From contig NZ_CP058910.1 of NCBI RefSeq assembly GCF_013415885.1, forward strand, positions 3,906,001 to 3,970,000: DNA of 64,000 nucleotides. Reading direction: 5' to 3'. Below are positions 1-64,000 of this stretch, piece after piece; within the stretch, counting starts at the first letter, position 1; each line of letters begins with the position of its first letter. The DNA is from Halosimplex rubrum. Lineage in GTDB: Archaea > Halobacteriota > Halobacteria > Halobacteriales > Haloarculaceae. The notes under the pieces were generated by a model. The model had not been told where the DNA came from. It did no database searches and saw nothing but the letters and a program-made list of their open reading frames with translations. The translations under genes were made by a program, and so were the position numbers.

Positions 1-254
1 ACGTGACGATGGAGACGGCCGCCGAGCGGGTCACCGACCCCCTCGCCGGCGTCATCCTGACGGGGATGGGCGAGGACGGCGCGGTCGGCATCCGGGCCAT
101 CCACGAGGCCGGCGGCTACACGGTCGCACAGGACGAGGCCACGTCCGCGGTCTTCGGGATGCCCAAACGAGCCATCGAGACCGGCTGCGTCGACGGCGTG
201 GCGCCGGTCAACGACGTGGCGGCGGCGATACTCGACGCATTCGAGGTGACCTAA
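1..254 (+). CDS. cheB: CheB protein-glutamate methylesterase, C-terminal end only
   Basis: This is the last 84 codons or so of a gene that begins before the window. It encodes the end of the methylesterase domain that removes methyl groups from taxis transducers. The stretch LTGMGEDGAVG carries the conserved aspartate of the CheB Ser-His-Asp catalytic site, and GMPKRAIETG matches the end of the family's domain. The serine and histidine lie outside the window. The stop codon TAA is immediately followed by the cheA ATG, so the two genes are one operon. The apparent internal GTG at position 3 is not a real start. Confidence 0.92.
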   Translation, partial: VTMETAAERVTDPLAGVILTGMGEDGAVGIRAIHEAGGYTVAQDEATSAVFGMPKRAIETGCVDGVAPVNDVAAAILDAFEVT

Positions 255-2504
255 ATGGACGACCAGTATCTAGACGCGTTTATCCGAGAGAGTGAGGAAG
301 CGATCACCGACCTGAACAACTCGCTGCTCGACCTGGAGAGCGACCCCGACGACCAGGCCGCGATGGACCAGATCTTCCGGACGGCCCACACGCTGAAGGG
401 CAACTTCGGCGCGATGGGGTTCGAGGACGCCAGCGACCTGGCCCACGCCATCGAGGACCTGCTCGACGCGATGCGCCAGAACGAGATGGCGGTCACCCCC
501 GAGCGGATGGACCTCATCTTCGCTGGCGTGGACATGATCGAAGTCATCGTCCGCGAGATCGAATCCGAGGGCGAGTCGACCACCGACACCGCCGAGATGG
601 TCGCGCAGTTGCGCGCCGTCATGGAGGAGAGCGACGCCGATTCCGAGTCCGGCGAGGCGCCCGACACGGCCGCCGATGCCGACGCAGGTAACGACGGCGC
701 GAGCGTCGACAGCGAGGCCGCCGACGGGAGCGCCGCGGACGGTGTCGACGCCGCCGCGGTCGAGGCCTTCGACGTGTCGGCCGGCGACGCCGAGGGACGG
801 GTCGTCCGCGCGGACGTGTCGGTCGGCGAGGGCGACATGCTGGGCGTCGACGCGATGCTCGCGCTCGACCGGATCACCGACGCCTTCGACCTGCTCGACG
901 CCGACCCCGACCGCGAAGCGATCGAGGACGGCGAGTTCGAGGAGACCTTCGCGCTCGCGCTCGACGCGCCCGGCGCCGACGCCGCCGCGGCGGAACTCGA
1001 CGCGATCGGCGCCGTCGAGGACGCGGACGTGGTCGACGTGACCGGCGCGCTGGGCAGCGGGGACGGAGGCGACGCGGACGACGACGGAACTATCGCGGAC
1101 GCGACCGGAGACCCCGACCCCGCGGACGACGCGCCCCAGGCGGCTTCCGGCGGCGACGACGGCGCCTCCGTCGACGAGATCAAGTCCGTCCGCGTCGACG
1201 TCGACCAGCTCGACGACCTGCACGGGCTGGTCGAGCAGCTGGTCACGAGCCGCATCAAGCTCCGTCGAGCCGTCGAGACCGACGACCTGTCCGGCGCCTC
1301 GGAGAACCTGAACGAGCTCGACAAGATCACGGCGAACCTCCAGAACACGGTGATGGACATGCGGCTCATCCCGCTGAAGAAGGTCGTCGGCAAGTTCCCG
1401 CGGATGGTCCGGGACCTCTCGCGCGAACTCGACAAGGACGTCGAGTTCACCATCGAGGGCGAGGACATCGAGCTCGACCGCACCATTCTGACGGAGATCT
1501 CGGACCCGCTGATGCACATCATCCGCAACGCGCTCGACCACGGGATCGAGGCGCCCGCCGAGCGCGAGGCCGCCGGGAAGGACCCGACCGGTCACGTCGA
1601 ACTGCGCGCCTCCCGCGAACGCGACCACGTCATCATCGAGGTCGAGGACGACGGCGCCGGCCTCGACGTGGAGGGGATCAAGCGCAAGGCCATCGAGAAG
1701 GGCGTCCGCTCCTCGGACGAGATCGAGGCGATGAGCGACTCGGCGGTCTACGACCTGGTCTTCCACCCCGGCTTCTCGACGGCCGACGAGGTGACCGACA
1801 CCAGCGGCCGCGGCGTCGGCATGGACGTGGTCCACGACACCGTCACGCAACTGGACGGCTCCGTCAGCGTCGACTCCACCCCCGGCGAGGGCACGACCGT
1901 CTCGCTGCGCCTCCCGGTGACGATGGCCATCGTCAAGGTGCTGTTCGTCGAGGTCGGCGACGAGGAGTACGGCGTCCCGCTGAAGAACGTCGACGAGATC
2001 ACCCGCACCTCCGCGGTCAAGCAGATCAACGGCAACGACGTGATCAAGCACAACGACGACATCTACCCGGTCGTCGACCTGGCCGAGCGCTTCGACGTGC
2101 CGGGCACGCACGCGACCGCCGACGCCGAGGGGGGCGAGACGGCCGCCACCGACGGCGGCGAACCGGCGGACGCGGACGGTGACGCCGTGGACGCGACCGG
2201 CGACGCCGCCGAGGTCGCGAGCGGACCGGCCGGGGACGGCAGCGCCGCGGCGGTCGCGGGCGCGGGGAGCGATGCCGCGGCGGGCGCCGTCGACGCGGCC
2301 GGCGCCGGCGGTGATGAGGGGATGCTCGTCCGCATCCGCGAGTCCGAACGACAGGTCGCGCTGCGCTGTGACGCCGTCAACAGCCAGGAGGAGGTCGTCG
2401 TCAAGCCGCTGGAGGGCATCCTCAGCGGGACGCCCGGCCTCAGCGGGACCGCCGTCCTCGGCGACGGGAACATCGTCCACATCCTCGACGTGGTGACGCT
2501 TTGA
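255..2504 (+). CDS. cheA: CheA chemotaxis histidine kinase
   Basis: The 749-residue cytoplasmic kinase phosphorylates CheY and CheB in response to transducers. The P1 Hpt domain is at residues 1-110 with the phospho-acceptor His45 in FRTAHTLKGN. An acidic linker and a P2-like region follow to about 300. The dimerisation helices come next (IKSVRVDVDQLDDL), then the ATPase domain with N box RNALDHGIEAP and G boxes DDGAGLD and GRGVGMDVV, then the CheW-like P5 domain. P5 is split by about 70 residues rich in Ala, Gly and Asp, encoded near 2095-2315. The ATG follows the cheB stop directly. The acidic linkers are longer than in bacterial CheA, as is usual for haloarchaea. Confidence 0.96.
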   Translation: MDDQYLDAFIRESEEAITDLNNSLLDLESDPDDQAAMDQIFRTAHTLKGNFGAMGFEDASDLAHAIEDLLDAMRQNEMAVTPERMDLIFAGVDMIEVIVREIESEGESTTDTAEMVAQLRAVMEESDADSESGEAPDTAADADAGNDGASVDSEAADGSAADGVDAAAVEAFDVSAGDAEGRVVRADVSVGEGDMLGVDAMLALDRITDAFDLLDADPDREAIEDGEFEETFALALDAPGADAAAAELDAIGAVEDADVVDVTGALGSGDGGDADDDGTIADATGDPDPADDAPQAASGGDDGASVDEIKSVRVDVDQLDDLHGLVEQLVTSRIKLRRAVETDDLSGASENLNELDKITANLQNTVMDMRLIPLKKVVGKFPRMVRDLSRELDKDVEFTIEGEDIELDRTILTEISDPLMHIIRNALDHGIEAPAEREAAGKDPTGHVELRASRERDHVIIEVEDDGAGLDVEGIKRKAIEKGVRSSDEIEAMSDSAVYDLVFHPGFSTADEVTDTSGRGVGMDVVHDTVTQLDGSVSVDSTPGEGTTVSLRLPVTMAIVKVLFVEVGDEEYGVPLKNVDEITRTSAVKQINGNDVIKHNDDIYPVVDLAERFDVPGTHATADAEGGETAATDGGEPADADGDAVDATGDAAEVASGPAGDGSAAAVAGAGSDAAAGAVDAAGAGGDEGMLVRIRESERQVALRCDAVNSQEEVVVKPLEGILSGTPGLSGTAVLGDGNIVHILDVVTL

Positions 2505-2608
2505 TGGCGCTGGGCCACGCAGGTACCGACGTGACCGAACGCACGGGGGACGCCGAGCCGTCGACGCGGGACCGACTCGCGACGCCGACCGACGGGAGGC
2601 GGCCATGA
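2504..2608 (+). CDS. 34-codon bridging small ORF between cheA and cheR
   Basis: This small ORF exactly fills the gap between cheA and cheR. Its ATG shares its A with the last base of the cheA stop (TGATG), and its TGA overlaps the cheR ATG (ATGA). A Shine-Dalgarno-like GGGAGG for cheR lies near its end, at about 2594-2599. The product starts MALGHAGTDVTERTGD and has no recognisable domain. It is more likely a device that carries ribosomes across the gap than a functional protein. The same arrangement recurs at 4637-4729 and 58398-58451. Whether the peptide accumulates is unknown. Confidence 0.5.
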   Translation: MALGHAGTDVTERTGDAEPSTRDRLATPTDGRRP

Positions 2609-3414
2609 GACAGGAGCGCGGTCCCGAGTTCGACGAGCTGCTGAGCTACATCGAGCGCGAACTGGACTTCGAGTCGGGCTTCTACAACGACGCCTACCTC
2701 GACCGGCGGATCAACGCCCGGATGCGCCGCACGGACGCCGACGACTACCGAACCTACCAGCGGCAACTCGAAGCCGACGAGGGCGAGCGCGAGGACCTGC
2801 TCGACTCGCTGTCGATCAACGTCACCGGCTTCTTCCGCAACCCCGAGGCCTGGGAGTCGCTGCGGAGCGTCCTGCGCGACCTCACCGCCGAGCAGCGCCG
2901 GGTCTCCGTCTGGAGCGCCCCCTGCGCGGACGGCCGGGAGCCGTACTCGATCGCCATGCTCGCGCTCGACGACGACGAGATCGACGCCCGACGGGTCGAT
3001 ATCCTCGGCACCGACATCAACCGCGACATCCTCCGGACCGCCCGCGCCGGTCGCTACGAGACCTCCCAGACGACCGATATCGCGGCGGAGCTCGAACCCC
3101 TGGACGCCTCCGAACCCTACGTCGACCGCGAGGGCGACGTGTTCACCGTCACCGATCGCGTGTCGGACCTCGTGGAGTTCGAACGCCACGACCTCATCCG
3201 CGGCCCCGAGAAGCGCGACTTCGACCTCGTGTGCTGTCGGAACCTGCTCATCTACATCGACGCCGACTACAAGGTCCCCATCTTCGAGACGATCACCGGG
3301 TCGCTGACCGACGCGGGCTATCTGATGATCGGCATGACCGAGACGCTGCCCGCGGAGTTCCGCGACCGCTACGACCCGGTCGAGAAGAAACACCGGATCT
3401 ACAGACGCGCCTGA
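2605..3414 (+). CDS. cheR: CheR chemotaxis protein methyltransferase
   Basis: The 269-residue enzyme transfers methyl groups from S-adenosylmethionine to glutamates of taxis transducers, opposing CheB. The N-terminal helical domain is followed by SINVTGFFRNPEAW, typical of CheR. The SAM-binding part has WSAPCADGREPYSIAML and the acidic GTDINRDIL. CRNLLIYI precedes the C-terminal strands. The length is normal for the family. The ATG at 2605 has GGGAGG upstream and overlaps the stop of a small bridging ORF. The stop overlaps the next gene's ATG as TGATG. Confidence 0.96.
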   Translation: MRQERGPEFDELLSYIERELDFESGFYNDAYLDRRINARMRRTDADDYRTYQRQLEADEGEREDLLDSLSINVTGFFRNPEAWESLRSVLRDLTAEQRRVSVWSAPCADGREPYSIAMLALDDDEIDARRVDILGTDINRDILRTARAGRYETSQTTDIAAELEPLDASEPYVDREGDVFTVTDRVSDLVEFERHDLIRGPEKRDFDLVCCRNLLIYIDADYKVPIFETITGSLTDAGYLMIGMTETLPAEFRDRYDPVEKKHRIYRRA

Positions 3415-4640
3415 TGTCACTCTACCAGCTCGAACGCGACGGCGACGTGCAGGAGCTCATCGGCGTGATGCGCCGCAGCGACAAGGCGGAGCTGCGCGCC
3501 CGCGCCGCGGAACTGCTCGGCAACTTCGAGGACCACGACGACCGCGCGGACGTGGTCAACGCCCTGGTGAGCGTCGCGAGCGACGACGACAGCGCCGCGG
3601 TGACCGCCGCCGCGGTCGACTCGCTCGACCAGCTGGGCGGCGACGCCATCGAGCAGCTCATCGCCGAGATGGCCGGCGTCGACATGGGCGAGGGGGCCGA
3701 CTGGATGAAGGCCCAGGCGTTCGCGAAGGCGCTCGACGCCGCCGTGCCGGAACTGCGGATGGCCGCCGCCAACGGCCTCGGTGCCGTCGAGGAGGCCGAC
3801 GCGGTCCCGAAACTCGCCGAGCGCTTCGACGACCCCGACCCGCGCGTTCGCGCCCGCGCCGCCCGCGCCTGCGGCCAGATCGCCGACTCGCGGGCGACCG
3901 ACGGGCTGGAGGGACTGCTGAGCGACGACAGCGCCACCGTCCGCCGGGAGGCCGCCGAAGCGCTGGGGTCGATCGGCAACCGTCAGGCCCTCTCCGCGCT
4001 GTTGCCGCTCTACCAGGACGGCGACGAGCGAGTGCGACGGGTGGCCGTCGGCGCGTTTGGCAACTTCCCGAACGCCCAGCCCGTCGAGTACCTCGTCGCC
4101 TCGCTGACCGACGACTCCCCGACGGTGCGCCGGACGGCCGTCTACTCGCTGGTCGAGCTGCTGGCGAACGTCCCCACGGGCCAGAGCCACGAGATCCGCG
4201 AGACCGTCGTCGAGCAGCTGAGCGAGACCGACGACCGCAACGTCGTCGTCCCGCTCGTCGAGATCCTCGAAGAGAGCCAGCAGGCCGCCCAGCAGCGAAA
4301 CACCGCGTGGCTGCTGGGCCGGGTCACGGAGGACGAGGAGCGCGACCGCGTCGTCGACGCCCTGGTCGACGCGCTGTCGGCCGACGATCAGATGGCGGGT
4401 CAGTTCGCGGCCACCAGCCTCGCCGAACTCGGCGGCGAGGCCGTCGAGGACCGACTGCTCGACCTCGTCGACGACATCGGCGCCCCCGACGAGGCGCGCG
4501 CCCAGGCCGTGTTCACGCTCGGCAAGGTCGGCGGCGAGCGCGCCCGCCAGCGCATCGACAGTCTCCTCGACGAGACCGAGTCCGAAGAGATCCGCAAACG
4601 GGCCTTCTCGGCCATCTCGAAGCTCGGTGGTCGGGGATGA
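3414..4640 (+). CDS. HEAT-repeat protein of the archaeal chemotaxis cluster
   Basis: This 408-residue protein is built almost entirely of PBS-lyase-type HEAT repeats of about 30 residues. Examples are LAERFDDPDPRVRARAARAC and LLSDDSATVRREAAEALGSI. No lyase catalytic function is implied. From published interaction work on Halobacterium salinarum, a HEAT_PBS protein encoded in the che cluster binds the CheF proteins that connect CheY to the archaellum. The position directly before cheF here fits that role. The ATG shares its A with the cheR stop. An upstream in-frame extension exists but lies inside cheR, so it is rejected. Confidence 0.88.
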   Translation: MSLYQLERDGDVQELIGVMRRSDKAELRARAAELLGNFEDHDDRADVVNALVSVASDDDSAAVTAAAVDSLDQLGGDAIEQLIAEMAGVDMGEGADWMKAQAFAKALDAAVPELRMAAANGLGAVEEADAVPKLAERFDDPDPRVRARAARACGQIADSRATDGLEGLLSDDSATVRREAAEALGSIGNRQALSALLPLYQDGDERVRRVAVGAFGNFPNAQPVEYLVASLTDDSPTVRRTAVYSLVELLANVPTGQSHEIRETVVEQLSETDDRNVVVPLVEILEESQQAAQQRNTAWLLGRVTEDEERDRVVDALVDALSADDQMAGQFAATSLAELGGEAVEDRLLDLVDDIGAPDEARAQAVFTLGKVGGERARQRIDSLLDETESEEIRKRAFSAISKLGGRG

Positions 4641-4729
4641 CCGGGGCGCGCTCGCGGACCGGTCCCGGCCGAGCGACCGGGACGGACGGTCGCCGCCGGC
4701 TGCTATCGTCGGGAGGTGACCGACCGTGA
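4637..4729 (+). CDS. 30-codon bridging small ORF between the HEAT gene and cheF
   Basis: This ORF fills the 85-base gap between two chemotaxis genes and overlaps both by four bases. Its ATGA contains the HEAT gene's TGA, and its own TGA overlaps the cheF GTG (GTGA). The strong Shine-Dalgarno sequence GGGAGGTGA for cheF lies at 4711-4719, inside its last codons. The peptide (MTGARSRTGPGRATGTDG...) is Arg/Gly-rich and basic, unlike ordinary haloarchaeal proteins. This suggests the sequence is kept for translation coupling rather than for its product. Confidence 0.5.
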   Translation: MTGARSRTGPGRATGTDGRRRLLSSGGDRP

Positions 4730-5589
4730 GCGACGAACGCGCGCTGGCGGACACCCAGGGCCGGTTCGTCCAGGTCGTCAAGAGCGGCCGGAAGGTCAAC
4801 GACCTGGAGTGGCTGAGCGGACGCGTCCTCCTGTCGAACAAGCGGCTCGTCCTCGCCAGCAACGAGGGCAAACGACAGATCGCGCTGGCGAAGGTCAGCA
4901 CCGTCAAGAACCGCAAGAACGCCAACCAGGCGATGACGGCCGTCTCGGGCTACTTCTCGGTCCAGACCGGGTCCGACGTGTTCCTGGTCGCGCCCGCCGA
5001 CATCGACGCGTTCGAGGAACACCTCTACACCGCCCTGCTGGACGGCGAGGTCGTCCTCGTCAAACACCCCGCGGTCGAGGGCGGCGTCGTCCGGGACATC
5101 GAGTGGGAGAAAGGGCGGATCAACATCGAATCCGACGTGGTCGGGCTGGGCGTCGCCAGCGGTCAGTTCGTCGAGGTCGAGCTGGAGGACGTGGGCGCCG
5201 TCGACGCCAGAGAGGGGACCGTCCGCGGCGACGAGCGCCGCGTCCTCGAAGTCGAACACACCGACGAGGAGGGGACCAGCGTCCAGACGTACATCTCGGG
5301 GACGAGCCGGCACGTCTCCATCCTCGAATCGCTCGTCCGGCAGGGCGAGCTCCAGAACGCGACCGACGCCGACCTCGACCAGACGGAGATGGAGGTCCTG
5401 ATGGCACTGTACTCGGGCGTCTCGCCGTTCGAAATCCCCGAGTTCGTCGGCATGGACGTCGAGGCGGTCGAGGCCATCTTCGACCGCCTCGTCGAGGAGG
5501 GCATCCTCCGCGAGAAGCGCGTCCGCCGCGACGTGCGCCTCAAAGCCCGCGGGCGCAACATCGCCAGCGACGTGATCGGCGACCAGTAG
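4726..5589 (+). CDS. cheF: CheF, archaeal taxis protein linking CheY to the archaellum
   Basis: The 287-residue protein matches the CheF family (formerly DUF439), found only with archaeal chemotaxis systems. In Halobacterium CheF binds CheY, CheD and archaellum accessory proteins and is needed for motor switching. The N-terminal half (SGRVLLSNKRLVLASNEGKR) looks like a PH-like beta domain. The C-terminal part (PFEIPEFVGMDVEAVEAIFD) looks like a helical winged-helix region. It starts at GTG 4726, preceded by GGGAGGTGA at good spacing. It is the last gene of the operon, with the next gene on the opposite strand. Confidence 0.9.
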   Translation: MSDERALADTQGRFVQVVKSGRKVNDLEWLSGRVLLSNKRLVLASNEGKRQIALAKVSTVKNRKNANQAMTAVSGYFSVQTGSDVFLVAPADIDAFEEHLYTALLDGEVVLVKHPAVEGGVVRDIEWEKGRINIESDVVGLGVASGQFVEVELEDVGAVDAREGTVRGDERRVLEVEHTDEEGTSVQTYISGTSRHVSILESLVRQGELQNATDADLDQTEMEVLMALYSGVSPFEIPEFVGMDVEAVEAIFDRLVEEGILREKRVRRDVRLKARGRNIASDVIGDQ

Positions 5590-5649
5590 CCGGAACCGGT
5601 TCTCCGGGTGAGAACTCGAACCGCGAGCGGCGGTCACGCGACCCCCGAC

Positions 5650-6165
5650 CTACAGCGGCGTGCCGCCCCGTTCGCCGTCCTCGCCCGTCGCCGCGGCCGA
5701 CAGCAGGTCGGTCACCGGCTCGCCGTAGTCGTAGCCCGGGACGACGCCCTCCACGTAGGTCCCCTCGACGTACTCGACGAACGTCTTCGCGATGGCGACC
5801 GCCCGGGCGGCGTCGCCGAAGGCGAACTCGTAGGTGACGGCGACGGTGCCGTCGGCGGTCGTCACGTCGAACTCGTCGAGGTCGACCGACGCCCGCGTGG
5901 CCATCGGTGCGTCTTCGAGCCGGCGTTCCAGCGTGTCGAGCCACCCCGACTGGACCGCCTCGCCGACCTCGCCGTCTTCGGCCGCACTGCGGAGCGTCGG
6001 TACCTCGACCCGCACTCGGAAATCCGTCGCGTAGTCGTCGCGTTCGCTCGCCGTCACCTCGGTGTCGAAGACGGTCGTCGTCAGTCGATAGCCGCCGTCG
6101 GCGGCTGCGAACGCGTCGTGACTCTCGAAGGCGTCGCGGGCCTCGGCCGGGATGTCGTCGGTCAT
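5650..6165 (-). CDS. Haloarchaeal conserved protein, DUF5813-like
   Basis: This is a soluble acidic protein of 171 residues. It begins MTDDIPAEARDAFESHDAFA and continues with alternating beta strands, including YRLTTTVFDTEVTASERDDY. It resembles the haloarchaeal DUF5813 family as I remember it, and no function is known to me. The ATG at 6165 is preferred over upstream codons because a T-rich box (CCTTTTGCC) lies about 30 bases upstream, as for a leaderless transcript. It is convergent with cheF, with about 60 bases between the stops. Confidence 0.75.
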   Translation of the reverse strand: MTDDIPAEARDAFESHDAFAAADGGYRLTTTVFDTEVTASERDDYATDFRVRVEVPTLRSAAEDGEVGEAVQSGWLDTLERRLEDAPMATRASVDLDEFDVTTADGTVAVTYEFAFGDAARAVAIAKTFVEYVEGTYVEGVVPGYDYGEPVTDLLSAAATGEDGERGGTPL

Positions 6166-6240
6166 TACCCCTCGATACGGCGTTGGTCGGCAAAAGGGCG
6201 TTGTGTCGCGTTCAGTCGCGGTCGCCGCAAGCGACCGGCC

Positions 6241-6267
6241 ACTCATGCGAGGGGTGGGATTCGAACC
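6241..6267. repeat. 27-bp direct copy of the 3' end of the tRNA-Leu gene
   Basis: The 27 bases at 6241-6267 are repeated exactly at 6365-6391, where they form the T-arm and acceptor end of tRNA-Leu (plus-strand GCGAGGGGTGGGATTCGAAC). A shorter third match, GCGAGGGGTGGGA, lies at 6534-6546. Direct copies of a tRNA 3' end are what integration leaves at attachment sites. No integrase gene remains between the copies, so this would be a relic. Confidence 0.7.
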
Positions 6268-6369
6268 GAACTCAGACGTGCTCGCTCACTCTGTTCGTTG
6301 TGCGCGACTGATAGGCTTCGAATCGTCACCCGACGATTCGGGTCGGCGCGCGGACGCGCCGACCACTCA

Positions 6370-6454
6370 TGCGAGGGGTGGGATTCGAACCCACGGACCC
6401 CTTCGGGAGCGGGTCTTAAGCCCGCCGCCTTTGGCCTAGCTCAGCCACCCTCGC
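6370..6454 (-). tRNA. tRNA-Leu, anticodon TAA
   Basis: On the minus strand the sequence folds as acceptor GCGAGGG paired with CCCTCGC. It has a D arm in GCTGAGCTAGGCCAAAGGC and an anticodon stem GCGGG/CCCGC closing the loop CTTAAGA (anticodon TAA). The long variable arm TCCCGAAGGGGTCC is typical of leucine tRNAs, and the T arm is GTGGGTTCGAATCCCAC. The discriminator base is A, and the CCA end is not encoded. All stems pair, so this copy looks functional. Confidence 0.95.
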
Positions 6455-6560
6455 GCGTCAGGAATTCTCGTGTCTTCCGGGTTGTCGCTTTCGGTCCGGA
6501 TCGGTGTCTAACCGCGAACGTCTGGAAACGAAGCGAGGGGTGGGACTGATACGGATCAGT

Positions 6561-6620
6561 GCAAGCGTTTCCCGGGTCGACCGCACGACCGCGTGCGGTC
6601 GATCCCGGAATGTTTTGCGC
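6561..6620. repeat. Imperfect palindrome of about 60 bp, possible miniature element
   Basis: The arms centre on GGGTCGACCGCAC at about 6574-6586 and GTGCGGTCGATCCC at about 6593-6606, separated by a few bases. Weaker pairing extends outward to GCAAGCG and TTTTGCGC. The same core, GGTCGACCGCACGAC followed by TGCGGTC, recurs inside another inverted repeat at 57469-57551. Two related palindromes in gene-free DNA suggest a small dispersed element. Confidence 0.6.
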
Positions 6621-6683
6621 TAATCCGTTGAGCGAACGCGAAGCGTTCGCGAAGGTCGAAAGACGCCGCAGGCGTCTTTCGGA

Positions 6684-6812
6684 ATTCGAACCCACGGACC
6701 CCTTCGGGAGCGGGTCTTAAGCCCGCCGACGGACTCGCTTCGCTCGCCTGTCGAGCCCTCGCTCGCACGGCTCGCGAGGACGCCGCCTTTGGCCTAGCTC
6801 AGCCACCCTCGC
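6684..6812 (-). pseudogene. Broken tRNA-Leu(TAA) copy with a 57-bp insertion
   Basis: The minus strand repeats the neighbouring tRNA-Leu from the acceptor 5' strand through the D arm, anticodon loop (CTTAAGA) and variable arm to the T loop. Two defects are visible. A 57-base GC-rich insert (6728-6784, containing CGAGCGAAGCGAG) splits it just before the anticodon stem. The 3' half of the T stem and the acceptor are replaced by a hairpin (GAAAGACGCC...GGCGTCTTTC). The insertion is not at the usual 37/38 intron site and the acceptor is lost, so I call it a pseudogene. Confidence 0.75.
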
Positions 6813-6927
6813 GCGTTCGTCCGTCGCCGCTCCGCCGGAATAGCGGTTACGGTCCGGCCGCGCGGCTCGCGAGTCGGCGAGCGAGCGGCGAAGAGATAGA
6901 GAGCGTTCGGAGGGCGCGCCAGCGGAG
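6813..6927. other. Gene-free stretch beside the tRNA locus
   Basis: Together with 6455-6683 this makes a gene-poor stretch of about 470 bases around the broken tRNA. It holds only short palindromes such as AACGCGAAGCGTT near 6646. I see no convincing ORF with haloarchaeal amino-acid composition, and no intact RNA gene. Confidence 0.5.
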
Positions 6928-7200
6928 TCAGACCTCGACGTGGATGTCGGTGAACGGGACCCGAACCATCAGGACGCGGGTCACCGGGCGGCGGCGCAGG
7001 CGAACCCGGACGATCACGGCCGTCAGCGCCCACGAGACCGCCGCGAGCGCGACCGCGAGGGCCGTCACCCCGGGGTACATGACCACCAGGGCGCCGACGG
7101 CGACCGACAGCGACATCGCCAGCGAGACCAGCAGGGTGCGCGCCAGACTGTACTGCGTCGGCAGGCCGGCCGAAGCGACCGGCGGACGAGTCCGTCTCAT
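6928..7200 (-). CDS. Small two-segment membrane protein, unknown function
   Basis: This 90-residue protein has two hydrophobic segments, roughly TLLVSLAMSLSVAVGALVV and ALAVALAAVSWALTAVIV. They are followed by a basic turn (RVRLRRRPVTR) and a short tail ending VPFTDIHVEV. I do not recognise the family. The ATG at 7200 is chosen over the GTG at 7227 because an A/T-rich box (about 7229-7236) lies near the -30 position expected for a leaderless message. It may be alone in its transcript. Confidence 0.6.
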   Translation of the reverse strand: MRRTRPPVASAGLPTQYSLARTLLVSLAMSLSVAVGALVVMYPGVTALAVALAAVSWALTAVIVRVRLRRRPVTRVLMVRVPFTDIHVEV

Positions 7201-7353
7201 CACAGCTGTTCCTACACCGGGCACCACCGTAAAGGTAATCTGAAATACATTTCTGTAGGCGAAGCTACTGAACTGAGTTTCACGAGAGTCGGTGGCACAC
7301 CTTCCAGGTGACCGAGCCGGAGGACGGTCGTCGAGGGAGGACGGGGATCGGTG

Positions 7354-7932
7354 TCAGTCGGAGAGGCGCTCGGGGTCGTCGCTCTCGGTGATGTCGTAGG
7401 CGTAGAACTGCTCGGGTTCGGGGAAGAAGTCGGCGGGGTCGTCGTGGTCGAGCGTGCCGAGGAGCGTCCCGTCGAGGGTCTTGACGTGGGTGTGCATCTC
7501 CTCGCGCTCGACGGCGGTGCGGACGAGCCCGGCCGAGAAGCGCATGTCGTACGAGCCGGCGACGAAGATCACGACCTCCTCGTCGAGGTCGATGCACTCG
7601 GTCACGACGAAGACGAACCCGCCGCTCTCCAGCTGGTAGACGCCCGTCTCGTCGAGGGTGAACGTCTCGAAGCGCTCCCGGAAGTCCTCGGCGTAGTTGT
7701 TCGGGACCACGTGGGAGAGCCCCCAGGCGTCGTCCTCGCCCATCGAGGGCGACAGCGTCGTCGTGTCGCCCGCTGGGATCGCCAGCGTCTCGTAGCCCTG
7801 GTCCTCGCGGTCTTCGGCCATCGCCTGCATGTCTTCGAGCGCGCGCTCCCAGTTGGTCTTCAGTTCCTCGCTGTGGTCGGCGACGATCTCCTTCCGATCG
7901 ACGTCGTCGGGACCGTCGGCGTGGTGGGGCAT
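7354..7932 (-). CDS. Haloarchaeal conserved soluble protein, DUF7529-like
   Basis: The 192-residue acidic protein begins MPHHADGPDDVDRKEIVADH. It has a helical N-terminal part with TNWERALEDMQAMAEDRE, then an alpha/beta region with FVFVVTECIDLDEEVVIFVA and a conserved end with VKTLDGTLLGTLDHDDPADF. I remember similar haloarchaeal proteins as DUF7529, but the identification is tentative and the function unknown. The ATG at 7932 is preferred over the GTG at 7953. No signal peptide or membrane segment is seen. Confidence 0.7.
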   Translation of the reverse strand: MPHHADGPDDVDRKEIVADHSEELKTNWERALEDMQAMAEDREDQGYETLAIPAGDTTTLSPSMGEDDAWGLSHVVPNNYAEDFRERFETFTLDETGVYQLESGGFVFVVTECIDLDEEVVIFVAGSYDMRFSAGLVRTAVEREEMHTHVKTLDGTLLGTLDHDDPADFFPEPEQFYAYDITESDDPERLSD

Positions 7933-8084
7933 ACACTCGGTAACGCGATTCACACAGTAAAGGGTGGTGCAACGGCGGGTCGCCCGTCGGCGGCTCGGGG
8001 TCGAAGGTCCAGTGACGAACGGAGGGTGTCGAGCGAACGTCGGCCCCGATTCCGCCGTTCACGAACGGAACGGGGTTCCGCCGT

Positions 8085-8477
8085 TCACGGCCGGATACCG
8101 AGGCCGAACTCCATGACGAGCGAGACGCCGAGGACGACCAGGCTGGCGGCGAAGATCTTCTTGTCACGACCGATCCGGTTGTCGAACGGGATCCGCTCGC
8201 CCCGCAGCGGCGGGACCCGTTGCAGACGGGCTTCGAAACCGGTCTGGCGGTCCGACTCCAGGGTCACCCGCTTGCGCTCCCTGTAGGATGGGGTCGGCTG
8301 GATGCCGAAGCTCCCGAGCCCGAACAGGGCGACGCCGGCGAGGAACACGGCGTACTTCGCGGCGACGAGCGTCCCGCCGACGAGGTAGCCGACGACGAGG
8401 GTGCCCCCGGCGACGGCTCCCCCGACGGCGAGCACCCAGACGACGAACTCCGCGACCAGGAGTCGCTTACTCGCCAT
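8085..8477 (-). CDS. Small membrane protein at the end of the peptide transporter operon
   Basis: The 130-residue protein has hydrophobic segments at about residues 7-30, 36-58 and 107-125. A basic loop ([17 protein letters not shown]) lies between the second and third. Its ATG overlaps the end of the ABC ATPase gene by 11 bases, so it is probably translated from the transporter message. No known transporter accessory family was recognised. It may simply be co-transcribed. Confidence 0.7.
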
Positions 8478-9807
8478 CCGACCCGCGGCCGAGCACCGAC
8501 CCGACGCTCTCGTACTCCTCGGCGTGGCGGTGACAGTAGCTCAGCCGGTCGGTGTCGCCCACCGGGTACAGCTCCGGCCGTTCCGTGTCGCAGACGCCGT
8601 CGAACTGCTCGCTCATGTACTCCCGGGCCTGGTCCGGACGACCCGCCTTGACGTACTCGGCGGCCTGTTCGACGTGGCTCCGGACCTCGTCGGGGGTGTC
8701 GTCGTCGAACATATCGGTGACGGTCTCGTCGATGTCGTCGAACCGGTGGAAGGCGCCGGCGCTCCGGCGGATCCGGTCGCGGATCGACAGGTCGATCCGG
8801 GTGCGCTCGCGGATCACCTCCCGGAACCGCTCGATGGCGTTCCACGTCTCCGCGTCGAGATGGGCGTACTCCTCGGGGTGGATCTTGGCCGGACAGCGGG
8901 TGGTGAACTGACACCCCGTCGGCGGGTCCCGCGGGCTCGGCGGCGTCCCCGGTAGCGTGATCCGGTCTTTCTCGACCGTCGGGTCCGGTTCGGGGATCGC
9001 CGACAGAAGCGAGTGGGTGTAGGGGTTGGCCGGGTCGGTGTACAGCTCCTCGGTGTCGCCGATCTCCATGATCTTCCCGAGGTACATCACCGCGACGCGG
9101 TCGCAGATGTGCCGGACCGCAGAGAGGTCGTGGGCGATGAACAGGTACGTCAGGTCGAACTCGTCCTGCAGGTCCTCCAGCAGGTTGAGGATCTTCGCCT
9201 GCACGGAGGTGTCGAGCGCGGACACGGGCTCGTCGAGGACGACGAACTCCGGTTCGAGCGCCAGCGCGCGGGCGATCCCGATGCGCTGGCGCTGCCCGCC
9301 GGAGAACTGGTGCGGGTAGCGGTAGTAGTGTTCGGGCTGGAGCCCGACCTGCGCGAGCAGGTCCTTCACTTTCTCCTGCCGTTCGCGGGGCGTCCCCTCT
9401 TCGTGGACGTCGAGGGGCTCGCGGACGATCTCGCCGATCGTCATCCGGTCGTTGAGGCTCGATTCGGGGTCCTGGAAGACGATCTGGGCGTTGCGGCGCC
9501 ACTGTTTGAGCCGCTGGCCGCTCAGCTCGGTCACGTCGGTGCCGTCGAACTCGACGGTGCCCTCCGTGGCCGTCTCCAGTTGCACGAGCGTCCGGCCGAG
9601 CGTCGTCTTCCCGCAGCCGGACTCGCCGACCAGCCCGAGCGTCTCGCCGCGCTGTATCTGGAAGCTCACGCCGTCGACGGCCTTGACCGGCGGGTCCGCG
9701 AGGAAGCCCCCGCCGCCGTAGTACTTCTTCAGCCCGTCGACCTCGACGAGCGTCTCGCCGACCGCGGCGGCGTCGGTCCGGCCGCGGGGCTGGGTCATCT
9801 CGCTCAT
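8467..9807 (-). CDS. Peptide-type ABC transporter ATPase, OppF/DppF family
   Basis: The 446-residue ATPase powers import through the two permeases encoded upstream. Walker A is [13 protein letters not shown]. The signature is [16 protein letters not shown], followed by Walker [12 protein letters not shown] and the switch histidine in [12 protein letters not shown]. The oligopeptide-transporter C-terminal region with CQFTTRCP follows. About 100 further residues form a tail with [12 protein letters not shown], longer than in typical DppF. The gene overlaps the preceding ATPase gene by four bases (ATGA). The substrate class is assumed from the family. Confidence 0.93.
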
Positions 9808-10982
9808 CGTCGGTCACCCCCGTCGGCCGCGACGTCCTCGCTCGACTCGGACGAATCCGTCCCGCCCGAGTCCGTCGTCCCGTCGCCGTCGTCGCGCGCC
9901 TCGCCGAGCCGCTCGTGGTGTGCGACGGCCTCGCCGGTCGTCATGTGCTCGGGGTAGAGCAGACAGGCGGCGGTGTGGTCGGCCGCGCTCTCGTCGACGT
10001 CGACGAGTTCGGGGTGAACCGCCTCGCACTCCTCGAAGGCCTTCGGACACCGCGGGGCGAACCGACAGTGGGTCGCCGCCTCGTTCGGCGTCGGCACCTC
10101 GCCCTCGATGGTCCGCAGGCGCTCCTCGCCGGCGTGCTGGCCGGGGATCGCCTCCAGCAGCCCCTCCGTGTAGGGGTGTCGGGGGTTCGCGAACAGCTCC
10201 TCGGTCGGCGCCTTCTCGACGATCTCGCCGGCGTACATCACGTTCACGCGGTCGGTGATGTCGGCGATCACGCCCATGTCGTGGGTGATGAACAGTATCG
10301 ACAGGCCCCGCTCGTCCTGCAGGTCCGAGAGCAGTTCGAGGATCTGGGCCTGGATGGTCACGTCCAGCGCGGTCGTCGGCTCGTCGCAGATCAACACTTC
10401 GGGGTCGCAGGCGAGCATCATCGCGATGACCGCCCGCTGGCGCATCCCGCCGGAGAACTCGTGGGGGTACTCCCCCAGCCGGCGGGCCGCGTCGGGGATC
10501 TGGACCGATTCGAGCAGGTCGATCGCCTCCTCGCGGGCCGCCTCGCCGGTGATCCCGCGGTTGACCTTCAGCGCCTCGCGGATCTGGTTGCCGACCGTGA
10601 ACACGGGGTTCAGCGAGGACAGCGGGTCCTGGAAGATCATCCCGATGCCGCTGCCCCGCAGTTCCTGGTACTGGGCCGTGTCGTAGTCGGTGATCTCCTC
10701 GCCCTTGAACCGGATCGACGACCCGGGGAGGACCTCGCCGGGGTCCTCGACGAGTCCCATGATCGACCGGGCGGTGACGGACTTGCCCGAGCCGGACTCG
10801 CCGACGAGGCCGACGGTCTCGCCCTCGTAGAGGTCCAGGTCGATGCCGTCGACGGCCCGGATGGTCTCGCGGTCGGTCCGGAACACCGTCTGGAGGTTCC
10901 GCACCGAGAGGACGGGCTGTTCGCCGCTCCGCCGGCCGTCCGGTACGTCCTCGGCACCGTCGCCCGAGAGCGGAGCGCTCAT
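9804..10982 (-). CDS. Peptide-type ABC transporter ATPase, OppD/DppD family
   Basis: The 392-residue ATPase pairs with the downstream OppF-like protein in the same transporter. Walker A is [13 protein letters not shown] and the signature is [15 protein letters not shown]. Walker B is [14 protein letters not shown], with the switch histidine in [11 protein letters not shown]. The C-terminal [14 protein letters not shown] region is typical of OppD/DppD and in related proteins can carry an iron-sulfur cluster. A short acidic tail ends the protein. It overlaps both neighbours by four bases. Confidence 0.94.
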
Positions 10983-12526
10983 CCGGCGGCACCCCCTGCG
11001 GCCGCCTCCTCTTCACCGCCGCCCTCGCTCTCGGGGTCGATGGCGTCGCGCAGGCCGTCGCCGAACGCGTTGAGTCCGGTCACCAGCACGACGATGAGCA
11101 TCCCGGGGATGAACGCGATGTGCCACGACTGGGTCGAGACGTAGTTGCGACCCATCGAGATGGCCCGGCCCCAGGCGGGGTTGGGCGGGTCGATGCCCAG
11201 GCCGTTCCCGAGGAACGAGAGGGCCGACAGCGTGATGATGACGCCGCCGATCGACATCGACGCGTAGATGAGCAGGTACGGGAGGACGTACGGGAGCATG
11301 TGCTTGCGCATCGTCGTCCGCGGGCGCTGGCCGAAGCTCTTGGCGGCGTCGATCCACTCCTCCTCGGAGACCTGCAGCGCCGGGCCCCGGACGGCTCGCC
11401 ACAGCCCCGGGAACATGATGACCCCGAACGCCAGCGCGTAGAGGAATCCGCCGTGTAGGATGGCCGCCAACCAGTGGCCTTGGAACGCCATCCCGACCAT
11501 CAGCAACAGGAGCAGTCCCGGTATGGACGTGATCCCGTCGGCGACGAGGATCGTCACCAGGTCGATCAGCCCCTTGTAGTACGCCGAGGTCATGGAGGCG
11601 ACGACCGCCAGGAAGCTCGCGAGGACGATCGACAGCGCGGCGATGCTCATCGAGATACGTGCGCCCATGACGGCGAAGGTGAACAGGTCCCGGCCGTTGG
11701 TCAGCGTCCCGAACGGGTGGAACCGGCCGTAGTCGTCGTAGCTCATGACGCCGACGTTCTGGTCGCCCTGTCCCTTCGATTTGGAGTTGAAGTTGGCGTC
11801 GCCGACGTAGGTCGTCTCGACGCTCCCGCTCTCGGCGTCGTAGTACTGCAGCTCGTGGCTGTAGGGCGATTCGATGTTCCGGTCGACGGTCGTCGGACCG
11901 AGCGCCGGGGCGAACAGCGCCATCGTCAGGAAGACGAGCACGACGACGATCCCGAACTGCCCCCAGCGGTGGTCACGCAGGCGGTCGACCACGTCGTCGC
12001 GGGGCGTCCAGTCGGCCTGGCGGTAGTGCTCGCGGAAGACGCCCCAGCCGCGGAACAGCCAGTAGGCCAGCACCGCCGCGTAGACGTACACCAGCGTCGC
12101 GCGGACCGCCCACACGACCGCCGGCTGGAGCCCGAGGAAGGTCCCCTCCCAGGCGCTCGACGGGCCGGTCTGGTACCCCTGATTGGGGAACACGTCCCGC
12201 GAGAGCAGCGTCGGGACGCTGTGGGCCGTGCTGCGGAGCCCGTCGAGGAACCCGCTGGCCGACGACTGGACCCCGAGTACCGCCTCCGCGGCGCCGTCCG
12301 AGAACGCGCCGAGGACGACCTCGACGAGCCCGGTCACCGCGACGACCAGCACGTCCGCGACCAGCAACAGGCCGGCGGCCAGGGCGCCGAACTCAAGGAC
12401 GAGCAAGAGGAGGGCGACCGCCGACCACTGCAGGGCCGGCCGCGGGTTGGCCGCGATCCGTTCGCGCAGCGTCGACTCCTCGCGGCGGCTCCGGTCGGTC
12501 GGCGTGTCGGTGACAGTTGCACACAT
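10979..12526 (-). CDS. Peptide-type ABC transporter permease, DppC family, with N-terminal extension
   Basis: The inner permease is 515 residues, against about 300 for bacterial DppC. The normal core begins near residue 190 (FGIVVVLVFLTMALFAPALG). It includes the EAA-type coupling segment WIDAAKSFGQRPRTTMRKHM that contacts the ATPases. The first 190 residues add about three membrane segments (LLLLVLEFGALAAGLLLVAD and VYVYAAVLAYWLF) with no homology that I recognise. A gap of three bases separates it from the preceding permease gene. The tail is Gly/Glu/Ala-rich. Confidence 0.92.
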   Translation of the reverse strand: MCATVTDTPTDRSRREESTLRERIAANPRPALQWSAVALLLLVLEFGALAAGLLLVADVLVVAVTGLVEVVLGAFSDGAAEAVLGVQSSASGFLDGLRSTAHSVPTLLSRDVFPNQGYQTGPSSAWEGTFLGLQPAVVWAVRATLVYVYAAVLAYWLFRGWGVFREHYRQADWTPRDDVVDRLRDHRWGQFGIVVVLVFLTMALFAPALGPTTVDRNIESPYSHELQYYDAESGSVETTYVGDANFNSKSKGQGDQNVGVMSYDDYGRFHPFGTLTNGRDLFTFAVMGARISMSIAALSIVLASFLAVVASMTSAYYKGLIDLVTILVADGITSIPGLLLLLMVGMAFQGHWLAAILHGGFLYALAFGVIMFPGLWRAVRGPALQVSEEEWIDAAKSFGQRPRTTMRKHMLPYVLPYLLIYASMSIGGVIITLSALSFLGNGLGIDPPNPAWGRAISMGRNYVSTQSWHIAFIPGMLIVVLVTGLNAFGDGLRDAIDPESEGGGEEEAAAGGAAG

Positions 12527-12529
12527 GGG

Positions 12530-13600
12530 TCAGTCGTCGCCTCCTTCGAGGCCGATCCGCGGGTCGATGATCGTGTACGCCACGTCCTGTGCGATGTTGA
12601 AGAACACGAGTATGAGGATGAACACGTAGGTGAGCGCCCCGATTATCGGCACGTCGGAGGCGAAGATCGCCGAGAGATAGAGGTTGCCCAGCCCCCGGAT
12701 CCCGAAGATGAGCTCGACGAGGACCGAGCCGCCGATGAGCAGGTAGAACTCGCCCATGATGACGGGGAGCAGCGGGATCATCGCGTTGCGCGCGACGTGT
12801 TTCCCGATGATCACCCGCTCGGAGAGCCCCTTGGCCTTGGCCGTGTCGATGTAGGGGGCGTTGATGCTCTCCAGGACGGCGGTCCGACCGATACGGACCT
12901 CGTTGCCCATCGAGGAGGAACCGAGCACGAGTGCCGCGGGCAGGATCCACTTGAACGCGACCGCCCAGTTGTAGGGGTTGGGAACCGGTATCCCGATCCC
13001 GCCCAGCGAGTAGCTACCGAACAGGTTGCCGAGCGCCGCGGGGGTACCGATCACGTCCGTCGGTATCAGGAAGCCGCGGTAGAACGACAGCAGGCCGCCG
13101 GCCGACAGGAGGCCGGCGAGCATCACGGCCAGCCAGAAGTTCGGCATGGCGCGCCAGACGATGCCGCCGAAGGAGGCGGTGTAGTCGCCCCAGGTGTTGG
13201 CCCGCAGGCCGGCGTACAGCCCGAGCGGGATGCCCAGCACCAGCGCGATGGCGACCGACCAGGTGCCGAGCCAGAGCGTCGCGGGCATGCGTTCCCAGAT
13301 GAGCTGGGCGGCCGACTGGCCGCGGGTGACGACCCACGACTGGCCGAAGTCGAACGTGGTCGTCTCGATCAGGAAGTTCTTGTACTGGATCCACAGGGGT
13401 ACGGGGTCGCCGTTCGGGTACCGCAGGCCGAGCGAGATGGCGAGTTGCCGCGCGGTCTGGGGGTCCGAGTCGCGGCCCAGGATCGCGGTCATCGGATCGA
13501 ACGGCGAGAGATAGAGGATGACGTACGTCATCGTGAGTCCGAACAGGATCACGGGTACCCCGAGGACGAGCCGTTTCGCGATATACAGGAGTTTGTTCAT
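12530..13600 (-). CDS. Peptide-type ABC transporter permease, DppB family
   Basis: The 356-residue membrane permease forms the translocation path with the DppC-like protein. It starts MNKLLYIAKRLVLGVPVILF and carries LSPFDPMTAILG in the first periplasmic loop. The coupling segment INAPYIDTAKAKGLSERVII faces the ATPases. The ATG at 13600 is preferred over an extension to 13648, which would add a hydrophilic tail unlike the family. The gene follows the binding-protein gene after about 107 bases. Confidence 0.93.
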   Translation of the reverse strand: MNKLLYIAKRLVLGVPVILFGLTMTYVILYLSPFDPMTAILGRDSDPQTARQLAISLGLRYPNGDPVPLWIQYKNFLIETTTFDFGQSWVVTRGQSAAQLIWERMPATLWLGTWSVAIALVLGIPLGLYAGLRANTWGDYTASFGGIVWRAMPNFWLAVMLAGLLSAGGLLSFYRGFLIPTDVIGTPAALGNLFGSYSLGGIGIPVPNPYNWAVAFKWILPAALVLGSSSMGNEVRIGRTAVLESINAPYIDTAKAKGLSERVIIGKHVARNAMIPLLPVIMGEFYLLIGGSVLVELIFGIRGLGNLYLSAIFASDVPIIGALTYVFILILVFFNIAQDVAYTIIDPRIGLEGGDD

Positions 13601-13707
13601 GGCGTCGTTTCCGTTATGCGTGTGGTTGTCTCTCTGTGTGGGCCGCAACGTAATACGTTCGTCGTCTGAGCGGGGGGGTCATCGAGAGCGGCCGGGGACC
13701 GGCTCGC

Positions 13708-15630
13708 TTACTCGGAGCCGCCGACGTGTTCGTCGTACGCCTCGATCCCGCCGGGGAAGATCTGCGGCGGCGTCAGGTGATAGGCCGGTTCGAAGCGGCC
13801 CTTGAAGACGTTCTGCATGAACTCGGGCTGGTTGATGACGTACGCCATCGCCTGTCGGACGGGCCTGGGCACCGCCTCCATGTTGAAGCCGACGTAGTAG
13901 GTGCCGATGTCGGGAGTCCGGGCGTAGTTGACGCTGGTCCCGTTCTCGAGGTCGTAGGTACCCAGATCGCGGCCGACGTCGTCGGTCTCCTCGATGGTCA
14001 CGCTGTCGGCCTGGTACTGCGAGGTTGGGACGCCGCCGATGTCGGCGTTCTCGTTGAGGAAGTAGTTGTACCGCGCCTGGGGCTCGGTGAGGATCGTGGC
14101 GTCGATACCGTCGAAGGAAGCGCCCTCGCCGTGGTAGTCGTCGAAGGCGTCCAGGACGAACTCGCCGCCGTTGCCCGACTCCCAGTTGACGAACTCGAAG
14201 GGACCGGCGCCGACGGGGTTCTGGGAGAACTCCGACCACTCCATCTCGCCCTCGTAGCCCTCGACGTCGCCGACGATGCCCTCGGGGACCGCCGAGAACG
14301 CGGAGTACGCCAGCACGGACAGCGAGAACGCGAACGGGTTCTCGGTCGTGATCTCCAGGGTGTAGTCGTCGACCGCGTTGACACCGATCGAGTCCGGGAT
14401 GATCCGGGTGGTCGTCTCCGGTTCACCGCTGTCGGTCGCCGTGACGGTGTTGCCGTCCTCGTCGGTCACCGTGACCTCCTCGGTCTCGTGTTCGATGCCC
14501 ATGACGCTGACGGGGAACCGCGCGTTCGTGGAGTTCGAGGAGACCATCAGCCGCTTGATGGAGTACTCGAGGTCCTGTGCGGTGACGTCGTCGCCGTTGT
14601 GGAACGTCGCGCCCTCTTTCAGCGTGAACGTGTACGTGGTGAAGTCGTCGCTGAGCTCGTACTCCTCGGCGAGCAGGTTCTCGACCTCCGTCGTCCCGTT
14701 GGCGTAGTTCGTCAGCGCGTCGAACATGTCCATGATCTTGCCGCCGGACGCGGTGTTGCCGGAGGCGATCGGGTCGAGGCTGCTGAACGTCGAGGAGATC
14801 GTGCTGAGCCGGTCTTTGCCTTCCAGTCCCGCGACGGAGTTGTTGGCCTTCGCCCGCGAGGGACCCATCGGTCCCGGCGGGTTGTAGTCGACGTGGTCGT
14901 ACCACATCCCCTCGGTGACACCCTGATACAGCGGGATGAGCGCGGCCTCCTGCCACATGCCTTCCTCCAGCGCGACGGTGGCCTCACCGCGGATCTGAGC
15001 GGCCTCTTCGGTGTCCTGGGGGTTGTCCTCGATGCGGTCGAACTGGTCCATCATGTACTGGCGGACCGCCGGGTCGGCCTCGGCGTCCTCGGACCAGAAC
15101 AGCCGGGCCCCGTTGGCCGCGCTGTTGTCGGCGTACATCGTGTTCGGCGGGTCGATGAGCTGGACGAAGTTCTGCGGACCGGGGTAGTCGGCGACCCACC
15201 CGAGGGTGTAGGCCTCGTGGTTGCCGTTCCGGGTGGTCTCCAGCAGCGGCGAGAACGCCGCCGAGCTCTGGTTCATGTCGATGTAGGCCGACTCGAGTCG
15301 GCTGGCGATCGTCGACGCCATCTCCTCCCAGGTCGGGCTCTCGTACTGGAGCCAGTCGAGTTCGAAGCGGTTGTCCGGGCCGTAGCCCGCCTCCTCCATC
15401 ACCCGCTGGGCCTCCCCGATCATCGTCTCGCCGACGCCGTAGGGGTACTCGCTCACCGTTACGGCTTCACCGTCGGTCCCCGTGTCGGTCGATCCGCTGT
15501 CGTCATCGGGCGTGGCGGTGTCGCCGCCGTCGCTCCCGCAGCCCGCTACCGCGGAGGTGAGGGCGGCCGCGCCGGTCGCTTTCAGAAATCGTCGTCGGCT
15601 GGTGTCGGAGTCGTCAGTATCGCGAGGCAT
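13708..15630 (-). CDS. Peptide-type ABC substrate-binding lipoprotein, circularly permuted
   Basis: The 640-residue protein has a Tat signal (SRRRFLKATG) and a lipobox ending at Cys31, so it should be an exported lipoprotein that hands substrate to the permeases. The family-5 binding fold is present, but its order is reversed. Residues 62-258 carry what is normally the C-terminal lobe (AQRVMEEAGYG, TLGWVADYPGPQNF, EAALIPLYQGV). Residues 272-640 carry the normal N-terminal part (TFSSLDPIAS, YTFTLKEGATFHNGDDVTAQ) and end at VRQAMAYVINQPEF...EHVGGSE, the point that usually precedes YPYGVGE. The frame is intact. An assembly artefact cannot be excluded by eye. Confidence 0.9.
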   Translation of the reverse strand: MPRDTDDSDTSRRRFLKATGAAALTSAVAGCGSDGGDTATPDDDSGSTDTGTDGEAVTVSEYPYGVGETMIGEAQRVMEEAGYGPDNRFELDWLQYESPTWEEMASTIASRLESAYIDMNQSSAAFSPLLETTRNGNHEAYTLGWVADYPGPQNFVQLIDPPNTMYADNSAANGARLFWSEDAEADPAVRQYMMDQFDRIEDNPQDTEEAAQIRGEATVALEEGMWQEAALIPLYQGVTEGMWYDHVDYNPPGPMGPSRAKANNSVAGLEGKDRLSTISSTFSSLDPIASGNTASGGKIMDMFDALTNYANGTTEVENLLAEEYELSDDFTTYTFTLKEGATFHNGDDVTAQDLEYSIKRLMVSSNSTNARFPVSVMGIEHETEEVTVTDEDGNTVTATDSGEPETTTRIIPDSIGVNAVDDYTLEITTENPFAFSLSVLAYSAFSAVPEGIVGDVEGYEGEMEWSEFSQNPVGAGPFEFVNWESGNGGEFVLDAFDDYHGEGASFDGIDATILTEPQARYNYFLNENADIGGVPTSQYQADSVTIEETDDVGRDLGTYDLENGTSVNYARTPDIGTYYVGFNMEAVPRPVRQAMAYVINQPEFMQNVFKGRFEPAYHLTPPQIFPGGIEAYDEHVGGSE

Positions 15631-15654
15631 ACGTCCTCATTACCGAGCGCGGTA

Positions 15655-15665
15655 CTTAAATTGCG
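15655..15665 (-). promoter_or_regulatory. TATA-like box of the transporter operon
   Basis: On the minus strand the A/T-rich run AATTTAAGTACC lies about 30 bases before the binding-protein ATG at 15630. This fits an archaeal TATA box with a very short or absent leader. The region 15700-15830 is unusually A/T-rich for this genome and holds no ORF. It separates the operon from the upstream cyclophilin gene. Confidence 0.6.
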
Positions 15666-15850
15666 GTGGAACTTGCCGTAAGTTGTTACCGAAACCGCAG
15701 TACTACGGCGGTCAAAAATTATCTTTAATTATATTATACCCCCTAGTATTATAACGGAGAATTACAGGACTACGGGAGGATACCCGGGACGCACTAATGG
15801 CTTAAGGGAATAAAAACGTACTGGGCAAAAGCTGCGATGAACGGTCGGTA

Positions 15851-16399
15851 TTATCGGTGAATTTCGACCGATTCGAGGACGACGGTGTCGATCGGTCGAT
15901 CACTGGGGTCCGTCTCGACGGAGCCGATCTCCTCGACGACGTCCATGCCGTCGACGACTTCGCCGAAGACGGCGTGTTTGTCGTCGAGGTGGGGCTGGGC
16001 GTCCAGCGTGACGAAGAACTGCGAGCCGTTGGTGTCCGGGCCGCGGTTGGCCATCGAGAGCTTCCCGGGGGAGTCGTGGCGCAGGTCGTCGTGGAACTCG
16101 TCGTCGAACGTGTAGCCCGGGCCGCCGCGACCGGTGCCGGTCGGGTCGCCCACCTGGAGCATGAAGTCCTCGATGACGCGGTGGAACTCCACGTCGTCGT
16201 ACAGCGGGTCGACGCGCTTCTCCCCGCTCTCGGGGTCCTCCCAGGCGCCCTCGCCCGGGCCGACCTCGGCCGCCTCGTAGTCGGATTCGGTCGCGTGGTC
16301 GACGAACGCCTCGACGGTGTTCGGGACCTTCTCTTCGAACAGTCGCACCTCGATGTCGCCCTCGGACGTGTGGAGCGTCGCTGTCAGTTCGTCACTCAT
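15851..16399 (-). CDS. Cyclophilin-type peptidyl-prolyl isomerase
   Basis: The 182-residue cytoplasmic protein catalyses cis-trans isomerisation of X-Pro bonds during folding. It shows the cyclophilin core: LHTSEGDIEVRLFEEKVPNT at the start, YDDVEFHRVIEDFMLQVGDP with the catalytic FHR, MANRGPDTNGSQFFVTL, and LDDKHAVFGEVVDGMDVV. A short acidic insert (about residues 40-60) is usual for haloarchaeal members. The ATG at 16399 gives the normal start. No signal peptide is present. Confidence 0.95.
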   Translation of the reverse strand: MSDELTATLHTSEGDIEVRLFEEKVPNTVEAFVDHATESDYEAAEVGPGEGAWEDPESGEKRVDPLYDDVEFHRVIEDFMLQVGDPTGTGRGGPGYTFDDEFHDDLRHDSPGKLSMANRGPDTNGSQFFVTLDAQPHLDDKHAVFGEVVDGMDVVEEIGSVETDPSDRPIDTVVLESVEIHR

Positions 16400-16501
16400 A
16401 CCCGGGAGGTGACCCGCCGCGGAGAAAACGCTGGTGGTACCGCCCGTCGACCCCTCGGGTCGCCGGCCGCCGGCCCGACCGAGGGCGCCGGCGCCCCAGC
16501 C

Positions 16502-17614
16502 TCACATGGACGGACCGACCCGGGTGATCGCCGAGGAAACGAGCCCGTGTTCCTCCGCGCGCACGCCCTCGCCGCCCGCGATCGCCCGCAAGCGGGCGAG
16601 CAGGTCCTCGGGGTCGGCCGCCGTCGCGTCCACGTCGATGTCGTCGCCCACCGCGTCGAGCGTCGCCCGGTCGCCCGAGACCTTCACCACCGGCGCGACC
16701 GGGTGACCGGTCGCCACGCCGTCGCCGGTGACGTGGACCACGACCTGCGTCCCGGCCGCGACGAGACCCGTCGCCGCCTCCGCGAACCGCGAGGGGGCGT
16801 CGACGACCGCCAGCCCCTCGTCGTGGGTCGCCCGCTCGCCGTAGTCGAGGACCGCCCGGGTCGGCCGGTCCCCCCAGGCACGCGTCACCGCCTCGAACTC
16901 GTGCTCGCGCGCATCGCGCCCGACGCGGGCCGCCCGCGCGGGCCGTCCGCGGTGGCGTTCCGCGAGGTCGCGGACGGCCGCGGCCGCCCCGTCGTCCACC
17001 GCCCGTCGGGCCGTCTCCTCGGGGTGGGCGGCCACGCGCTCGCTCCCCGCCGCGACCACCCGCGCGCCCGCGTCGACAAGCTCGTCGACGACCGCGCCGA
17101 CCAGCGGGTCCGCGGTCTCCCGGGTCGACTCGGCGAGATCGCCCGAGACCACGCCGACCGTGAGATCCGAGAGGGTCGCCGTCGTGGACGCTCCGCCGTC
17201 GTCGGTCGGTCGATCCCGCAGTTCCTCGACGGCGTCGACCCCGGCCTCGACCGTCGCGTCGGTACCGCCGGCGTCCTGGATCGCGGTCTCGCGGACCGGG
17301 ACACCCAGACCGGTCAGATCGGCCGCCACGTCGTCGCTCTGGATCGACTCACAGCCCAGGCCGACGACGACCGTCCCGGCGACGTTGGGGTTCGCGCCGA
17401 CGCCGAGAAACGTTCGGTGGGTCTGGGCCTTGTCGGCGCCGATCTGGCCGCAGCCGTGGTCGTGAGGCGCGCTGACCGCTCCGGGCACCCGGTCGGCGAT
17501 CCGGTCGGCGACGGCCCGCGAGCAGATGACCGACGGCAGAACGAGCACCCGGTCGCGGACGCCGACGCCGCGGTCGCCGCGGTCGACCGCCTCGAACCCC
17601 TGGCGCAGACTCAT
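16502..17614 (-). CDS. UxaA-family large subunit, divergent paralog
   Basis: The 370-residue protein matches the C-terminal domain of altronate/galactarate dehydratases, also seen as SuyB in sulfolactate sulfo-lyase. It has RDRVLVLPSVICS at the start, HDHGCGQIGADKAQTHRTFL with conserved cysteine and histidine, GVGANPNVAGTVVVGLGCE, and HPVAPVVKVSGD near the end. It is a paralog of the protein encoded at 17967-19151 but lacks about 25 residues and is more divergent. Its start at 17614 overlaps the stop of the SAF-domain gene (ATGA). The three genes form one operon. The substrate is unknown. Confidence 0.82.
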   Translation of the reverse strand: MSLRQGFEAVDRGDRGVGVRDRVLVLPSVICSRAVADRIADRVPGAVSAPHDHGCGQIGADKAQTHRTFLGVGANPNVAGTVVVGLGCESIQSDDVAADLTGLGVPVRETAIQDAGGTDATVEAGVDAVEELRDRPTDDGGASTTATLSDLTVGVVSGDLAESTRETADPLVGAVVDELVDAGARVVAAGSERVAAHPEETARRAVDDGAAAAVRDLAERHRGRPARAARVGRDAREHEFEAVTRAWGDRPTRAVLDYGERATHDEGLAVVDAPSRFAEAATGLVAAGTQVVVHVTGDGVATGHPVAPVVKVSGDRATLDAVGDDIDVDATAADPEDLLARLRAIAGGEGVRAEEHGLVSSAITRVGPSM

Positions 17615-17970
17615 CGGCCGTCCCCCGCGTGCCCGGCGTCGCCGTCCGCGGCGGCCGCCCCGTCTCCGGTCGCGGCCGCCGCCCGGTCGCCGCGCCCGCG
17701 CGTGCTCTCGCAGTTGTGGGTGTGGACCCACTCGCCGGCGGCGATCGGCTCGGTCGCCTCGCCGATCACCTCGCCGTACTTCCGGACGGTCTCGCCGACG
17801 TCGAGGTCCGCGAGCGCGACTTTGTGGCCGAACGGGACCTCCTCGGCGACGGTCACCGACGGGTCGGCGTCGTCGAGTCGCTCGCCGGCGTCGAGGTCCG
17901 CCAGCGCCGTCGCGACGGTGTCCTCGGGTGCCATCACGAGCGCGCGCTCGTTCAGCAGTTCTCCTTTCAT
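17611..17970 (-). CDS. SAF-domain small subunit of a UxaA/SuyA-like lyase
   Basis: The 119-residue protein is the SAF domain that forms the N-terminal part of UxaA or the separate SuyA subunit. VPFGHKVALADLDVGETVRK and EWVHTHNCES are the typical strand and histidine-rich segments. It sits between two genes for the large domain and overlaps each by four bases, so the three are translated together. The tail is Ala/Gly/Asp-rich and looks disordered. The reaction is probably beta-elimination from a hydroxyacid, and I cannot name the acid. Confidence 0.85.
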   Translation of the reverse strand: MKGELLNERALVMAPEDTVATALADLDAGERLDDADPSVTVAEEVPFGHKVALADLDVGETVRKYGEVIGEATEPIAAGEWVHTHNCESTRGRGDRAAAATGDGAAAADGDAGHAGDGR

Positions 17971-19151
17971 CGCTGTCCCTCCGCGGCGAGTTCCCGCGGT
18001 TGGCGCTCGTTGATCGCGAACTCCTCGAGTCGGCGGGCCTCGGCGGCCGTCTCCGCGCCATCGGCCACCGACAGCAGCGTCCGGTAGATCCGCTCGCCGA
18101 CCTCGCCGAGCGGTTCGCCGTCGATGACCGCGCTGGCGTCGACGTCCATGTTGGACGCGAGCCGCTCGGCGGTCCTGTGGTTGCCGGTCACCTTGATCAC
18201 CGGCGCGATGGGGTTGCCCGTCGTCGACCCGCGACCGGTGGTGAAGGCGACGACCTGCGCGCCGCCGGCCACCTTGCCGACGACGCTCTCGACGTCGTAG
18301 CCCGGTGAGTCCATCACCGTCACGCCGCCGCCGACCGGGATCGCCTCGCCGTAGTCGACGACGTGGCGGATATCCCGGGTCCCGCACTTGGCGAGCGCGC
18401 CGAGGCTCTTCTCCTCGATGGTCGTCAGCCCGCCCTCCTGGTTGCCCGGCGAGGGCTGGGCGCCGCGCATGTCCACGCCCATCAGGTCCGCGAGGCGCTC
18501 GCGGCGCTCGACCCGATCCAGCAGTTTCTCGCGCGTCTCCTCGTCCGCGCAGCGCTCGGCGGCGACGTGTTCGGCGCCGATGAACTCCGGCGTCTCCGAG
18601 ATGCAGACAGCCCCGCCCGCGTCGACGAGCCGGTCCGAGGCGTCGCCCAGCGCCGGGTTGGCCGCGATGCCGCTCGTGGCGTCGCTGCCGCCGCACTCGA
18701 CGGCGAAGACGAGTTCGCTCGCGTCGGCTTCCTCGCGGCGCTGGTCCCCGATCTCGTCCCACAGGTCGACCAGGATATCCGCACCGGCGTCGAGCGCGCC
18801 CGCGGTCCCGCCGACCTCGCGGACGGTCAGCGTCTCGACGGGCTTGCCCGAGGCAGCGATATCGTCGGCGAGGTCGTCGGCGTCGATGTCCTCGGTCCCG
18901 AGTTCGACGACGAGCGCCGCGCCGACGTTCGGATTCCGCCCGATCCCCGCGAGCACCGACCGGGTGCGTTCGCGGCCCTCCTCGGGCTGGCTCGTCCCCA
19001 TCTGGTGGGGCGTCGCCCGCGCCCAGCGGCCCGCGTCGCCGGCGATCCGGTCGGCGACCGGGCTCGCCGCGACCGACGTGGGCAACACGGCGACGTGGTT
19101 GCGCACGCCGATCCGGCCGTCCGGCCGGCGATATCCCTCGAAAGTGTCCAT
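17967..19151 (-). CDS. UxaA-family large subunit (altronate/galactarate dehydratase or SuyB-like)
   Basis: The 394-residue catalytic subunit belongs to the UxaA C-terminal family of Fe-dependent hydroxyacid lyases. Diagnostic segments are GIGRNPNVGAALVVELGTE, VECGGSDATSGIAANPALG, VCISETPEFIGAEH, CGTRDIRHVVDYGE, and FTTGRGSTTGNPIAPVIKVT. Several of these are better conserved than in the downstream paralog. The ATG at 19151 is chosen over the GTG at 19166 because GGAGG lies at workable distance from it and only two bases from the GTG. It heads the three-gene operon. Confidence 0.87.
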   Translation of the reverse strand: MDTFEGYRRPDGRIGVRNHVAVLPTSVAASPVADRIAGDAGRWARATPHQMGTSQPEEGRERTRSVLAGIGRNPNVGAALVVELGTEDIDADDLADDIAASGKPVETLTVREVGGTAGALDAGADILVDLWDEIGDQRREEADASELVFAVECGGSDATSGIAANPALGDASDRLVDAGGAVCISETPEFIGAEHVAAERCADEETREKLLDRVERRERLADLMGVDMRGAQPSPGNQEGGLTTIEEKSLGALAKCGTRDIRHVVDYGEAIPVGGGVTVMDSPGYDVESVVGKVAGGAQVVAFTTGRGSTTGNPIAPVIKVTGNHRTAERLASNMDVDASAVIDGEPLGEVGERIYRTLLSVADGAETAAEARRLEEFAINERQPRELAAEGQR

Positions 19152-19240
19152 TGACTCTGTACTCACCCTCCGAGCGCAAGAAACTGTCGCGGTTCACCGG
19201 AAACTGTCGGTCGGCGGGCGAGGAGCCCGCGTCGGTCCCC

Positions 19241-20368
19241 TCAGAACGCCCGCAAGTCCTCGAGCACCGCCTCGGCGTCGCCGCTCGCCAGCACGTCGCG
19301 GGCCGTCTCCAGCCCCTCGTCGATCGAGTCGGCGTCCTCGCGAGCGTAGATGCGCAGGGCGGCGTTGAGCGCGACGGCGTCGGCGAACTGGTCGTCGCGC
19401 TCGCCGGCCAGGACTGCCTCGGTGATCTCCGCGGACTCGGCGGCCACGTCCTCGACGTGCAGGTCCTCGCTCTCGAAGTCCATGCCGTACTCGGCGGTCT
19501 TGATCTCGAAGTCGTCGAGTTCCCCGTCTCCCTCGTTGTCTCGCGGGTCGCTCCGCTCCCCGCTCGCCGGTTCGTCGGTGCTTCGCACCGACCCCCACTC
19601 GCCGACGACCGTGGTCCCGGGTCGCACGTCGTCGTAGCCCTCCATCCCCTGGAAGAACAGCGTCCGGGAGACGGACTGGCTCTCGGCGGCCTGGAGCGTG
19701 TCGGTCATCTTCACCGCGAACGCGAGGTGATAGAACGAACCCAGATGCACGTCGGCGTCGGCGGGGTTGGCCAGCGTCTCGACGGTGTTGACGAACGTGC
19801 GGACGCCCATGTTGTCCCGTCGGTCCCACAGCGCGTGGATCCCGGGGTTGAACGCCGGCTGGTAGTAGTAGCCGAAGCCGGTCTCGTCGACCATGTCGGC
19901 GCTCTCGCCCGGTTCGATCTCGGTCCGGACGCCGAGTTCGTCCAGCACGTGCTTGTAGCTGTCCTGTTTCTGCGTGGGGACGCGGTCGCCGCTGTGGACG
20001 ACGACGGGAGTTCCAGCGGCCGCGGCGACGACGCCGGCGGCGACCCCGAGGATGGCCGAGCGGCCCTTGCCGTCGTAGTTGGCCCCGCAGTCGACGGGGT
20101 CGACCTCGGGTTCGGCCGTCTCGACGCTCTCCTCGCGCATCACGTCGACGTAGGCGCCCAGCTCCTCGGGAGTGTTGCGCTTCCAGCGGTTTGCGAGCCA
20201 GAACGCGCCGAGCGTCGTGTGGTCGGGTTCGCCCGCGAGGACCCGCTGGAACGCCTCTCGGGCCTGTTCGCGGGTCATGTCGTCGGCGGACTTGTGCCCC
20301 GAGCCGACGACTTCGGTCATCAGCCGCTTGAGCGGCCAGTCGCCGAATTCGCGCGTCGCTTGTGCCAT
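19241..20368 (-). CDS. TrpD-like glycosyltransferase family 3 protein with altered PRPP motif
   Basis: The 375-residue protein has the helical N-terminal domain of anthranilate phosphoribosyltransferases (LMTEVVGSGHKSADDMTREQ). The catalytic core is changed. The usual GTGGD segment reads VDCGANYDGKGRSAILGVAA, although VVHSGDRVPTQKQDS aligns with the family's HGNR-type region. It is therefore more like the TrpD2/YbiB group than true TrpD, and tryptophan synthesis should not be assumed. A loop near residues 265-282 is encoded by a repeat element (19540-19592). The gene starts at 20368, divergent from the next gene. Confidence 0.78.
   Translation of the reverse strand: MAQATREFGDWPLKRLMTEVVGSGHKSADDMTREQAREAFQRVLAGEPDHTTLGAFWLANRWKRNTPEELGAYVDVMREESVETAEPEVDPVDCGANYDGKGRSAILGVAAGVVAAAAGTPVVVHSGDRVPTQKQDSYKHVLDELGVRTEIEPGESADMVDETGFGYYYQPAFNPGIHALWDRRDNMGVRTFVNTVETLANPADADVHLGSFYHLAFAVKMTDTLQAAESQSVSRTLFFQGMEGYDDVRPGTTVVGEWGSVRSTDEPASGERSDPRDNEGDGELDDFEIKTAEYGMDFESEDLHVEDVAAESAEITEAVLAGERDDQFADAVALNAALRIYAREDADSIDEGLETARDVLASGDAEAVLEDLRAF
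19540..19592. repeat. In-frame palindromic insertion in the TrpD-like gene
   Basis: Two units lie side by side inside the coding sequence. One is a perfect hairpin with 8-base arms GTCGGTGC/GCACCGAC and a three-base loop (19574-19592). The other is a 24-base sequence (19540-19563), identical to 61594-61617 and 36550-36573, whose minus-strand start is GCGGGGAGCGGAGCGACC. It encodes the hydrophilic segment SVRSTDEPASGERSDPRDNE without breaking the frame. Confidence 0.75.
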
Positions 20369-20531
20369 ACGAAGACCTTCGGTCCGATCCGGTTAAAGCG
20401 CCCTGATTTCGCCGGGCGGCGGACGGCGCGGTCGGTTTCGACGCTGCGATCTGGACGTTCGTCCGCTTCCGGTCCGTGCGGTCGGCGAGGAGTCGAAAGA
20501 GGTACACTGTTGCCTCCCTAACCTCCGGCGA

Positions 20532-21581
20532 ATGAGTCAGGGGACGGCCGACTGGCGGGCACAGGTGGACGCCGTCGACGCGGCCCTCGTCGACGGCTGG
20601 CAGAGCGGATTCCCGGTTCGCGAGCGGCCCTTCGAGGCCGTCGCCGCGGACGTGGGCGTCGACGAGGACGAGGCGCTCGACCGGGTCCGGCGGCTCTACG
20701 ACGAGGGGATCTTCCGCCGGTTCGGCCCCGTGTTGAACCCGCCGGTGATCGGCAGTTCGACGCTGGCGGCGGTGCGGGCCCCCGTCGATCGGTTCGACGA
20801 GGTCGCCGAGGTCGTCAACGGCTACGAGCAGGTCAACCACAACTACGCCCGCGACCACGAGTGGAACATGTGGTTCGTAGTGACCGCCGCCTCGAAGGAG
20901 CGCCGGGACGCCATCCTCGCCGAGATCGAGGAGCGGACCGGCTGCGAGGTGCTCGTCCTGCCGATGCTGACCGACTTCTACATCGATCTGGAGTTCCCGG
21001 TGGTCAACGGCGACCGCTTCGCCCGCGAGAGCCTGGCGGAAACCGACGTGTCCGCCACGACCATCAGCGAGCGGGCCGCCGCGGACCTCTCGGCGCTGGA
21101 CAGACGGGTCCTGCTGGCGGTCCAGGGCGGCTTCCCGCTGACGGCGACTCCCTATCGGGACGTGGCCGAGACGGTCTCGGCGCCGGTCGACGAGGTGCTC
21201 GCGAGCGTCGAGCGGCTGCTGGCCGACGGCTGCATCAAGCGGATCGGCTGCGTCGTCAACCACCTCGTGACGGGGTTCGACGCCAACTGCATGGTCGTCT
21301 GGGACGTGCCCGACGACGAACTCGACGACCGCGGCGTCGACGTGGGGAAACTGCCGTACGTGACGCTGTGTTACCACCGGCCGCGCCGGCCCGACCGGGA
21401 GTGGTCGTACAACCTGTTCACGATGATCCACGGGCGCGAACAGGACGCCGTCGACGCGAAGATCGACGAGCTGGCGGCGGAGTACCTCCCGGTCGACCAC
21501 GAGCGGCTCTACTCGACGGAGACGCTGAAACAGACCGGCGCGCGCTACGAGGACCTGGTCGACGAGGGCGCCGAGGAGTGA
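20532..21581 (+). CDS. ahb: Siroheme decarboxylase, fused AhbA-AhbB
   Basis: The 349-residue protein has two tandem Lrp/AsnC-like halves, corresponding to the separate AhbA and AhbB subunits. AhbA/B decarboxylate siroheme to didecarboxysiroheme in the alternative archaeal heme pathway. The first half has FPVRERPFEAVA and the heme-site segment NHNYARDHEWNMWFVV. The second has FPLTATPYRDVAE and the segment HRPRRPDREWSYNLFTMIHG. Such proteins are often annotated as AsnC regulators. The ATG at 20532 follows an A-rich box by about 30 bases. Confidence 0.9.
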   Translation: MSQGTADWRAQVDAVDAALVDGWQSGFPVRERPFEAVAADVGVDEDEALDRVRRLYDEGIFRRFGPVLNPPVIGSSTLAAVRAPVDRFDEVAEVVNGYEQVNHNYARDHEWNMWFVVTAASKERRDAILAEIEERTGCEVLVLPMLTDFYIDLEFPVVNGDRFARESLAETDVSATTISERAAADLSALDRRVLLAVQGGFPLTATPYRDVAETVSAPVDEVLASVERLLADGCIKRIGCVVNHLVTGFDANCMVVWDVPDDELDDRGVDVGKLPYVTLCYHRPRRPDREWSYNLFTMIHGREQDAVDAKIDELAAEYLPVDHERLYSTETLKQTGARYEDLVDEGAEE

Positions 21582-21659
21582 GCGCCGAACCCGCCGAGAT
21601 CCGGCGACGGGACCGACGGAAGCTTTTTGCGGCCCCTCGCACCATATGTCCACGTTCGT

Positions 21660-22229
21660 ATGACGGGTCCCGAGCGGGCGGTCGTGCTGATCGTCGACGA
21701 CGAGCCGGCGGTCGCCGACTCCTACGCCGCACACGTCCGCGACACCCACGACGTGCGGACCGCCTACGGGGGAGAACAGGCGCTGTCGAAGCTCGACGAC
21801 GACGTCGACGTGGTGCTGCTGGACCGTCGGATGCCGGACCTCGTCGGAGACGAGGTGCTGGAGACGGTCCGCGAGCGGGGGGTGGACTGCCGCGTCGCGA
21901 TGGTCACCGCGGTCGACGCGGACTTCGACATCGTCGACATGGAGTTCGACGACTACGTCGTCAAGCCGGTCACCGGCGAGGAGCTGCTCGACACCGTCGA
22001 CCGGCTCCTGCGCTGTGCCCAGTACGAGCGGCGGCTCCGGGAGTACTACCGGGTGACGCGCACTTACGTCGCGCTCCGGTCGACGAAAGACGCCGCCGAG
22101 CTGGCCGACAGCGACGAGTTCCGCCGTCTGGAAGACCGCCGGGCGGAGCTGCGCGCCTCGCTGTCGACGGCCGCCGAGAGCCTCGCCGACGACGACTTCG
22201 AGGCGCTGTTCCGCGACCTGGAGCAGTGA
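21660..22229 (+). CDS. Response regulator with HalX C-terminal domain
   Basis: The 189-residue protein has a receiver domain at about residues 9-120. The phosphorylatable aspartate lies in VVLLDRRMPD, the acidic pair in LIVDDEPAVAD, the switch residue in AMVTAVDAD and the lysine in YVVKPVTGE. The C-terminal 70 residues (YERRLREYYRVTRTYVALRS) match the haloarchaeal HalX domain, predicted to be helical. The ATG at 21660 is chosen. A five-codon ORF from the ATG at 21646 ends by overlapping it as ATGA, which may or may not matter. The cognate kinase is unknown. Confidence 0.92.
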   Translation: MTGPERAVVLIVDDEPAVADSYAAHVRDTHDVRTAYGGEQALSKLDDDVDVVLLDRRMPDLVGDEVLETVRERGVDCRVAMVTAVDADFDIVDMEFDDYVVKPVTGEELLDTVDRLLRCAQYERRLREYYRVTRTYVALRSTKDAAELADSDEFRRLEDRRAELRASLSTAAESLADDDFEALFRDLEQ

Positions 22230-22331
22230 CCCGGTCGGCGACCCCCGCCGACAGCGACGCGTCGTCACCGAGCGAGGCGGGTATCGAGCCTTTCGAAAAC
22301 ACTATTCGGGGAAGGTCCTAAGCCGGGCGCA

Positions 22332-23267
22332 ATGACTCCGCAACTGCCGGACGTCCAGGCGTCGAGCCCGGACGTGACTGTCGGCCTCAACCGCGTCGGC
22401 GTCACCGGCGTCGAGAAGTTAGTCGAGATCAGCCGCGAGGACAAGCGCCCGTACGTCCTGATGGCCGAGTTCGAGGTGTTCGTCGACCTGCCCTCCTGGC
22501 GCAAGGGCGCCGACATGAGCCGCAACATGGAGGTCGTCGACGAGACCCTGGAGGAGGCGGTCAGCCAGGGCGACCTGCGCATCGAGGACATCTGCGGCAC
22601 CGCCGCCGAGCGCCTGCTCGACAAGCACGACTACACCGAACGGGCGGAGGTCCGCATGGAAGCCGAGTTCGTCACGCGCGAGCGGACGCCCGCGAGCGAC
22701 CTCCCGACCCAGTCGACCGCCGACGTGATCGCCTCGGCGACGGCCACCGAGGACGGCGACATCCGCGAGGAGATCGGCGCCGAGGTCACCGGCATGACCG
22801 TCTGCCCCTGCTCGCAGGGGATGTCCGCCGCCCGCGCCCGCGAGAAACTGCGCGACCAGGGCGTCGACGACCGCACCATCGAGGAGTTCCTCGAGGAGGT
22901 CCCCCAGCCGGGCCACTCCCAGCGCGGCCACGCGACGCTGACCGTCGAGAGCGAGGGCGGCCCCGACGTGGACCTCGTCGAACTGATCGAGGTGGCCCGC
23001 GACTCGATGAGCGCGCGCATCTACAACCTCGCCAAGCGGCCCGACGAGGACCACATGACCTACCAATCGCACCTCGACGCGAAGTTCGTCGAGGACTGCG
23101 TCCGCGCGATGGCCGAGGGCGTGATCGACGAGTTCCCCGGCCTCGACGACGACGCCGTCGTCCGGATGGAGCAGTCCAACGACGAGTCCATCCACCAGCA
23201 CAACGCCCACGCCGAACGGGTCGCCGAGGTCGCGACCCTCCGCGAGGAAGTCACCGGCGAGGACTGA
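22332..23267 (+). CDS. mptA: GTP cyclohydrolase MptA (FolE2 family)
   Basis: The 311-residue metalloenzyme catalyses the first step of archaeal tetrahydromethanopterin-type pterin synthesis, from GTP to a cyclic dihydroneopterin phosphate; in haloarchaea it also serves folate synthesis. The FolE2 features are the early [11 protein letters not shown] and [12 protein letters not shown] metal site with cysteine and histidine lies in [12 protein letters not shown] and [11 protein letters not shown], followed by [20 protein letters not shown]. The length is normal for archaeal MptA. The ATG at 22332 begins [12 protein letters not shown], typical of this group. Confidence 0.94.
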
Positions 23268-23292
23268 CGCCGGCGGTTCGCTGCCCGACGCC

Positions 23293-23712
23293 TCAGGAGG
23301 CCGCCTCGGCGTCGGATTCCCCCTCGTTTTCGCGGTAGACCAGGAGGTAGAACAGCGGTAGCGTCACCAGCACGGCGCCGAAGGTGTTGCGCGGCTGGGC
23401 GAACACGTCCGGCGGCGAGAGGACCGTTCCGGCCATCATCGCCGCCAGCAGCGCCAGCAGGACGGTCAGCGCGAGTCGCTCGCGGTCGGACTGCGGGGTC
23501 GTCCGCTCGGGACGGTAGACGACGTACGCGACCAGCGCGGGGGGGAAGACGGCGACGGTCGCCGTCGAGCGGATCGGGTGGTCGCTCCCGCGCGCGACGG
23601 CGTCCTGAGACACCCAGACGACGAGCGTGACCCACGTCAACGCGGGGAACACCGCCGCCGCGACCAGGGCTCCGGTCGACTGGAGCGGCGCCGCGACGAG
23701 CGTGTCGAGCAT
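23293..23712 (-). CDS. Four-segment membrane protein, unknown function
   Basis: The 139-residue protein begins MLDTLVAAPLQSTGALVAAA and has four predicted membrane segments, including FPALTWVTLVVWVSQDAVA, TATVAVFPPALVAYVVY, LALTVLLALLAAMMAG and FGAVLVTLPLFYLLVY. The tail is short and acidic. The ATG at 23712 is chosen because the upstream extension is antisense to the neighbouring universal stress gene. I do not recognise the family. It is convergent with mptA. Confidence 0.75.
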   Translation of the reverse strand: MLDTLVAAPLQSTGALVAAAVFPALTWVTLVVWVSQDAVARGSDHPIRSTATVAVFPPALVAYVVYRPERTTPQSDRERLALTVLLALLAAMMAGTVLSPPDVFAQPRNTFGAVLVTLPLFYLLVYRENEGESDAEAAS

Positions 23713-23821
23713 ACCGCCGGGTAGACGGCGAGCGGGCCTAAGGGTTGTCGGTCGGCGGCTCACCGCTCCGAACCCGGCGACGCGCCGAAGATTGAAGCAC
23801 CGGCCGCGCCGTACGTGGGAC

Positions 23822-24250
23822 ATGGGCAAGCGCATCCTGGTCCCGGTCGACGGGTCCGAGCAGGCACACAGGGCGTTCGAGTTCGTCGCCGAGGAGTTCG
23901 GCGACGCGGCGGTGGTGCTGTTGCACGTCGTCAACCCCGCGGAGGCCGGCTACAGCGCCCAGGCCTCGATCCCGAGTTTCTCCGAGGAGTGGTACGAGAG
24001 CGAGAAGGCGGCCGCCGAGGAGCTGTTCGCCGAGATCGCCGCCCTCGCCGACGGCACCGACCTGTCGATCGAACGTGAGATCGAGGTCGGCAAGCCGATC
24101 CGCGTCATCGTGGAGGTCGCCGACGAGAGCGGGGTCGACCAGATCGTCATGGGGAGCCACGGGCGCTCGGGCGTGACGCGGGTCCTCCTCGGGAGCGTCG
24201 CCGAGGCGGTCGTCCGGCGCTCGCCCGTCCCCGTCACGGTCGTGCGCTGA
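23822..24250 (+). CDS. Universal stress protein, UspA family
   Basis: The 142-residue cytoplasmic protein has the UspA fold. It starts MGKRILVPVDGSEQAHRAFE and has the nucleotide-binding motif GSHGRSGVTRVLLGSVAEAV followed by the strand VPVTVVR. The G-2X-G-9X-G pattern suggests an ATP-binding type. The ATG is certain because the upstream ORF lies in the divergent gene. A second, more distant family member is encoded immediately downstream on the opposite strand. Confidence 0.93.
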   Translation: MGKRILVPVDGSEQAHRAFEFVAEEFGDAAVVLLHVVNPAEAGYSAQASIPSFSEEWYESEKAAAEELFAEIAALADGTDLSIEREIEVGKPIRVIVEVADESGVDQIVMGSHGRSGVTRVLLGSVAEAVVRRSPVPVTVVR

Positions 24251-24265
24251 AGACGGGGAACGGAG

Positions 24266-24721
24266 TCAGCCCCCGTCGGCGTGGTGGACGATGTGTACGT
24301 CGTAGCGGGGGTCCTCGGAGATCGGCGCGCCGACGCTGGAGACCGGCGTCGAGACGCGCCCGGCGTTCTCGCTACCGATGAAGACGATCTCCGCCGAAAC
24401 GTCCTGGGCGACCGCGCGGATCGTCCGGACCACGTCGGTGGTGATCGAGGCGACCGAACTCACGTCCTCCGGCCGTTCGCAGCGGAAGGTCGCCTCGGGC
24501 GCGATGGCCCGGATCCGCGCCTCCAGCGCCGACTCGATCTCGTCGGGGTCGTAGCGCTCCTCGGCGTCGATCCAGCCGCGCTCGACGGCGAAGTCGCGTT
24601 CGTCTAGCGGGATCACGACGAGCGCGACGAGCTCCGCGTCGGTGAGATCGGCGAACTCCCGCGCTCGCTCCAGCGCGGCCTCGGACAGCGCCGACCCGTC
24701 GAAGGGCACCAGATACGTCAT
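24266..24721 (-). CDS. Universal stress protein, UspA family, divergent member
   Basis: The 151-residue protein starts MTYLVPFDGSALSEAALERA and has the alternating alpha/beta layout of UspA. Its C-terminal loop (FIGSENAGRVSTPVSSVG) is altered from the usual G-2X-G-9X-G ATP site, so it may not bind ATP. A TATA-like box (CTATAAG) lies about 28-30 bases before the ATG at 24721, fitting a leaderless transcript. It converges with the preceding UspA gene; the stops are 15 bases apart. Confidence 0.88.
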   Translation of the reverse strand: MTYLVPFDGSALSEAALERAREFADLTDAELVALVVIPLDERDFAVERGWIDAEERYDPDEIESALEARIRAIAPEATFRCERPEDVSSVASITTDVVRTIRAVAQDVSAEIVFIGSENAGRVSTPVSSVGAPISEDPRYDVHIVHHADGG

Positions 24722-24866
24722 GTCTGCGGGTGGGGCCGCCCGCGTCTTATAGTCGGCGGGCCGCCCGGTCGCTCGCCCCGACGCGAGGCCGCCACCGGCT
24801 CGGCGGACGGACGGCTATCTCGCGCGAAGCGACAGACGAAAGGCCCGTCGCCGCCGATCGGACCGT

Positions 24867-25205
24867 ATGGCCGAGGACGGACCCGTCGATCCGGCGACGA
24901 TCGGCGAGCGCGACGCGCCCCCAGTCGAGGAGAAACCGTACAAGATCATCTTCGAGGCGAACAAGTGCTTCGGCGCCGGGAAGTGCGCCGAGGTCTCGGA
25001 CAACTGGAAACTGGACCTCTCGACCGGGATCGCCAAACCGCGGGCGTACTTCATCGACGAGGACGACCTCGACGAGAACGTCCGCGCGGCGGAGATCTGT
25101 CCCGCGAAGAAAGACCGCGGCGTCATCCACGTCGTCGACCGCCGCACCGACGAGGAGATCGCACCCGACCCGAACGGCGACGGCACCCTCTCGGTCGACT
25201 GGTGA
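24867..25205 (+). CDS. Single-cluster ferredoxin
   Basis: The 112-residue acidic protein has three visible cluster ligands in the pattern C-x5-C (NKCFGAGKCAEV) and CP (EICPAKK). That is the pattern of [3Fe-4S] ferredoxins of the type that serve monooxygenases. A proline-rich N-terminal extension and an acidic C-terminal tail (EIAPDPNGDGTLSVDW) frame the domain. No partner oxidoreductase gene is adjacent, so the electron partner is unknown. The ATG at 24867 is preferred on composition. Confidence 0.85.
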   Translation: MAEDGPVDPATIGERDAPPVEEKPYKIIFEANKCFGAGKCAEVSDNWKLDLSTGIAKPRAYFIDEDDLDENVRAAEICPAKKDRGVIHVVDRRTDEEIAPDPNGDGTLSVDW

Positions 25206-25234
25206 CCGATCGGCCGGCGACGGACCGCCGGTCT

Positions 25235-25278
25235 CCGCTCGCCCGTCGGTCCCCGCTCGCCCGTCGGTCCCCGCTCGG
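25235..25278. repeat. 18-bp tandem repeat, about 2.4 copies
   Basis: The unit CCGCTCGCCCGTCGGTCC repeats from 25235 and 25253, with a partial third copy from 25271. It lies between the ferredoxin and histidine kinase genes. No ORF with natural composition covers it. It could be simple slippage. Confidence 0.7.
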
Positions 25279-25384
25279 CCACCGTCTCGCGGTTTCGCGA
25301 CAGCACGCACATCACGGCCCAGCGCCTCCGTAGCCGTCGAACCGACCGGGTGTGTTTTGTAGCTCCCCGTTCAACGGTCGGGGA

Positions 25385-27115
25385 ATGGCGTCGGCGACAG
25401 CGATCGTGGGGGTCGCGTACCTGCTGACGGGGGCCGGGCTGCTCGTCCTCCTGCGCGAACCCCTCCGCCGACCGGACAAACCGGGAAGCACGGGCTTCGC
25501 ACTCGCCGTCCTGGGGATCTCGCTGTGGCCGCTGAGCCTCGGTGTCAACTACTTCGTCGCCGGATTCGCGCCGTCGATGGCGCTGTGGACGGTCCGGCTC
25601 TCCGCGGCGTCGGTCGTCTCGGTCGGCTGGTTCCTCGTCGCCGCGGAGGTGACCGGCCGGCTCTCGCTCTCGCGGACCGTCGCGGCCACCGCCGTCGCGT
25701 ACGTGTTGGTCGAACTCTCGCTGGTGGTCACCAACGGCACTCACGGTCTGGTCTTCGGGCCGGCGACGACCCTCGACGGGTCGATCCCCGTCGTCGCGTA
25801 CGGCCCGTGGTTCTGGCTGCAGACCGCCCTCAACTACGGACTCATCGCCGTCGGCACGGGACTGCTCGTCGCCGAGTGGTCCCGGTCGAGCGGGCTCAGG
25901 CGACGGCAGACCGCCGTCCTCTCGGTCGCCGTGGCTCCGCCGGTGGTCGCGAACCTCGCGACGCTGTTCGGCCCCGTCCCGACGGTCCACGACCTGACGC
26001 CGTTCGGGCTGGTCGGCAGCGGCCTCCTGCTGTCGTGGGCGCTGTACCGCGCGGAGTTCCTCGACATCGTCCCGGTCGCCCGCCAGGTGGCGATGGCCGA
26101 GATGCAGGACGCAGTCGTGACGCTGGACGACGAGGACCGCGTCGTCGACTGCAACCGCGCCGCCCGCGCGCAGTTCGACATCCCCCCCTCGTACGCCGGC
26201 GACCCCATCGGGACCTACTTCCCGTCGCTGGCCGACGCTCCGGCCACCGACGGCGGCGAGACCCTGGCCGACGGCGACGACTCGGCGGCCGACGGCGGGC
26301 CTTCGAGCCCCGCGGTCGTCACCCGGACCGTCGACGGCGACTCGCACTCGTATTCGGTGTCGGTCTCACCGGTCGTCGAGGCGGGCCGGACCGTCGCTCG
26401 CGTGGTCGTCCTCCGCGACATCACACCGATCAAGCGCCGCGAGCAGGAGCTGACCGAGCGCGAGGCCGAGCTGGAACTGCTCAGACAGATCCTCTCGCGG
26501 GTGTTGCGACACAACATCCGCAACAAGCTGACGACGATCCGCGGCAACGCGGACCTCCTCGCGGAGGGCGCGACGGGCGACGACGCCGCCAGAGTCGGCC
26601 GCATCGTCGAGGCCAGCGACGAGCTGATAGCCCTCAGCGAGAAGGCGGGGACGATCGAACACCTCGTCGACCGACCCGACGAGACCGCGACCTACGACCT
26701 GCGCGTCGTCGCCGAGCGGGTCGTCGCGCGCGTCCGCGACCGGTATCCCGACGCCAGCTACGTCGTGTCCGGGTCCGAGACCTGCACCGTCGAGACGGCG
26801 TCGGGCGTCGAGTCCGCCGTCGAATGTCTCGTCGAGAACGCCGTCGAACACAACGACGCCAGCGACCCCACCGTCCGCGTGGCCGTCGGCTGCGCCCCCA
26901 GTGGCGCGGAGATCCGCGTCAGCGACGACGGACCCGGTATCTCCGAACACGAGCGGGAGGTCATCAGACGCCGGGAGGAGACGCCGCTGGCCCACAGCAG
27001 CGGCATCGGCCTCTGGATCGTCTCCTGGGTCGCCGACCGCTGCGAGGCCGAGTTGTCCTTCGACGTGGACGAGACGGGCAGCACCGTCTCGCTCCGGTTT
27101 GCGAGTGAAAACTGA
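25385..27115 (+). CDS. Membrane histidine kinase with 7TM sensor and PAS domain
   Basis: The 576-residue kinase has about seven N-terminal membrane segments (first IVGVAYLLTGAGLLVLL), the 7TM sensor type common in haloarchaea. A PAS domain begins near MQDAVVTLDDEDRVVDCNRA. The H box is VLRHNIRNKLTTIRGNADLL with His376. The ATPase domain has ECLVENAVEHND, DDGPGISEHERE and SGIGLWIVSWVADR. The stimulus is unknown and no adjacent response regulator is seen. The ATG at 25385 has a T-rich box (GTTTTGTAG) about 32 bases upstream, consistent with leaderless translation. Confidence 0.93.
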   Translation: MASATAIVGVAYLLTGAGLLVLLREPLRRPDKPGSTGFALAVLGISLWPLSLGVNYFVAGFAPSMALWTVRLSAASVVSVGWFLVAAEVTGRLSLSRTVAATAVAYVLVELSLVVTNGTHGLVFGPATTLDGSIPVVAYGPWFWLQTALNYGLIAVGTGLLVAEWSRSSGLRRRQTAVLSVAVAPPVVANLATLFGPVPTVHDLTPFGLVGSGLLLSWALYRAEFLDIVPVARQVAMAEMQDAVVTLDDEDRVVDCNRAARAQFDIPPSYAGDPIGTYFPSLADAPATDGGETLADGDDSAADGGPSSPAVVTRTVDGDSHSYSVSVSPVVEAGRTVARVVVLRDITPIKRREQELTEREAELELLRQILSRVLRHNIRNKLTTIRGNADLLAEGATGDDAARVGRIVEASDELIALSEKAGTIEHLVDRPDETATYDLRVVAERVVARVRDRYPDASYVVSGSETCTVETASGVESAVECLVENAVEHNDASDPTVRVAVGCAPSGAEIRVSDDGPGISEHEREVIRRREETPLAHSSGIGLWIVSWVADRCEAELSFDVDETGSTVSLRFASEN

Positions 27116-27251
27116 TGTTGCAGTGGAGAGGAGACAACGGAGTTGCCTATCCAGAAGGGATTCGACTCCGGAACTCGCAGTGCGACTGTTCGTCTATTCG
27201 GCGTCCAGCCCGGAGATTTCAATAACGATGTACGTATCGGAGCGGCTGTAA

Positions 27252-27392
27252 CTACTCGTCCCCGTCCCGCTGTCGACCCTTAGCGACGCGTTCCCCGCCG
27301 TCAAGGAGGCTCGCGACGGCCCGCTCCCTGTTCTCACGGGCATCCTGATGGTCCTCTTGACTCACATCACTAGGTCCGTGTTTCTCGCTCAT
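27252..27392 (-). CDS. 46-residue charged small protein downstream of a membrane gene
   Basis: This small ORF was found by reading the minus strand. It starts MSEKHGPSDVSQEDHQDARE and ends KGRQRDGDE, with a predicted amphipathic helix in NRERAVASLLDGGERVAK. Its ATG lies ten bases after the stop of the membrane gene at 27403-28083, with AAAGG in front. The codon pattern and charge look like a real haloarchaeal protein. I do not recognise it. It may act with the membrane protein as a two-gene unit. Confidence 0.55.
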   Translation of the reverse strand: MSEKHGPSDVSQEDHQDARENRERAVASLLDGGERVAKGRQRDGDE

Positions 27393-27402
27393 AATCCTTT
27401 GG

Positions 27403-28083
27403 TTACCGCCACTCCCACCAGTCGCGACCTGCTCGCCGGAGCTGAGTCGGTAGGCCGGAGACGATCGTCACGGTGGCGAGTAACGCGAGCGCGGTGCCGA
27501 GCAACCACGGCGACACTGGCCCGATCACGGCGGTGTAGAGTCCGAGCGAGAACGAGACGATGGCTGCGATGACGAGCAGGATCGTGAGCTGTATCAGTGG
27601 GATATTCCGAATGTTCGTGCTGCGGTTGAAATTTATCCGCACGATGTAGTTTTTCACGACAAGCTCCTCAATATCCGTTCTAGAGAAATCGGATTCGAGG
27701 AGCGTTTTCAGGTTGTTCGAACTCAGGCCGACATCGAGTTCAGACGTCGTGTAAGTCATGGCGGCGAACGCAGTGGAACCGACGAGCGCACCCACACCGG
27801 TCTGCATATAGACGTTCAAAAAAGGTTCTACCGCCGTGATCCCGGACTGATTCCCGCTACCAGCTTTCGCCGCAATGGAGGCAGCCGAAACGAGAACGCC
27901 GATCAGGACGATGTTCAACCGAAGTATCCTGCTCGCCTTGGTGTCGATGTCGTTTAACGTAGCGACCTGATTATCGACTGTCTCGCGCGCTTCGTCCCGG
28001 AATTCCGGCAGCAGCTCGGGATCCCCTGAGAAGTCGATTGACCTCAGTTCCGCCCGCAATTCGTCCGGGTCCCGACTCGACAT
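27403..28083 (-). CDS. SLATT-like membrane protein in a lower-GC insert
   Basis: The 226-residue protein has a helical cytoplasmic start (PEFRDEARETVDNQVATLND). Two membrane segments follow (ILRLNIVLIGVLVSAASIA and VGALVGSTAFAAMTYTT), then a long loop with RTDIEELVVKNYIVRINFNR. Two further segments close it (LTILLVIAAIVSFSLGLYTA and WLLGTALALLATVTIV). The layout resembles SLATT-type proteins known from defence and conflict systems, but this is inference. The ATG at 28083 is preferred over 28107 because a TATA box (ATATTATAG, about 28106-28115) lies 28 bases before it. Base composition is lower in GC than its neighbours, suggesting transfer. Confidence 0.7.
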   Translation of the reverse strand: MSSRDPDELRAELRSIDFSGDPELLPEFRDEARETVDNQVATLNDIDTKASRILRLNIVLIGVLVSAASIAAKAGSGNQSGITAVEPFLNVYMQTGVGALVGSTAFAAMTYTTSELDVGLSSNNLKTLLESDFSRTDIEELVVKNYIVRINFNRSTNIRNIPLIQLTILLVIAAIVSFSLGLYTAVIGPVSPWLLGTALALLATVTIVSGLPTQLRRAGRDWWEWR

Positions 28084-28206
28084 CGACAGATGTATCGGAG
28101 TCGACATATATTATAGTTGTGTTCGATACCACGTCGAGAGGGAACACCCCACAGCGAGTCGGGCGATCCACGTGAACCTCGACGACCGGATCGGGAGATA
28201 GATCGA

Positions 28207-29385
28207 TCAGAAAATGTTGGCCTGCTCGTAGACGGAGATGCCGTCCATCGTGATCTCGTAGGGTTTGGTCTCCCGGGAGTGGTTGGCGTTGCGTATCTTC
28301 TGTATCTCGACGGCGAGTCTGGTCTCCTGGGTCTCCGATCGGACGTACCGCAGCAGCAAGACGGCGTCGGTCAGATATTCGATGATACCGTGGCGGGAGG
28401 CGTAGGGGTTGTCCTCGCTGGCCTCGCTGGTGAGGACGGTGGTGACGCCGGCCTGCTTGAGGCTCTGGGTGAAATCGAAGACCTCGGTGCGCCGGCGGGA
28501 GACGTCGTCGTACATCATCTCCAGCAGGGAGACCGAGTCGAGGACGAACCGGTCGGCGCCGAAGTCCTCGATGAGTTCGGGGAGTTCGCCCCGGATGTTG
28601 TCGAGGCTGTTGGCCATCTCGACGGGGTCTAAGTCGATGACGGCGAGGTTCCCCTCCGCCTCGTGGCGCTCGAACTCCCAGCCGCGCTCCTCGGCGGTGG
28701 CCATGATGTCCTCGTAGGTCTGTTCGAGGGTGATGAAGACGCCGCGATCCGTGTCGTCTTTCTCGAGGCCGTGCTGGAGGAACTGGAGGCCGAAGGTGGT
28801 CTTGCCGGTGCCGGCCCCGCCGACGATGACGATGAGGTGGCGCAGGGGGATCCCGCCCTGGACCATGTTGTCCAGACCTTCGATACCCAGGTCCAGCCGC
28901 GGGATGTTCGACTCGAAGTCATCGTCCTCGAAGTCGGCGTCGCCGCCGCCACCCATGGCGTCGGCGAAGTCGTCGTCGAAGAGGCCGCCCTCGTCGGTGT
29001 CACTCCCGAACGCGTCGCCGCTACCGCTGTCGCCGAACGCGCTGTCGCCACCGGTCCCCACGTCGCCGAACGCGCTCGTGTCGCCGTCGGTGTCGCCGAA
29101 CCCGTCCGTGCCGTCACCGGCGCCGCCGAACGCGTCGTCACCGGCCGAGTCACCGAAGGCACCCCCACCGGCGGAGTCGGCGAGCCCGCTCTCGCCGTCG
29201 GCGGCGCCGTCGTCCGACTCGTCGAACGCATCGCCGCCGTCGAACGGGTCGTCGGCGCCGGCGTCGGACCCCTCGTCGGCGTCGGACTCCCGGTCGTCCG
29301 ACGCGTCGGCGGGCTCGGCCGACTCCGCCGACTCCTCCTCGCCGAGCGCGTCTTCGAACCAGTCGTCCTCGGCGTCGTCGCTCAT
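28207..29385 (-). CDS. KaiC-like RecA-fold ATPase with long acidic N-terminus
   Basis: The 392-residue protein has a disordered N-terminal region of about 160 residues, rich in Asp, Gly, Ser and Ala, with repeated AFGDSG/AFGDV-type units. The ATPase domain follows, with Walker A GGAGTGKTTFGLQF, the catalytic glutamate in ITLEQTYED and Walker B RFVLDSVSLLEMMY. It has one ATPase domain, not the two of true KaiC, and is related to the RadA/ArlH-like archaeal group. The ATG at 29385 has GGGGAGG seven bases upstream and overlaps the stop of an 11-codon leader ORF. Confidence 0.85.
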   Translation of the reverse strand: MSDDAEDDWFEDALGEEESAESAEPADASDDRESDADEGSDAGADDPFDGGDAFDESDDGAADGESGLADSAGGGAFGDSAGDDAFGGAGDGTDGFGDTDGDTSAFGDVGTGGDSAFGDSGSGDAFGSDTDEGGLFDDDFADAMGGGGDADFEDDDFESNIPRLDLGIEGLDNMVQGGIPLRHLIVIVGGAGTGKTTFGLQFLQHGLEKDDTDRGVFITLEQTYEDIMATAEERGWEFERHEAEGNLAVIDLDPVEMANSLDNIRGELPELIEDFGADRFVLDSVSLLEMMYDDVSRRRTEVFDFTQSLKQAGVTTVLTSEASEDNPYASRHGIIEYLTDAVLLLRYVRSETQETRLAVEIQKIRNANHSRETKPYEITMDGISVYEQANIF

Positions 29386-29417
29386 CCGTTTGCCTCCCCG
29401 GATTCCGGGGTAATCAT
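29382..29417 (-). CDS. 11-codon leader ORF before the KaiC-like gene
   Basis: The ORF encodes MITPESGEANG. Its TGA overlaps the main gene's ATG (ATGA), and the main gene's Shine-Dalgarno GGGGAGG lies inside it. A TATA-like sequence (AAGTTTAATG, 29441-29450) is centred about 28 bases before its ATG at 29417, the spacing expected for a leaderless start here. The likely order is a leaderless start on this ORF, then reinitiation on the ATPase gene. Confidence 0.5.
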   Translation of the reverse strand: MITPESGEANG

Positions 29418-29556
29418 GGGCAAAGGTGAGTCTCACTCGGCATTAAACTTGCCCGCCAGCTATCGGAGTTGATTCGAGGGGGTGGGCGGTCGCGGGGCGA
29501 CGGTCGCCGGACGCCGAAGGGGTCGTTTATTGGGGAGGAACGCGAATCGGGGGGCA

Positions 29557-30411
29557 ATGCGAGTCGGAATCGTCGGCCAGCGCGGCAACCGGCGGGCGGC
29601 GGGGATCGTCGCGGACCTGTACGAGCGACTGTCCGGGATGGGCGTCGCCGTCGCCGTCGACGAGGAGTCCGCCGAGGACTCCGCCGCGTGGCCGAGCGGC
29701 CGGCCCGACCCGGCGGAGCTGGGCGTCCCCGTCGACGAGCTGGCCGACTGCGACCTGGTGGTGAGCATCGGCGGCGACGGCACCTTCCTGTTCGCCGCCC
29801 GGGCGGCCGGGGCGACGCCGATCATGGGCGTCAACCTCGGCGAGGTCGGGTTCCTCAACGCCGTCCCGCCGGAGGAGGCCGTCGCTGCCGTCACCGCGGC
29901 GGTCGAACAGTACCAGGACCGCGGCGCCGTCGAGACCCGGGACATGCCGCGGGTCGAGGCGTCCGGCGACGGCTGGTCGCTGCCCCCGGCGCTCAACGAG
30001 GTGGTCGTCCAGGGGCCGCGGCGCGGCCACGGCGGCGGCGCGGCCGTCGAGGTACGCGTCGACGGGTCGCTGTACACCAGCGGACACGCCGACGGCGTGC
30101 TCGTCGCGACGCCGACCGGCTCGACCGCCTACAACCTCAGCGAGGGCGGGCCGCTGGTCCACCCGAGCGTGTCGACGCTCGTGCTCACGGAGATGTGCGG
30201 CGCGGAGTCGATGCCGCCGCTCGTGGTCGACGCCGACAGCACGGTCACGGTCCGGATCGACGACGCCGACGGCGGGTTCGTCGTCAGCGACGGCCGCGCA
30301 CGGCAGGAACTGGACGTGCCCGCGCAGGTGACCCTGGAACGCGCGGCGCGGCCGGTCCGGATCGCGGGGCCGCCGCTGGACTTCTTCGCCGCGCTCGGCA
30401 AGATCGAGTGA
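29557..30411 (+). CDS. nadK: NAD kinase
   Basis: The 284-residue cytoplasmic enzyme phosphorylates NAD to NADP with ATP or polyphosphate. The family motifs are clear: SIGGDGTFLFAARA for the GGDG catalytic loop, GVNLGEVGFLNAV, and the NAD-binding segment TPTGSTAYNLSEGGPLVHP. The length is normal. The ATG at 29557 begins MRVGIVGQRGNRRAAGIVAD, a Rossmann-like strand, and fits better than the upstream in-frame codons. The gene is monocistronic between oppositely oriented neighbours. Confidence 0.95.
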   Translation: MRVGIVGQRGNRRAAGIVADLYERLSGMGVAVAVDEESAEDSAAWPSGRPDPAELGVPVDELADCDLVVSIGGDGTFLFAARAAGATPIMGVNLGEVGFLNAVPPEEAVAAVTAAVEQYQDRGAVETRDMPRVEASGDGWSLPPALNEVVVQGPRRGHGGGAAVEVRVDGSLYTSGHADGVLVATPTGSTAYNLSEGGPLVHPSVSTLVLTEMCGAESMPPLVVDADSTVTVRIDDADGGFVVSDGRARQELDVPAQVTLERAARPVRIAGPPLDFFAALGKIE

Positions 30412-30476
30412 GGGGCACCTGCGGGCTCGCGAGTAGGCGGCGGGGACGCGACGGGGCGGAAAACGAGGCGAACGGC

Positions 30477-30764
30477 TTACTTCTGTGCGGTGGTGTAGAG
30501 GACGGGCGAGACGACCAGCAGGACGAGGCCGATCATCTTGTACTGGATGATGCTGTCGAGGAGGCTCAGTTCCTGAGGCGCGTACATACTGCCGGGGCTG
30601 AGGAGGAACAGGGCGCCGAACGTGATGAGGTGCAACGTCAGCAGTTTCCGCGAGCGCTGGGTCGCCACGGCGAACAGTCCCAGGACGAACCCGACGATGA
30701 GCGCGTCGCCGAAGTTCACCTTCAGCAGGAACCCGTCGACCAGCTGGAGCGGGATCGGGAGCAT
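30477..30764 (-). CDS. Small three-segment membrane protein, unknown function
   Basis: The 95-residue protein begins MLPIPLQLVDGFLLKVNFGD and has three hydrophobic stretches: ALIVGFVLGLFAVA, LLTLHLITFGALFLL and MIGLVLLVVSPVLYTT. The ATG at 30764 is supported by a TATA-like box (TTTAAAG) about 34 bases upstream. The longer in-frame ORF begins with a Pro/Arg-rich stretch unlike a protein start. I do not recognise a family, though the sequence looks well constrained. Confidence 0.72.
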   Translation of the reverse strand: MLPIPLQLVDGFLLKVNFGDALIVGFVLGLFAVATQRSRKLLTLHLITFGALFLLSPGSMYAPQELSLLDSIIQYKMIGLVLLVVSPVLYTTAQK

Positions 30765-30891
30765 TCTTGTCTCGAAACTGGCCGTGATACAATCTTTAAA
30801 CTTCCGTTCCCGCCGCGGGAAGGGGCCGCTGGACGGGACCGCCCGCGGCGGCGAGACTCCCGGTCGCCGCGGGGTCACCGACGGTCGCGGG

Positions 30892-31473
30892 TCACCGGCC
30901 GGTGTCGTACTTGTAGGTCGCCTCGTCGGGGTCGATCCCGAAGTCCTCCGGCCCTTCCTCGGGTTCGTCGTCCTCCGGGGCGGCCGCCGCGCCCTTGAAC
31001 GCCTCGCGGAGCCGGTCGGGGACGCCGAACCGCCCGGGGTCGACGCGCATCGGGACCGCCTCGGGCGCGACGCCCTCGCGCTTCTCGCCGAGGCGCTCGG
31101 CGAGTCGGTCGGGCAGTTCCGACTCGTCGATGGGGTCGAAGCCGAACTGCGCGAGGTAGTCGGGTTCGTCGGTCAGCGAGTAGACGACCTCGAACCCCTC
31201 GTCGGCGGCCGTGCGGACGAGCCGCTCGACGACGTGGGCGCCGACGCCCTGGCCGCGCCAGCCGTCGAGCACGCCGATACTCGTGAGCTCGCAGTGCTCG
31301 CCGTCGTCGGTCTTGTGGACGCGGTAGCGGCCGAACCCCGCCTTGACGTCGTCCACCTCGTCGACGGCGATCACGTAGTCGCGCGAACGGAACGCTGTCT
31401 CGTCCAACCCCATCGCCTCGATGTGGTCCAGCAGCCAGGCCTCGTCGCGGTTCTTGGCGTCCCGAACGTACAT
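30892..31473 (-). CDS. GNAT-family N-acetyltransferase
   Basis: The 193-residue protein has the GNAT acetyl-CoA-binding motif in IGVLDGWRGQGVGAHVVERL (motif A). Strand-helix elements such as YVIAVDEVDDVKAGFGRYRV come before it. LAQFGFDPIDESELPDRL follows, as in the group that also has a substrate-binding C-terminal part. The last 40 residues are acidic. The substrate cannot be read from the sequence. The ATG at 31473 is the only good start and is divergent from the acyl-CoA synthetase gene. Confidence 0.87.
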   Translation of the reverse strand: MYVRDAKNRDEAWLLDHIEAMGLDETAFRSRDYVIAVDEVDDVKAGFGRYRVHKTDDGEHCELTSIGVLDGWRGQGVGAHVVERLVRTAADEGFEVVYSLTDEPDYLAQFGFDPIDESELPDRLAERLGEKREGVAPEAVPMRVDPGRFGVPDRLREAFKGAAAAPEDDEPEEGPEDFGIDPDEATYKYDTGR

Positions 31474-31606
31474 GTGCTACCCTCGGACGGCCACGCGAAA
31501 AGAAGTTGCGGGCGAGCGGGACGGTACGGCTCCGGAAACGGCCACGCCGGCCGTCGTTCACGATCGACCGGGCAACTACTTTGGGTTCGCCGGGCGAACG
31601 CCCCGT

Positions 31607-33775
31607 ATGGCGTCCGACTCACTCGGAGACAGCGAGGTGGTCCACCGGCCCGACCGGGCGTTCGTTGAGTCGACCAACGTCCGGGAGTTCATGCGAACCT
31701 ACGACATCGACGACTACGAGGAGCTGATCGCCCGGACGACCGAGGCCGCCCCCGGTCAGCCCGCGTCGGGCGTCGACTGGTTCTGGGACACGATGACCGA
31801 GTACCTGGACGTGGAGTTCTTCGAGCCGTACGACCGCGTCCGGGACGACAGCGGGGCGCGCAGCGCCCCGGACGCGAGTAGCGCGGAGCGAAGCTCCGCG
31901 GACCGTTCGAGCGGGCGAAGCCCGCGAGAAGACGGCGAGGCCGCGATCCGCGGTGGCCCGCAGTTCACCGACTGGTACCCCGGCGGGACGACCAACATCG
32001 CCCACAACGTCCTCGACCGCCACGCCGCGACCGACGCGGAGACCCGGAACACGGTCGCCTGCATCTGGGAGGGCGAACCCGTCGGGCCGGACGGCGAAGC
32101 CAGCGAGATCAGGGAAGTCACCTTCCACGAACTCCACCGCCAGTCGAACAAGGTGGCGAACTACCTCGACGCCCGCGGCGTGAGCGCGGGCGACACCGTC
32201 GGCCTGTACATGCCGATGGTCCCCGAGGTCGTCTCGATCCTCTACGGCTGTTTCGAGGTCGGCGCGATCGCCGTCCCCATCTTCTCCGGGTTCGGCGTCG
32301 ACGCGACCGCCACCCGCATCGACGACGCCGAGCCCTCGGTGCTGTTCACCGGCGACGGCTTCTACCGCCGCGGCAGCGAGGTGCGACTGAAGGGGACCGC
32401 CGACGAGGCCGTCAAGGAGGCCGGCCACGTCGAGGAGGTGGTCGTCTACGACCGGCTGGGGACCCGTGCCGAGGGCGACGCGGGGAGCGAGTCCGCAGAC
32501 ACCGTCGACGCGGACGACCACGACATCCCCTGGGCCGAGGACCGCGACCGCTGGTGGGCCGACGCGGTCGAGACCCGGAGCGACGAGTTCGAGACGCGCG
32601 AACTCGACGCGAGCCAGGAGTCGATGCTCCTCTACTCGTCGGGGACCACGGGCGAGCCGAAAGGTATCGTCCACACGCACGCCGGCGTGAACGTCCAGTG
32701 CGCCAAGGAGCTGTACTTCGGGTTCGACCTGAAACCGGCCGACCGCTTCTTCTGGGTCTCGGACATCGGCTGGATGATGGGTCCCTGGACGCTGATCGGC
32801 AACCACCACTTCGGCAACACCGTCTTCATGTACGAGGGAGCGCCCGACCACCCCGAGCCCGACCGCTACTGGGAGATGATCGACCGCCACGGCATCACCC
32901 AGTTCGGCATCTCGCCCACCGCGATCCGCGCGCTGCGCAGACACGGTGACCAGTGGCTCGACGGGCACGACCTCTCCAGTCTGCGCATCCTCGGCTCGAC
33001 GGGCGAACCCTGGGACCCGGAGTCGTGGCTGTGGTTCTACGAGAACGTGGGCGGCGGCGAGGCGCCCATCATCAACATCTCCGGCGGCACGGAGATCTGC
33101 GGCTGTTTCCTGATGCCGATGCCGATCCAGGACCTCAAGCCCTGCACGCTCGGCGGCCCTGGACTCGGGATGGACGTCGACATCGTCGACGAGGACGGAG
33201 AGAGCGTCGCCGAGACGGGCGAGCGGGGGTACCTCGTCGCCCGCGATTCGTGCCCGTCGATGACGAAGTCGCTCTGGTCGGGCGACGAGCGCTACCTCCC
33301 GGAGTACTGGTCGACCTGGGACGGCCTGTGGGACCACGGCGACTGGGCGCAGAAGGACGCCGACGGGTTCTGGTTCCTCCACGGCCGGGCCGACGACGCG
33401 CTGAACGTCGCCGGCCGGAAGGTCGGTCCGGCCGAGGTCGAGGGCGCCGCCATCGAACACGAGGCGGTCAACCGGGCCGCCGCCGTCGGCGTCCCCGACG
33501 ACACCACCGGCACGGCCGTCGTCCTCTACGTCGTCGTCGAGGACGGCTTCGAGGAGGGCGACGAGTTGCGCCCCGAGGTCCGGGCACTCGTCGGCGAGGA
33601 ACTGGGCAAGCCGTTCCGCCCGCGCGAGGTGCTGTTCGTCGACGAGTTCCCGAAGACCCAGAGCGGGAAGATCATCCGCCGGGCCGTGCGGGGAACCTAC
33701 ACCGGCGAGGACCTCGGGGACATGTCCTCCATCGAGAACCCCGCCGCGCTCGACGAGGTCGCCGACGCGCGGTAG
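31607..33775 (+). CDS. AMP-forming acetate/acyl-CoA synthetase
   Basis: The 722-residue enzyme activates a carboxylic acid with ATP to an acyl-adenylate and then the CoA thioester. The adenylation P-loop is LLYSSGTTGEPKGIVHTHAG. ISGGTEICGCF and GLWDHGDWAQKDADGFWFL follow, then GRADDALNVAGRKVGPAEVE and the catalytic-lysine region PKTQSGKIIRRAVR. It resembles acetyl-CoA synthetase, but the acid is not certain. Residues about 82-107 are encoded by tandem palindromes (31850-31926). A T-rich box about 27 bases before the ATG suggests a leaderless transcript. Confidence 0.92.
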   Translation: MASDSLGDSEVVHRPDRAFVESTNVREFMRTYDIDDYEELIARTTEAAPGQPASGVDWFWDTMTEYLDVEFFEPYDRVRDDSGARSAPDASSAERSSADRSSGRSPREDGEAAIRGGPQFTDWYPGGTTNIAHNVLDRHAATDAETRNTVACIWEGEPVGPDGEASEIREVTFHELHRQSNKVANYLDARGVSAGDTVGLYMPMVPEVVSILYGCFEVGAIAVPIFSGFGVDATATRIDDAEPSVLFTGDGFYRRGSEVRLKGTADEAVKEAGHVEEVVVYDRLGTRAEGDAGSESADTVDADDHDIPWAEDRDRWWADAVETRSDEFETRELDASQESMLLYSSGTTGEPKGIVHTHAGVNVQCAKELYFGFDLKPADRFFWVSDIGWMMGPWTLIGNHHFGNTVFMYEGAPDHPEPDRYWEMIDRHGITQFGISPTAIRALRRHGDQWLDGHDLSSLRILGSTGEPWDPESWLWFYENVGGGEAPIINISGGTEICGCFLMPMPIQDLKPCTLGGPGLGMDVDIVDEDGESVAETGERGYLVARDSCPSMTKSLWSGDERYLPEYWSTWDGLWDHGDWAQKDADGFWFLHGRADDALNVAGRKVGPAEVEGAAIEHEAVNRAAAVGVPDDTTGTAVVLYVVVEDGFEEGDELRPEVRALVGEELGKPFRPREVLFVDEFPKTQSGKIIRRAVRGTYTGEDLGDMSSIENPAALDEVADAR
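31850..31926. repeat. Three tandem hairpins inside the acyl-CoA synthetase gene
   Basis: Three small palindromes follow one another: GGGGCGC/GCGCCCC with loop GCA (31853-31869), CGCGGAGC/GCTCCGCG with loop GAA (31882-31900), and GCGGGC/GCCCGC with loop GAA (31911-31925). They keep the frame and encode a Ser/Ala/Arg-rich stretch (ASSAERSSADRSSGRSPRE), unlike the flanking conserved sequence. The same arm-GAA-arm form occurs at 19574-19592. Confidence 0.7.
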
Positions 33776-33832
33776 CGACGCCGAGTCCGGCGTGACCGAC
33801 CGGGGTGAACATATCGGCCCCCGACGGTCGAC

Positions 33833-35023
33833 TCAGTCCCGGTCGAGAACGGCGTTGCAGTTCGGGCAGTTCGTGCGGTCGGGCTCGGCGGCGTAGGTCT
33901 CCCCGCAGATGGGGCAGAACTCGTTTTTCACCGCCGCCTCGCCGCTCCCGGCGTCGGCGCCGGGGACCTCGGCGTCCTCGGGCGGGGAGAACACGCGCGT
34001 CTGCCCGGCGGGCTCCACCGAGTCCTCGCCCGAGTCGGTCGCCCCGGTCGTGTCGCTGGTCGCGTCGTCGTTCGAGCCGGCTCCGGCGGTCGAGCCGCCG
34101 GACGCGTCGCCGGAGTCGGGCGCCTGGGTCCCGCTACCGGCGGACTCGCTCTCGGACTCGGCTTCGGACGCCGTGCCCATCGCGAGGCGGTCCGTCGTGC
34201 CGGGCTGGACGACCTGCGGGTAGCGCTGGCCGGCGCGGATCGCCGTGCGGGGCACGTCCGGGCGCCGGATCCGGACGACCAGGCTCGCGAACAGCTGGAT
34301 CCAGACGTACGCGAGCGCGAGCGCGGCCGGCGTCGCGACCGCGGCGAGCGGGAGCAGCGGCGCCGTGAGCCCGGCGAGCGTCACCTCGCCGAAGACCGCC
34401 TCGCCGACGCCGTAGCGCGCGGCGGCCGCCTCGACCAGCGCGGTCTGCCCGCCCAGCGACGCGGCCCGCGAGACGGTCGCCGTCGTCGCGACGACGGCCG
34501 AGACGAACACGAGCGCCTGGAGCAGGCGCGGGGCCGAGAACGAGTAGACGCGGTAGCCGTACGCGACGGTCCGGACCAGCAACAGCGTGTTCGCGACCGC
34601 CAGCAGCGCGAGCACGTACCAGGTGACGGCGCCGCGGGCCGCACCGACCGCGACGGCTGCGGCCAGCAGGACCAGCGGCGGGACGAGCGCGACCAGCGGA
34701 TGGTCGAAGCGGTAACACTGCTCGACGTTGCCCCGCAGGTTCGTGAGGTTGCCGACGACGTAGCGGACGGCGACGGCCGACGGGACGAGCACCCAGAGGA
34801 CGGCGAAGGTCGCGGCGAGCCCGACCGCCTCGGTCGACCAGGGGTCGACGGTGTAGGCGCCGACGACCAGGTCGGCGACCTGCGAGACGGCGACGCCGGT
34901 GCCGGCCAGCCAGATGAGGTAGCCGGCGGCGCCGGCGACCAGCCCGAGGAAGAACCACCGCTCCTCGTCTGCGAGGAGGCGGACGGACCTGCCGAGTTCA
35001 CGGCGCGTGTCTCTGGTATCCAT
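33833..35023 (-). CDS. Membrane protein with C-terminal zinc ribbon
   Basis: The 396-residue protein has about six to seven membrane segments in its first 265 residues (for example FFLGLVAGAAGYLIWLAG and LVALVPPLVLLAAAVAVGAA). An acidic, Ser/Gly-rich linker of about 90 residues follows. The end is a zinc ribbon with paired cysteines in FCPICGETYAAE and NCPNCNAVLDRD. It is the last gene of the vWA-kinase-phosphatase-FHA operon, 27 bases after the FHA gene. The zinc ribbon parallels those in that neighbour. It may anchor the signalling complex at the membrane; this is inference. Confidence 0.82.
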   Translation of the reverse strand: MDTRDTRRELGRSVRLLADEERWFFLGLVAGAAGYLIWLAGTGVAVSQVADLVVGAYTVDPWSTEAVGLAATFAVLWVLVPSAVAVRYVVGNLTNLRGNVEQCYRFDHPLVALVPPLVLLAAAVAVGAARGAVTWYVLALLAVANTLLLVRTVAYGYRVYSFSAPRLLQALVFVSAVVATTATVSRAASLGGQTALVEAAAARYGVGEAVFGEVTLAGLTAPLLPLAAVATPAALALAYVWIQLFASLVVRIRRPDVPRTAIRAGQRYPQVVQPGTTDRLAMGTASEAESESESAGSGTQAPDSGDASGGSTAGAGSNDDATSDTTGATDSGEDSVEPAGQTRVFSPPEDAEVPGADAGSGEAAVKNEFCPICGETYAAEPDRTNCPNCNAVLDRD

Positions 35024-35050
35024 GCTCGCTCGTCGGACCGAGCCGCGGGG

Positions 35051-36391
35051 TCAGGGGGCCTGGACGCGCAGCGTCGCGACGCCGGAGAGTTCGATCCGGT
35101 CGCCCGGCGAGACGGGGACGCGCTCGCCCTCGTCGAGCGACTCGCCGTCGACGACCGTCGGGTTCTGCCCGAGCGCGACGAGGTGGAACTGCCCGTCCTC
35201 GCGGACGAACTGCACGTGTTCGCGGTGGATGCGCACCGCGTCGTCCTCGTCGCCGCCGGTGTTCATCACGATACTCCGGACGGTTCGACCGACCGTATCC
35301 CCGTCCCACACTTGAACCTCGCGGTTGCGCACGACCAGCACCAGCGATTCCGGCGCCTCGACCGCCGCTCCCTCGGCTCCGGCCGACGCCGGCTCGCCGT
35401 CGGCGTCTCCCGGTCGCTCGACCGTCCGGTCGTCGCCGTCGGCGCTCCCGGCGTTGCCGGCCCCCGCGTCACCGGTCGCTGTGCCGTCGTCGGTCGCCGT
35501 GCCGTCACCGGTCGCCGTGCCGTCGTCGACCGCCGCATCGGCGGCGTCTCCGGTCTCACCGCCCGAACGGTGAGCGTCGAGGTCCTCGCCACACGAGGCA
35601 CAGAAGTTGTCGTCCGGTTCGACTTCGGTCCCGCAGTCCGGACACTCCGTCAGCGGCCCCGGCTCCAGCGCCGACACGTCCTCGCCGCAGTTGGCGCAGA
35701 AGTTGTCTTCGGCGTCGACCGACTCGCCACAGTCCGGACAGGTGAGGTCGCCCCCCTCGCCGGTCCCGGCGTCGGCATCGGCCGCTCCCTCGTCGGCGGC
35801 GGCCGCCCCCTGGTCGGGTCCCGCCCCGGACTCGTCGTCGACCGCGCCAGCGGAGGCCTCGTTAACCGCCTCGGAGTCGGTCGGTTCCGACTCGTCGCCG
35901 TCCGGCGAATCGGCGCGGTCGCCGTTCGGCGCGTCGACGCCGGCGTCGGCCTCGGCCGCCGCGACGCCGTCGGCCGTGTCGGACGGCTCCGCCGCGGCCG
36001 CCGTCGATTCCGCGTCGGTGCTGTCGGCCGAGTCGGCACCGGCGGTATCGTCGGTTGCGTCGGGCGCGCTCGTATCGGCGTCGTCGGCCGCAACGGAGAC
36101 CGCCTCGGCCGGCTCCCCGGCCGGCTCGTCGACCTCGGCACCGGGGGTCGGATCGTCCGGCGAGTCGGTCCCGTCCCCGGTCGCGTCGGGCGCGTCGTCC
36201 GTGTCCGGGGTTTCGGCCCCGGCGTCGTCCGTGTCCGGGGTTTCGGCCCCGGCGTCGTCCGTCTCGGGCGCGGTCGCTTCGTGTTGCCACTCCCCGCAGT
36301 CCGAGTTCGTACACCAGCCCCCCGCGGCGGTCGGGTCGAACTCCTCCCCGCAGAGGGGGCACTCGACCGTCCCGCTCGTGCTGTGCGACAT
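35051..36391 (-). CDS. Zinc-ribbon protein with C-terminal FHA domain
   Basis: The 446-residue protein opens with a zinc ribbon (ECPLCGEEFDP, then WCTNSDCGEW). A long acidic disordered linker contains a duplicated TDDAGAETPD unit. Two more ribbons follow (CPDCGESVDAEDNFCANCG and CPDCGTEVEPDDNFCASCG), then a C-terminal FHA-type domain (VRIHREHVQFVREDGQFHLV and LSPGDRIEL-like strands). FHA domains bind phosphothreonine, so this is a candidate reader for the kinase encoded upstream. A T-rich box about 28 bases before the ATG at 36391 suggests an own promoter. Confidence 0.85.
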   Translation of the reverse strand: MSHSTSGTVECPLCGEEFDPTAAGGWCTNSDCGEWQHEATAPETDDAGAETPDTDDAGAETPDTDDAPDATGDGTDSPDDPTPGAEVDEPAGEPAEAVSVAADDADTSAPDATDDTAGADSADSTDAESTAAAAEPSDTADGVAAAEADAGVDAPNGDRADSPDGDESEPTDSEAVNEASAGAVDDESGAGPDQGAAAADEGAADADAGTGEGGDLTCPDCGESVDAEDNFCANCGEDVSALEPGPLTECPDCGTEVEPDDNFCASCGEDLDAHRSGGETGDAADAAVDDGTATGDGTATDDGTATGDAGAGNAGSADGDDRTVERPGDADGEPASAGAEGAAVEAPESLVLVVRNREVQVWDGDTVGRTVRSIVMNTGGDEDDAVRIHREHVQFVREDGQFHLVALGQNPTVVDGESLDEGERVPVSPGDRIELSGVATLRVQAP

Positions 36392-36521
36392 AGCTGTCGG
36401 CATATGCAGGCCGGTCATCAAAACAGTTGCCCCGTCGTGTCGGCGCGGCGGAGGGTCGGGAACCGCACGACCGCGGGCGGCCGCGGACGACGGATCCGAC
36501 CCGATCGGCCGCGCGATACCC

Positions 36522-36593
36522 TCAGTCGTGCTCGGCGAGCGTCTCGCTGCTCGCGGGTCGCTCCGCTCCCCGCTCACCTCCCGAGACGCTCAT
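36522..36593 (-). CDS. 23-codon ORF overlapping the PP2C stop, carrying the 24-bp repeat
   Basis: The ATG at 36593 overlaps the phosphatase stop as ATGA and the ORF runs to 36522. It contains the 24-base repeat (36550-36573) also found in two enzyme genes. Unlike the other small ORFs, its end does not reach the next gene's start (36391), so it does not bridge the gap. It may be only the tail of coupled reading. The 198 bases between the genes hold nothing else. Confidence 0.3.
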   Translation of the reverse strand: MSVSGGERGAERPASSETLAEHD

Positions 36594-37768
36594 TGCATTC
36601 GCGTCTCGCGTTCCTCCACCGACTGCTCGGCGCCCGCCGCCCGAGCGGGCGGGTCGGTCGGCGTCGGCGGGAGCGTCCCGTCGTGGAGCAGGACCGTCGA
36701 GAGATTGTCCTTGCCGCCGCGGTCGTTGGCCAGGTCGACCAGCCGCTCGGCCGCGTCGGCCAGCGACGGCGCCGACAGCACCGCCTCGCGGATCTCCCCG
36801 TCGGTGACCGCGCGGTCGCGGACCACGGCGGCCATCTCGTCGTCGCGGCCGGCGTCGACGTACCACTCGTAGAGCTTCGCCGCCTCCGTCTGGGCGTCCA
36901 GCAGGCCGTCGCTCGTGACGAGCAACACGTCCTCGCGGTAGAGCGGGACGGTCGCCGTCTCCACGTCGACGGTCGCCGTCTGGGGGTCCCCGCGGCCGCT
37001 CCCGCCGAGGGCGCGAGTGATCTCGTTGCCCCGCGGGTGGACCAGCGCCTCCACGTCGTCGATCTCGCCGGCCTCGCGCAGTCGCTGGACGACCGCGTGG
37101 TCCGTGGTGAGCGGCAGGATCTCGTCGCGCGCGGCGTTGACGACGTAGGCGCGGCTGTCGCCGACCCACCCGTAGTGACAGCGGCCGCCGACGCAGACGC
37201 CGGCGACGACGGTCGCGTGGGCCTGCTCGCCCGCGTCGGCGGCGTACGCCAGCACCTCGCGGTGAGCGGCGACGACCGCCTCGGCGACCGCCGATTCCAT
37301 CTCTCCGTCCCGCGGCGGGGCCGCCAGCGGGTCGTCGACGGCCACGTCGAACCCCTCCGGGTCGCTGCGCGCGGCGGCGACGGCCGTGCCCGCGAGGTGC
37401 TCGCAGACGGCCGTCGTCGCGATGTAGGAGGCGGCGTCGCCGGCGTCGTGACCCCCGGCGCCGTCGGCGAGCGCGAACACCGCCGCGCTCCGGTTGTCGC
37501 GATCGCGGTCTGCCCCGTCGCGGTCCCGCGGTTCGTCGCGCCGGTCGTCGGGGGCCGACTCGTCGGACTCGGCGTCGGCGTCACCGGCCTCCGGTTCGCG
37601 CCCCTCCTCGTCGGAGTCGCCCGTTTCGTCACCGTCGGCGTCGTCGCGGTCGTAGCCGCGAAAGCCCGCGCGGTGGCCCTGTTCGAACACGGAGACCGCG
37701 ACGCTGTCCTCGTTGATCCCCCCGTCGCGCTTGCGGTCCCCCACGTCGTAGTGCGTTGCGTAATCCAT
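36590..37768 (-). CDS. PP2C-family protein phosphatase
   Basis: The 392-residue protein is a metal-dependent Ser/Thr phosphatase. Motifs in order are DGGINEDSVAVSVF, ALADGAGGHDAGDAAS with metal-binding aspartate, YGWVGDSRAYVV, VLLVTSDGLLDA and RGGKDNLSTVLLH. An acidic insert of about 60 residues (positions 40-95) interrupts the first strands. The gene lies two bases after the kinase gene and should oppose the kinase. The ATG at 37768 gives MDYATHYDVGDRKRDGG; the longer ORF lies inside the kinase gene. Confidence 0.92.
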   Translation of the reverse strand: MDYATHYDVGDRKRDGGINEDSVAVSVFEQGHRAGFRGYDRDDADGDETGDSDEEGREPEAGDADAESDESAPDDRRDEPRDRDGADRDRDNRSAAVFALADGAGGHDAGDAASYIATTAVCEHLAGTAVAAARSDPEGFDVAVDDPLAAPPRDGEMESAVAEAVVAAHREVLAYAADAGEQAHATVVAGVCVGGRCHYGWVGDSRAYVVNAARDEILPLTTDHAVVQRLREAGEIDDVEALVHPRGNEITRALGGSGRGDPQTATVDVETATVPLYREDVLLVTSDGLLDAQTEAAKLYEWYVDAGRDDEMAAVVRDRAVTDGEIREAVLSAPSLADAAERLVDLANDRGGKDNLSTVLLHDGTLPPTPTDPPARAAGAEQSVEERETRMQ

Positions 37769-37770
37769 GG

Positions 37771-39003
37771 TTATGCCGTACTGAACTCGAAGGTGACGCC
37801 GTAGCTCGGGTGGACGAGGGCGATCAGGTCGCCCTCGCGCAGCCCGTACAGTTCCGGCGGCACGTTCCCCTCCGCGTCGGTCGCGTCTTCGCCCGACTGC
37901 TCCAGGCGCTCGCGACCGGCCTCGCTGAGCACGCGCTGCCACCCGCCGCCCGTCTGGACGTAGGTCCCGTTGAGGCTCCGGTCGCGGATGAACCACTCGC
38001 CGTCGGCGTCCGTGTCGAACTGCACCTGCACCGTCGAGATGTACTCCTCCTCGTCCTCGATCACGACCGACGACCGCGGGCCGTCGGCGTAGCGCCGGCC
38101 GATGGTGTCGCCCGGGTAGACCGTGTATCGTTCGCCCGCCTGCGTGTAGCGGACCGTCGCCGACGGCGGCGGGCTCGGGTCCCGCGCCTCGAGGACGCGC
38201 TTCATCGCCGTCGCGTTGCGGTAGCGCTCCTCGTAGTCGCTCGCGGTCGCCTTCTCGACGATGGCCGCGAGATACGGCTCGCACTCGGCGCCGAAGTCGC
38301 GCGGGTCGACCCCGTCCTTGCGCGGGACCGTCCCCTTCAGCAGGTAGAGGAGGATCTTCCCGACGGAGTAGACGTCCGACCACGGGCCCTGGCGGGCCTC
38401 CGTCGCGTCGGCCTCGGCGACCTCCCGCGGTTTGTACGGGCCGACGATGGTCGTCTGGTCGGCCGCCTCCGCTCCCGTATCGAACCCCGTCGCCGTGTTG
38501 AAGTCGATGAGCACCGGCGTCACCGTCCCCCCGCGGTGGGTGATCATCACGTTGTCGGGCTTCAGATCGCGGTAGACGATCTCGTTCTCGTGGAGGAAAC
38601 TCATCGCGTCACAGAGGTCGATCCCGATCTGTCGCACCTGGTCGATGTCGTCGAGCGGGCCGGTCCGCCGGATGGCGTCGTCGAGCTCGTAGCCGTCGAC
38701 GAGTTCCACGACGAGGACCGAGGTACCGTCCCCGTCCTCGGCGACCTCGCGCAGCGACATGATGTTGGGGTGGCCGCCCGCATCGCGGATGGCCGCCAGC
38801 GTCTCGGCCTCCTTCTGGAAGTAGGTCCGGACGATGTCGCGGTCGTTCTGGCTGCCCGCGTAGTTGGGGTACTTGAGCGCGACGGCCTCGCCGGTCTCGG
38901 TGTCGACGGCGTCGAACACCTTCGCGAACCCGCCCTCGCCGACCACCTCGCCGACCTCGTAGCGGCCGACGACCAGGTCGCCCCCCGTCGGCGCGGCCGT
39001 CAT
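37771..39003 (-). CDS. Ser/Thr protein kinase with C-terminal FHA domain
   Basis: The 410-residue soluble kinase has the eukaryotic-like kinase domain at about residues 10-265. The glycine loop is VVGEGGFAKVF, the lysine is in AVALKYPN, the catalytic loop is VYRDLKPDNVMI and the metal motif is LIDFNTATG (DFN in place of DFG). WSDVYSVGKILLYLLKG follows. An FHA domain with IRDRSLNGTYVQ fills the C-terminus. The start overlaps the vWA gene's stop (ATGA) and the phosphatase gene follows after two bases. There is no membrane segment. Confidence 0.94.
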   Translation of the reverse strand: MTAAPTGGDLVVGRYEVGEVVGEGGFAKVFDAVDTETGEAVALKYPNYAGSQNDRDIVRTYFQKEAETLAAIRDAGGHPNIMSLREVAEDGDGTSVLVVELVDGYELDDAIRRTGPLDDIDQVRQIGIDLCDAMSFLHENEIVYRDLKPDNVMITHRGGTVTPVLIDFNTATGFDTGAEAADQTTIVGPYKPREVAEADATEARQGPWSDVYSVGKILLYLLKGTVPRKDGVDPRDFGAECEPYLAAIVEKATASDYEERYRNATAMKRVLEARDPSPPPSATVRYTQAGERYTVYPGDTIGRRYADGPRSSVVIEDEEEYISTVQVQFDTDADGEWFIRDRSLNGTYVQTGGGWQRVLSEAGRERLEQSGEDATDAEGNVPPELYGLREGDLIALVHPSYGVTFEFSTA

Positions 39004-40187
39004 TCTATCCGGGAGTCGTCGACGATCCTGGTGGCGCTCTCGCGTTCGTTGCGACCGCCCTCGTCGACGAGCCGGGTCTGTCGCTGGGCCTCCTCGACGA
39101 CGGCCGTGTCCTCGCCGTGGATCCGGGTCATCTTCTCGACTTCGGTCTCGGCGGCCGCGACGTTGCCCTTCCCGAGCTCCGTGCGGACGACCGTCTGGCG
39201 GTGGTCGAGCGACACCGACTCGTTGTGCTCGGCGAGGGCGGCGTTGTCGTCGGTGTACTCGGCGGCGATCCGGTCGCTCGCCCGCTCGCCCGACGCCGTG
39301 AGCGTCACGTCGACCAGCGAGCGCGCGCCGAGTTCCTCGCGTGTGGGCGCGTGGACTTTCAGGACGACGCGCTGGCTCTCGCGCTCGGCCAGGTCCGGGA
39401 GCGGAACCGTCGCGGCGTTGCCCGACCAGTTCACGTCGACCTCCTGGGCCTGCGGGAGCGCGCGGTACACCTCGCTCACCTCGACGCCGGCGGCGGCGTC
39501 GAGTTCGAGGCTGGCCTCCGTCGCGACGACGGACTGGGCCTGCTCGACGGCGTCGCCGAAGAACGATTCGATGTCGCCGGGCGATTCGAGGTGGGTCCAC
39601 TCGCCGCGGGCGGTCGTCCCGAGCGTGCGGATGGTCTCCTCGTCGTAGTCGGTGCCGATACCCGCCGAGAGAACCCTGATGCCCGACCCGTCGATGTCGG
39701 CAGCGAGCTCGCGGAAGTCGGCGGGGTCGTGGTTGTTGTCCTTGCCGTCCGACAGCAGCAGGACCCGGCGGACGGCGTCGTCGGTCTCCGGGCGGTACCC
39801 CAGCGAGTCCAGCGCGGCCCGGGCCGAGTCGAGGCCGTCGTACATGTCGGTCCCCCCGCCGGCGCTCAGTTGCTCGACGCGATGCATGGCGTCTTCGCGG
39901 GCGGTGTCGCCCCACCGCTGGGGGCGCATGACGACCTCGGCGTCGGAGTCGAACGCCACGATGCCGACGTAGTCGTCGGGTTCGAGGAGGCCGAACACCC
40001 ACGAGGCGCCCTCCCGGGCCTGGTCGAGTTTCGCCCCGTCCATCGAGCCGCTCGTGTCCAGACAGAGGAGGATATGCCGCTCGCGGGACCCGCTCCCCGT
40101 CCCCGGTTCGACGTCGACCGTCGCCGTCAGCGTCGCCCCGTCGGCGGGCACGTACGGCCGGTTGACGTCGGTCTCGATTGCTACCAT
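39000..40187 (-). CDS. von Willebrand factor A domain protein
   Basis: The 395-residue protein carries a vWA domain with a complete MIDAS metal site: LDTSGSMDGAKL, GGGTDMYDGL and LLLSDGKDNNHD. It is preceded by a beta region and followed by a beta-sandwich-like and helical C-terminal part (EVEKMTRIHGEDTAVVEEAQ). There is no signal peptide. It heads the operon that continues with a kinase, a PP2C phosphatase and an FHA protein. An A-rich sequence (AAAAACACATACGG) lies near the promoter position before the ATG at 40187. Confidence 0.92.
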   Translation of the reverse strand: MVAIETDVNRPYVPADGATLTATVDVEPGTGSGSRERHILLCLDTSGSMDGAKLDQAREGASWVFGLLEPDDYVGIVAFDSDAEVVMRPQRWGDTAREDAMHRVEQLSAGGGTDMYDGLDSARAALDSLGYRPETDDAVRRVLLLSDGKDNNHDPADFRELAADIDGSGIRVLSAGIGTDYDEETIRTLGTTARGEWTHLESPGDIESFFGDAVEQAQSVVATEASLELDAAAGVEVSEVYRALPQAQEVDVNWSGNAATVPLPDLAERESQRVVLKVHAPTREELGARSLVDVTLTASGERASDRIAAEYTDDNAALAEHNESVSLDHRQTVVRTELGKGNVAAAETEVEKMTRIHGEDTAVVEEAQRQTRLVDEGGRNERESATRIVDDSRIE

Positions 40188-40324
40188 CGTTCGCCCTCTC
40201 GCTCTCGTCCCGTATGTGTTTTTCTCCGACCCGGAAGTTGCCACTTCCCGACCCGGTAGTTCCCGCTGGCCGATCTCATCGTTCCCGCTGGCCGGCCCCG
40301 TCGGCCCGCGTCCGATCCACGGCG

Positions 40325-40456
40325 CTACGCGAACAGTCCCCGAATCACGTCGCCGAAGCGCAACAGCACGATGCCCCCGACCAGCATCGCCAGCAGCCAG
40401 AGCACGGTGATGAGCACGCTCCGGCGCATGAACGGGTCTTCGGTCCAAGTTGTCAT
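40325..40456 (-). CDS. 43-residue single-pass membrane protein
   Basis: The short protein MTTWTEDPFMRRSVLITVLW... has one hydrophobic helix (VLITVLWLLAMLVGGIVLL) and a basic turn before it. The ATG at 40456 has a T-rich TATA-like box (CTTTTTGAG) about 32 bases upstream, supporting a real leaderless gene. It lies just upstream of the vWA operon on the same strand, 137 bases away, but probably has its own promoter. The function is unknown. Confidence 0.65.
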   Translation of the reverse strand: MTTWTEDPFMRRSVLITVLWLLAMLVGGIVLLRFGDVIRGLFA

Positions 40457-40587
40457 ACCACATAGTCGGTCGCCCGGGCTCAAAAAGTCTCGCGTCGGTT
40501 CGCTCGCCCCGCCGGACGAGCCCGGTCCCGCTCGGCCTGTCAGCGGACCGCGTTCCGTCACGGACTGCACTTTCCGTCGCAGAGCTT

Positions 40588-40620
40588 ACTTTGCGTTGCA
40601 AAGTCTATTTGCTACGCAAA
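40588..40620 (+). promoter_or_regulatory. Tandem palindromic operators before an ABC exporter operon
   Basis: Two related palindromes lie side by side: ACTTTGC-GTT-GCAAAGT (40588-40604, 7-base arms) and TTTGC-TAC-GCAAA (40608-40620, 5-base arms). Their centres are 18 bases apart, so both face similar sides of the helix. They sit directly upstream of the TATA-like CTTTATTG at 40621-40628. The likely binder is the winged-helix protein encoded at 43379-43666 at the end of the operon. Confidence 0.7.
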
Positions 40621-40656
40621 CTTTATTGAGGTAGAAACTAGTTTTCGGATCGAGGC

Positions 40657-40737
40657 ATGACCCAGATGGTCCCCGTTTCGGTCGAGCAGCACAGTCCGTC
40701 CGCCGCCGCCCGCGCCGCGGAGGTGTGGGTCGGATGA
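40657..40737 (+). CDS. 26-codon leader ORF before the ABC ATPase gene
   Basis: The ORF begins MTQMVPVSVEQHSPS and its TGA overlaps the ATPase ATG (ATGA, 40734). The ATPase gene's Shine-Dalgarno GGAGGTG (40719-40725) lies inside its last codons. The TATA-like CTTTATTG (40621-40628) is about 32 bases before the ORF's ATG, so the transcript probably starts at or just before this ATG. The ATPase would then be translated by reinitiation. Confidence 0.5.
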   Translation: MTQMVPVSVEQHSPSAAARAAEVWVG

Positions 40738-41732
40738 GCGCGGTCGAGATAGACGGCCTCACGAAGCGCTACGGCGACGTGACCGCGGTCTCGGAGCTGT
40801 CGCTGTCGGTCGAGCGGGGCGAGGTGTTCGGCCTCCTCGGCCCGAACGGCGCCGGGAAGTCGACGACGATCAACGTCCTCCTGGGCTTTCTCGACCCGAC
40901 CGCGGGGTCGGTCCGGGTCCTCGGGACGGACGTGACCGAGGACCTCCAGCGAGTCAAGCGGCGGGTCGGGCTGCTCCCGGAGGCGTTCGAGCCGGTGCCG
41001 AACCTCACCGGTCGCGAACACGTCGCGGCGGCGATCGAGACCAAGGGAGCCGACGACGACCCGGACGCCCTCCTCGACCGCGTGGGGCTGGACCCGGAGG
41101 ACGCCCGGCGGCCGGCCGACGACTACTCGACGGGCATGTTCCAGCGGATGGCGCTGGCGGTCGCGCTCGTGGGCGACCCGGATCTCCTGGTGCTCGACGA
41201 ACCCTCCTCGGGGCTGGACCCCAACGGCGTCCAGCTGGTCCGCGACATCGTCCGCGAGGAGGCCGAGCGCGGCGCGACCGTCCTCTTCTCCTCGCACATC
41301 CTCGACGAGGTCGAGCGGGTCTCCGACCGGGTCGCCATCCTCCGGGACGGCGAGCTGGCCGCGGTCAACTCCGTGGAGAACCTCCGGGCCGAGCTGGGGA
41401 TGGGGAGCGTCGTCTCGGCGACCGTCGACGCGGTGCCCGACCTCGAGGCCGTCGCCGCGGTCGACGGCGTCACCGACGTGACCGTCGACGGTCCGACCGT
41501 CCGGGTCGGTTGTGCGACGCCGCGCGCGAAGATGCCCGCGCTCCGCCGGCTCGACGACCGCGCGACCGTCGAAGACGTGACCGTCGAGGAGTCGTCGCTG
41601 GAGGACCTGTTCGAGGCCTACACGACCGACCGGCCCGAGGCCGGGGGCGGCGATGCCGGAACGGGCGCCGGAAAGGGGGTCGCCCCCGGGTCGGCCCCCG
41701 ACACCGCGACCGCGGGCGGTGACCGCCAGTGA
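40734..41732 (+). CDS. ABC exporter ATPase
   Basis: The 332-residue ATPase resembles the single-domain subunits of drug- or copper-type (CcmA/NosF-like) exporters. Walker A is GPNGAGKSTTINVL and the signature is YSTGMFQRMALAVAL. Walker B is LLVLDEPSSGLDPNG, with the switch histidine in LFSSHILDEVERV. A regulatory C-terminal domain and a Gly-rich tail follow. The stop overlaps the permease GTG (GTGA). The ATG at 40734 has GGAGGTG upstream. The substrate is unknown. Confidence 0.93.
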   Translation: MSAVEIDGLTKRYGDVTAVSELSLSVERGEVFGLLGPNGAGKSTTINVLLGFLDPTAGSVRVLGTDVTEDLQRVKRRVGLLPEAFEPVPNLTGREHVAAAIETKGADDDPDALLDRVGLDPEDARRPADDYSTGMFQRMALAVALVGDPDLLVLDEPSSGLDPNGVQLVRDIVREEAERGATVLFSSHILDEVERVSDRVAILRDGELAAVNSVENLRAELGMGSVVSATVDAVPDLEAVAAVDGVTDVTVDGPTVRVGCATPRAKMPALRRLDDRATVEDVTVEESSLEDLFEAYTTDRPEAGGGDAGTGAGKGVAPGSAPDTATAGGDRQ

Positions 41733-42577
41733 GCTCCGCCACCGTCGCCCGGACGGACTTCCGGAGCATCCGGCGCTCGTACGCCGTCGTCGGCGTCGTC
41801 GGGACGTTCGCCGCGATCGTCGCCCTGGCGTTCCTGGGGTCGAGCGAGGTCCACCCCCATCCGGTCCGGACGACCTTCGGCCTCTCGGCGCTGATCGCGT
41901 GGGTGTTCCCGCTGCTGCTCGCGCCGCTGACCTACCTCGCCGTCGCCGGTGACCGCGACCGCGGGTCGATAACCTACTACCTGGGACTGCCCAACACCCG
42001 CGCGGACTACTTCGGTGGCAAGTACGCCACCCGCGCGGCCGTCGGCGCCGCGACGGTGGTCATGGGTGTGGCCGCCGCCTTCGCCGTCGCGCTGGCGACC
42101 TACGAGCACGCGCCCGACCTCGGCCGATTCCTCGTTCTCGGCGCGCTCTCGACGCTGTTCACCCTCGCGATGGTCGGCATCTTCGTCGCCGTCTCCGCGT
42201 CGGTCGCCACCCGCTCGCGGGCGATGATCGGCGTCCTCCTGGCGTACTTCGTCCTCTCGCCGTTCTGGATCGGGCCGCTGCCTGCCCTGAACCTCGGGAC
42301 CGTCCTCGACGCCGTCGCGTCGCTCCCCGGCGTGGCGATCCCGGAGTCGACCCGCGCGCTCGTCGGCGCGCTCTCCCCCGCTGGCGCGTACTTCAACACC
42401 CTCCCGGAACTCGTTTGGGCGGGCGCGCCCGGCCAGTACGAGTCCCTCGCGCAGTTCTCGGACACGCCCGACTACCTGGGCTACGAGCCGTGGTTCAACG
42501 TGCTCGTGATGGCCGTCTGGGCCGTCGGCGCCCCGCTGGTCGGCTACCTCCGGTTCCGCTCGGCGGAACTGGGATAG
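41729..42577 (+). CDS. ABC exporter permease, ABC-2 type
   Basis: The 282-residue membrane protein has six predicted segments (for example YAVVGVVGTFAAIVALAFL and LGALSTLFTLAMVGIFVAV). A loop with DRDRGSITYYLGLPNTRADY is typical of ABC-2 permeases paired with NosF/CcmA-like ATPases. It starts at GTG 41729, which overlaps the ATPase stop. The product should form the exporter with the upstream ATPase. Confidence 0.88.
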   Translation: MSSATVARTDFRSIRRSYAVVGVVGTFAAIVALAFLGSSEVHPHPVRTTFGLSALIAWVFPLLLAPLTYLAVAGDRDRGSITYYLGLPNTRADYFGGKYATRAAVGAATVVMGVAAAFAVALATYEHAPDLGRFLVLGALSTLFTLAMVGIFVAVSASVATRSRAMIGVLLAYFVLSPFWIGPLPALNLGTVLDAVASLPGVAIPESTRALVGALSPAGAYFNTLPELVWAGAPGQYESLAQFSDTPDYLGYEPWFNVLVMAVWAVGAPLVGYLRFRSAELG

Positions 42578-42668
42578 GTCCCCGCTCGGCGGAGGTCCCC
42601 GCCGACGCTTCCGGAATCGACTTACCGGCCCTCCGACAACACGGCCCCAACGACCGCCACACGAACGC

Positions 42669-42740
42669 ATGACCCGACCCAACGACACCGGCGCACGGTC
42701 GACGGACGCACAGCCCCCCACGACGAGGTGGTCGCCGTGA
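42669..42740 (+). CDS. 23-codon leader ORF before the downstream membrane gene
   Basis: The ORF begins MTRPNDTGARSTDAQPP and its TGA overlaps the next gene's GTG (GTGA, 42737). The Shine-Dalgarno-like GAGGTGG (42725-42731) lies within it, five bases before the GTG. It is separated from the permease stop by about 90 bases and has no clear TATA box at the ideal distance. It could be reached from the operon transcript or from its own weak promoter. Confidence 0.45.
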   Translation: MTRPNDTGARSTDAQPPTTRWSP

Positions 42741-43375
42741 GCGACGCCTCCGAGAGCGTCGACCCCGAGGAGCTGCAGCGCCAGCTGTCGGACATCAAGG
42801 GGGCGATGGGACTCGCCGAGCGGTACCCCGGTCGCGCCCGGCTGTGGCTGGTGGCCGGCCTGATAATCGGCGTCGCGGCGCTGCTCGTCCAGGCGACCTT
42901 CTTCCTCTACGAGACGCTCGGCGCGGCCGCCTACGTCGCGATCTGGGGCGCGTTCAGCGTCGTCGCGGTCGCGACGCTGTGGCTGGTCTCCGCGCGGCTC
43001 CCGAGCAGCGAGGCCCCCGAGGGGGCGCCGAGCTGGCGGGTCATCTACGGGTCGCTCGGGGCCTTCGTCGTCGCCGCGACCGGCGTCACGGGCGACGCGG
43101 CCGGCCAGATCCCCGGCCTCGACCGCGCGCTGCTGTACTTCGGGCTGGTCATCGCGACGGTCGGGCTGGGCCTGCTGGTGACCGGCGCCGTCCTCGTGAC
43201 CTACCGGGTCCGTCGCCGCGACCGACTGGTGTTCTACGCCGGCGGCGCGTGGGTCCTGTTGTTCGCGTCGGCGCTCCCGAACGTCGAGATACTGCGGTAC
43301 GTCGGCGTCGGCGTCTTCGGCATCCTCTTCAGCGTGTACGCGATAGCCGCCTACGTGTACCTGACGCGGGCCTGA
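42737..43375 (+). CDS. Six-segment membrane protein of the exporter operon
   Basis: The 212-residue protein begins with a soluble helix (DPEELQRQLSDIKGAMGLAE) and has about six hydrophobic segments (LWLVAGLIIGVAALLVQATF, AYVAIWGAFSVVAVATLWLV, LGLLVTGAVLVTYRV and others). The GTG at 42737 is chosen over the GTG at 42728 because GAGGTGG is at good spacing. The regulator gene follows after three bases, so the two are co-translated. It may be a sensor or partner for the regulator. No family was recognised. Confidence 0.78.
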   Translation: MSDASESVDPEELQRQLSDIKGAMGLAERYPGRARLWLVAGLIIGVAALLVQATFFLYETLGAAAYVAIWGAFSVVAVATLWLVSARLPSSEAPEGAPSWRVIYGSLGAFVVAATGVTGDAAGQIPGLDRALLYFGLVIATVGLGLLVTGAVLVTYRVRRRDRLVFYAGGAWVLLFASALPNVEILRYVGVGVFGILFSVYAIAAYVYLTRA

Positions 43376-43378
43376 CCC

Positions 43379-43666
43379 ATGGACTTCGACAAACTCGTCC
43401 ACCAGCCGACGCGACTCCAGATCTTCGCCTACCTCTACCGCCACGGCGAGACGAGTTTCCCCGACCTGAAGGAGGCCCTGGACGTGACCGAGGGTAACCT
43501 CGCCAGCCACATCGGGAAGATGGAGGACGCCGACTGCGTCGCCGTCGAGAAACAGTTCGTCGACCGCAAACCGCAGACCACCTACGAGCTCACCGACCGC
43601 GGCCGCGAGACGTTCGAAGCACACATCGGAACGCTCGAAGCGCTGATCGACGACCTGAACGAGTGA
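43379..43666 (+). CDS. Winged-helix transcriptional regulator
   Basis: The 95-residue protein is a compact winged-helix DNA-binding domain of the MarR/ArsR-like type. It has PTRLQIFAYLYRHGETSFPD, the recognition helix region EGNLASHIGKMEDADCVAVE and the wing PQTTYELTDRGRETFEA. No separate ligand domain is present. It ends the exporter operon. Small regulators placed like this usually control their own operon, so it is the first candidate for the palindromes at 40588-40620. Confidence 0.9.
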   Translation: MDFDKLVHQPTRLQIFAYLYRHGETSFPDLKEALDVTEGNLASHIGKMEDADCVAVEKQFVDRKPQTTYELTDRGRETFEAHIGTLEALIDDLNE

Positions 43667-43827
43667 GCGGTCGCTCGCGACTGGAGAGACCGCCACGCGA
43701 AAGAGATGACCTCACTCGAACGAACGGAGAGAGCGGCGGCGGCCCCGCTCGCTTGTCTGGTCGTCGCTTCCCTGTGCGTCGGATCTCGGACCGGTGAGCG
43801 CGACCGATGGACGACCGGTCACGCTCG

Positions 43828-45591
43828 TCAGTCGGCCGCGCCCTCGTGGATCGCCTCGCCGCGATACAGCCGCTCGGCGATGGTGAACGTCTGTTCGGCC
43901 TCCCGCCTGGTCGGGAAGTGCGCGGCCATGTACCTGCCAGGCGCGACCAGGGCGAGTCGGCGCTCGCGGTCGCGCTCGGCGGCCTCGAACTGCGCGAACC
44001 CGGCCTCGACGTTCTGGAGGGTGTGGAAGCCGGCGTCCTCCCGCAGGAGCCCCTCGGCCATCGTCCGTTTCAGGGCCTCGGGGTCGCCGCCGGCGTCGAA
44101 GTGACGACCGACGATCCGTCCGGCCTCGTCGACGCGACCCTGCTCGTCGAACGTCTCCAGCAGGCGCTCGCGCAGTTCCGCGGGGTCGTCGCCCTCGCCG
44201 GCGCCGACTTCCGGCAGCGGCGCCGCCGGTCGGTTGAGAAAGCGGTCCAGATACACCGACATCGCCCCCTGCCAGCAGGCCCGATAGAGGTCGTCGGCGT
44301 CGGTGCGACCCGCCAGTTGCTCGACCGCGTTGGCAAAGGAGAACGTGTGATGGACCGTGTTCCAGTCGCCGAACTCGTTGCTGGTCGCGAACCCCGCGAC
44401 CCGCCGGAGCGCCGCCACGGCGACGGCGTGGGCCAGCTGCTCGGTCGTCGCACCCTCGCGGATGGCGTCACGGAGCGCCTCGTCGATGGCGTGGGGGTCG
44501 TCGCCCAGCAGCCGGTCGACGAAGCCGTCGGGTCGAGCCCAGGACTTCCCGGCGCCCGCCGCGGCCAGGTCGGGGATGTCGTCGGCGGCGTCGAAACAGA
44601 GTTGCGACACGTCGACCGGCTGGCGCCAGGAACTGGTCTCCTCCGCCCGGGAGCCGTCCGTGATCGCGTCGACCGTCGAGGCGAGCACGTCCGGCGCCCG
44701 CTCCCAGCCGACGTGGTCGAGCGTCTCGAACGCTTTGTTGACGAAGTCGACCGTGTGACTGCCGTTCATGTAGAGGTGGTCGGTCGCGGCGGCGACGAGG
44801 ACCTCCACGAGGTCTTCCGGAGGGAGCGTCGCGGTCGCCGCCCGCAGGCAGCGCTCGGCGCCGTCGCTGTCGCGGACCTCGCAGGTCTCGCGGAACCACG
44901 ACTTGAGTCGCTCCTTGCCGAGGTCCTCGTTGCCCAGCGCGTACTGGTCGAACCTGGGGGGTTCGCCCGCGCAGTTTGCCGCCACCTCGCGGGCGCCGAC
45001 GAACATCGCCCGTCGCTTCTCGTCGCGGTCGACCTGGCCGTAGAGGTTCGCCATCGCACCCAGCGTCGTCAGCCCCCGCCCCCAGCCGTCCGCCCGATAC
45101 TTCGTCCCGAAGTCGACCGCCGTCTCCAGCGGCGTCGTGAACCCTTCCCCGTGGTGGTCGAGGTGGATCGCGCTCTTGGCGAGCACGAGCGAGAGGGTCT
45201 CGGCCATGCCGTCGACCAGCCGGTTGCGCCAGTGGACTTCCGGTGCCACGTCCTGCTCGGGGTCGGGGTCGACGTACACCGTGCCGTCCCGGATCGCCGT
45301 CGGGAACGTCTGCACGTCGTCGGCCCAGATATCGAAGGTGTCCCCGCAGGACAGTTCGAACCGCGCGTGGTGCCAGTGACAGGTGAGCAGGCCGTCCTCG
45401 ACGCTCCCCTTCGCGAGCGGGAACCCCATGTGCGGACAGCGGTTGTCGACCCCGTACACCTCTCCCTCGTGATGAAAGAGGGCGACGCTGTGGCCGCCGA
45501 CGGTCGTCACCGCGCGCCCCTCCTCTCGCAGGGTCGGCAGGTCGGCGGCCGCCTCGTACCCCTCCGGCCCGTCCGTGGACTCCGTTGCCAT
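43828..45591 (-). CDS. Rieske [2Fe-2S] domain fused to a large helical domain
   Basis: The 587-residue protein has a Rieske ferredoxin-type domain at residues 10-105. The cluster ligands are in DNRCPHMGFP and LTCHWHHARFEL (C-x-H and C-x2-H). The remaining 480 residues are mostly helical, with histidine-containing stretches such as HLYMNGSHTVDFVNKAFE and DWNTVHHTFSFANAVEQL. They match no oxygenase catalytic domain that I recognise. The partner domain could be a novel cofactor enzyme. The ATG at 45591 is clear. No reductase gene lies nearby. Confidence 0.85.
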   Translation of the reverse strand: MATESTDGPEGYEAAADLPTLREEGRAVTTVGGHSVALFHHEGEVYGVDNRCPHMGFPLAKGSVEDGLLTCHWHHARFELSCGDTFDIWADDVQTFPTAIRDGTVYVDPDPEQDVAPEVHWRNRLVDGMAETLSLVLAKSAIHLDHHGEGFTTPLETAVDFGTKYRADGWGRGLTTLGAMANLYGQVDRDEKRRAMFVGAREVAANCAGEPPRFDQYALGNEDLGKERLKSWFRETCEVRDSDGAERCLRAATATLPPEDLVEVLVAAATDHLYMNGSHTVDFVNKAFETLDHVGWERAPDVLASTVDAITDGSRAEETSSWRQPVDVSQLCFDAADDIPDLAAAGAGKSWARPDGFVDRLLGDDPHAIDEALRDAIREGATTEQLAHAVAVAALRRVAGFATSNEFGDWNTVHHTFSFANAVEQLAGRTDADDLYRACWQGAMSVYLDRFLNRPAAPLPEVGAGEGDDPAELRERLLETFDEQGRVDEAGRIVGRHFDAGGDPEALKRTMAEGLLREDAGFHTLQNVEAGFAQFEAAERDRERRLALVAPGRYMAAHFPTRREAEQTFTIAERLYRGEAIHEGAAD

Positions 45592-45738
45592 ACCTCACGG
45601 GTCGGGCGCCGGAAGTAAAGACGTTCGCTGAAGGTCGTTTTTGAAATCCAGCGATCACTTCGGTGAGGAGGGAAAACGTGATTTCGAACCGACACTAACT
45701 CCGCGTATGGGCCGCTGGATACGCTCACGGGTCTCGGG

Positions 45739-46005
45739 ATGGTGGTTGTGTATCTGGGCGTACTCGGGCTGGCGGGCTGGGCGATCTACCTCAGGGTCAG
45801 ACACCGCGTCCACTACGGCCTCTCGGCGTTCGGGCTGGGTGGGCCGAGCGACACCGACCCGGAGGCGATGACGAACTGCCCCGAGTGCGGCGCTCGTAAC
45901 GACGGGGAGCGGACGGTCTGTCGGTACCGCTCGGAGCCGCTGGACCGGGACCGCGACGAGTCCGCGGAGCGGTGGAGTCGCCTCCGCTCGGACGGGACGG
46001 AGTGA
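45739..46005 (+). CDS. Small membrane-anchored zinc-ribbon protein with one cysteine missing
   Basis: The 88-residue protein has an N-terminal helix (MVVVYLGVLGLAGWAIYLRV) and a ribbon (NCPECGARNDGERTVCRYRS). The second pair, normally C-x2-C, reads CRYR, so the fourth ligand is arginine (CGC, one base from TGC). Either the site is degenerate or zinc is held differently. The start is uncertain: ATG 45739 is the first in frame, while ATG 45707 opens a different frame with unnatural composition. Confidence 0.6.
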   Translation: MVVVYLGVLGLAGWAIYLRVRHRVHYGLSAFGLGGPSDTDPEAMTNCPECGARNDGERTVCRYRSEPLDRDRDESAERWSRLRSDGTE

Positions 46006-46059
46006 GCGACGGGGCTCGGCGACCACAGGGTTATCCGCGCCGGATTCCAAATACGCGGG

Positions 46060-46659
46060 ATGCCAGACGACAGAGCGGGGAGAGACAAACAGGCCCGAGA
46101 CGAGGAGAACCGACAGCGGATGCGAGCGATGCTGGAGGAACTCGAACGCGGCGACGAGACGGAGCCGCCGATCGAGGAGGGAGAACTAGAGGATCTCGAC
46201 GCGGAACTCGAGACCGTCGAGTTCCCGGCGACGGGGCTGGAACTCGTCGAGGCGGTCGGCTCCCACGAGGTCGAGTCCGCGGAGGGGACCCGCGACCTGG
46301 CGGAGCTGCTCCCGCGCTCGGAGCGCGAGGCGTACGACTCGCCCGAGGCGGTCCGCGCGCGCGTCCAGCGCCCGACGGTCGCCGCGGCGATGCGACGGAT
46401 CGTCGAGGCGGCCGACGAACTCCGGAGCGCCGAGTTCGGGAGTTCCCAGCGCGAGGGGTACGAGCGGACCTTCCGGGAGCTCAAGGCGATCGACGCCGTC
46501 GACGACGACGAGGGGATCCCGGTCGTCGCCGACTGGGTCGTCGAGCGCATCCGCGAGAAGGAGACGCTCCCGGGCTCGCGCGACGTGCGCCGGCGGGCGG
46601 CGAAGTTCTGCCGGTCGAACGGCTACGAGGTCCGCAACGACGAGTGGCTCGGCGTGTGA
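46060..46659 (+). CDS. Haloarchaeal conserved protein, DUF5789-like
   Basis: The 199-residue acidic soluble protein begins MPDDRAGRDKQARDEENRQR with a charged helix. It then has LDAELETVEFPATGLELVEA, SPEAVRARVQRPTVAAAMRR and VRRRAAKFCRSNGYEVRNDE. The order matches the haloarchaeal family that I remember as DUF5789. No function is known to me. It has no membrane segment or metal motif. It lies 54 bases after the zinc-ribbon gene. Confidence 0.75.
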   Translation: MPDDRAGRDKQARDEENRQRMRAMLEELERGDETEPPIEEGELEDLDAELETVEFPATGLELVEAVGSHEVESAEGTRDLAELLPRSEREAYDSPEAVRARVQRPTVAAAMRRIVEAADELRSAEFGSSQREGYERTFRELKAIDAVDDDEGIPVVADWVVERIREKETLPGSRDVRRRAAKFCRSNGYEVRNDEWLGV

Positions 46660-46721
46660 ACGCGCGCGCTCGACCGCGGGACCGCCCACAGTGATTTCTC
46701 CCTCGGCCGTGACCGGCCGAT

Positions 46722-47342
46722 ATGGAACGCGTCGCGTTCGACGACGCCGGCGAGACGACCGACGGACCGACGACCGACATCGACCGCCGCGGGTTGTCCG
46801 GCCCGCTCGAAACGGACGGCGTCGCGATCAACCGCTACCGCGTCCCGCCCGGGGAGGGGCTCCCCAGCGGGCTCCACGCTCACGCCGACCAGGAGGAGGT
46901 CTTCGTCGTCCTCGACGGCACCGCGACCTTCGAGACGTTGCCCGGTCGCGAGCCCGACACTGAGGGCGGCGACCCACGGACCGGTCGCGAGGTCACCGTC
47001 GAGGCGGGCGAGGCGGTCCGGTTCGCGCCCGGCGAGTACCAGTCGGGGTACAACCGCGGGAGCGACGACCTGGTGGCGCTCGCGGTCGGCGCGCCCCGCG
47101 AGACCGCGGACGTTCGCGTCCCCGTCCGCTGTCCCGACTGCGGCGAGGCCGACTTCGCGCTCGACGCCGGGGGCGACACGCTCGCCTTTCGCTGCCCGGA
47201 CTGCGACGCCGAACGCGTCCCCGCGCCCTGTCCCGACTGCGGGAGCGGCGCGATGACGCTGACGCTCGACGACGACGGTGCGGTCGTCGCGGCCTGTGAG
47301 GGCTGTACGTCGACGTTCGGCGAGCCGCCGTATCGGCGGTGA
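46722..47342 (+). CDS. Cupin-domain protein with two C-terminal zinc ribbons
   Basis: The 206-residue protein has a cupin barrel (residues 30-130), with metal-site motif GLHAHADQEEVFVVLDGTAT and the second motif near VRFAPGEYQSGYN. Two zinc ribbons follow: CPDCGEADFALDA paired with RCPDCDAE, and CPDCGSGAMTLTL paired with CEGCTSTF. The combination suggests a regulatory or binding role rather than simple catalysis, but no ligand can be named. It is followed 61 bases later by dnaJ on the same strand. Confidence 0.83.
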   Translation: MERVAFDDAGETTDGPTTDIDRRGLSGPLETDGVAINRYRVPPGEGLPSGLHAHADQEEVFVVLDGTATFETLPGREPDTEGGDPRTGREVTVEAGEAVRFAPGEYQSGYNRGSDDLVALAVGAPRETADVRVPVRCPDCGEADFALDAGGDTLAFRCPDCDAERVPAPCPDCGSGAMTLTLDDDGAVVAACEGCTSTFGEPPYRR

Positions 47343-47403
47343 GCGCGGACGAGTCCAGACCCGCTCTATTGAAGTACCTCAATCGTCTACACCGGCACAA
47401 GCG

Positions 47404-48570
<1,167 letters not shown>

Positions 48571-48571
48571 A

Positions 48572-48644
48572 CCATCTTTTTCCCGCCCGGGTTTCCTCGG
48601 TCGCCTACGGCGACCTGCGGGGAACCCGTGCGGGAAAAACATGG
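48572..48644. terminator. Large hairpin with T5 and A5 runs after dnaJ
   Basis: A 73-base imperfect palindrome begins two bases after the dnaJ stop. CCATCTTTTTCCCGC pairs with GCGGGAAAAACATGG. The inner arms are GGGTTTCCTCGGTCGCC and GGCGACCTGCGGGGAACCC. The T5 run at 48577-48581 could end dnaJ transcription, since archaeal terminators are T-rich. The symmetry also resembles small dispersed palindromic elements. Confidence 0.6.
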
Positions 48645-49219
48645 GTGAAAAAGGCCGCCTCCGCGGGGCTTCGCCCCGCTCCGGCGGAAGAACCGGCGCC
48701 TCCGGCGCCGGATGCTAACTACAGAGTGTTGTGGTTGCAGTGCCGTCGGCGCGTGCTGTCGAGCGTGCCCGCCTTTTGGCGGGCCGCTCGAAATAGCCGC
48801 GCGAGGGATGAGAGAGCCGAAGGCGAGCGAATCGGCTGGGGAGGCTCGTGGCTGCCTGCGGTGCTGTGCGGGGCGGTTACCGTTGCGGTGCCGTGCGGTC
48901 CCTGGCGTCCTCGTGAGCGAAGCGAACGAGGGCTCAGGAGAGCTTGCTCTCCTGGTGGACTGAACGGGCGAGGCGCGCTCGCGCCGGTAGTCGCCTGAGC
49001 GGGCACTATCCGCGCGGGCGGTGCCGAGAGCGCGGATATCCCGCTCAGCGACCGCGAGCGCGTCGAGGGCGTTCATCGCTTGCCATCGACTGCGGTGCTG
49101 TCGTCTCCGTTTCTTTCACGCACCAACTGACCGAAACTACTGCTCAACTCGCACGCGTATCTCTCACTATCGCTCCCGGACCCCGGCACCTAACTACCCG
49201 GCGCGAGTGGCCACCGGTA
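48645..49219. other. Gene-free GC-rich region with several palindromes
   Basis: About 575 bases carry no ORF of natural composition. Visible structures include GGGGCTTCGCCCC near 48676, GTGAGCGAAGCGAAC near 48915, AGGAGAGCTTGCTCTCCT near 48939, and an inverted repeat TGAGCGGG...TATCCGCGC / GCGCGGATATCCCGCTCA at about 48997-49049. The segment looks like non-coding repeat or structured RNA. I could not match it to 7S RNA, RNase P RNA or a tRNA. Confidence 0.5.
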
Positions 49220-49747
49220 ATGGCGAGCAGTCGCTCCGGACTGGTCGGTGACGAGCGCGGCGGCGTCGAGCGATGGGTGGTCTGGCTGGTCGCGCTCGCC
49301 GTCGTGGGCGGACTCGTCGGCTCGGTCGTCTACCTCGACGACGAACTCCGCCGGGACAGTCCCGGCGCCGACTTCTCGGTGTCGTTCGACGCCGATGCGG
49401 GCGCGTTGACGGTCGAACACGCCGGCGGCGATCCGATCGCCGACCGGACGACCGAGCGGCTGTCCGTTGCCGTCCGCGACGGATCGACCGGTACCGGCGA
49501 GGAAGTCGTCTGGGTCGGCGATTCACCCGGCGCGACCGAGCGCGGGGTGGGGTACCCCGTTCGGCCGGGCGACTCGCTGACGGTCGACGACCCCCGCGTG
49601 GACGCCGACGGCGACGGGAGCTACCTGGACGCCGAGCGCAGCGTCGGCTTCTATCTGGAGTCGGGCGACTCGGTGCGTGTGGTGTGGACCGGGTCGATGC
49701 GCGGGACGACCCAGACCGTGACGCTCGCGAACGCGACGCTGGGGTAG
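49220..49747 (+). CDS. Type IV pilin-like single-pass protein
   Basis: The 175-residue protein has a short positive N-terminus, then one hydrophobic helix (WVVWLVALAVVGGLVGSVVY). An exported-looking beta-rich domain follows (FSVSFDADAGALTVEHAGGD). The layout resembles archaeal type IV pilins, in which the helix follows the prepilin cleavage site. The cleavage motif is not canonical (VGDERGGVERW), so processing is doubtful. The ATG at 49220 is preferred because the upstream extension is in repeat-rich DNA. No pilus assembly gene is nearby. Confidence 0.62.
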   Translation: MASSRSGLVGDERGGVERWVVWLVALAVVGGLVGSVVYLDDELRRDSPGADFSVSFDADAGALTVEHAGGDPIADRTTERLSVAVRDGSTGTGEEVVWVGDSPGATERGVGYPVRPGDSLTVDDPRVDADGDGSYLDAERSVGFYLESGDSVRVVWTGSMRGTTQTVTLANATLG

Positions 49748-49873
49748 TCGGACCGTTCTCCCCGTCGCTGCGACCGCGCGCTGGGACCCTCCGACGCGCT
49801 CGCTCACTCGCTCGTCGCCCGAGGCCCTCCGCTCGATAGCACGCGCTATGAAAAATCGCCGAGTTCGCGCCGC

Positions 49874-51070
49874 TCAGACACCCTTTCGCATCAGGTGACT
49901 GCGGAGCACGTCGTTCTCCTTGGTGCCGGCGACGGGGTTGACGAGGACGACGGTGTCGTCGCTGCCGAGGTGGCCGCCGTCGGCGAGCTCCTGCGCGGCC
50001 GCGGCACCGACCCCACCTGTCGCGCTCGCCTCGATGCCCTCCGCGTTCAGCTGGACCGCGGCTTCCAGCGCGTCGTCGTCGCCGGCGCCGACCGCCCAGC
50101 CGCCGGTGTCGCGCACGGCGTCGAGGGCGAGCGCACCGCCGGCGGGGTCCGGAACTTCGAGCGCGCCGATCAGGGTGTCCGGCCGCTCCCAGGTCTCGGT
50201 GTCGTCGTCGCCCGCGTCGTCGGCGGCGACGACCGGGGCGCAGTCCTCGGGCTGGGCGACGTGGAGCGCGGGGGTGTCGTCGACGGGCCCCGCCTCCCGC
50301 AGTTGCTCGGCGGCGAGGTGGCTGCCGACGACGCCGAGGCCGTGGGCCGTCGGGTGGACGACCGCGTCGGGGACCGCCCAGTCGAGTTGCTCGACGACTT
50401 CGAACAGGAGCGTCTTCGCGCCCTCGTGGCGATAGGGGGTGTCGAAGGGTGCCAGCGAGTGCCAGCCGGCGTTGGCCTCGTCGCTCATCGCGCCCTCGAA
50501 GGCCTCGACCGCGTCGGGATAGCGGCCCTCGACGACGCTCATGTCGCCGCCGTGGACGTTGGTCATGGCCTTGGCGACGAACGTCGAGCGGGTCGGGACG
50601 AACGCCTCCGACTCCAGACCGGCGCGGGCGGCGTAGGCGGCGGCGCTCTGGCCGGCGTCGCCGGTGGTCGGGAGCGCGACCTTCTCGGCGCCGTGGTCGC
50701 GGGCGGCGGTCACGGCCAGCGCGGTCCCGCGGTCGGCGGTCGTGCCGGTCGGGTTCGCCCCCTCGTCTTTGACGTAGACGGCGCCGACGCCCAGTGCCTC
50801 GGCGAACTCGGGGGCGGGGATCAGCGGCGTCGTCCCCTCGTCGAGGGTCACGAGGGCGTCGGCGGGGAACGGCAGCAGGTCCGAAAACCGGGCGAGGCCG
50901 TCGAAGCGCGCCGCGGCGAGCGACTCGCGGGTCACGTCGGCGGCCGCGGGATCGTAGCTCGCGCGGAGGGCGCCGCCGCAGTCGGGACAGCGTCCCGGGA
51001 CGGCCGCGGGGTCGTGGGTCGCCTCGCAGTCGACGCAGGCGAGGCCGTCGAGCGACGTGGTGGTGTCCAT
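49874..51070 (-). CDS. Threonine-synthase-like PLP-fold protein lacking the PLP lysine
   Basis: The 398-residue protein has an N-terminal zinc ribbon (CVDCEATHDPAA and RCPDCGG), as in archaeal threonine synthases, followed by the fold-type II core. KDEGANPTGTTADRGTALAV aligns with the usual KDE-NPTGSFKDRG segment. The lysine that binds pyridoxal phosphate is alanine (Ala112). The phosphate loop TTGDAGQSAAAYAARAG is kept. Threonine synthesis is therefore unlikely unless another lysine substitutes. It could be a binding or regulatory protein. Confidence 0.82.
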   Translation of the reverse strand: MDTTTSLDGLACVDCEATHDPAAVPGRCPDCGGALRASYDPAAADVTRESLAAARFDGLARFSDLLPFPADALVTLDEGTTPLIPAPEFAEALGVGAVYVKDEGANPTGTTADRGTALAVTAARDHGAEKVALPTTGDAGQSAAAYAARAGLESEAFVPTRSTFVAKAMTNVHGGDMSVVEGRYPDAVEAFEGAMSDEANAGWHSLAPFDTPYRHEGAKTLLFEVVEQLDWAVPDAVVHPTAHGLGVVGSHLAAEQLREAGPVDDTPALHVAQPEDCAPVVAADDAGDDDTETWERPDTLIGALEVPDPAGGALALDAVRDTGGWAVGAGDDDALEAAVQLNAEGIEASATGGVGAAAAQELADGGHLGSDDTVVLVNPVAGTKENDVLRSHLMRKGV

Positions 51071-51214
51071 ATCGGGCTCGCGGGCTCGGACCGACTAAGC
51101 ACTGTTCGTTCGCGGTCGTCGGCGGGGCGAACGCGTTCGCGAGCGGGGATCCGGGACCCGCCGCGAGCGGGCCGAGACGGGGGCGTTTAGTGAGTCCGCT
51201 CCGTGGGAACGGGT

Positions 51215-52492
51215 ATGAGCGATGTCGTCGTCGTCGGCGGTGGACTGGCGGGCCTGGTCGCCGCGCGACGCCTGGCCCGGGACGGGGCGGACGTGACGCT
51301 GTTCGAACGCCGCGACGAACTCGGGGGACGCGTCCGCTCGCGCGAGGTCGACGGGTTCACCCTCGACCGGGGGTTCCAGGTGCTGCTCTCCGCCTACCCG
51401 GCGGTCCGCGAGGAGCTCGACCTCGACGCGCTGGACCTGCGCACCTTCGCCCCGGGTGCGACCATCGCCCGACCGGACCACCGCTCGACGCTCGCGGACC
51501 CGTTCCGGGCGCCGCTTTCCGCCGTCGAGTCCGCGATGAACCCCGACGTGACGCTGATGGACAAACTCCGCGTCCTCAAGCTCCGCCGGGAGTTGGGCAA
51601 CGCCGACCCCGGAGACCTCCTCGACGGACCGACCGAGAGCATCCGCGAGTACCTCGACGGGAAGGGGTTCTCCGAGCGGTTCGTCGAGAACTTCGCCGCG
51701 CCGTTCTACGGCGGTATCACCCTCGACCGCTCGCTGTCGACCGATGCCGGCGTCTTCCGCTACACCTTCTCGATGCTCTCGCGCGGGAACACCGCCGTCC
51801 CCGCCGACGGCATGGGCGCGATCTCCGACCAGCTCGCCGCCCGCGCTCGCGACGCCGGCGTGTCCGTCGAGACGGGCACCGAGGTCACCGCGGTCGAGGG
51901 AGCCGCCAGCGAAGGGGCCGCCGGCGGGGCGACCGTCGAGGCCGGCGGCGAAACCGTCGACGCCGACGCCGTCGTCGTCGCGACCGACCCGAAGCGAGCG
52001 CGGGAGTTGACCGGCGTCGGATCGATCCCGACAGACGCACGGGGCTGTGTCACCCAGTACTTCCGGACCCGCGAACACCGCTCGCTCGACACCGGGCATC
52101 GGCTCGTCCTCAACGCGGCCGACAGCTGTCCGAACACCGTCGCCCCGCTGTCGACCGTCGCGCCCGAGTACGCGCCGGACGGCCACGCCCTCCTGTCCGC
52201 GACGACGCTGGGCGTCCCCGACCGGTCCGACGAGGAACTGGCCACCGCCGTCCGCGACGCGCTGGTCACCTGGTACCCAGAACACCGATTCGACGACCTC
52301 GAACTGCTCGCGACCGACCGCATCGAGTTCGCCCAGTTCGACCAGCCGCCGGGCTTCCGCGAGGGCCTCCCCGCGGCCGACGCTCCGGATGGGTCGGTCT
52401 TCCTCGCCGGCGACTACACGCAGTGGTCGTCGATCCAGGGCGCGCTGGAGAGCGGCCAGGTCGCGGCCGACGCCGTCTCCGACGGTCTATGA
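51215..52492 (+). CDS. FAD-dependent amine-oxidase-fold oxidoreductase
   Basis: The 425-residue protein has the dinucleotide-binding start MSDVVVVGGGLAGLVAARRL with LFERRDELGGRVRS, as in protoporphyrinogen oxidases, phytoene desaturases and amine oxidases. The C-terminal FAD motif is SVFLAGDYTQWSSIQGALES. DRGFQVLLSAYP is typical of a desaturase-like subgroup. The substrate is not clear. A TATA-like TTTAGTG about 27 bases before the ATG at 51215 suggests a leaderless transcript. Confidence 0.87.
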   Translation: MSDVVVVGGGLAGLVAARRLARDGADVTLFERRDELGGRVRSREVDGFTLDRGFQVLLSAYPAVREELDLDALDLRTFAPGATIARPDHRSTLADPFRAPLSAVESAMNPDVTLMDKLRVLKLRRELGNADPGDLLDGPTESIREYLDGKGFSERFVENFAAPFYGGITLDRSLSTDAGVFRYTFSMLSRGNTAVPADGMGAISDQLAARARDAGVSVETGTEVTAVEGAASEGAAGGATVEAGGETVDADAVVVATDPKRARELTGVGSIPTDARGCVTQYFRTREHRSLDTGHRLVLNAADSCPNTVAPLSTVAPEYAPDGHALLSATTLGVPDRSDEELATAVRDALVTWYPEHRFDDLELLATDRIEFAQFDQPPGFREGLPAADAPDGSVFLAGDYTQWSSIQGALESGQVAADAVSDGL

Positions 52493-52518
52493 GTCGCTGA
52501 ACCCGGAGTCGACTCGAC

Positions 52519-52968
52519 TCAGTCGCCCACCGTCACGCCGGTTCCGTTCGTCGCGCCGACGGACAGCGGTTCGTCCGCCCACTCCACGTCGACGTTGTGC
52601 CGCGAGCAGTACGGCGCCAGCGACGCGGCCGACACGAGTCCGCAGAACACGCCGTCCTCGACGACCGGCAGGTGCTTCACGCCGACGGTCCGCATTCGCT
52701 CGGCGGCCTCGAACACGGTCGCGTCCGGCGTGATCGTCGTCACCGACGCGGACATGATCGCCCGCACCGACGGCCGTTCGTCCGTCTCGGCGACCAGCGC
52801 GACGACGTCGCCCTCGGTGACGACGCCGACGACGGTCTCCGATTCGAGGACGACCAGCGCCGACACGTCGGGCGCCCGCAACCGCTCGGCGGCCTCGGTC
52901 ACCGGCGTCTCGGGGTCGATCGTCCGCGCGGTCGAGGTCGTGACGGTCTCCACGGTCGTCTCGATCAT
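52519..52968 (-). CDS. Two-CBS-domain protein
   Basis: The 149-residue protein consists of a pair of CBS domains (TARTIDPETPVTEAAERLR and SASVTTITPDATVFEAAERM), with the repeated VVGVVTEGDVV and FCGLVSAASL strands. Such pairs bind adenosine nucleotides. The C-terminal 25 residues are unusual (CSRHNVDVEWADEPLSVGA). The ATG at 52968 is chosen over the TTG at 52977. The AT-rich region upstream (to 53128) holds its promoter and no other gene. Confidence 0.87.
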   Translation of the reverse strand: MIETTVETVTTSTARTIDPETPVTEAAERLRAPDVSALVVLESETVVGVVTEGDVVALVAETDERPSVRAIMSASVTTITPDATVFEAAERMRTVGVKHLPVVEDGVFCGLVSAASLAPYCSRHNVDVEWADEPLSVGATNGTGVTVGD

Positions 52969-53128
52969 CTGTGTCAATTGGTACCAAACAACGCTACTTA
53001 GTTCTCGTGGACATACGTCTTTGAGATCCTAGTATTGCTAGCACAAGTTCGTGATATATACAGCAGAAGGCCATAATTGATCGACTATGGCTCGTGAAAT
53101 ATAACGAATGCGGTCTAAGACGCTACCC

Positions 53129-53830
53129 TCACAGCATCCGTGAGAACTGGCCGAGCGGGGGGAAGGTGAGCGTCTCCTCGCTCTCGGAGTCGAAGACGAC
53201 GGGTCGGTACTGCGAGATACCGGTGACGACGGGGGACAGCTCCGGCCGGGACGTGCCGAGGCGTCCGCCGACCGAGAGCCCCTCGACGAGGCGGTTGAAC
53301 GACGGGAGGACGAGCACGTCCGAGCGGCGGTAGGCGCCGTCGCCGACGAGGAAGCAGGGACGTTTCCGCCCCTCGATCTCGATGGCCGGGTGGTCGTGGC
53401 CGACGACGTAGGCGTCGGCCGGAGTCTCGGGTTCCTCGTGGCCGTGGGTCACGACGACGGTCTCTTCGCCGTCCGTGTCGAGTTCGTACTCGTCGCGGAG
53501 CTCCCCCGAATAGGCGGCGTCGAGCATCGCGTCGTGGTTGCCCTCGACGACGACGAGACGCGCGCCCGCTTCCCTCACCGCCCGGACGACGCCCGACAGC
53601 GCCTCGTCGGCCGAATCCGGGACGTAGTCGAACGAGTGGAACACGTCGCCGGCGAGTACGACTTCGGCGGGCTCGAAGCGGTCGAGCAGCCCCGCCAGAC
53701 GCTCGACGCAGTCGTCGCCGGCGCCGATGGGGAACTCGACCGTCGAGGCTTCGCCCTTCCCGAAGTGGGTGTCCGCGAGGACGAGCGTGCCGTCGATGTA
53801 TGCGGCCCGGTCGCGGTACGTCGGGTCCAT
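53129..53830 (-). CDS. Metallophosphoesterase
   Basis: The 233-residue protein has the calcineurin-like phosphoesterase signature in order: VLADTHFGKGEA, LAGDVFHSFDYV, VVEGNHDAML, VVTHGHEEPE and VVGHDHPAIE. Relatives in archaea are often encoded with Lhr-type helicases, but none is next to it here. The substrate, nucleic acid or nucleotide, is not known. The ATG at 53830 fits a normal start. It lies 63 bases downstream of the acetyltransferase gene on the same strand. Confidence 0.92.
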   Translation of the reverse strand: MDPTYRDRAAYIDGTLVLADTHFGKGEASTVEFPIGAGDDCVERLAGLLDRFEPAEVVLAGDVFHSFDYVPDSADEALSGVVRAVREAGARLVVVEGNHDAMLDAAYSGELRDEYELDTDGEETVVVTHGHEEPETPADAYVVGHDHPAIEIEGRKRPCFLVGDGAYRRSDVLVLPSFNRLVEGLSVGGRLGTSRPELSPVVTGISQYRPVVFDSESEETLTFPPLGQFSRML

Positions 53831-53893
53831 CGCTCGACTCTCGGCGCCCGGCCGGCAAATGCCTGACGCACCCCACCGGTCCGACCGGCGCCG

Positions 53894-54514
53894 CTACGCC
53901 GAGTCCGGCTCGGCCGTCGCCGCCCGGTACTCCGCGGCGGTGACGGTGAACCGATGCACGTCGGCGACCGTGCCGTCCATGTTCACCTCGAAGTTACGCA
54001 GCAGCCCCTCGCGGCGGCCGCCGTGGGCGTCCACGTACCGAGAGACCGCCTTCCGGGACTGCTCGTTGCCCTCGTGGACGCAGACGACGACGGCATCCAA
54101 GTCGAGGCGGTCGAAGGCCACGTCCATCAGCGCCGCCGCCCGCTCGCCGGAGTAACCGCGGCCCCAGAACGGCTTGCGGAGCCACGCGCCGAACGTCGCC
54201 GTCTTCGCGTCCCAGTCGACGGTGAGGCCGGTGAGACCCGCGAACTCTCCCGCGCCGTCCTCGCCGGGTCTCGGTCGGATCACGTACGTCGCACCCTCGC
54301 CGTTCTCGCGTTCTCCCGTGACCTGGTCGAGAAACTCCTCGGTCTCCTTCGGCGTCCGGTGAGGGTCCCAGGTGACGTGCTCGGTGATCTCGTCGACGTG
54401 CGGGGCGCTCTCACCGGTGTGTTCGTACAGCTCCAGCGGGTCGACCGACTCGGTCGTCGCCGGGTCGAGGACCAGCCGCTCGGTCTCGACGCGTTCGGGG
54501 AAGAGATCCGACAT
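53894..54514 (-). CDS. GNAT-family acetyltransferase, RimJ/RimL-like
   Basis: The 206-residue protein starts MSDLFPERVETERLVLDPAT, typical of RimJ/RimL-type acetyltransferases. The acetyl-CoA loop is KPFWGRGYSGERAAALMDVA, followed by VVVCVHEGNEQSRKAVSRYV. The family acetylates N-termini of proteins or small amines, and the substrate here is unknown. The ATG at 54514 is chosen because the longer ORF is antisense to the divergent regulator gene. Confidence 0.88.
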   Translation of the reverse strand: MSDLFPERVETERLVLDPATTESVDPLELYEHTGESAPHVDEITEHVTWDPHRTPKETEEFLDQVTGERENGEGATYVIRPRPGEDGAGEFAGLTGLTVDWDAKTATFGAWLRKPFWGRGYSGERAAALMDVAFDRLDLDAVVVCVHEGNEQSRKAVSRYVDAHGGRREGLLRNFEVNMDGTVADVHRFTVTAAEYRAATAEPDSA

Positions 54515-54638
54515 ACTCCGACGGCGGCGGGCCAGCGGAAAAGCGCTTTCCCGAGTGTGGGAGTCGGTGACGGACTCGGCGGGCGAGGACCGGGCGCCGG
54601 CGGGGAGATTTATACCGGCGGGGTCCCCAGACGGGAGT

Positions 54639-55430
54639 ATGGTCGACGTCCTCGCGAACAAGCGCGCGGCGACGCGGTTCCGCGTCCTCGTGGAGATCGC
54701 CGAGCGCCAGCCGGCGGTCAGCCAGGGGGAGATCGCCGAGGCCGTCGGCGTGACCAGCCAGGCGGTCAGCGAGTACATCCGCGACCTCGTCGAGGACGGC
54801 CTCGTCGAGAAACAGGGCCGCTCGCGCTATCGCGTCACCACCGAGGGCGTCGACTGGACGCTCCAGGCCGCCGCGGACGTGCGCCGGTTCGCCGAGCACG
54901 TCACCGACGACGTGCTGGGCTCCGTCCAGGAGGACGCCGCGATCGCGACCGACGCCATCGCCGAGGGCGACACCGTCTCCCTGTCGATGCGCGACGGGCT
55001 CCAGCACGCGTCTCCCGTCACCGCCGACGAGGCGACCGAGACGGCGGCCGCCACCGGCGTCGCCACCACCGACGCCAACGCCGGCGAGGTCGTCGGCGTC
55101 ACCGGATTCGAGGGCGTCATCGACCTCGACCCCGGCGAGGTGCGCGTCCTCCAGGTCCCGTCGATCCGCTCGGGCCGTCCCGACGACGACCGCCTCGCCG
55201 ATCTGGCCGACGCCTGCGAGGGCGCGGACCTCGTTGTCGCCTCCGGCGTCGAGGCCGTCGGCGCGCTCCGGTCGCTGGGCGTCGACCCCGCGACGTACTT
55301 CGCCGCCGGAGAAGTAGCCGCAGACGCCGCCTCGCGCGGCCTCTCGGTGGTCGTCGTCGCCATGGCCGACGGCGTCGGCCGCGTGACCGACGCCCTCCGC
55401 GACACCGGCGTCTCCTACGAGGTGAGATGA
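54639..55430 (+). CDS. Winged-helix regulator with archaeal C-terminal sensing domain
   Basis: The 263-residue protein has an N-terminal helix-turn-helix (SQGEIAEAVGVTSQAVSEYI) with the wing LVEKQGRSRYRVTTEG. The alpha/beta C-terminal domain contains DLVVASGVEAVGALRSLGVD and VVVVAMADGVGRVTDALRD. The C-terminal part looks like a ligand-binding domain seen in archaeal regulators. A TATA box (TTTATA, 54608-54613) lies 28 bases before the ATG, fitting a leaderless start. It overlaps a small downstream gene. Confidence 0.83.
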   Translation: MVDVLANKRAATRFRVLVEIAERQPAVSQGEIAEAVGVTSQAVSEYIRDLVEDGLVEKQGRSRYRVTTEGVDWTLQAAADVRRFAEHVTDDVLGSVQEDAAIATDAIAEGDTVSLSMRDGLQHASPVTADEATETAAATGVATTDANAGEVVGVTGFEGVIDLDPGEVRVLQVPSIRSGRPDDDRLADLADACEGADLVVASGVEAVGALRSLGVDPATYFAAGEVAADAASRGLSVVVVAMADGVGRVTDALRDTGVSYEVR

Positions 55431-55588
55431 TGACCGACGAACTTGACACAGCAGTCGAGGACTTTCTCGACAGGACCGACGCAGCGCTCTCCGAATACGA
55501 CGACGGCTACGCCGACGCCGACGCGACGCTCCGCGTCGTCCGAAACCACCTCGCCGACCTGCGCGAGGCCGCCGAAGACGAGAACTAA
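55430..55588 (+). CDS. 52-residue acidic protein coupled to the regulator gene
   Basis: The small protein begins MTDELDTAVEDFLDRTDAAL and is helical and very acidic, ending ADLREAAEDEN. Its ATG shares its A with the regulator's stop (TGATG). An alternative ATG three bases earlier gives MMTDEL. GAGGTG lies five bases before the chosen ATG. The coupling suggests that the two proteins act together. I do not recognise it. Confidence 0.65.
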   Translation: MTDELDTAVEDFLDRTDAALSEYDDGYADADATLRVVRNHLADLREAAEDEN

Positions 55589-55665
55589 CGGGCGAGTCGG
55601 GCCCGACCGATCTTCACCGGGCCCCGGCACAACACGGATAACGGAGCCACGCGAACCGCTGCCAC

Positions 55666-56829
55666 ATGACAGACGTAGTGATAGTCGACGGCTCGCGGAC
55701 GGCCCACGGCGCGATGCTCGGCTCGCTCTCGGACGTGCGCGCGCCGGACCTGGGCGCGACGGTACTGGAGGACCTGATCGACCGCTCGGGCGTCGAACCC
55801 GAGGATCTGGACTGGGTCGGTCTGGGCAACGCCGTCCAGGCGGGCGTCGGCCAGGTCCCCGCCCGGCAGGCGGTCACGCGGGCGGGGCTCCCCGAGGACA
55901 CGCCGGCGACGACCGTCAACGAGGCGTCGGGGTCTGGACTGCGCGCCATCACCCTCGCCGCGGACCGCATCGCGGCCGGCCGAGCGGACATCGCCGTCGG
56001 CGGCGGCATGGAGTCGATGTCCAACGCCCCCTATCTCCTCCGCGACCTCCGCGAGGGTCGCCGCCACGGCGACACCGAACTCGTCGACTCGATGATCTTC
56101 GACGCGCTGTGGGACGTGGGCTACGACGCCCACATGGGCGAACTCACCGAGCGGCTGGCCGAGGCCCACGGCATCTCCCGGGAGCAACAGGACCGCTACG
56201 CCCTGCGGAGCAACCGTCACGCCGCCGAGTCGATCGAGGAGGGCCGCTTCGACGAGGAACTCGTCCCCGTCGAAGTCGACGACCGACTCGTCACGACCGA
56301 CGAGGGGCCGCGGGCCGACACCTCGCTGGACCGACTCGGGGGACTCCCGGCGGCGTTTCGCGACGAGGGGACCATCACGCCCGGGAACGCGTCGAAACTC
56401 GCCGACGGCGCGGGCGGGGTCGTCCTCGCCAGCGCGGAGGCGGCCCGCGAGCACGGGCTCGGCCCGATGGTCCACGTCGAGGACTACGCCGTCGCCTACC
56501 GCGACCCCGCGGAGTTCTCGCAGGCCGTCGGCGACGCGATCGAGGGATTGCTCGACCGGAACGACCTGGCGGTCGACGACGTGGACCACTACGAGGTCAA
56601 CGAGGCGTTCGCGGCCCAGACCGTCTACGTGCGCGACCGGCTGGCGATTCCGGAGGAACGGCTGAACCCCCTCGGCGGCGCGGTCGCGCTGGGTCACCCC
56701 ATCGGCGCCAGCGGCGGGATACTGACGACGACGCTCGCTCACGCGATGGTTCGGGAGGACCACGACTACGGGGTGGTGGGGATGAGCGTCGGCGGCGGCG
56801 GCGCGGTGATGGCGTTGCTGTCACGGTAG
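55666..56829 (+). CDS. Thiolase-family protein with Ser in place of both catalytic cysteines
   Basis: The 387-residue protein has the thiolase fold (MTDVVIVDGSRTAHGAMLGS, GGGMESMSNAPYLL, ALGHPIGASGG with His344). The nucleophile position, normally Cys in VNKVCASG, is Ser88 in VNEASGSGLRAI. The second cysteine, normally in CIGGG, is Ser374 in MSVGGGGAV. I recall that haloarchaeal beta-ketothiolases with a Ser-His-His site have been described, so activity is possible. The 3' end of the gene is copied in tandem just downstream. Confidence 0.85.
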   Translation: MTDVVIVDGSRTAHGAMLGSLSDVRAPDLGATVLEDLIDRSGVEPEDLDWVGLGNAVQAGVGQVPARQAVTRAGLPEDTPATTVNEASGSGLRAITLAADRIAAGRADIAVGGGMESMSNAPYLLRDLREGRRHGDTELVDSMIFDALWDVGYDAHMGELTERLAEAHGISREQQDRYALRSNRHAAESIEEGRFDEELVPVEVDDRLVTTDEGPRADTSLDRLGGLPAAFRDEGTITPGNASKLADGAGGVVLASAEAAREHGLGPMVHVEDYAVAYRDPAEFSQAVGDAIEGLLDRNDLAVDDVDHYEVNEAFAAQTVYVRDRLAIPEERLNPLGGAVALGHPIGASGGILTTTLAHAMVREDHDYGVVGMSVGGGGAVMALLSR

Positions 56830-57018
56830 CGGTTGCGTCGAAGGCCGCCGGCGGCGTCGCGAGTGAGCGTCGGCGGCGGCGGCGCGGTGATGGCGTTGCT
56901 GTCGCGATAGCGGTCGCGTCGAAGGCCGCCGGCGGCGTCGCGAGTGAGCGTCGGCGGCGGCGGCGCGGTGATGGCGTTGCTGTCGCGGTAGCGGTCGCGT
57001 CGAAGGCCGCCGGCGGCG
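56783..57018. repeat. 81-bp tandem repeat of the thiolase gene's 3' end
   Basis: The last 45 or so coding bases of the thiolase gene plus about 36 bases after the stop are repeated from 56783, 56864 and 56945, with the third copy slightly short. The period of 81 is a multiple of three, so each copy would encode the thiolase ending SVGGGGAVMALLSR and a stop. The copies are nearly identical (a few transitions), which suggests a recent duplication. Confidence 0.85.
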
Positions 57019-57037
57019 GGGCTCGCGAGATGGGCCG

Positions 57038-57355
57038 TCAGGACTCGCGCCACTTGTGGCCGCAGTCGACGCAGGTGAACAGCCGAACCTCGTAGGAGCC
57101 GCCCGGCTTCGGCAGCATCTCGTAGTAGGCCCGGTCGCTGTCGCAGTCCTCGGCCGGACAGGGCTCCTGCATCGTCTCGGTGGAGCGCTGGGTCACGTCG
57201 GCCACGGCGGGTGCCCCGTCGTCTTGCTGTCCATCCTGAGTCGCCATCGCCGCTTCCGCTTGCGAGTCCCGCGGCGCCTCGTTCTCACAGGAGCGACACA
57301 CCCACGTCTCGCCCTCCGTGTGCATCATCGAACCGCACTCGTCACAGAATCGCAT
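57038..57355 (-). CDS. tfs: Transcription factor S (TFIIS/RPB9-like) paralog
   Basis: The 105-residue protein has the N-terminal ribbon MRFCDECGSMMHTEGETWVC and the C-terminal ribbon with PCPAEDCDSDRAYYEMLP and CVDCGHKWRES. In active TFS the hairpin between the last cysteines carries Asp-Glu, which triggers RNA cleavage by RNA polymerase. Here the hairpin reads KPGGSYEVRLFTC, without that pair. It may therefore bind the polymerase without stimulating cleavage. The ATG at 57355 is firm. Confidence 0.87.
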   Translation of the reverse strand: MRFCDECGSMMHTEGETWVCRSCENEAPRDSQAEAAMATQDGQQDDGAPAVADVTQRSTETMQEPCPAEDCDSDRAYYEMLPKPGGSYEVRLFTCVDCGHKWRES

Positions 57356-57468
57356 ATAAAGTAAGAGGACACGGCTGTCGGATATATGTGTTAACTTTCG
57401 ATCCGTCGTGGGTCTCAGGTACCTGTTCGTACTGCCTGCACCGAGCTGTCGAAGAGGTAACGGGAGCT

Positions 57469-57551
57469 ATAGTAGAATTTGAGAGCGTTTGCACGGTCGA
57501 CCGCACGACTGCATGCGGTCATCCGAGCGATGTCTTTCAAATTCTACTGTA
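57469..57551. repeat. Inverted-repeat element of about 83 bp
   Basis: Perfect 12-base arms AGTAGAATTTGA (57471-57482) and TCAAATTCTACT (57537-57548) enclose an inner palindrome with GGTCGACCGCACGACTGCATG. That core is shared with the palindrome at 6561-6620. The element lies between the TFS and ATPase genes, in a 240-base stretch without any gene. It looks like a miniature mobile element or its relic. Confidence 0.65.
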
Positions 57552-57597
57552 TTTTCCGCGGTCGATCCGCACACGACACCGGAGGCGAGCCGGCGGG

Positions 57598-58401
57598 TCA
57601 CTCGAAGGCGGCGGCGAGGACGGTGTCGTAGGCGTGTTCGTAGGCGTCGGCGACGGCCGCGGGGTCGCCGCGTTCGCCCTTCGACAGCGGCGGGAGTCGG
57701 GCATCGGCTTTCGGTTCGATCAGGTCGGTCACGTCGTCGACGCGCTCCTCCAGTTGGCCGGCGTCGGGGCCGCCGCTGGCGATTGCACACCCCTTCGCGT
57801 AGCGAGCGCCGTCGTAGACGCGGACCCGGCCCGGCTCGACCACGGCGACGGCGTCGGGGTCGATCTCCCGGAACGGACGGGCCACGTCGGCGTAGGACTC
57901 GACGACGGCGCGCTCGGTCGCCTCGATCTCTCCCAGCAGCGACCGCTGTTCGGCGAGATGGCGGTCGGTCATCTCCTCGTTGAACCCCTCGACCGAGGAG
58001 ACGCGCGGCGCGTCGGCCAGTGGGAGCGACTCCAGGACCGACTCCGGGAGGTCGACCGTGCCGTTGACGACGAACGATTCGCCGACGCGGTCGACGAGGA
58101 ACTCCCGGTCGTCTTTCCCCAGCAGGCCGGTCCCGCCGCCCGGGCTGGGTCGCCAGAGTCGGTGGACGGCGTTGACGTCCTCGGGCGTCACATCGGCGGG
58201 GCTGGCGGCGGCGAGCTTGCGAGCGTCCTTGCCGTAGAGACGGCCGTCGGCGGTCGCGTTCAGGAAGTCGTCGTGGTCGAACCAGTAGTCGTTGCCGGCG
58301 CGGGGCTTGAACCCCACGGCGCCGGTCCGGGCGACCAGTCCCACCGAGAAGGTGGTCTTGCCGGCGTCGACGCGCGACCCCCCGGCGACGAGCAGCCTCA
58401 T
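57598..58401 (-). CDS. Predicted P-loop ATPase
   Basis: The 267-residue protein begins MRLLVAGGSRVDAGKTTFSV, a Walker A of the SIMIBI/MinD-like or dethiobiotin-synthetase-like type. GFKPRAGNDYWFDHDDFLNA follows, resembling the substrate segment of that group. The rest is alpha/beta and acidic. Uncharacterised archaeal ATPases of this kind are known, and no reaction can be named. The start overlaps the stop of a 17-codon bridging ORF, with purine-rich GGGAGGGGGAG just before. Confidence 0.82.
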   Translation of the reverse strand: MRLLVAGGSRVDAGKTTFSVGLVARTGAVGFKPRAGNDYWFDHDDFLNATADGRLYGKDARKLAAASPADVTPEDVNAVHRLWRPSPGGGTGLLGKDDREFLVDRVGESFVVNGTVDLPESVLESLPLADAPRVSSVEGFNEEMTDRHLAEQRSLLGEIEATERAVVESYADVARPFREIDPDAVAVVEPGRVRVYDGARYAKGCAIASGGPDAGQLEERVDDVTDLIEPKADARLPPLSKGERGDPAAVADAYEHAYDTVLAAAFE

Positions 58402-58451
58402 CGGTCGCGCTCCCCCTCCCCCTCCCGGTCTCGTCCCCGACCGCGCGTCAT
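58398..58451 (-). CDS. 17-codon bridging small ORF between two genes
   Basis: This ORF (MTRGRGRDREGEGERDR) fills the 46-base gap between the DUF5827-like gene and the ATPase gene, and overlaps both as ATGA. Its second half is the purine-rich Shine-Dalgarno region of the ATPase gene. The encoded peptide is almost wholly Arg/Gly/Glu, so its sequence is dictated by the ribosome-binding tract. The role is probably coupling. It is the third bridge of this form in the window. Confidence 0.5.
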   Translation of the reverse strand: MTRGRGRDREGEGERDR

Positions 58452-58744
58452 TGCTCGGCGGTGCCGTCGGCGTCGACGCCCGGCGCGAGCCCGTAGTAGC
58501 CCGGTTCGCCGTCGGCCTCGGGTTCGGCGAAGACGAACTGCTCGCTGTGGCCCATCATCCACGGAATCGCCCAGTCCAGCAGGACGTTCTCCGTCTCGAT
58601 GTCCAGCTCGGCCTCGGCGTCGAGCCCCTGCAACAGACGGCCGACCTCGTAGATGGTGTAGAGTTGGTCGGCGTCGAGGATCTCCGCCGGTTCGTGGAAC
58701 TCCAGCGGTCGCAGGTCGTCGAAGTCGGCTTTCGGTTGTGGCAT
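58448..58744 (-). CDS. Haloarchaeal conserved protein, DUF5827-like
   Basis: The 98-residue acidic protein begins MPQPKADFDDLRPLEFHEPA and continues ILDADQLYTIYEVGRLLQGL, with a conserved IPWMMGHSEQFVFAEP segment. I remember similar haloarchaeal proteins as DUF5827, tentatively. The function is unknown. The ATG at 58744 is the only sensible start. It is probably co-transcribed with the downstream P-loop ATPase, as the bridging ORF implies. Confidence 0.75.
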   Translation of the reverse strand: MPQPKADFDDLRPLEFHEPAEILDADQLYTIYEVGRLLQGLDAEAELDIETENVLLDWAIPWMMGHSEQFVFAEPEADGEPGYYGLAPGVDADGTAEQ

Positions 58745-58818
58745 GGACTCGGGTACACCCGGTCGACGCCTAAAGCCCTCGAAACGGGGACGGCGGGTCT
58801 CGAGGTCGCTCCCGGCGG

Positions 58819-58941
58819 AGCGCGGCCCGGCGGCTGGTCGATGGAGCGCGGCCCGGCGGCTGGTCGATGGAGCGCGGCCCGGCGGCTGGTCGATGGAGCG
58901 CGGCCCGGCGGCTGGTCGATGGAGCGCGGCCCGGCGGCTGG
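58819..58941. repeat. 26-bp tandem repeat, about 4.7 copies
   Basis: A 26-base unit beginning AGCGCGGCCCGGCGGCTGGT repeats from 58819, 58845, 58871, 58897 and 58923, the last partial. Copies are identical. Each holds the inverted pair GGCCCGGCGGC. It lies upstream of the DUF5827-like gene and downstream of sod, both on the minus strand. No spacers are present, so it is not a CRISPR array. Confidence 0.9.
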
Positions 58942-58954
58942 CCGGTCGGGCGCG

Positions 58955-58961
58955 AAAAAAA
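58955..58961 (-). terminator. T7 run after the superoxide dismutase gene
   Basis: Seven consecutive T residues on the minus strand lie about 25 bases past the sod stop. Archaeal transcription often ends at such runs. It separates sod from the downstream 26-bp repeat array. Confidence 0.55.
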
Positions 58962-58985
58962 CGGTGATGGTGAACTGACTCGTCG

Positions 58986-59597
58986 TTACTCGAAGTGGCC
59001 GACTGCGGTCTCGTACTGGTCTGCGACCTCGTCCCAGTCGACGACCTCGAAGAAGGCGTCGATGAAGCTGCCGCGGTCCGGGCCGTAGTCGTAGTAGTAC
59101 GAGTGCTCCCAGACGTCCAGAGCCATGATGGGGTGGGAACCCCACAGCGCGCCCTGGTCGTGCTTGTCGACGGCCACGTTGCGCAGCTGCTTGGCGACCG
59201 GGTCGTACACGAGCAGCGCCCAGCCGCCGGCGGCGCCGGCGGCGGCCTCGAACTCGCCCTTCCAGCCCTCGTAGGAGCCGAAGTCCTCCTCGATGCGGTC
59301 GCGGAGGTCACCCTCCGGCTCGCCGCCGCCGTTCGGGGACATGTTGTCCCAGAACAGCGTGTGCAGGTAGTGGCCGGAGCCGTTGTGGGTGACGTTGCCC
59401 AGCGCACCGGCCGAGGAACCGAAGTCGCCGGACTCGCGGTTGTCGGCGAGCGTCTCCTCGGCGGATTCGAGGCCGTTGACGTACCCCTGATGGTGGGTGT
59501 CGTGATGCCACGTGAGCACCTGCTCGCTCACGTGCGGTTCGAGCGCGTCGTAGTCGTACGGGAGCGGCGGAAGCTCGGGATCGGAATGTTCTGTCAT
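58986..59597 (-). CDS. sod: Superoxide dismutase, Mn/Fe type
   Basis: The 203-residue enzyme converts superoxide to hydrogen peroxide and oxygen. The metal ligands lie in LTWHHDTHHQGYVNG, GSGHYLHTLFWDNM and LDVWEHSYYYDYG, as in the Mn/Fe family. The length is normal. The ATG at 59597 has GGAGGAGAT close upstream, so this gene has a leader and a real Shine-Dalgarno site. A TATA-like CTTTAAC lies about 41 bases before the ATG. It is next to a photolyase gene, another oxidative or light stress function. Confidence 0.96.
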   Translation of the reverse strand: MTEHSDPELPPLPYDYDALEPHVSEQVLTWHHDTHHQGYVNGLESAEETLADNRESGDFGSSAGALGNVTHNGSGHYLHTLFWDNMSPNGGGEPEGDLRDRIEEDFGSYEGWKGEFEAAAGAAGGWALLVYDPVAKQLRNVAVDKHDQGALWGSHPIMALDVWEHSYYYDYGPDRGSFIDAFFEVVDWDEVADQYETAVGHFE

Positions 59598-59785
59598 AGA
59601 TATCTCCTCCACTCTAGCGGTCGGCTGGATACCTGTTAAAGTTTGAGGAACTGGATGGGAGATCTTGTCACGCACGGTTGACACGGACGGAGCCTGACCC
59701 GCGGGACGCGGCCGAATCCGTCGACCCGCCGGGCGTCCGCGACCCCTCGGCGCTGAGAGAGGTCTCGGCGGTGCCGACCGCTCCG

Positions 59786-61222
59786 TCAGTCGTCGGCCCG
59801 CGATCGCTCGAACATGTCGATGGCCTGCTCGCGTCGGCGGCCGTGGTCGACGATCGGCGCGGGATACTCGGGCGCCAGCATCTCGCGGCGACCCTGGTCC
59901 AGTTCGTGCCACTCGTGGATCGCGTCGGCGGGCACGTCCGACAGTTCGGGGACGTACTCGCGGATGTACTCGGCGTCGGGGTCGTAACGCTCGCCCTGTG
60001 TCATCGGGTTGAACACGCGGAAATAGGGCTGGGCGTCCGTGCCGGTCGAGGCGGCCCACTGCCAGCCGCCGTTGTCGTTGGCGGTGTCGTGGTCGACCAG
60101 TTTCTCCCGGAACCAGTCGTAGCCCTCCCGCCAGTCGATCAGGAGATCCTTCGTCAGAAAGGAGGCGACGATCATCCGCACGCGGTTGTGCATGTAGGCT
60201 TCCCGCCGCAACTGGCGCATCCCCGCGTCGACGACGGGGTAGCCCGTCTCGCCGTCCTTCCATGCCCGGAGCGCCTCGGGGTCGCGGTTCCACTCGATGG
60301 GGCGCTCGTACTCTTTGAAGTTCTCCGTGACGACGCCCGGCTCGTTCCAGAGGACGTGGTGGTAGAACTCCCGCCAGGCGAGCTGTGACTCGAACTCCTC
60401 GGCGGAGTCGTAGTCGGCACCCGCGGCCGCGGATTTGGCCTCGCGGACCGCCTCGTGGACCTCGCGGACGCCGATAGTCCCGAACTTCAGGTGGGCCGAG
60501 AGCCGGGACGTACACTCGTCGGCGGGGTAGTCCCGGCGGTCGTCGTAGTCGTACACGTCGCCCTCGCAGAAGGCGTCGAGGAGGTCGCGAGCGACGTCGG
60601 TGCTCGCCGGGGGCACGTCGGCCTCGGGTTCGTCGAACCCCAGGTCGTCGAGGGTGGGGAGCGGGTCGCCGTGGTCGAGACCGCCCACGTCGAGGTCTGC
60701 GAGGTCCCCCTCCTCGGGCGCCGGGGCGGGGGCCTCTTTCTCCCGGTCGCGCCACTTCTTCCAGAAGTAGGTGAACACGGAGTACACCTCCCCCTGGTTG
60801 GTTCGGATCGAGCCGGGCTCGTGGAGCAGGGCGTCCTCGACGGAACGACGGGCCACGTCGACGTCGTCGAGCGCCTGCCGGACCGCGGCGTCGCGCTCGC
60901 GGCCCAGTCCGGAGACCTCGGCGCCCCAGGTGACGGCGTCGGCGTCGAACGCCTCGGCGACGGCGGGGACGACCTCGCGGGGGTCGCCGTGACGGACCAC
61001 CAGGTCGCTCCCGCGCTCGCGATACCACGTCCGCAGCGAGTCGAGCGCGTCGAGCATGAACGCGACGCGGGGCGGCCCGGCGTGGGCGAGCACGTCGCGG
61101 TCGAAGACGAACAGCGGGACGACCGGTCCGTCGGCGGGCACGTCCGGCAGATCGCCCGCCGCGGCGGCCAGCCCCCGGTTGTCCGCCGTCCGGAGGTCCC
61201 GGCGGTGCCAGTGGACTCTCAT
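59786..61222 (-). CDS. phr: Deoxyribodipyrimidine photolyase
   Basis: The 478-residue flavoprotein repairs UV-induced pyrimidine dimers using light. It starts MRVHWHRRDLRTADNRGLAA (antenna domain). The FAD domain has LAWREFYHHVLWNEPG, WKDGETGYPVVDAGMRQLRR, MHNRVRMIVASFLTKDLLID and DTANDNGGWQWAASTGTDAQ. This is a class I photolyase/cryptochrome; the photolyase call follows from the overall match and not from activity data. A TATA-like ACTTTGAG lies about 32 bases before the ATG. Confidence 0.94.
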   Translation of the reverse strand: MRVHWHRRDLRTADNRGLAAAAGDLPDVPADGPVVPLFVFDRDVLAHAGPPRVAFMLDALDSLRTWYRERGSDLVVRHGDPREVVPAVAEAFDADAVTWGAEVSGLGRERDAAVRQALDDVDVARRSVEDALLHEPGSIRTNQGEVYSVFTYFWKKWRDREKEAPAPAPEEGDLADLDVGGLDHGDPLPTLDDLGFDEPEADVPPASTDVARDLLDAFCEGDVYDYDDRRDYPADECTSRLSAHLKFGTIGVREVHEAVREAKSAAAGADYDSAEEFESQLAWREFYHHVLWNEPGVVTENFKEYERPIEWNRDPEALRAWKDGETGYPVVDAGMRQLRREAYMHNRVRMIVASFLTKDLLIDWREGYDWFREKLVDHDTANDNGGWQWAASTGTDAQPYFRVFNPMTQGERYDPDAEYIREYVPELSDVPADAIHEWHELDQGRREMLAPEYPAPIVDHGRRREQAIDMFERSRADD

Positions 61223-61349
61223 ACGGGGACGACGCCGGGCTCGTACCTCAAAGTACCCCCAAACGAGTGGGGGAGCGACGCCGTGGGAGAGGGACGGCGA
61301 CTCCCGCGCGCCACGCACGCTTAACCGGGCGGCGGCCCACCGTGAGGCC

Positions 61350-62192
61350 ATGGAACACGTCACGGTCGACGTGGCCGACGGCGTCGCGACAGTCACGCTC
61401 GACCACCCGGAGATGCGCAACGCGCTGACCAGCGGCGTCGCCACCGACCTCATCGACGCGATCGAGGCGGTCCCCGAGGAGGCCCGCTGCGTCGTCCTCG
61501 CCGGGAACGGCCCCACCTTCTGCGCCGGCGGCGACATCGACGCGATGGTCGACGGGCTGGAGGGCGAGCGAAGCGAGCCCTCCGAACGGTCGGGCGGGGA
61601 GCGGAGCGACCCGCGAGAGGGCGAGACGCCCGCCCACGAGCGGGTCGAACGCATCGTCGAGGAGACCGCGGGCGCGGTGCGGGCGGTCGCGACCTGCGAC
61701 CTCCCGACGGTCGCGAAGATCCACGGGCCCGCCTACGGCGCCGGCGGCGCGCTCGCGATCGCCTGTGACCTCCTGCTGGCCAGCGAGTCGGCGTCGATCA
61801 GCTTCGGCTTCCGCCAGGTCGGCCTCAACGTCGATTCGGGCGCGTCGCACCTCCTCCCGCGGATCGTCGGCGACAACGTCGCGAAGGAACTGCTGTACAC
61901 CGGCGAACTCATCGACGCCGACCGGGCGAAGGATGTGGGGCTGTTCAACCACGTCTACGCCGACGACGAGTTCGAGGGTCGCGTCGCGGGGATGGTCGAC
62001 CGGATCGCCTCGGGTCCGACGGTCGCGCTGAAACAGTCGAAGCGGCTCGTCGAACAGGGGCCGACGAGTTCGCTCGATGAGGCCATCGAAAACGAGGCCG
62101 CCGCCCAGATCGTCTCCGCGTCGACGGGGGACCACGAGGAGGGCGTCCGCGCGTTCGTCGCGAGCCGCGAACCCGAGTTCGAGGGAGAGTGA
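61350..62192 (+). CDS. Enoyl-CoA hydratase/isomerase family protein
   Basis: The 280-residue crotonase-fold protein hydrates or isomerises acyl-CoA. The oxyanion-hole motifs are GNGPTFCAGGDIDAMVDGL and KIHGPAYGAGGALAIACDLL. The usual catalytic glutamate region (FGFRQVGLNVDSGAS) is altered, so the reaction is uncertain. Residues about 70-93, right after AMVDGL, are encoded by a repeat insertion (GERSEPSERSGGERSDPREG) in a loop that varies in the family. The ATG at 61350 gives a normal start. Confidence 0.9.
   Translation: MEHVTVDVADGVATVTLDHPEMRNALTSGVATDLIDAIEAVPEEARCVVLAGNGPTFCAGGDIDAMVDGLEGERSEPSERSGGERSDPREGETPAHERVERIVEETAGAVRAVATCDLPTVAKIHGPAYGAGGALAIACDLLLASESASISFGFRQVGLNVDSGASHLLPRIVGDNVAKELLYTGELIDADRAKDVGLFNHVYADDEFEGRVAGMVDRIASGPTVALKQSKRLVEQGPTSSLDEAIENEAAAQIVSASTGDHEEGVRAFVASREPEFEGE
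61557..61626. repeat. In-frame palindromic insertion in the enoyl-CoA hydratase gene
   Basis: The segment has GAGGGC...GCCCTC arms around GAGCGAAGCGAG, then the 24-base sequence at 61594-61617, identical to copies at 19540-19563 and 36550-36573. It encodes hydrophilic residues between two conserved parts of the enzyme and keeps the frame. The position is a surface loop in the crotonase fold, judged from family knowledge. Confidence 0.75.
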
Positions 62193-62219
62193 CGAGGGTG
62201 GGGCCGGCGAGGGGAGGGT

Positions 62220-63290
62220 TCAGTCGTCGGCGGGACAGCCCGGGCCATCGGGGTCGATCCGGCAGTCGCTCACCGGGTGGTCGGTCGCCGAGCGGTCGTC
62301 GGGCGCGTCGGTCCCGCCGTCGGTCGCGTAGGCGTCGTCGAGCGAGCGCAGGCTCTCGGAGGCCAGCAGGCGGCCGGGGAGGGTGTCCCGGAGTCCGGGC
62401 CGGGCGAACGACTCGCTCCCGATGACGGCGAAGCCGGCGAAGACGACGAGGAAGCCGGCGACGGCGAGCCCCGAGATCGTCTCGCCCAGCAGCGCCCAGC
62501 CGCCGAGGGTCGCGACGAGCGGGACGACGTAGAACGCGAGGTTCGCCCGGATCGCCCCGACGGAGTCGATGAGGCCGAAGTAGGCGATGTAGGCGAGCGC
62601 GCCGGCGAAGACGGCGACGTAGCCCAGCGCGAGCAGCGCCTCGGCGTTCCACGACACCGCGGCGACCGACTCGCCGGCTCCGAGACTCAGGGCGTGCGTG
62701 ACCAGGGCGGCCAGCGGGAGGCCCCACGCGACCCGGACGGTGCTGTCGAGGTCGGCGTCGGCCCGGCGGATCAGGACCGATCCGAGCGCGCCGCACACCG
62801 CGCTGACGAGCAGTACCGCCTCGCCGAAGACGCCGCCCGAGAGCAGCGCCGCGGGGTCGGGGCTGGCGACCAGTCCGACGCCGAGGAGACCTAACGCCAT
62901 GCCGACCGCGCCGCGCGCCGAGAGGCGTTCGTCGGCGAGCAGGACGGCGGCGAAGACGGGCGTCAGGATCGGGTTCAGGCTGGCGATGATGGCGCCGACG
63001 CCGCTGGTGACGTACTGCTGGCCGACGAACAGCAGGGCGTTCGTCAGCCCGATGGCGAACAGCCCGGTCGCGACGATGCCGCCGAGGTCGCCCCGCGTCC
63101 GCGGGACGAGCTGCTCGCGCGAACGGGTGAGCGCGACGAACGCGAACAGCGCGACCGCGGCCACGTCGAACCGGAGCGCGACGAACAGCAGCGGGGGGAA
63201 GTGAGCCAGTCCGGCCTTCGCCGCGACGAACGTCCCGCCGAAGAGGACGCTGGTCGCCAGGAACGCCGCGACGGTACGACGGCCGATCAC
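62220..63290 (-). CDS. EamA/DMT-superfamily transporter
   Basis: The 356-residue protein has ten hydrophobic segments in two EamA repeats (TVAAFLATSVLFGGTFVAAK starting the first, FGEAVLLVSAVCGALGSVLI the second), typical of drug/metabolite exporters. An acidic tail of about 60 residues ends with CRIDPDGPGCPADD. It starts at GTG 63290, with GGAGGTG five bases upstream. The GTG overlaps the TGA of a 15-codon leader ORF. The substrate is unknown. The gene is divergent from an HTH regulator that may control it. Confidence 0.88.
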   Translation of the reverse strand: MIGRRTVAAFLATSVLFGGTFVAAKAGLAHFPPLLFVALRFDVAAVALFAFVALTRSREQLVPRTRGDLGGIVATGLFAIGLTNALLFVGQQYVTSGVGAIIASLNPILTPVFAAVLLADERLSARGAVGMALGLLGVGLVASPDPAALLSGGVFGEAVLLVSAVCGALGSVLIRRADADLDSTVRVAWGLPLAALVTHALSLGAGESVAAVSWNAEALLALGYVAVFAGALAYIAYFGLIDSVGAIRANLAFYVVPLVATLGGWALLGETISGLAVAGFLVVFAGFAVIGSESFARPGLRDTLPGRLLASESLRSLDDAYATDGGTDAPDDRSATDHPVSDCRIDPDGPGCPADD

Positions 63291-63334
63291 GGCGCCACCT
63301 CCCGGTGCGACGGGTGATGCGTAGTAGAGATCAT
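63287..63334 (-). CDS. 15-codon leader ORF before the EamA transporter
   Basis: The ORF encodes MISTTHHPSHREVAP and ends by overlapping the transporter's GTG (GTGA). The transporter's Shine-Dalgarno GGAGGTG is inside it. The TATA box (GCTATAAGG, centred near 63364) is about 30 bases before this ORF's ATG, the spacing of a leaderless transcript. Initiation on this ORF and coupling to the transporter is the simplest reading. Confidence 0.55.
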   Translation of the reverse strand: MISTTHHPSHREVAP

Positions 63335-63527
63335 CGTACAATATCCAACGACTTGGACCCTTATAGCTCCGTTTAGAAATTCTTGAGCGGCGAGCAAGCG
63401 CCGCGCCCGTCGTCGCGATTGCACGCCGTGAAAGTCGGTCACGCCGTGCGGTCGGCCCGCGAGCGCGGCCGAAGGCGAGAAGCGGCCGGCCCGAAAACGG
63501 TTTAGCCCGACGGGCGCCACTCCCGAT

Positions 63528-64000
63528 ATGGACGCGGCGCTTGAAGACGTGGAGTTCCTGGCGCTCTCGGCCAATCGAGTGACGGTGTTGCAGTCGCTCG
63601 CGGCGGGGCCGCGGAGCCGCTCGGCCCTGGCCGAGGAGACCGGCGCCTCTCAGGCCACGCTGGGGCGTATCCTCGCGGACTTCGAGGAGCGCTCGTGGGC
63701 GCGCCGCACCGACGGTGGCTACGAGGCGACGGCGACGGGCCGGCTCGTCGCCGACGCGTTCTCCGACCTCCTGGACGCGCTGAAACTCGAGGTGGACCTC
63801 CGGGATATCGTGGCCTATCTGCCCACCGAGGAGCTGGGGTTCGACCTCGCTCGGCTGGCCGACGCCACGATAACCGTCCCGACGGAGACCCGGCCGAACG
63901 CGCCGGTCCAGCGGCTGATCGACCTGGAGCGCGACGCCGCGGAGGTCCGGGCCTTCTCCCACGCGTTCAACGAACAGACGCTCTCGCTGATGGCCGACCG
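63528..64000 (+). CDS. Winged-helix transcriptional regulator, N-terminal part
   Basis: The first 157 codons of a gene that runs off the window. The start MDAALEDVEFLALSANRVTV leads into a winged helix (RSALAEETGASQATLGRILA) with wing RRTDGGYEATATGRLVADAF. A second domain begins near DIVAYLPTEELGFDLARLAD, like haloarchaeal regulators with a DUF1724/FilR1-type middle domain. A TATA-like TTTAG lies 27 bases before the ATG. It is divergent from the EamA transporter gene. Confidence 0.85.
   Translation, partial: MDAALEDVEFLALSANRVTVLQSLAAGPRSRSALAEETGASQATLGRILADFEERSWARRTDGGYEATATGRLVADAFSDLLDALKLEVDLRDIVAYLPTEELGFDLARLADATITVPTETRPNAPVQRLIDLERDAAEVRAFSHAFNEQTLSLMAD

Follow-up and report, generated by a model that had tools for sequence, protein, structure and literature searches.

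Bridging mini-ORFs as putative coupling cistrons in the chemotaxis operon of Halosimplex

Organisation of the chemotaxis operon

The window analysed here is a stretch of 64,000 nucleotides from the genome of Halosimplex rubrum (one 4.48-Mb contig, referred to below as the home genome). At its start lies a chemotaxis operon on the + strand with the gene order cheB-cheA-cheR-HEAT-cheF, as derived from Pfam searches and reading of the open reading frames (ORFs). The start of cheB was placed 868 nt upstream of the window by a gene call on the upstream DNA. The operon comprises the following features:

3..254, + strand: cheB, 3' part (Pfam CheB_methylest; start from the gene call on upstream DNA)
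255..2504, + strand: cheA (Pfam HATPase_c, CheW, Hpt, P2 and H-kinase_dim)
2504..2608, + strand: mini-ORF 1, 34 aa, cheA-to-cheR bridge (ORF reading, conservation)
2595..2599, + strand: Shine-Dalgarno (SD) sequence of cheR, GGAGG, within mini-ORF 1 (sequence; SD-like motifs in relatives)
2605..3414, + strand: cheR (Pfam CheR and CheR_N)
3414..4640, + strand: HEAT-repeat gene (Pfam HEAT_2)
4637..4729, + strand: mini-ORF 2, 30 aa, HEAT-to-cheF bridge (ORF reading, conservation)
4712..4719, + strand: SD sequence of cheF, GGAGGTGA, within mini-ORF 2 (sequence)
4726..5589, + strand: cheF (Pfam CheF-arch, E 3e-70)

Two gaps interrupt the operon in the home genome, one of 100 nt (cheA-cheR) and one of 85 nt (HEAT-cheF), and the remaining two junctions measure 0 and -1 nt. 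The latter are equally tight (-1 or 0 nt) in 7/7 Halosimplex species, with the cheB stop directly abutting the cheA start (TAAATG) and the HEAT gene overlapping cheR by one base (TGATG). A preliminary description of this DNA had proposed that each gap is filled by a short ORF that overlaps both neighbours and contains the SD sequence of the next gene, and the coordinates bear this out for both gaps and both SD sequences. Mini-ORF 1 begins with a -1 overlap with cheA (TTTGATG; cheA stop at 2502-2504, ATG at 2504-2506) and ends with a -4 overlap, its TGA (2606-2608) lying within the ATGA of cheR (ATG at 2605). Mini-ORF 2 starts in a -4 overlap (ATGA), as the HEAT gene ends in GGATGA (stop at 4638-4640, ATG at 4637), and stops in another, its TGA (4727-4729) lying within the GTGA of cheF (GTG at 4726). 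All four mini-ORF ends are of the -1 or -4 type and conform to a termination-reinitiation pair (overlap of -4 or -1, or a distance of up to about 10 nt). As the junctions are all abutting, overlapping or bridged, every base from cheB to cheF lies within a possible reading chain.

Conservation within Halosimplex

The two gaps were compared among seven Halosimplex species, including H. pelagicum, H. carlsbadense, H. salinum and H. aquaticum. Both were bridged in all seven despite differing lengths, which were 28, 43, 63, 100 (three species) and 124 nt for cheA-cheR and 22, 49 (three species), 61 and 85 (two species) nt for HEAT-cheF. A single ORF formed an exact bridge in 7/7 species at HEAT-cheF and in 6/7 at cheA-cheR. 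In H. aquaticum, the cheA-cheR gap (63 nt) holds two mini-ORFs in series, the first encoding MSAATERST and leading through GTGA into the second, VIDRRDTAGGRRE, which ends at ATGA. Across four bridged Halosimplex junctions, 11 of the 12 changes in length preserved the phase (P about 5e-5); two of these four junctions had been chosen for their bridge in the home genome, a choice that leaves the other species unbiased. The sole out-of-phase change was the case bridged by two mini-ORFs in series.

With the ends fixed, the inside shuffled and the frame free, the chance of bridging was 0.13 for cheA-cheR and 0.28 for HEAT-cheF, so that a single genome carries little weight. The conservation among species is strong evidence beyond chance. 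The expectation that the overlaps would be kept in relatives while the peptide changed was confirmed in all seven species. On this comparison, the bridged arrangement behaves as one that is maintained by selection.

Bridged junctions in other haloarchaea

A wider comparison covered 80 named loci, the home genome and two further Halosimplex genomes, and junctions were counted as gapped from 12 nt upwards (n=20 for cheA-cheR). Nearly all ungapped cheA-cheR junctions were direct overlaps, mostly ATGA, or abutted within a few bases, so that the coupled arrangement seems to be the conserved one. An exact bridge was found in 13 of the 20 gapped cheA-cheR junctions (expectation from shuffling, 2.8). 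Under a relaxed rule (start at -4 to +1, stop at -4 to +4), which was set after the data had been seen, the count was 16/20 versus 3.1 expected, or 17/20 versus 3.5 when two-ORF chains were included. Outside Halosimplex, the exact count was 7/13 versus 1.95 expected (P 4e-4) and the relaxed, post hoc count 10/13 versus 2.2 (P 1.5e-7), and gaps as long as 214 and 349 nt were among those bridged. Because the relaxed rule is post hoc and species share ancestry, weight belongs on the exact counts. Three gapped cheA-cheR junctions had no bridge under the definitions used, two in Halorhabdus and one in Halorientalis salina; in the latter, the frame was seen by eye to run about 11 nt into cheR.

At HEAT-cheF, exact bridges outside Halosimplex were near chance (7/39 versus 3.8 expected), and many of these gaps contain an AT-rich promoter-like box.

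Nature of the mini-ORFs

The bridging mini-ORFs of Halosimplex do not resemble genes in codon usage, with scores per codon of -0.03 (cheA-cheR) and -0.26 (HEAT-cheF) versus +0.41 for genes. No Pfam match was found for the che mini-ORFs and no Rfam match for the che gaps. Folding of the RNA was no better than that of shuffles for the region of mini-ORF 1 (z 1.2) and slightly better for mini-ORF 2 (z -2.1); being near shuffle level, it calls for no conserved RNA element.

It could be supposed that the mini-ORFs encode functional micropeptides. The ratio pN/pS was about 0.4-0.9 in the che mini-ORFs, from very few changes, versus about 0.2 in cheR; pN was thus below pS, similar peptide starts occur in 4/7 species, and some constraint on the peptide in the che gaps may exist. 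However, the encoded peptides vary between 9 and 42 aa in length among Halosimplex species, belong to no matched family and are unrelated to those that bridge the cheA-cheR gap in other haloarchaeal genera. Neither the coding-like codons nor the conserved peptide of a functional small protein gene was found, which makes this explanation extremely improbable. The non-coding codon usage suggests instead that the frame matters and the peptide does not; the frame and the end overlaps appear to be kept, the peptide mostly not.

Programmed +1 frameshifting at CTT-TGA/TAA, yielding a CheA-CheR fusion, was also considered. The rare leucine codon CTT (2.8% of Leu codons) ends cheA before TGA or TAA in 7/7 Halosimplex species, and in all of them no stop interrupts the cheR frame across the gap. 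Yet cheR lies outside the +1 frame in H. aquaticum, the gap has a non-coding score when read in the cheR frame (-0.37), and other genera use CTG or CTA, often with stops in the cheR frame. For cheF, the frame is closed in 7/7 species. The pattern of RF2-type +1 frameshifting was therefore present at cheA-cheR in six species only, disrupted in H. aquaticum and other genera and never seen at cheF, leaving a frameshift with next to no probability.

Frequency of bridged junctions in the genome

Genome statistics were obtained from 1.25 Mb (28%) of the home genome with a home-made gene caller (1197 called genes, 715 pairs). Among gaps of 12-110 nt, the two che junctions excluded, 18/239 were bridged versus 8.1 expected (P 0.002), and among gaps lacking an AT-rich hexamer 11/92 versus 3.8. 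For codirectional junctions of 12-150 nt, exact bridges numbered 7/126 in an initial sample of 0.45 Mb of the home genome (3.95 expected) and, apart from the che junctions themselves, 2/101 in the flanks of che loci (1.57 expected), which is chance level. The preliminary description had regarded a gap filled from end to end as a specific design, to be judged by its frequency in shuffled gaps; an excess stands, about two-fold, and is weak genome-wide. A genome-wide design principle was rejected on the small overall excess and its absence near the che loci. With these frequencies, bridging is a minority device, selective for particular junctions and not general, and perhaps about half of the bridged gaps genome-wide arose by chance.

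Seven further bridged gaps of the home genome were traced into Halosimplex. One of them lies within the window on the opposite strand:

58448..58744, - strand: DUF5827 gene, upstream of mini-ORF 3 (Pfam)
58398..58451, - strand: mini-ORF 3, 17 aa, bridge after the DUF5827 gene (bridged in relatives)
57598..58401, - strand: gene downstream of mini-ORF 3, 267 aa (no match in a Pfam search)

This DUF5827 junction was bridged in 6/6 gapped Halosimplex species (16-52 nt), and two others have a direct ATGA overlap. A bridge was present in two species at livH-livM (direct TGATG in four) and in two at rpl4-rpl23 (direct ATGA in six), so that at all three junctions gapped species are bridged and sister species overlap directly. 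The leucyl-tRNA synthetase junction had a relaxed bridge in 6/8, and the junction before an ethylbenzene-dehydrogenase-type gene was mixed across relatives. The gap before an ABC transporter, bridged in the home genome, was mostly not bridged in relatives (2/8 exact). No comparable short gap was found in relatives for the DnaJ junction, and a search with the gene after another bridged home-genome gap gave a close homologue in a single relative.

Such data bear on the possibility that all bridges are accidents of a genome with 67% GC, in which stops are rare and TGA stops and ATGA or GTGA starts are common. The low genome-wide excess, the chance level near the che loci and the loss of the ABC-transporter bridge in most relatives would fit this explanation. 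It is nevertheless very unlikely for the che bridges, which survive repeated in-phase changes of length in 7/7 species and are found in other genera much more often than in shuffled gaps.

Two-hairpin elements of 67 nt

The insert at rpl4-rpl23 (58 nt) is identical in two species with differing flanks, and related inserts were found at trpB-trpA and, in the home genome and a second species, at rpl2-rps19. At these three loci, the elements measure about 67 nt including the overlaps, sit within start/stop overlaps and bridge them. Each has two predicted hairpins, of which the second contains the SD sequence, in GGAGGTGAG or AGAGGTGAG, and would hide it unless a ribosome passes. Searching 1.25 Mb of the home genome with a model of the element added no convincing copy; a partial one lies in another species, and no Rfam family matched.

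The che gaps are outside this family. That the che gaps stem from a repeat or mobile element was rejected, as they are single-copy in the genome with only short partial matches elsewhere.

A broader scenario, put forward tentatively and at somewhat less than even odds, is that haloarchaea generally tolerate inserts at start/stop overlaps and that only those re-creating both overlaps by a bridging mini-ORF persist. Some would derive from the 67-nt family, which resembles the mycobacterial interspersed repetitive units (MIRUs), with the SD sequence in the second hairpin giving access to the next gene only for a translating ribosome, and the che bridges would descend from early inserts of this kind that have since diverged.

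Proposed role in translational coupling

The anatomy of the mini-ORFs, their conservation, the excess over shuffles and the non-coding codon usage are observed, and from them we infer initiation on the mini-ORFs, transfer of ribosomes and coupling as the beneficial, selected effect. The mini-ORFs are probably coupling cistrons that link cheA to cheR and HEAT to cheF (probability about 0.8, judged from sequence comparison). A ribosome finishing cheA or the HEAT gene would reinitiate at the overlapping mini-ORF ATG, read 30-34 codons, terminate at the TGA overlapping the next start and reinitiate at cheR or cheF, aided by the SD sequence within the mini-ORF. In this way two short overlaps would take the place of an 85-100 nt gap, and cheB-cheA-cheR-HEAT-cheF could be translated as one chain. 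Selection would retain the frame, a stop-free gap and the two end overlaps, and not the peptide. Continuous ribosome traffic along the operon, as suggested in the preliminary description, is a reading well supported by comparison.

Published limits on reinitiation are relevant here. In Haloferax volcanii, a distance of 13-14 nt lowered reinitiation substantially and one of 22-23 nt abolished it (PMC10666635), and gaps as long as those of the che operon are treated as uncoupled in the accessible text of this and a second study (PMC6728339, PMC10666635). In haloarchaeal 5'-UTRs, de novo initiation is not driven by SD sequences (PMC6728339). The final 15 nt of the upstream frame are reported to be enough for coupling in E. 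coli. If reinitiation fails beyond about 20 nt, gaps of 85-100 nt would uncouple cheR and cheF, which would give the bridges a purpose.

Instead of, or besides, feeding the next gene, the mini-ORFs might guard against FttA-dependent polarity in the gap by keeping ribosomes on the nascent mRNA. Archaeal polarity, likely via FttA, has been described (PMC12548453), and a bridge would serve here too. For this purpose the exact -1/-4 overlap with the next start would be unnecessary, yet that overlap is kept, and long untranslated transcripts of H. volcanii are reported not to be unstable, unlike those of E. coli (PMC10666635). A role in preventing polarity is accordingly considered unlikely, and coupling of the next gene remains the preferred reading.

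From a limit of about 20 nt it follows that archaeal genes 50-120 nt apart cannot be coupled; bridging mini-ORFs would bypass this limit without a new mechanism. They would also alter operon annotation and account for one type of small ORF that may be listed as a protein in ribosome profiling. Sister species that differ in having a bridge at a given junction provide ready natural pairs for experiments.

Comparison with known systems

The arrangement would be a new form of termination-reinitiation coupling. It resembles the known form (PMC6728339, PMC10666635) in the standard -1/-4 ends of the mini-ORFs and in the SD sequence just upstream of the next start, and differs in that the partner is a non-coding-like, gap-filling mini-ORF and the coupling would be relayed twice.

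A short intra-operon ORF that couples a second gene is known from Salmonella, where the 8-aa intergenic ORF mgtQ promotes translation of mgtB (PMC8092293). Unlike the che mini-ORFs, mgtQ starts 51 nt past the upstream stop, without overlap, and acts by rearrangement of RNA stem-loops (PMC8092293). In leader-cistron designs and mycobacterial uORFs, a short ORF with an irrelevant product brings ribosomes to an overlapping start (PMC12548453); these sit upstream as leaders, whereas the che mini-ORFs also overlap the stop of the upstream gene.

The mycobacterial MIRUs, as outlined in a later source (Supply 1997, via PMC12548453), are likewise short junction inserts with an ORF overlapping the neighbouring start and with expression preserved. 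The che gaps contain an internal ORF overlapping both neighbours, as do the separate 67-nt elements, and are not repeated elements; unlike MIRUs, the che inserts are single-copy and belong to no repeat family. The 67-nt elements come closer to MIRUs, although only three loci of them are known and the likeness is one of arrangement.

Finally, neighbouring che genes of E. coli are translationally coupled, which has been argued to give signalling robustness (PMC2716512), and coupling of the che genes in Halosimplex may, by analogy, be kept for the same reason. In the available part of that report (PMC2716512), the coupled pairs are other genes than here and a bridging ORF is not described.

Gene junctions and bridging ORFs

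At three gene junctions of Halosimplex rubrum, the start/stop overlaps fall exactly where a 67-nt repeat with two predicted hairpins lies (L230 and L267 are loci from this genome):

L230:11203-11269 (genome position ~2561203), 67-nt two-hairpin repeat, rpl4-rpl23
L230:12241-12307 (~2562241), 67-nt two-hairpin repeat, rpl2-rps19
L267:1494-1560 (~1878893), 67-nt two-hairpin repeat, trpB-trpA

Bridging mini-ORFs lie inside the repeat copies, and their predicted peptides are alike among the three junctions. At the two ribosomal sites, where the comparison was made, sister species have repeat-free junctions that overlap directly or abut. In related species (loci L246, L251, L252 and L253), an insert recurs upstream of an ethylbenzene-dehydrogenase-type gene; it contains inverted repeats and GGAGGTGTTCGA, and may represent another family of inserts at gene junctions.

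Other features of the window

6370-6454, tRNA-Leu (TAA), intact gene (ARAGORN)
58398-58451, minus strand, third bridging mini-ORF

The tRNA-Leu (TAA) sequence occurs again at 6660-6820, interrupted by an insert near the anticodon; ARAGORN found the intact gene alone and did not call this copy, which could be intron-bearing or broken. Directly before the cheA stop (TGA/TAA) stands the rare Leu codon CTT in 7/7 Halosimplex species; in the window, codon and stop together occupy 2499-2504.

Bridging ORFs also span the cheA-cheR gap of two haloarchaea known from metagenome assemblies: one of ~72 aa across 214 nt (L134) and one of ~117 aa, including SSDSVRGA repeats, across 349 nt (L150). Within Halosimplex, the mini-ORF at 58398-58451 is either conserved in phase or absent, with the two genes overlapping directly at ATGA instead.

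Follow-up and report, generated by a model that had tools for sequence, protein, structure and literature searches.

The stretch of DNA analyzed here (hereafter, the window) comprises 64,000 nucleotides of the genome of the haloarchaeon Halosimplex rubrum, which is assembled as one 4.48-Mb contig. Translation of its minus strand, on which all features of the gene described below and of its operon are located, gives a fully open frame at positions 13708-15630 with a product of 640 aa. The first 31 residues (15538-15630) form a predicted Tat signal peptide with a lipobox, which is kept in the class I homologs defined below and scores 17.7 bits with the NCBIfam TAT signal model TIGR01409 (cut-off 16.7). 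The Tat motif reads SRRRFLKAT and the lipobox is VAGC with Cys31, and with a twin-arginine motif and a lipobox Cys the product has the sequence hallmarks of a haloarchaeal Tat lipoprotein. They are followed by an Asp/Gly/Thr-rich low-complexity tether (residues 32-61, 15448-15537), which differs among homologs in both length and sequence and for which the predicted pLDDT is mostly below 50. The gene is a substrate-binding protein (SBP) gene that adjoins genes of two permeases and two ATPases, the arrangement of an Opp/Dpp-type ABC importer operon. These are a dppB-type permease (12530-13600, with a likely ATG start at 13600 and the frame open to 13648) and a dppC-type permease (10979-12526), both matched by NCBIfam permease models, an ORF for a dppD-type ATPase with Walker A and signature motifs (9804-10982) and an ORF for a dppF-type ATPase (8467-9807), the order of the latter two being kept in homologs. 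In nearly all loci with enough flanking sequence dppB, dppC, dppD and dppF lie directly downstream, for permuted and normal SBPs alike. Upstream of the operon, a peptidyl-prolyl isomerase gene (15851-16399) and two adjacent frames similar to UxaA/altronate dehydratase-type proteins (16502-19166, minus strand) were recognized by eye from their translations alone. The same genome also encodes a paralog of the SBP in normal order (G000:C1:313568-315235).

A collinear match, from N- to C-terminus, is usual for proteins of the family PF00496 (SBP_bac_5), though it is no curated condition of membership. The window protein lacks such a match: its N-terminal part corresponds to profile positions 263-361 and its C-terminal part to positions 1-260, each part exceeds the curated cut-off, and the protein scores 204.7 bits in two stretches against a cut-off of 32.4. 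Residues 62-265 (segment B, 14836-15447) comprise most of domain III and the piece of domain I that was originally C-terminal; they match MppA/OppA chain positions 336-480 in phmmer searches and stand C-terminal in normal-order homologs. Residues 274-640 (segment A, 13711-14811) contain the start of domain I, domain II, the rest of domain I and the start of domain III, and match OppA/DppA chain positions from about 18 to 340. Between them lies the joint, VAGLEGKD (residues 266-273, 14812-14835), which leads from the original C-terminus to the original N-terminus; in 35 of 37 class I proteins the segment hits are likewise separated by 8 residues. Let A stand for the ~370 residues that come first in a normal protein, and let B1 and B2 be the two successive parts of the ~200 residues that close it; the normal order is then A-B1-B2, and the order of the window protein, B1-B2-A, is referred to here as class I. 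Since both parts are homologous to the family, the window protein appears to be a permuted relative within SBP_bac_5; with both parts homologous to one normal-order family, their order swapped and a single open frame, it qualifies as a circularly permuted SBP. An earlier note on this DNA had described the Tat signal and lipobox, closing segments of family 5 placed ahead of the opening ones, and a protein that ends at the point normally leading into YPYGVGE, and our analysis bears out all three observations. It had also taken Ser-Glu as a shared mark of both joints. This did not hold up: homologs start with VDG-YPYG, NG-YPYG or SS-YPYG and end with HVGSE, HYKPE or HWQGE, and because Ser-Glu is not kept among them, its presence at the joints is a coincidence and not a scar.

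Structure prediction with AF2 gave a pLDDT of 44.6 when a 12-sequence alignment was supplied; when it was repeated with an alignment of 147 rows, some of them A and B fragments of normal proteins entered separately, the permuted chain was modeled with a pLDDT of 90.4 and a pTM of 0.87, values that should be read with those fragment rows in mind. The predicted model has the bilobed three-domain fold of a cluster C protein, and its 50 best Foldseek matches in the PDB are all family-5 SBPs, in agreement with the permutation proposed in the earlier note. The matches extend over ~260-300 of ~500 columns, as the permutation predicts, because a sequential aligner follows one part only. The swapped order is absent from the solved family-5 structures matched by phmmer and from the 50 best PDB matches of Foldseek. 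In Borrelia OppAIV, domain I is made of residues 30-62, 187-285 and 504-530, domain II of residues 63-186 and domain III of residues 286-503 (PMC5736914). Alignment to this protein and its domain limits places the class I cut at about position 340, inside domain III, so that the old N- and C-terminal pieces of domain I are now contiguous and domain III is now split. The earlier view that the lobes come in the opposite order is thus right as to the swapped order of segments but not as to whole lobes, the cut being internal to domain III. The joint of the window protein is a predicted turn with strands at residues 266-269 and 274-279 on its two sides. Because the new N-terminus sits in domain III, the lipid anchor would now be on lobe 2 and no longer on lobe 1. 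Asp419 of OppA and Asp431 of BbOppA4 bind the amino terminus of the peptide (PMC5736914). Asp148 of the window protein, in LGWVADY (15187-15189), is aligned with the peptide-amine Asp of Borrelia OppAIV and is invariant across the class I alignment; judging from the sequence, peptide capture would be ordinary, with the anchor on lobe 2, not lobe 1.

The class I order was found in all 8 genomes of the genus, including that of the window, as one uninterrupted match with 80-92% identity; homologs in other genera and families are 50-60% identical. It is present in 20 of the 292 Halobacteria genomes of the drawn sample and on 24 NCBI contigs (L046-L069) that come from MAGs and from at least ten named haloarchaeal genera: Halosimplex, Halolamina, Halobacterium (including H. 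salinarum), Haloquadratum, Halorhabdus, Halodesulfurarchaeum, Halosegnis, Halonotius, Halapricum and Halorubrum. A search of plasmids (1,464 records) revealed no bacterial class I order, the bacterial records among the matches listed covering the A part only and the sensitivity for the B part being poor; the nine records that cover most of the query are haloarchaeal and do so in two pieces.

A second haloarchaeal permuted group, class II, has the order B2-A-B1 and is cut elsewhere than class I. Near-full-length matches in this order were counted, among the matches listed, in at least 30 of the 292 Halobacteria genomes; the group is widespread in Halobacteria (examples are L033, L038, L045 and L172-L198) and forms one clade (100), apart from which stands L034 (L193:4938-6800, minus strand; G021:C1:2401762-2403621), a single protein with the class II order. 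In class II proteins other than L034, GW-x-WSW or WSY stands in place of the GW-x-A-D motif, the peptide-amine Asp being replaced by Ser, and this loss suggests that the class II ligand may differ. The gene of L034 is followed by dppB, dppC and dppD, and its two halves share 65% and 71% identity with normal-order proteins. In principle, a single ancient permutation, followed by later re-cutting or reversion, could underlie class I, class II and L034. Class I is indeed next to class II in the transporter tree (98) and, with weak support, in the SBP subset tree (70/70), the joints of basal class I proteins (L026, L027) roughly equal class II joints in length, and an AU test on a 77-row quick tree rejects neither a clade of class II with L034 (p 0.147) nor a clade of class I, class II and L034 (p 0.156). 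In the careful 39-row tree, however, L034 is nested inside a clade of normal-order proteins with a support of 100/99 and the AU test rejects both groupings (p 1.8e-6 and p 1.1e-6, respectively); moreover, the L034 joint is longer and unrelated, and the young family from outside Halobacteria, which is described below, is separate in any case. We therefore regard a single ancient event as unlikely. L034 is probably a separate permutation event, and a common older fusion may underlie classes I and II.

Permuted proteins from outside Halobacteria were found with a joint-spanning profile (A5) in a family of archaea that may be the Archaeoglobaceae. An ortholog is present in 27 of its 55 genomes, permuted in 3 (G405, G439 and G397) and normal in 24, and normal-order proteins of the same genus as the permuted three (G381, G393, G440 and G441) show 84-86% identity to them. 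The permuted loci are L248, L249 and L250, to be compared with L251-L255. The three permuted proteins form a clade (100/100) nested among normal-order proteins, and thus the direction of change was from normal to permuted. At the DNA level, two blocks are exchanged. The normal proteins have C-AQQ...KEEVKA-ITIGV; the permuted proteins have C-AQQ...KEEAKK-LKIELWW at their start, and their joint runs YYLVY-SEEQKD-TITIGV. On our reading, the permuted proteins therefore contain twice, at the new start and again at the joint, a short stretch similar to the signal-peptide linker (KEE-type), as a model of duplication, fusion and trimming would predict. Relative to dppBCDF the permuted gene is divergent, while in G351 the gene is co-directional and in the normal members of the genus it is located elsewhere. 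Since the position of the gene also changed, other rearrangements accompanied this young permutation, and it is possible that a more complex rearrangement lies behind it. In G397, the permuted gene is closely followed, on the opposite strand, by an ORF that looks transposase-like by eye (L250:6723-7769, minus strand); this ORF is absent from the corresponding place in G405.

Class I is one clade in trees built from A only, from B only and from both combined (SH-aLRT 96, 96 and 99), which means that its A and B halves share one history, and the class I transporters are likewise one clade (100) in the concatenated transporter tree. It may be argued that the window protein is a chimera, in which the B half of a different paralog was joined to the A half: the A and B trees disagree slightly, and with weak support, on the sister group of class I, and such an origin was also considered for TpMglB-2 by the authors of the work on that protein (PMC4990184). 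We consider this very unlikely, because class I falls inside the same haloarchaeal group in both trees with no strongly supported conflict, and because in the young case both halves are 84-88% identical to the same orthologs in the genus, which makes the permutation clear there. That the swap is limited to one assembly, or that the gene is a decaying local pseudogene, has virtually nothing in its favor beyond the unusual order itself: an order that is identical in dozens of independent assemblies is not an artefact, the frame is fully open, and pairwise dN/dS within the genus, at 0.09-0.35 across both halves, is well below 1 and indicates purifying selection on both. The in-frame circular permutation put forward in the earlier note thus withstands the two objections raised there, a misassembly and a first part that is a different domain, since the swapped order is common to homologs in at least ten genera and the mature chain opens with ~200 residues that have their homologs in the C-terminal part of family-5 proteins.

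Taken as a circularly permuted protein, the product of the window gene is very likely, given its segment order, conservation, operon, purifying selection, predicted fold and retained peptide-amine Asp, a working lipid-anchored SBP that serves an Opp/Dpp-type ABC importer whose substrates are most probably peptides. Its chain consists of the signal, lipobox and tether region, then the ~200 residues (B) that end an ordinary family-5 protein, then a short joint and finally the ~370 residues (A) with which such a protein begins. The original termini appear to be adjacent in domain I, and because they lie side by side there, joining them would leave the fold and its Venus-flytrap closure intact, while the new ends on the surface of domain III would place the anchor on lobe 2 and not on lobe 1. 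By the most probable route, a tandem duplicate was fused in frame, head to tail, and then the first A, except for the signal and tether, and the last B were lost. The permutation would have arisen once, in the ancestor of the class I haloarchaeal clade, and similar changes would have occurred independently elsewhere in archaea. Tandem duplication with trimming had already been guessed in the earlier note and gains support by analogy from the young case, where the signal-peptide linker is found twice. The event in the window gene is evidently too old for DNA traces to have survived, and a search of the fetched loci for a duplicated A-B-A-B intermediate found none.

At least two independent origins of permuted archaeal SBPs are secure, that of haloarchaeal class I and that of the young family. 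A third, L034, is well supported, and class II is either a fourth origin or goes back to a fusion common with class I. All mapped cuts fall in domain III, which is about 40% of the chain, and the location of the cuts in the same domain over three or four events is suggestive only. It is conceivable, though we are doubtful, that archaeal family-5 SBPs were repeatedly permuted in three or four independent events with the new ends always in domain III because an anchor shifted to lobe 2 is favored over one on lobe 1; if so, this shift could alter the opening, closing or permease docking of the tethered protein. The natural circular permutations known so far are usually old pairs that have little sequence left to compare, and their direction and route are guessed. 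Archaeal family 5 shows several permutations, of which two are old and widespread, one is a single case and one is young (~85% identity, within one genus). The young case opens permuted and normal orthologs to direct comparison and makes the duplication-fusion-trimming model directly testable, likewise the meaning of the tether site. There is also a consequence for annotation: collinear domain models split permuted proteins, and sequential structure searches align about half of them.

No report of a permuted family-5 or cluster C SBP was found in the literature searched (open-access PMC papers). The closest known proteins are OppA and DppA (PF00496, cluster C), which the window protein resembles in sequence family, predicted fold, dppBCDF operon, lipobox and the Asp of the GW-x-x-D motif and from which it differs in that the original C-terminal ~200 residues come first and the termini are in domain III, not domain I. 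TpMglB-2 of Treponema pallidum, a circularly permuted sugar-binding protein of cluster B, is likewise a natural permutation of a tethered SBP that is kept in a clade, and it retains ligand binding (PMC4990184). However, it is a bacterial type I protein cut within the N lobe, with one described origin and a permuted part that may stem from another gene (PMC4990184). Circular permutation among bilobed binding proteins is also represented by the glycine-betaine-binding proteins OpuAC and ProX and molybdate-binding proteins, which make up one CPSARST circular-permutation family (PMC2395249). Its members were found by structure comparison and share <24% identity (PMC2395249), so that the direction and route of the change are hidden, whereas identity between the archaeal permuted orthologs and their normal counterparts reaches ~88%. 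The pneumococcal oligopeptide-binding protein AliC forms a domain-swapped dimer, in which the lobes of a cluster C protein are exchangeable between chains, suggesting that a fused duplicate could fold; its sequence, however, is not permuted, and the exchange is between chains (PMC11192437). Circularly permuted SBPs as such are therefore known already, and what appears to be new here is their occurrence in family 5, as a series of independent events and with a young case among them.

Follow-up and report, generated by a model that had tools for sequence, protein, structure and literature searches.

Gene content of the locus

We analyzed a 64,000-nucleotide stretch of Halosimplex rubrum DNA (contig NZ_CP058910.1, positions 3,906,001 to 3,970,000), referred to here as the window. 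Positions 33833-40187 of the window hold five open reading frames, all on the minus strand, at the coordinates given in a preliminary description of the locus (Table 1). The start of the kinase gene overlaps the stop of the vWA gene (ATGA), the PP2C gene starts 2 bases past the kinase stop, the P0004 gene follows approximately 200 bases downstream of the PP2C gene, and the membrane-protein gene lies 27 bases beyond P0004. Outside the operon, the flanking genes were, among the matches listed, only sets common to close genera and gave no functional clue. All results below, whether on the genes and their folds, on gene order and co-occurrence, or on how the tag is conserved and enriched in further kinase islands, were computed.

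Table 1. Coordinates in the window of the five genes and of the domains and motifs discussed in the text.
Feature	Position	Strand	Remarks
vWA protein P0001	39000..40187	-	395 aa; Pfam VWA 9.3e-17
Q-T-R-L-V motif of vWA protein, residues 370-374	39066..39080	-	29/29 proteins
A-T-R-I-V tail tag of vWA protein, residues 385-389	39021..39035	-	A-T-x-[IL]-V in 29/29 proteins
Ser/Thr kinase with C-terminal FHA, P0002	37771..39003	-	Pfam Pkinase 2.5e-32, FHA 3.2e-6
Kinase activation loop T-T-I-V-G-P	38437..38454	-	T-T-I-[VL]-G-P in 31/31
FHA core of kinase (G-R, S-T-V-Q, S-L-N-G-T)	37951..38106	-	
PP2C phosphatase P0003	36590..37768	-	392 aa; Pfam PP2C_2 8.3e-10
PP2C C-terminal tag R-E-T-R-M	36596..36610	-	[RQK]-[EDQA]-T-x-[VILM] within last 25 residues, 29/29
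Zinc-ribbon/FHA protein P0004	35051..36388 (start 36388 or 36403)	-	Three zinc sites, C-terminal divergent FHA
Two central zinc ribbons of P0004	35579..35746	-	Pfam Zn_ribbon_3 2e-16, two stretches
Membrane protein	33833..35023	-	Six TM helices, disordered linker, C-terminal zinc ribbon (AlphaFold model)
T-R-V-F-S-P tag in membrane linker, residues 342-347	33983..34000	-	Lowest entropy of 45 linker windows
C-terminal zinc ribbon of membrane protein	33857..33916	-	Four Cys invariant in 25/25 aligned

The kinase is of the Hanks type with YRD and DFN motifs, and its catalytic motifs are kept in 31/31 orthologues. Its FHA domain (residues 301-352) retains in the alignment the R, S, and N that we take to be the residues with a role in phospho-peptide reading. 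The PP2C protein keeps its metal-site motifs in 29/29 orthologues and matches NCBIfam Stp1 at 2.7e-38, below the cut-off of that model. In the AlphaFold model of P0001 (pLDDT 82), a vWA domain with an intact MIDAS is accompanied by a split β-sandwich, C-terminal helices, and a short disordered tail; the MIDAS motif is kept in 28 or 29 of 29 orthologues. Structure comparison gave Z 29.4 to 4fx5 and Z 27.4 to Sulfolobus ArnB (8s05_A; rmsd 4.2 over 339 residues), and the sequence-profile comparison gave 2.5e-12; the ArnB_C domain had no Pfam match in P0001 at E up to 1. The modeled membrane protein has six long helices followed by a linker of approximately 100 residues (266-364) with pLDDT under 50; its fold matched no PDB entry at E below 0.001. 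Its zinc ribbon falls below the Pfam cut-offs and is recognized by its invariant cysteines. The vWA protein with MIDAS, the kinase joined to an FHA domain, the PP2C phosphatase, and the membrane protein ending in a zinc ribbon are thus all as the preliminary description had them.

Its account of P0004 as an FHA protein with three zinc ribbons also held, with a correction on how the FHA domain is recognized. The two central ribbons are clear in Pfam, and the third site, at the N terminus, is seen in the alignment as conserved C10, C13, C26, and C31; long acidic linkers complete the protein. The FHA domain had no Pfam match at E up to 1 and is recognized instead from the family profile, which finds the GarA family at 4.6e-4 (2kkl), and from an orthologue of a distant clade that scores Pfam FHA 1.5e-8. 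It has His in place of Ser and N-P-T instead of N-G-T. Because of these altered residues, and of DFN in place of DFG in the kinase, neither kinase activity nor phospho-reading is certain.

Conservation of gene order and co-occurrence

The five-gene order is kept in 22/30 named loci, which, with the co-occurrence described next, puts the grouping beyond chance. Among 146 genomes of the family, the kinase was found in 54, the vWA protein in 52, the FHA-zinc-ribbon protein in 53, and the membrane protein in 55, using cut-offs that we placed where the ranked scores showed a gap (minimum accepted bit scores of 486 for the kinase, 639 for vWA, 162 for FHA, and 204 for the membrane protein) and counting the two halves of a split gene in G023 once. 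The vWA gene is missing from G136 and G138 (incomplete). The membrane protein is present in 54/54 kinase genomes and absent from 91/92 genomes without the kinase, although the P values for this co-occurrence overstate the evidence because many genomes belong to the same genera. Eight genomes contain both the kinase and the membrane gene but not side by side; in five of these the two share one contig at a distance of about 70 to 200 kb. Linkage alone therefore cannot account for the co-occurrence. The set is found across whole genera, and the scattered distribution that would have spoken against a complete five-part phospho-signaling module was not seen; the module is conserved as a unit.

A shared threonine tag in tails and linkers

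The vWA tail, the PP2C tail, and the disordered membrane linker each carry an invariant threonine followed by hydrophobic residues, and in the three alignments this threonine is never replaced by serine. In the vWA protein, the model has pLDDT under 50 from residue 387 on, and the tail tag is retained in 12/12 homologues from the distant clade, which are not independent of one another. A second conserved motif, Q-T-R-L-V (T371), may be structural since it sits in a predicted helix (362-386). The kinase activation loop has the same form, T-x-I-V.

The linker of the membrane protein and the tail of the PP2C protein conserve little besides the tag. In the linker it is the best conserved four-column window, at 0.29 bits against a median of 2.40. 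T-x-[VI]-[FY] occurs in 55/55 membrane proteins, and the stricter T[RKQ][VI][FY] in 53 of the 55 genomes, with T-G-V-F and T-E-V-F, read by eye, in the other two (G021 and G017). Of the named loci, 25/26 have the membrane tag; the exception is L062, where the gene is split into two ORFs, and in G023, which has the same split, the tag lies in the second ORF. The membrane homologue of the distant clade (hhalign 98.8%) carries it in 10/10 sequences, again not independent of one another. Seven PP2C proteins of that clade are without the tag, and some of them have FHA in its place (2/4 scanned matched Pfam FHA). Within the H. rubrum genome, the hexapeptide T-[RS]-V-[FY]-[ST]-P matched only the membrane gene, so clients outside the operon are not supported here.

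Unrelated proteins in further kinase islands of haloarchaea carry the tag too, with 21, 18, and 19 tail or linker occurrences against shuffle means of 0.9, 1.1, and 1.0; these counts are descriptive because the rule was set after the motif had been seen. The reversed motif gave 0, 0, and 0, and two control sets gave 0 and 0. The island ORFs were chosen mechanically by length, acidity, and overlap, without curation, so that some may be false. The tag stands directly before a zinc ribbon in many island proteins, as it does in the membrane protein. Of 20 acidic zinc-ribbon proteins from kinase-less genomes, 18 of them one family, none had it.

The related islands also encode β-propeller, HEAT, and tubulin-like proteins, and one island HEAT protein weakly matches PADLOC models. 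A known anti-phage system was considered and not adopted: the PADLOC matches were confined to generic hits for the kinase and weak ones for HEAT proteins.

Discussion

To our knowledge, archaeal Ser/Thr kinase circuits have been elucidated chiefly in Sulfolobus, with few known substrates. The shared threonine tag on the module proteins is the new element of the locus described here. Neither operon nor tag had a published description among the literature matches listed, which cover subscription journals thinly and leave its absence unproven. We consider it reasonably probable that the operon encodes a haloarchaeal phospho-threonine module, in which, at a hub anchored in the membrane, a kinase phosphorylates tags that FHA domains read and PP2C clears. 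The FHA-bearing kinase would phosphorylate the T-x-V/I-hydrophobic tag on the vWA tail, the PP2C tail, and the membrane linker; the two FHA domains, one in the kinase and one in P0004, would bind the phosphorylated tags in trans, gathering the module parts at the membrane; and the PP2C protein, itself tagged, would strip the phosphate and dissolve the assembly. We infer these steps, from phosphorylation and FHA binding to membrane assembly and erasure; the tag, lying in floppy ends, probably switches assembly of the module on and off. The earlier proposal that the kinase phosphorylates the vWA or membrane protein and that FHA proteins read the mark thereby gains a concrete, sequence-level basis in the shared threonines, and its tag makes PP2C a likely third substrate. 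By analogy with ArnA-ArnB, the module could serve to regulate surface structures or stress genes.

A closer relative of the module than the bacterial TerY-P systems is the archaeal ArnA-ArnB-ArnC network. The vWA protein resembles Sulfolobus ArnB in its vWA domain inserted in a split β-sandwich and its C-terminal helices, and P0004 resembles ArnA in joining an N-terminal zinc finger to an FHA domain, with three zinc sites to the one of ArnA. According to the available parts of the sources, phosphorylation of ArnB falls in its C-terminal domain, where the FHA domain of ArnA binds (PMC6509490; PMC12852372), and ArnB_C is the domain named for ArnB (PMC12852372). Both systems have a Hanks-type kinase, and by analogy phosphorylation would be expected in the vWA C terminus, where the tail threonine is conserved. 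They differ in that here the kinase and PP2C share an operon, the kinase has its own FHA domain, a membrane zinc-ribbon protein is included, and short tags are common to several proteins; an archaellum link is not known for the module.

A rival reading is an ArnA-ArnB-type transcriptional switch in which the tag is minor, zinc ribbons and the vWA/β-sandwich hold the complex, and the zinc-ribbon protein represses archaellum, pilus, or stress genes. The fold match to ArnB and the zinc finger-FHA partner fit such a switch, as does the contact of unphosphorylated ArnAB, made by the zinc finger alone in the part of PMC12852372 available. We nevertheless regard it as unlikely: Pfam ArnB_C is not matched, the co-conserved set here includes a membrane protein and a PP2C with a tag, both absent from the portions of the Arn descriptions at hand, and apart from the tag there is little conservation in the linker or the PP2C tail.

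Tags that stand directly ahead of a zinc ribbon, as they do in the membrane protein and many island proteins, would also suit docking to something other than FHA, such as a protease, a zinc ribbon, or the vWA MIDAS pocket, with phosphorylation incidental; MIDAS pockets can bind peptides. We think this improbable, given that the tag threonine is never serine in the three alignments, that the kinase activation loop has the same form in 31/31, that tags cluster in FHA-kinase islands, and that the zinc-ribbon proteins of kinase-less genomes have none (0/20, 18 from one family).

The preliminary description had linked the operon to TerY-P and tellurite-type systems. A TerY-P triad for stress or anti-phage defense with extra genes would agree with the adjacent vWA, kinase, and PP2C genes in one operon and with the island β-propeller, HEAT (one weakly matched by PADLOC), and tubulin-like proteins, but we give it very little credence, since the kinase ends in FHA and not in the zinc ribbon or OB fold of the TerY-P kinase (PMC11090510, in the part available), a search of the Halosimplex genome for the TerD family (PF02342) gave 0 matches and thus no such gene elsewhere, PADLOC, whose library may lack TerY-P models, matched neither vWA nor PP2C, and the set occupies whole genera rather than occurring sporadically. 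The two are alike in their grouped vWA, PP2C, and Ser/Thr kinase genes and differ in kinase C-terminal domain, vWA architecture, and genome context.

Returning to the phospho-threonine module, we suggest, tentatively and at somewhat less than even confidence, that in haloarchaea T-x-[VI]-[FY] is a transferable phospho-threonine address tag enrolling dozens of unrelated proteins into FHA-kinase hubs, with the window operon a compact membrane-anchored form of a wider code. Equally tentatively, the address would often be followed by D/S/T and P and often stand just before a zinc ribbon, and the proteins so enrolled may include membrane, HEAT, PQQ propeller, cold-shock, pentapeptide, TBP-like, phosphatase, and vWA proteins. 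If the tag can be read from sequence, a single step could predict the substrates of haloarchaeal kinases along with their partners and readers, and it gives the exact threonines to mutate in genetically tractable organisms (Haloarcula, Haloferax). Within a single conserved unit, the module would combine the Sec23/24-like fold of ArnB with FHA reading and an anchor in the membrane.

The putative nearest solved FHA relatives of P0004 are GarA/OdhI of actinobacteria, and in GarA the letters V-F come after ETTS. This motif lies in cis before the FHA domain, whereas the tags of the module lie in trans, on partner proteins; in the accessible text, GarA/OdhI are regulated by a short N-terminal pThr motif, ETTS (PMC12321487). 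In haloarchaea, the ESCRT loci of the Halo_FHA clade likewise bring together FHA proteins, Ser/Thr kinases, and phosphatases, for which the authors, in the part of the article available, infer sorting of phosphorylated proteins (PMC10936438). Unlike those loci, the window operon showed no gene resembling ESCRT. One related island (G120) has a putative AAA+ gene, which adjoins a protein ending in N-E-T-D-V-F.

Conservation and composition of the five-gene module

To assess the module as a unit, we scanned 84,980 species genomes with the kinase and obtained 58 loci: 30 close haloarchaeal ones (L039-L068; 59 to 99% identity), two from more distant haloarchaea (L069 and L070; 41 and 38%), and 26 kinases from other organisms (24 to 37%). 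The complete five-gene order is kept in 22 of the 30 close loci. The others carry the triad (vWA, kinase, and PP2C) with the FHA-membrane pair inverted and about 4 kb away (L044), a trio of kinase, FHA, and membrane genes, with vWA and PP2C missing (L045 and L068), the triad only (L046, L047, L048, and L061), or no membrane gene nearby (L065). Presence cut-offs placed at score gaps gave, among 146 family genomes, 54 with the kinase, 52 with the vWA protein, 53 with the zinc-ribbon/FHA protein, and 55 with the membrane protein; no kinase genome lacked the membrane protein, and one genome (G021) had the membrane protein alone. The membrane gene is unlinked in eight genomes, lying about 70 to 200 kb away on the same contig (G142, G144, G059, G060, and G062) or on other contigs of drafts (G145, G102, and G109). 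Of 391 genomes sampled across the class, 52 held a relative of the kinase at 1e-25; among them is a second clade, which belongs to two other families and frequently has two kinases.

The five genes were confirmed where the preliminary description had placed them, on the minus strand throughout, in the order vWA, kinase with FHA, PP2C, zinc ribbon with FHA, and membrane protein with zinc ribbon. The first three overlap or almost abut, and about 200 bases separate the PP2C and zinc-ribbon/FHA genes. That description's reading of the genes stood in part: the unit is conserved, and the link to TerY-P, the vWA/kinase/PP2C triad it had invoked, was rejected for the haloarchaeal module, whose kinase carries an FHA domain.

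Part identities were taken from Pfam, NCBIfam, and PADLOC scans. The closest named relative of the kinase is from Halosimplex pelagicum (99%), which places the window in a Halosimplex genome. Kinase motifs are conserved in 31/31 proteins, with an unusual DFN instead of DFG; MIDAS motifs are present in 28 or 29 of 29 vWA proteins and PP2C motifs in 29/29. The FHA domain of the zinc-ribbon/FHA protein is divergent: it had no match in the Pfam scan, its family profile reached GarA at 4.6e-4, and an orthologue (L142) matched Pfam FHA at 1.5e-8. In the vWA protein model (pLDDT 82), beta strands precede the vWA domain, and the remaining sandwich and then C-terminal helices follow it. Foldseek ranked 4fx5 first, followed by the ArnAB complex 8s05 and the ArnB paralogue 5a8j (VIA-align Z 29.4 over 359 residues at 4.1 Å for 4fx5; Z 27.4 over 339 residues at 4.2 Å for 8s05_A). 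The model of the membrane protein (pLDDT 69) shows six long helices and a small ribbon at the C-terminus, and its linker (266-364) falls below pLDDT 50; a PDB fold search gave no match with E under 0.001.

A shared threonine tag in the module proteins

The tag form was first noticed on reading orthologue tails and then followed by column entropies and counts. The vWA tail reads A-T-x-[IL]-V in 29/29, preceded in 29/29 by [QE]-T-x-[ILV]-V-x-E-G-G; PP2C ends in [RQK]-[EDQA]-T-x-[VILM] in 29/29; and in 25/26 the linker of the membrane protein contains T-[RQK]-V-[FY], the single miss being a split gene. The tag threonine is invariant in every alignment, and the linker tag has the lowest entropy of 45 windows (0.29 bits versus a median of 2.40). 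Across the family genomes, T[RKQ][VI][FY] occurs in 53 of 55 membrane genes, the exceptions being G017 (T-E-V-F) and G021 (T-G-V-F), the only membrane-gene genome without the rest of the module. Genome-wide (one 4.48 Mb contig), the exact pattern coding for the hexapeptide has a single occurrence, within the membrane gene. The kinase activation loop, T-T-I-[VL]-G-P in 31/31, has the same form as the tag. The shared threonine tag is a new, testable element.

Relation to known phospho-reading systems

We propose that the tags would be phosphorylated and then read. They would act in trans, carried by the vWA protein, PP2C, and the membrane anchor, with a local eraser and two FHA readers, one of which is part of the kinase itself. 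The module looks like the Arn and GarA logics combined. In the Sulfolobus network, ArnC phosphorylates the ArnB C-terminal domain, which the ArnA FHA domain then binds, and the ArnA zinc finger makes a weak first contact with ArnB (PMC6509490, PMC12852372), whereas here the tags are on three partners. GarA, an actinobacterial FHA switch, is regulated by phosphorylation within an ETTS motif preceding its own FHA (PMC12321487), whereas here the tags lie in trans. ESCRT loci with FHA proteins, kinases, and phosphatases are described for other haloarchaea (PMC10936438), which shows that phospho-reading modules recur in this group.

Tags in the distant clade and in kinase islands

A gene near the distant-clade kinases encodes a homologue of the membrane protein, as profile comparison shows (hhalign 98.8%); in 10/10 examined, the product combines 6 or 7 TM-like segments with a linker, T-[RQ]-I-[FY], and a zinc ribbon at the C-terminus. 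The vWA tail ends in T-x-V-[FY] in 12/12 examined. The tag was absent from all seven PP2C proteins examined, and two of four scanned have a C-terminal Pfam FHA; an FHA reader may have taken the place of the tag. The untagged PP2C counts against a uniform tag rule.

The G083 island (L106-L108; ~43 kb) holds about 42 ORFs around a second-type module. Many of their products carry T-x-[VI]-[FY], frequently followed by a C-terminal zinc ribbon, on unrelated domains (cold-shock, HEAT, PQQ propeller, pentapeptide, FHA, and DUF7343), with several tags in some proteins. Counted in tails or pre-ribbon linkers by a rule set after the motif had been seen, tags numbered 21 in 42 ORFs of this island (shuffle mean 0.9), 18 in 46 of three other islands (1.1), and 19 in 124 from the distant clade and others like it (1.0), with the reversed motif at 0 in each. 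By the same rule, neither the 46 window ORFs outside the operon nor the 88 flank ORFs had a tag. The tag was found in 0/20 acidic zinc-ribbon proteins of kinase-less genomes, 18 of which belong to one family.

Coordinates of the module and of neighboring features
Feature	Coordinates	Strand
Five-gene operon	window 33833-40187	minus
Candidate single-TM protein of 43 residues, upstream of the vWA gene	window 40325-40456	minus
LSM-domain protein	L142:15917-16231	
Tubulin-like protein	L069:14580-17216	
Tubulin-like protein	L151:13843-16308	
AAA+ ATPase gene	L120:9249-11087	
TBP-domain protein with zinc ribbon	L153:13366-14142	
G083 island	G083:C1:2386001-2429400	

Several further features were noted. 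One G083 island protein repeats D-E-T-V-I-Q several times. A widespread family in kinase-less genomes (L122-L128, L131-L141) combines a D-A-S-K-S-E-V-M-R-E-A-L-R segment, an acidic linker, and a C-terminal zinc ribbon. The replicon G062:C2 (223917 bases) is kinase-rich, with eight weak kinase matches; a 20 kb stretch of it (L114) showed no flagged tags. The LSM-domain protein, also seen at L143 and L145, has D-T-T-I-I near its C-terminus and adjoins the second-clade tagged membrane gene. Tubulin-like proteins (PF13809; 2.4e-21 at L069 and 1.2e-19 at L151) adjoin haloarchaeal kinase-FHA-PP2C-vWA clusters. Next to a kinase module, the TBP-domain protein has the C-terminus N-T-Q-V-Y-N-P-S-E. In the G120 kinase island, the AAA+ gene (PF00004, 1.9e-36), possibly ESCRT-III/Vps4-like, directly follows that of a charged 227-aa protein ending in N-E-T-D-V-F.
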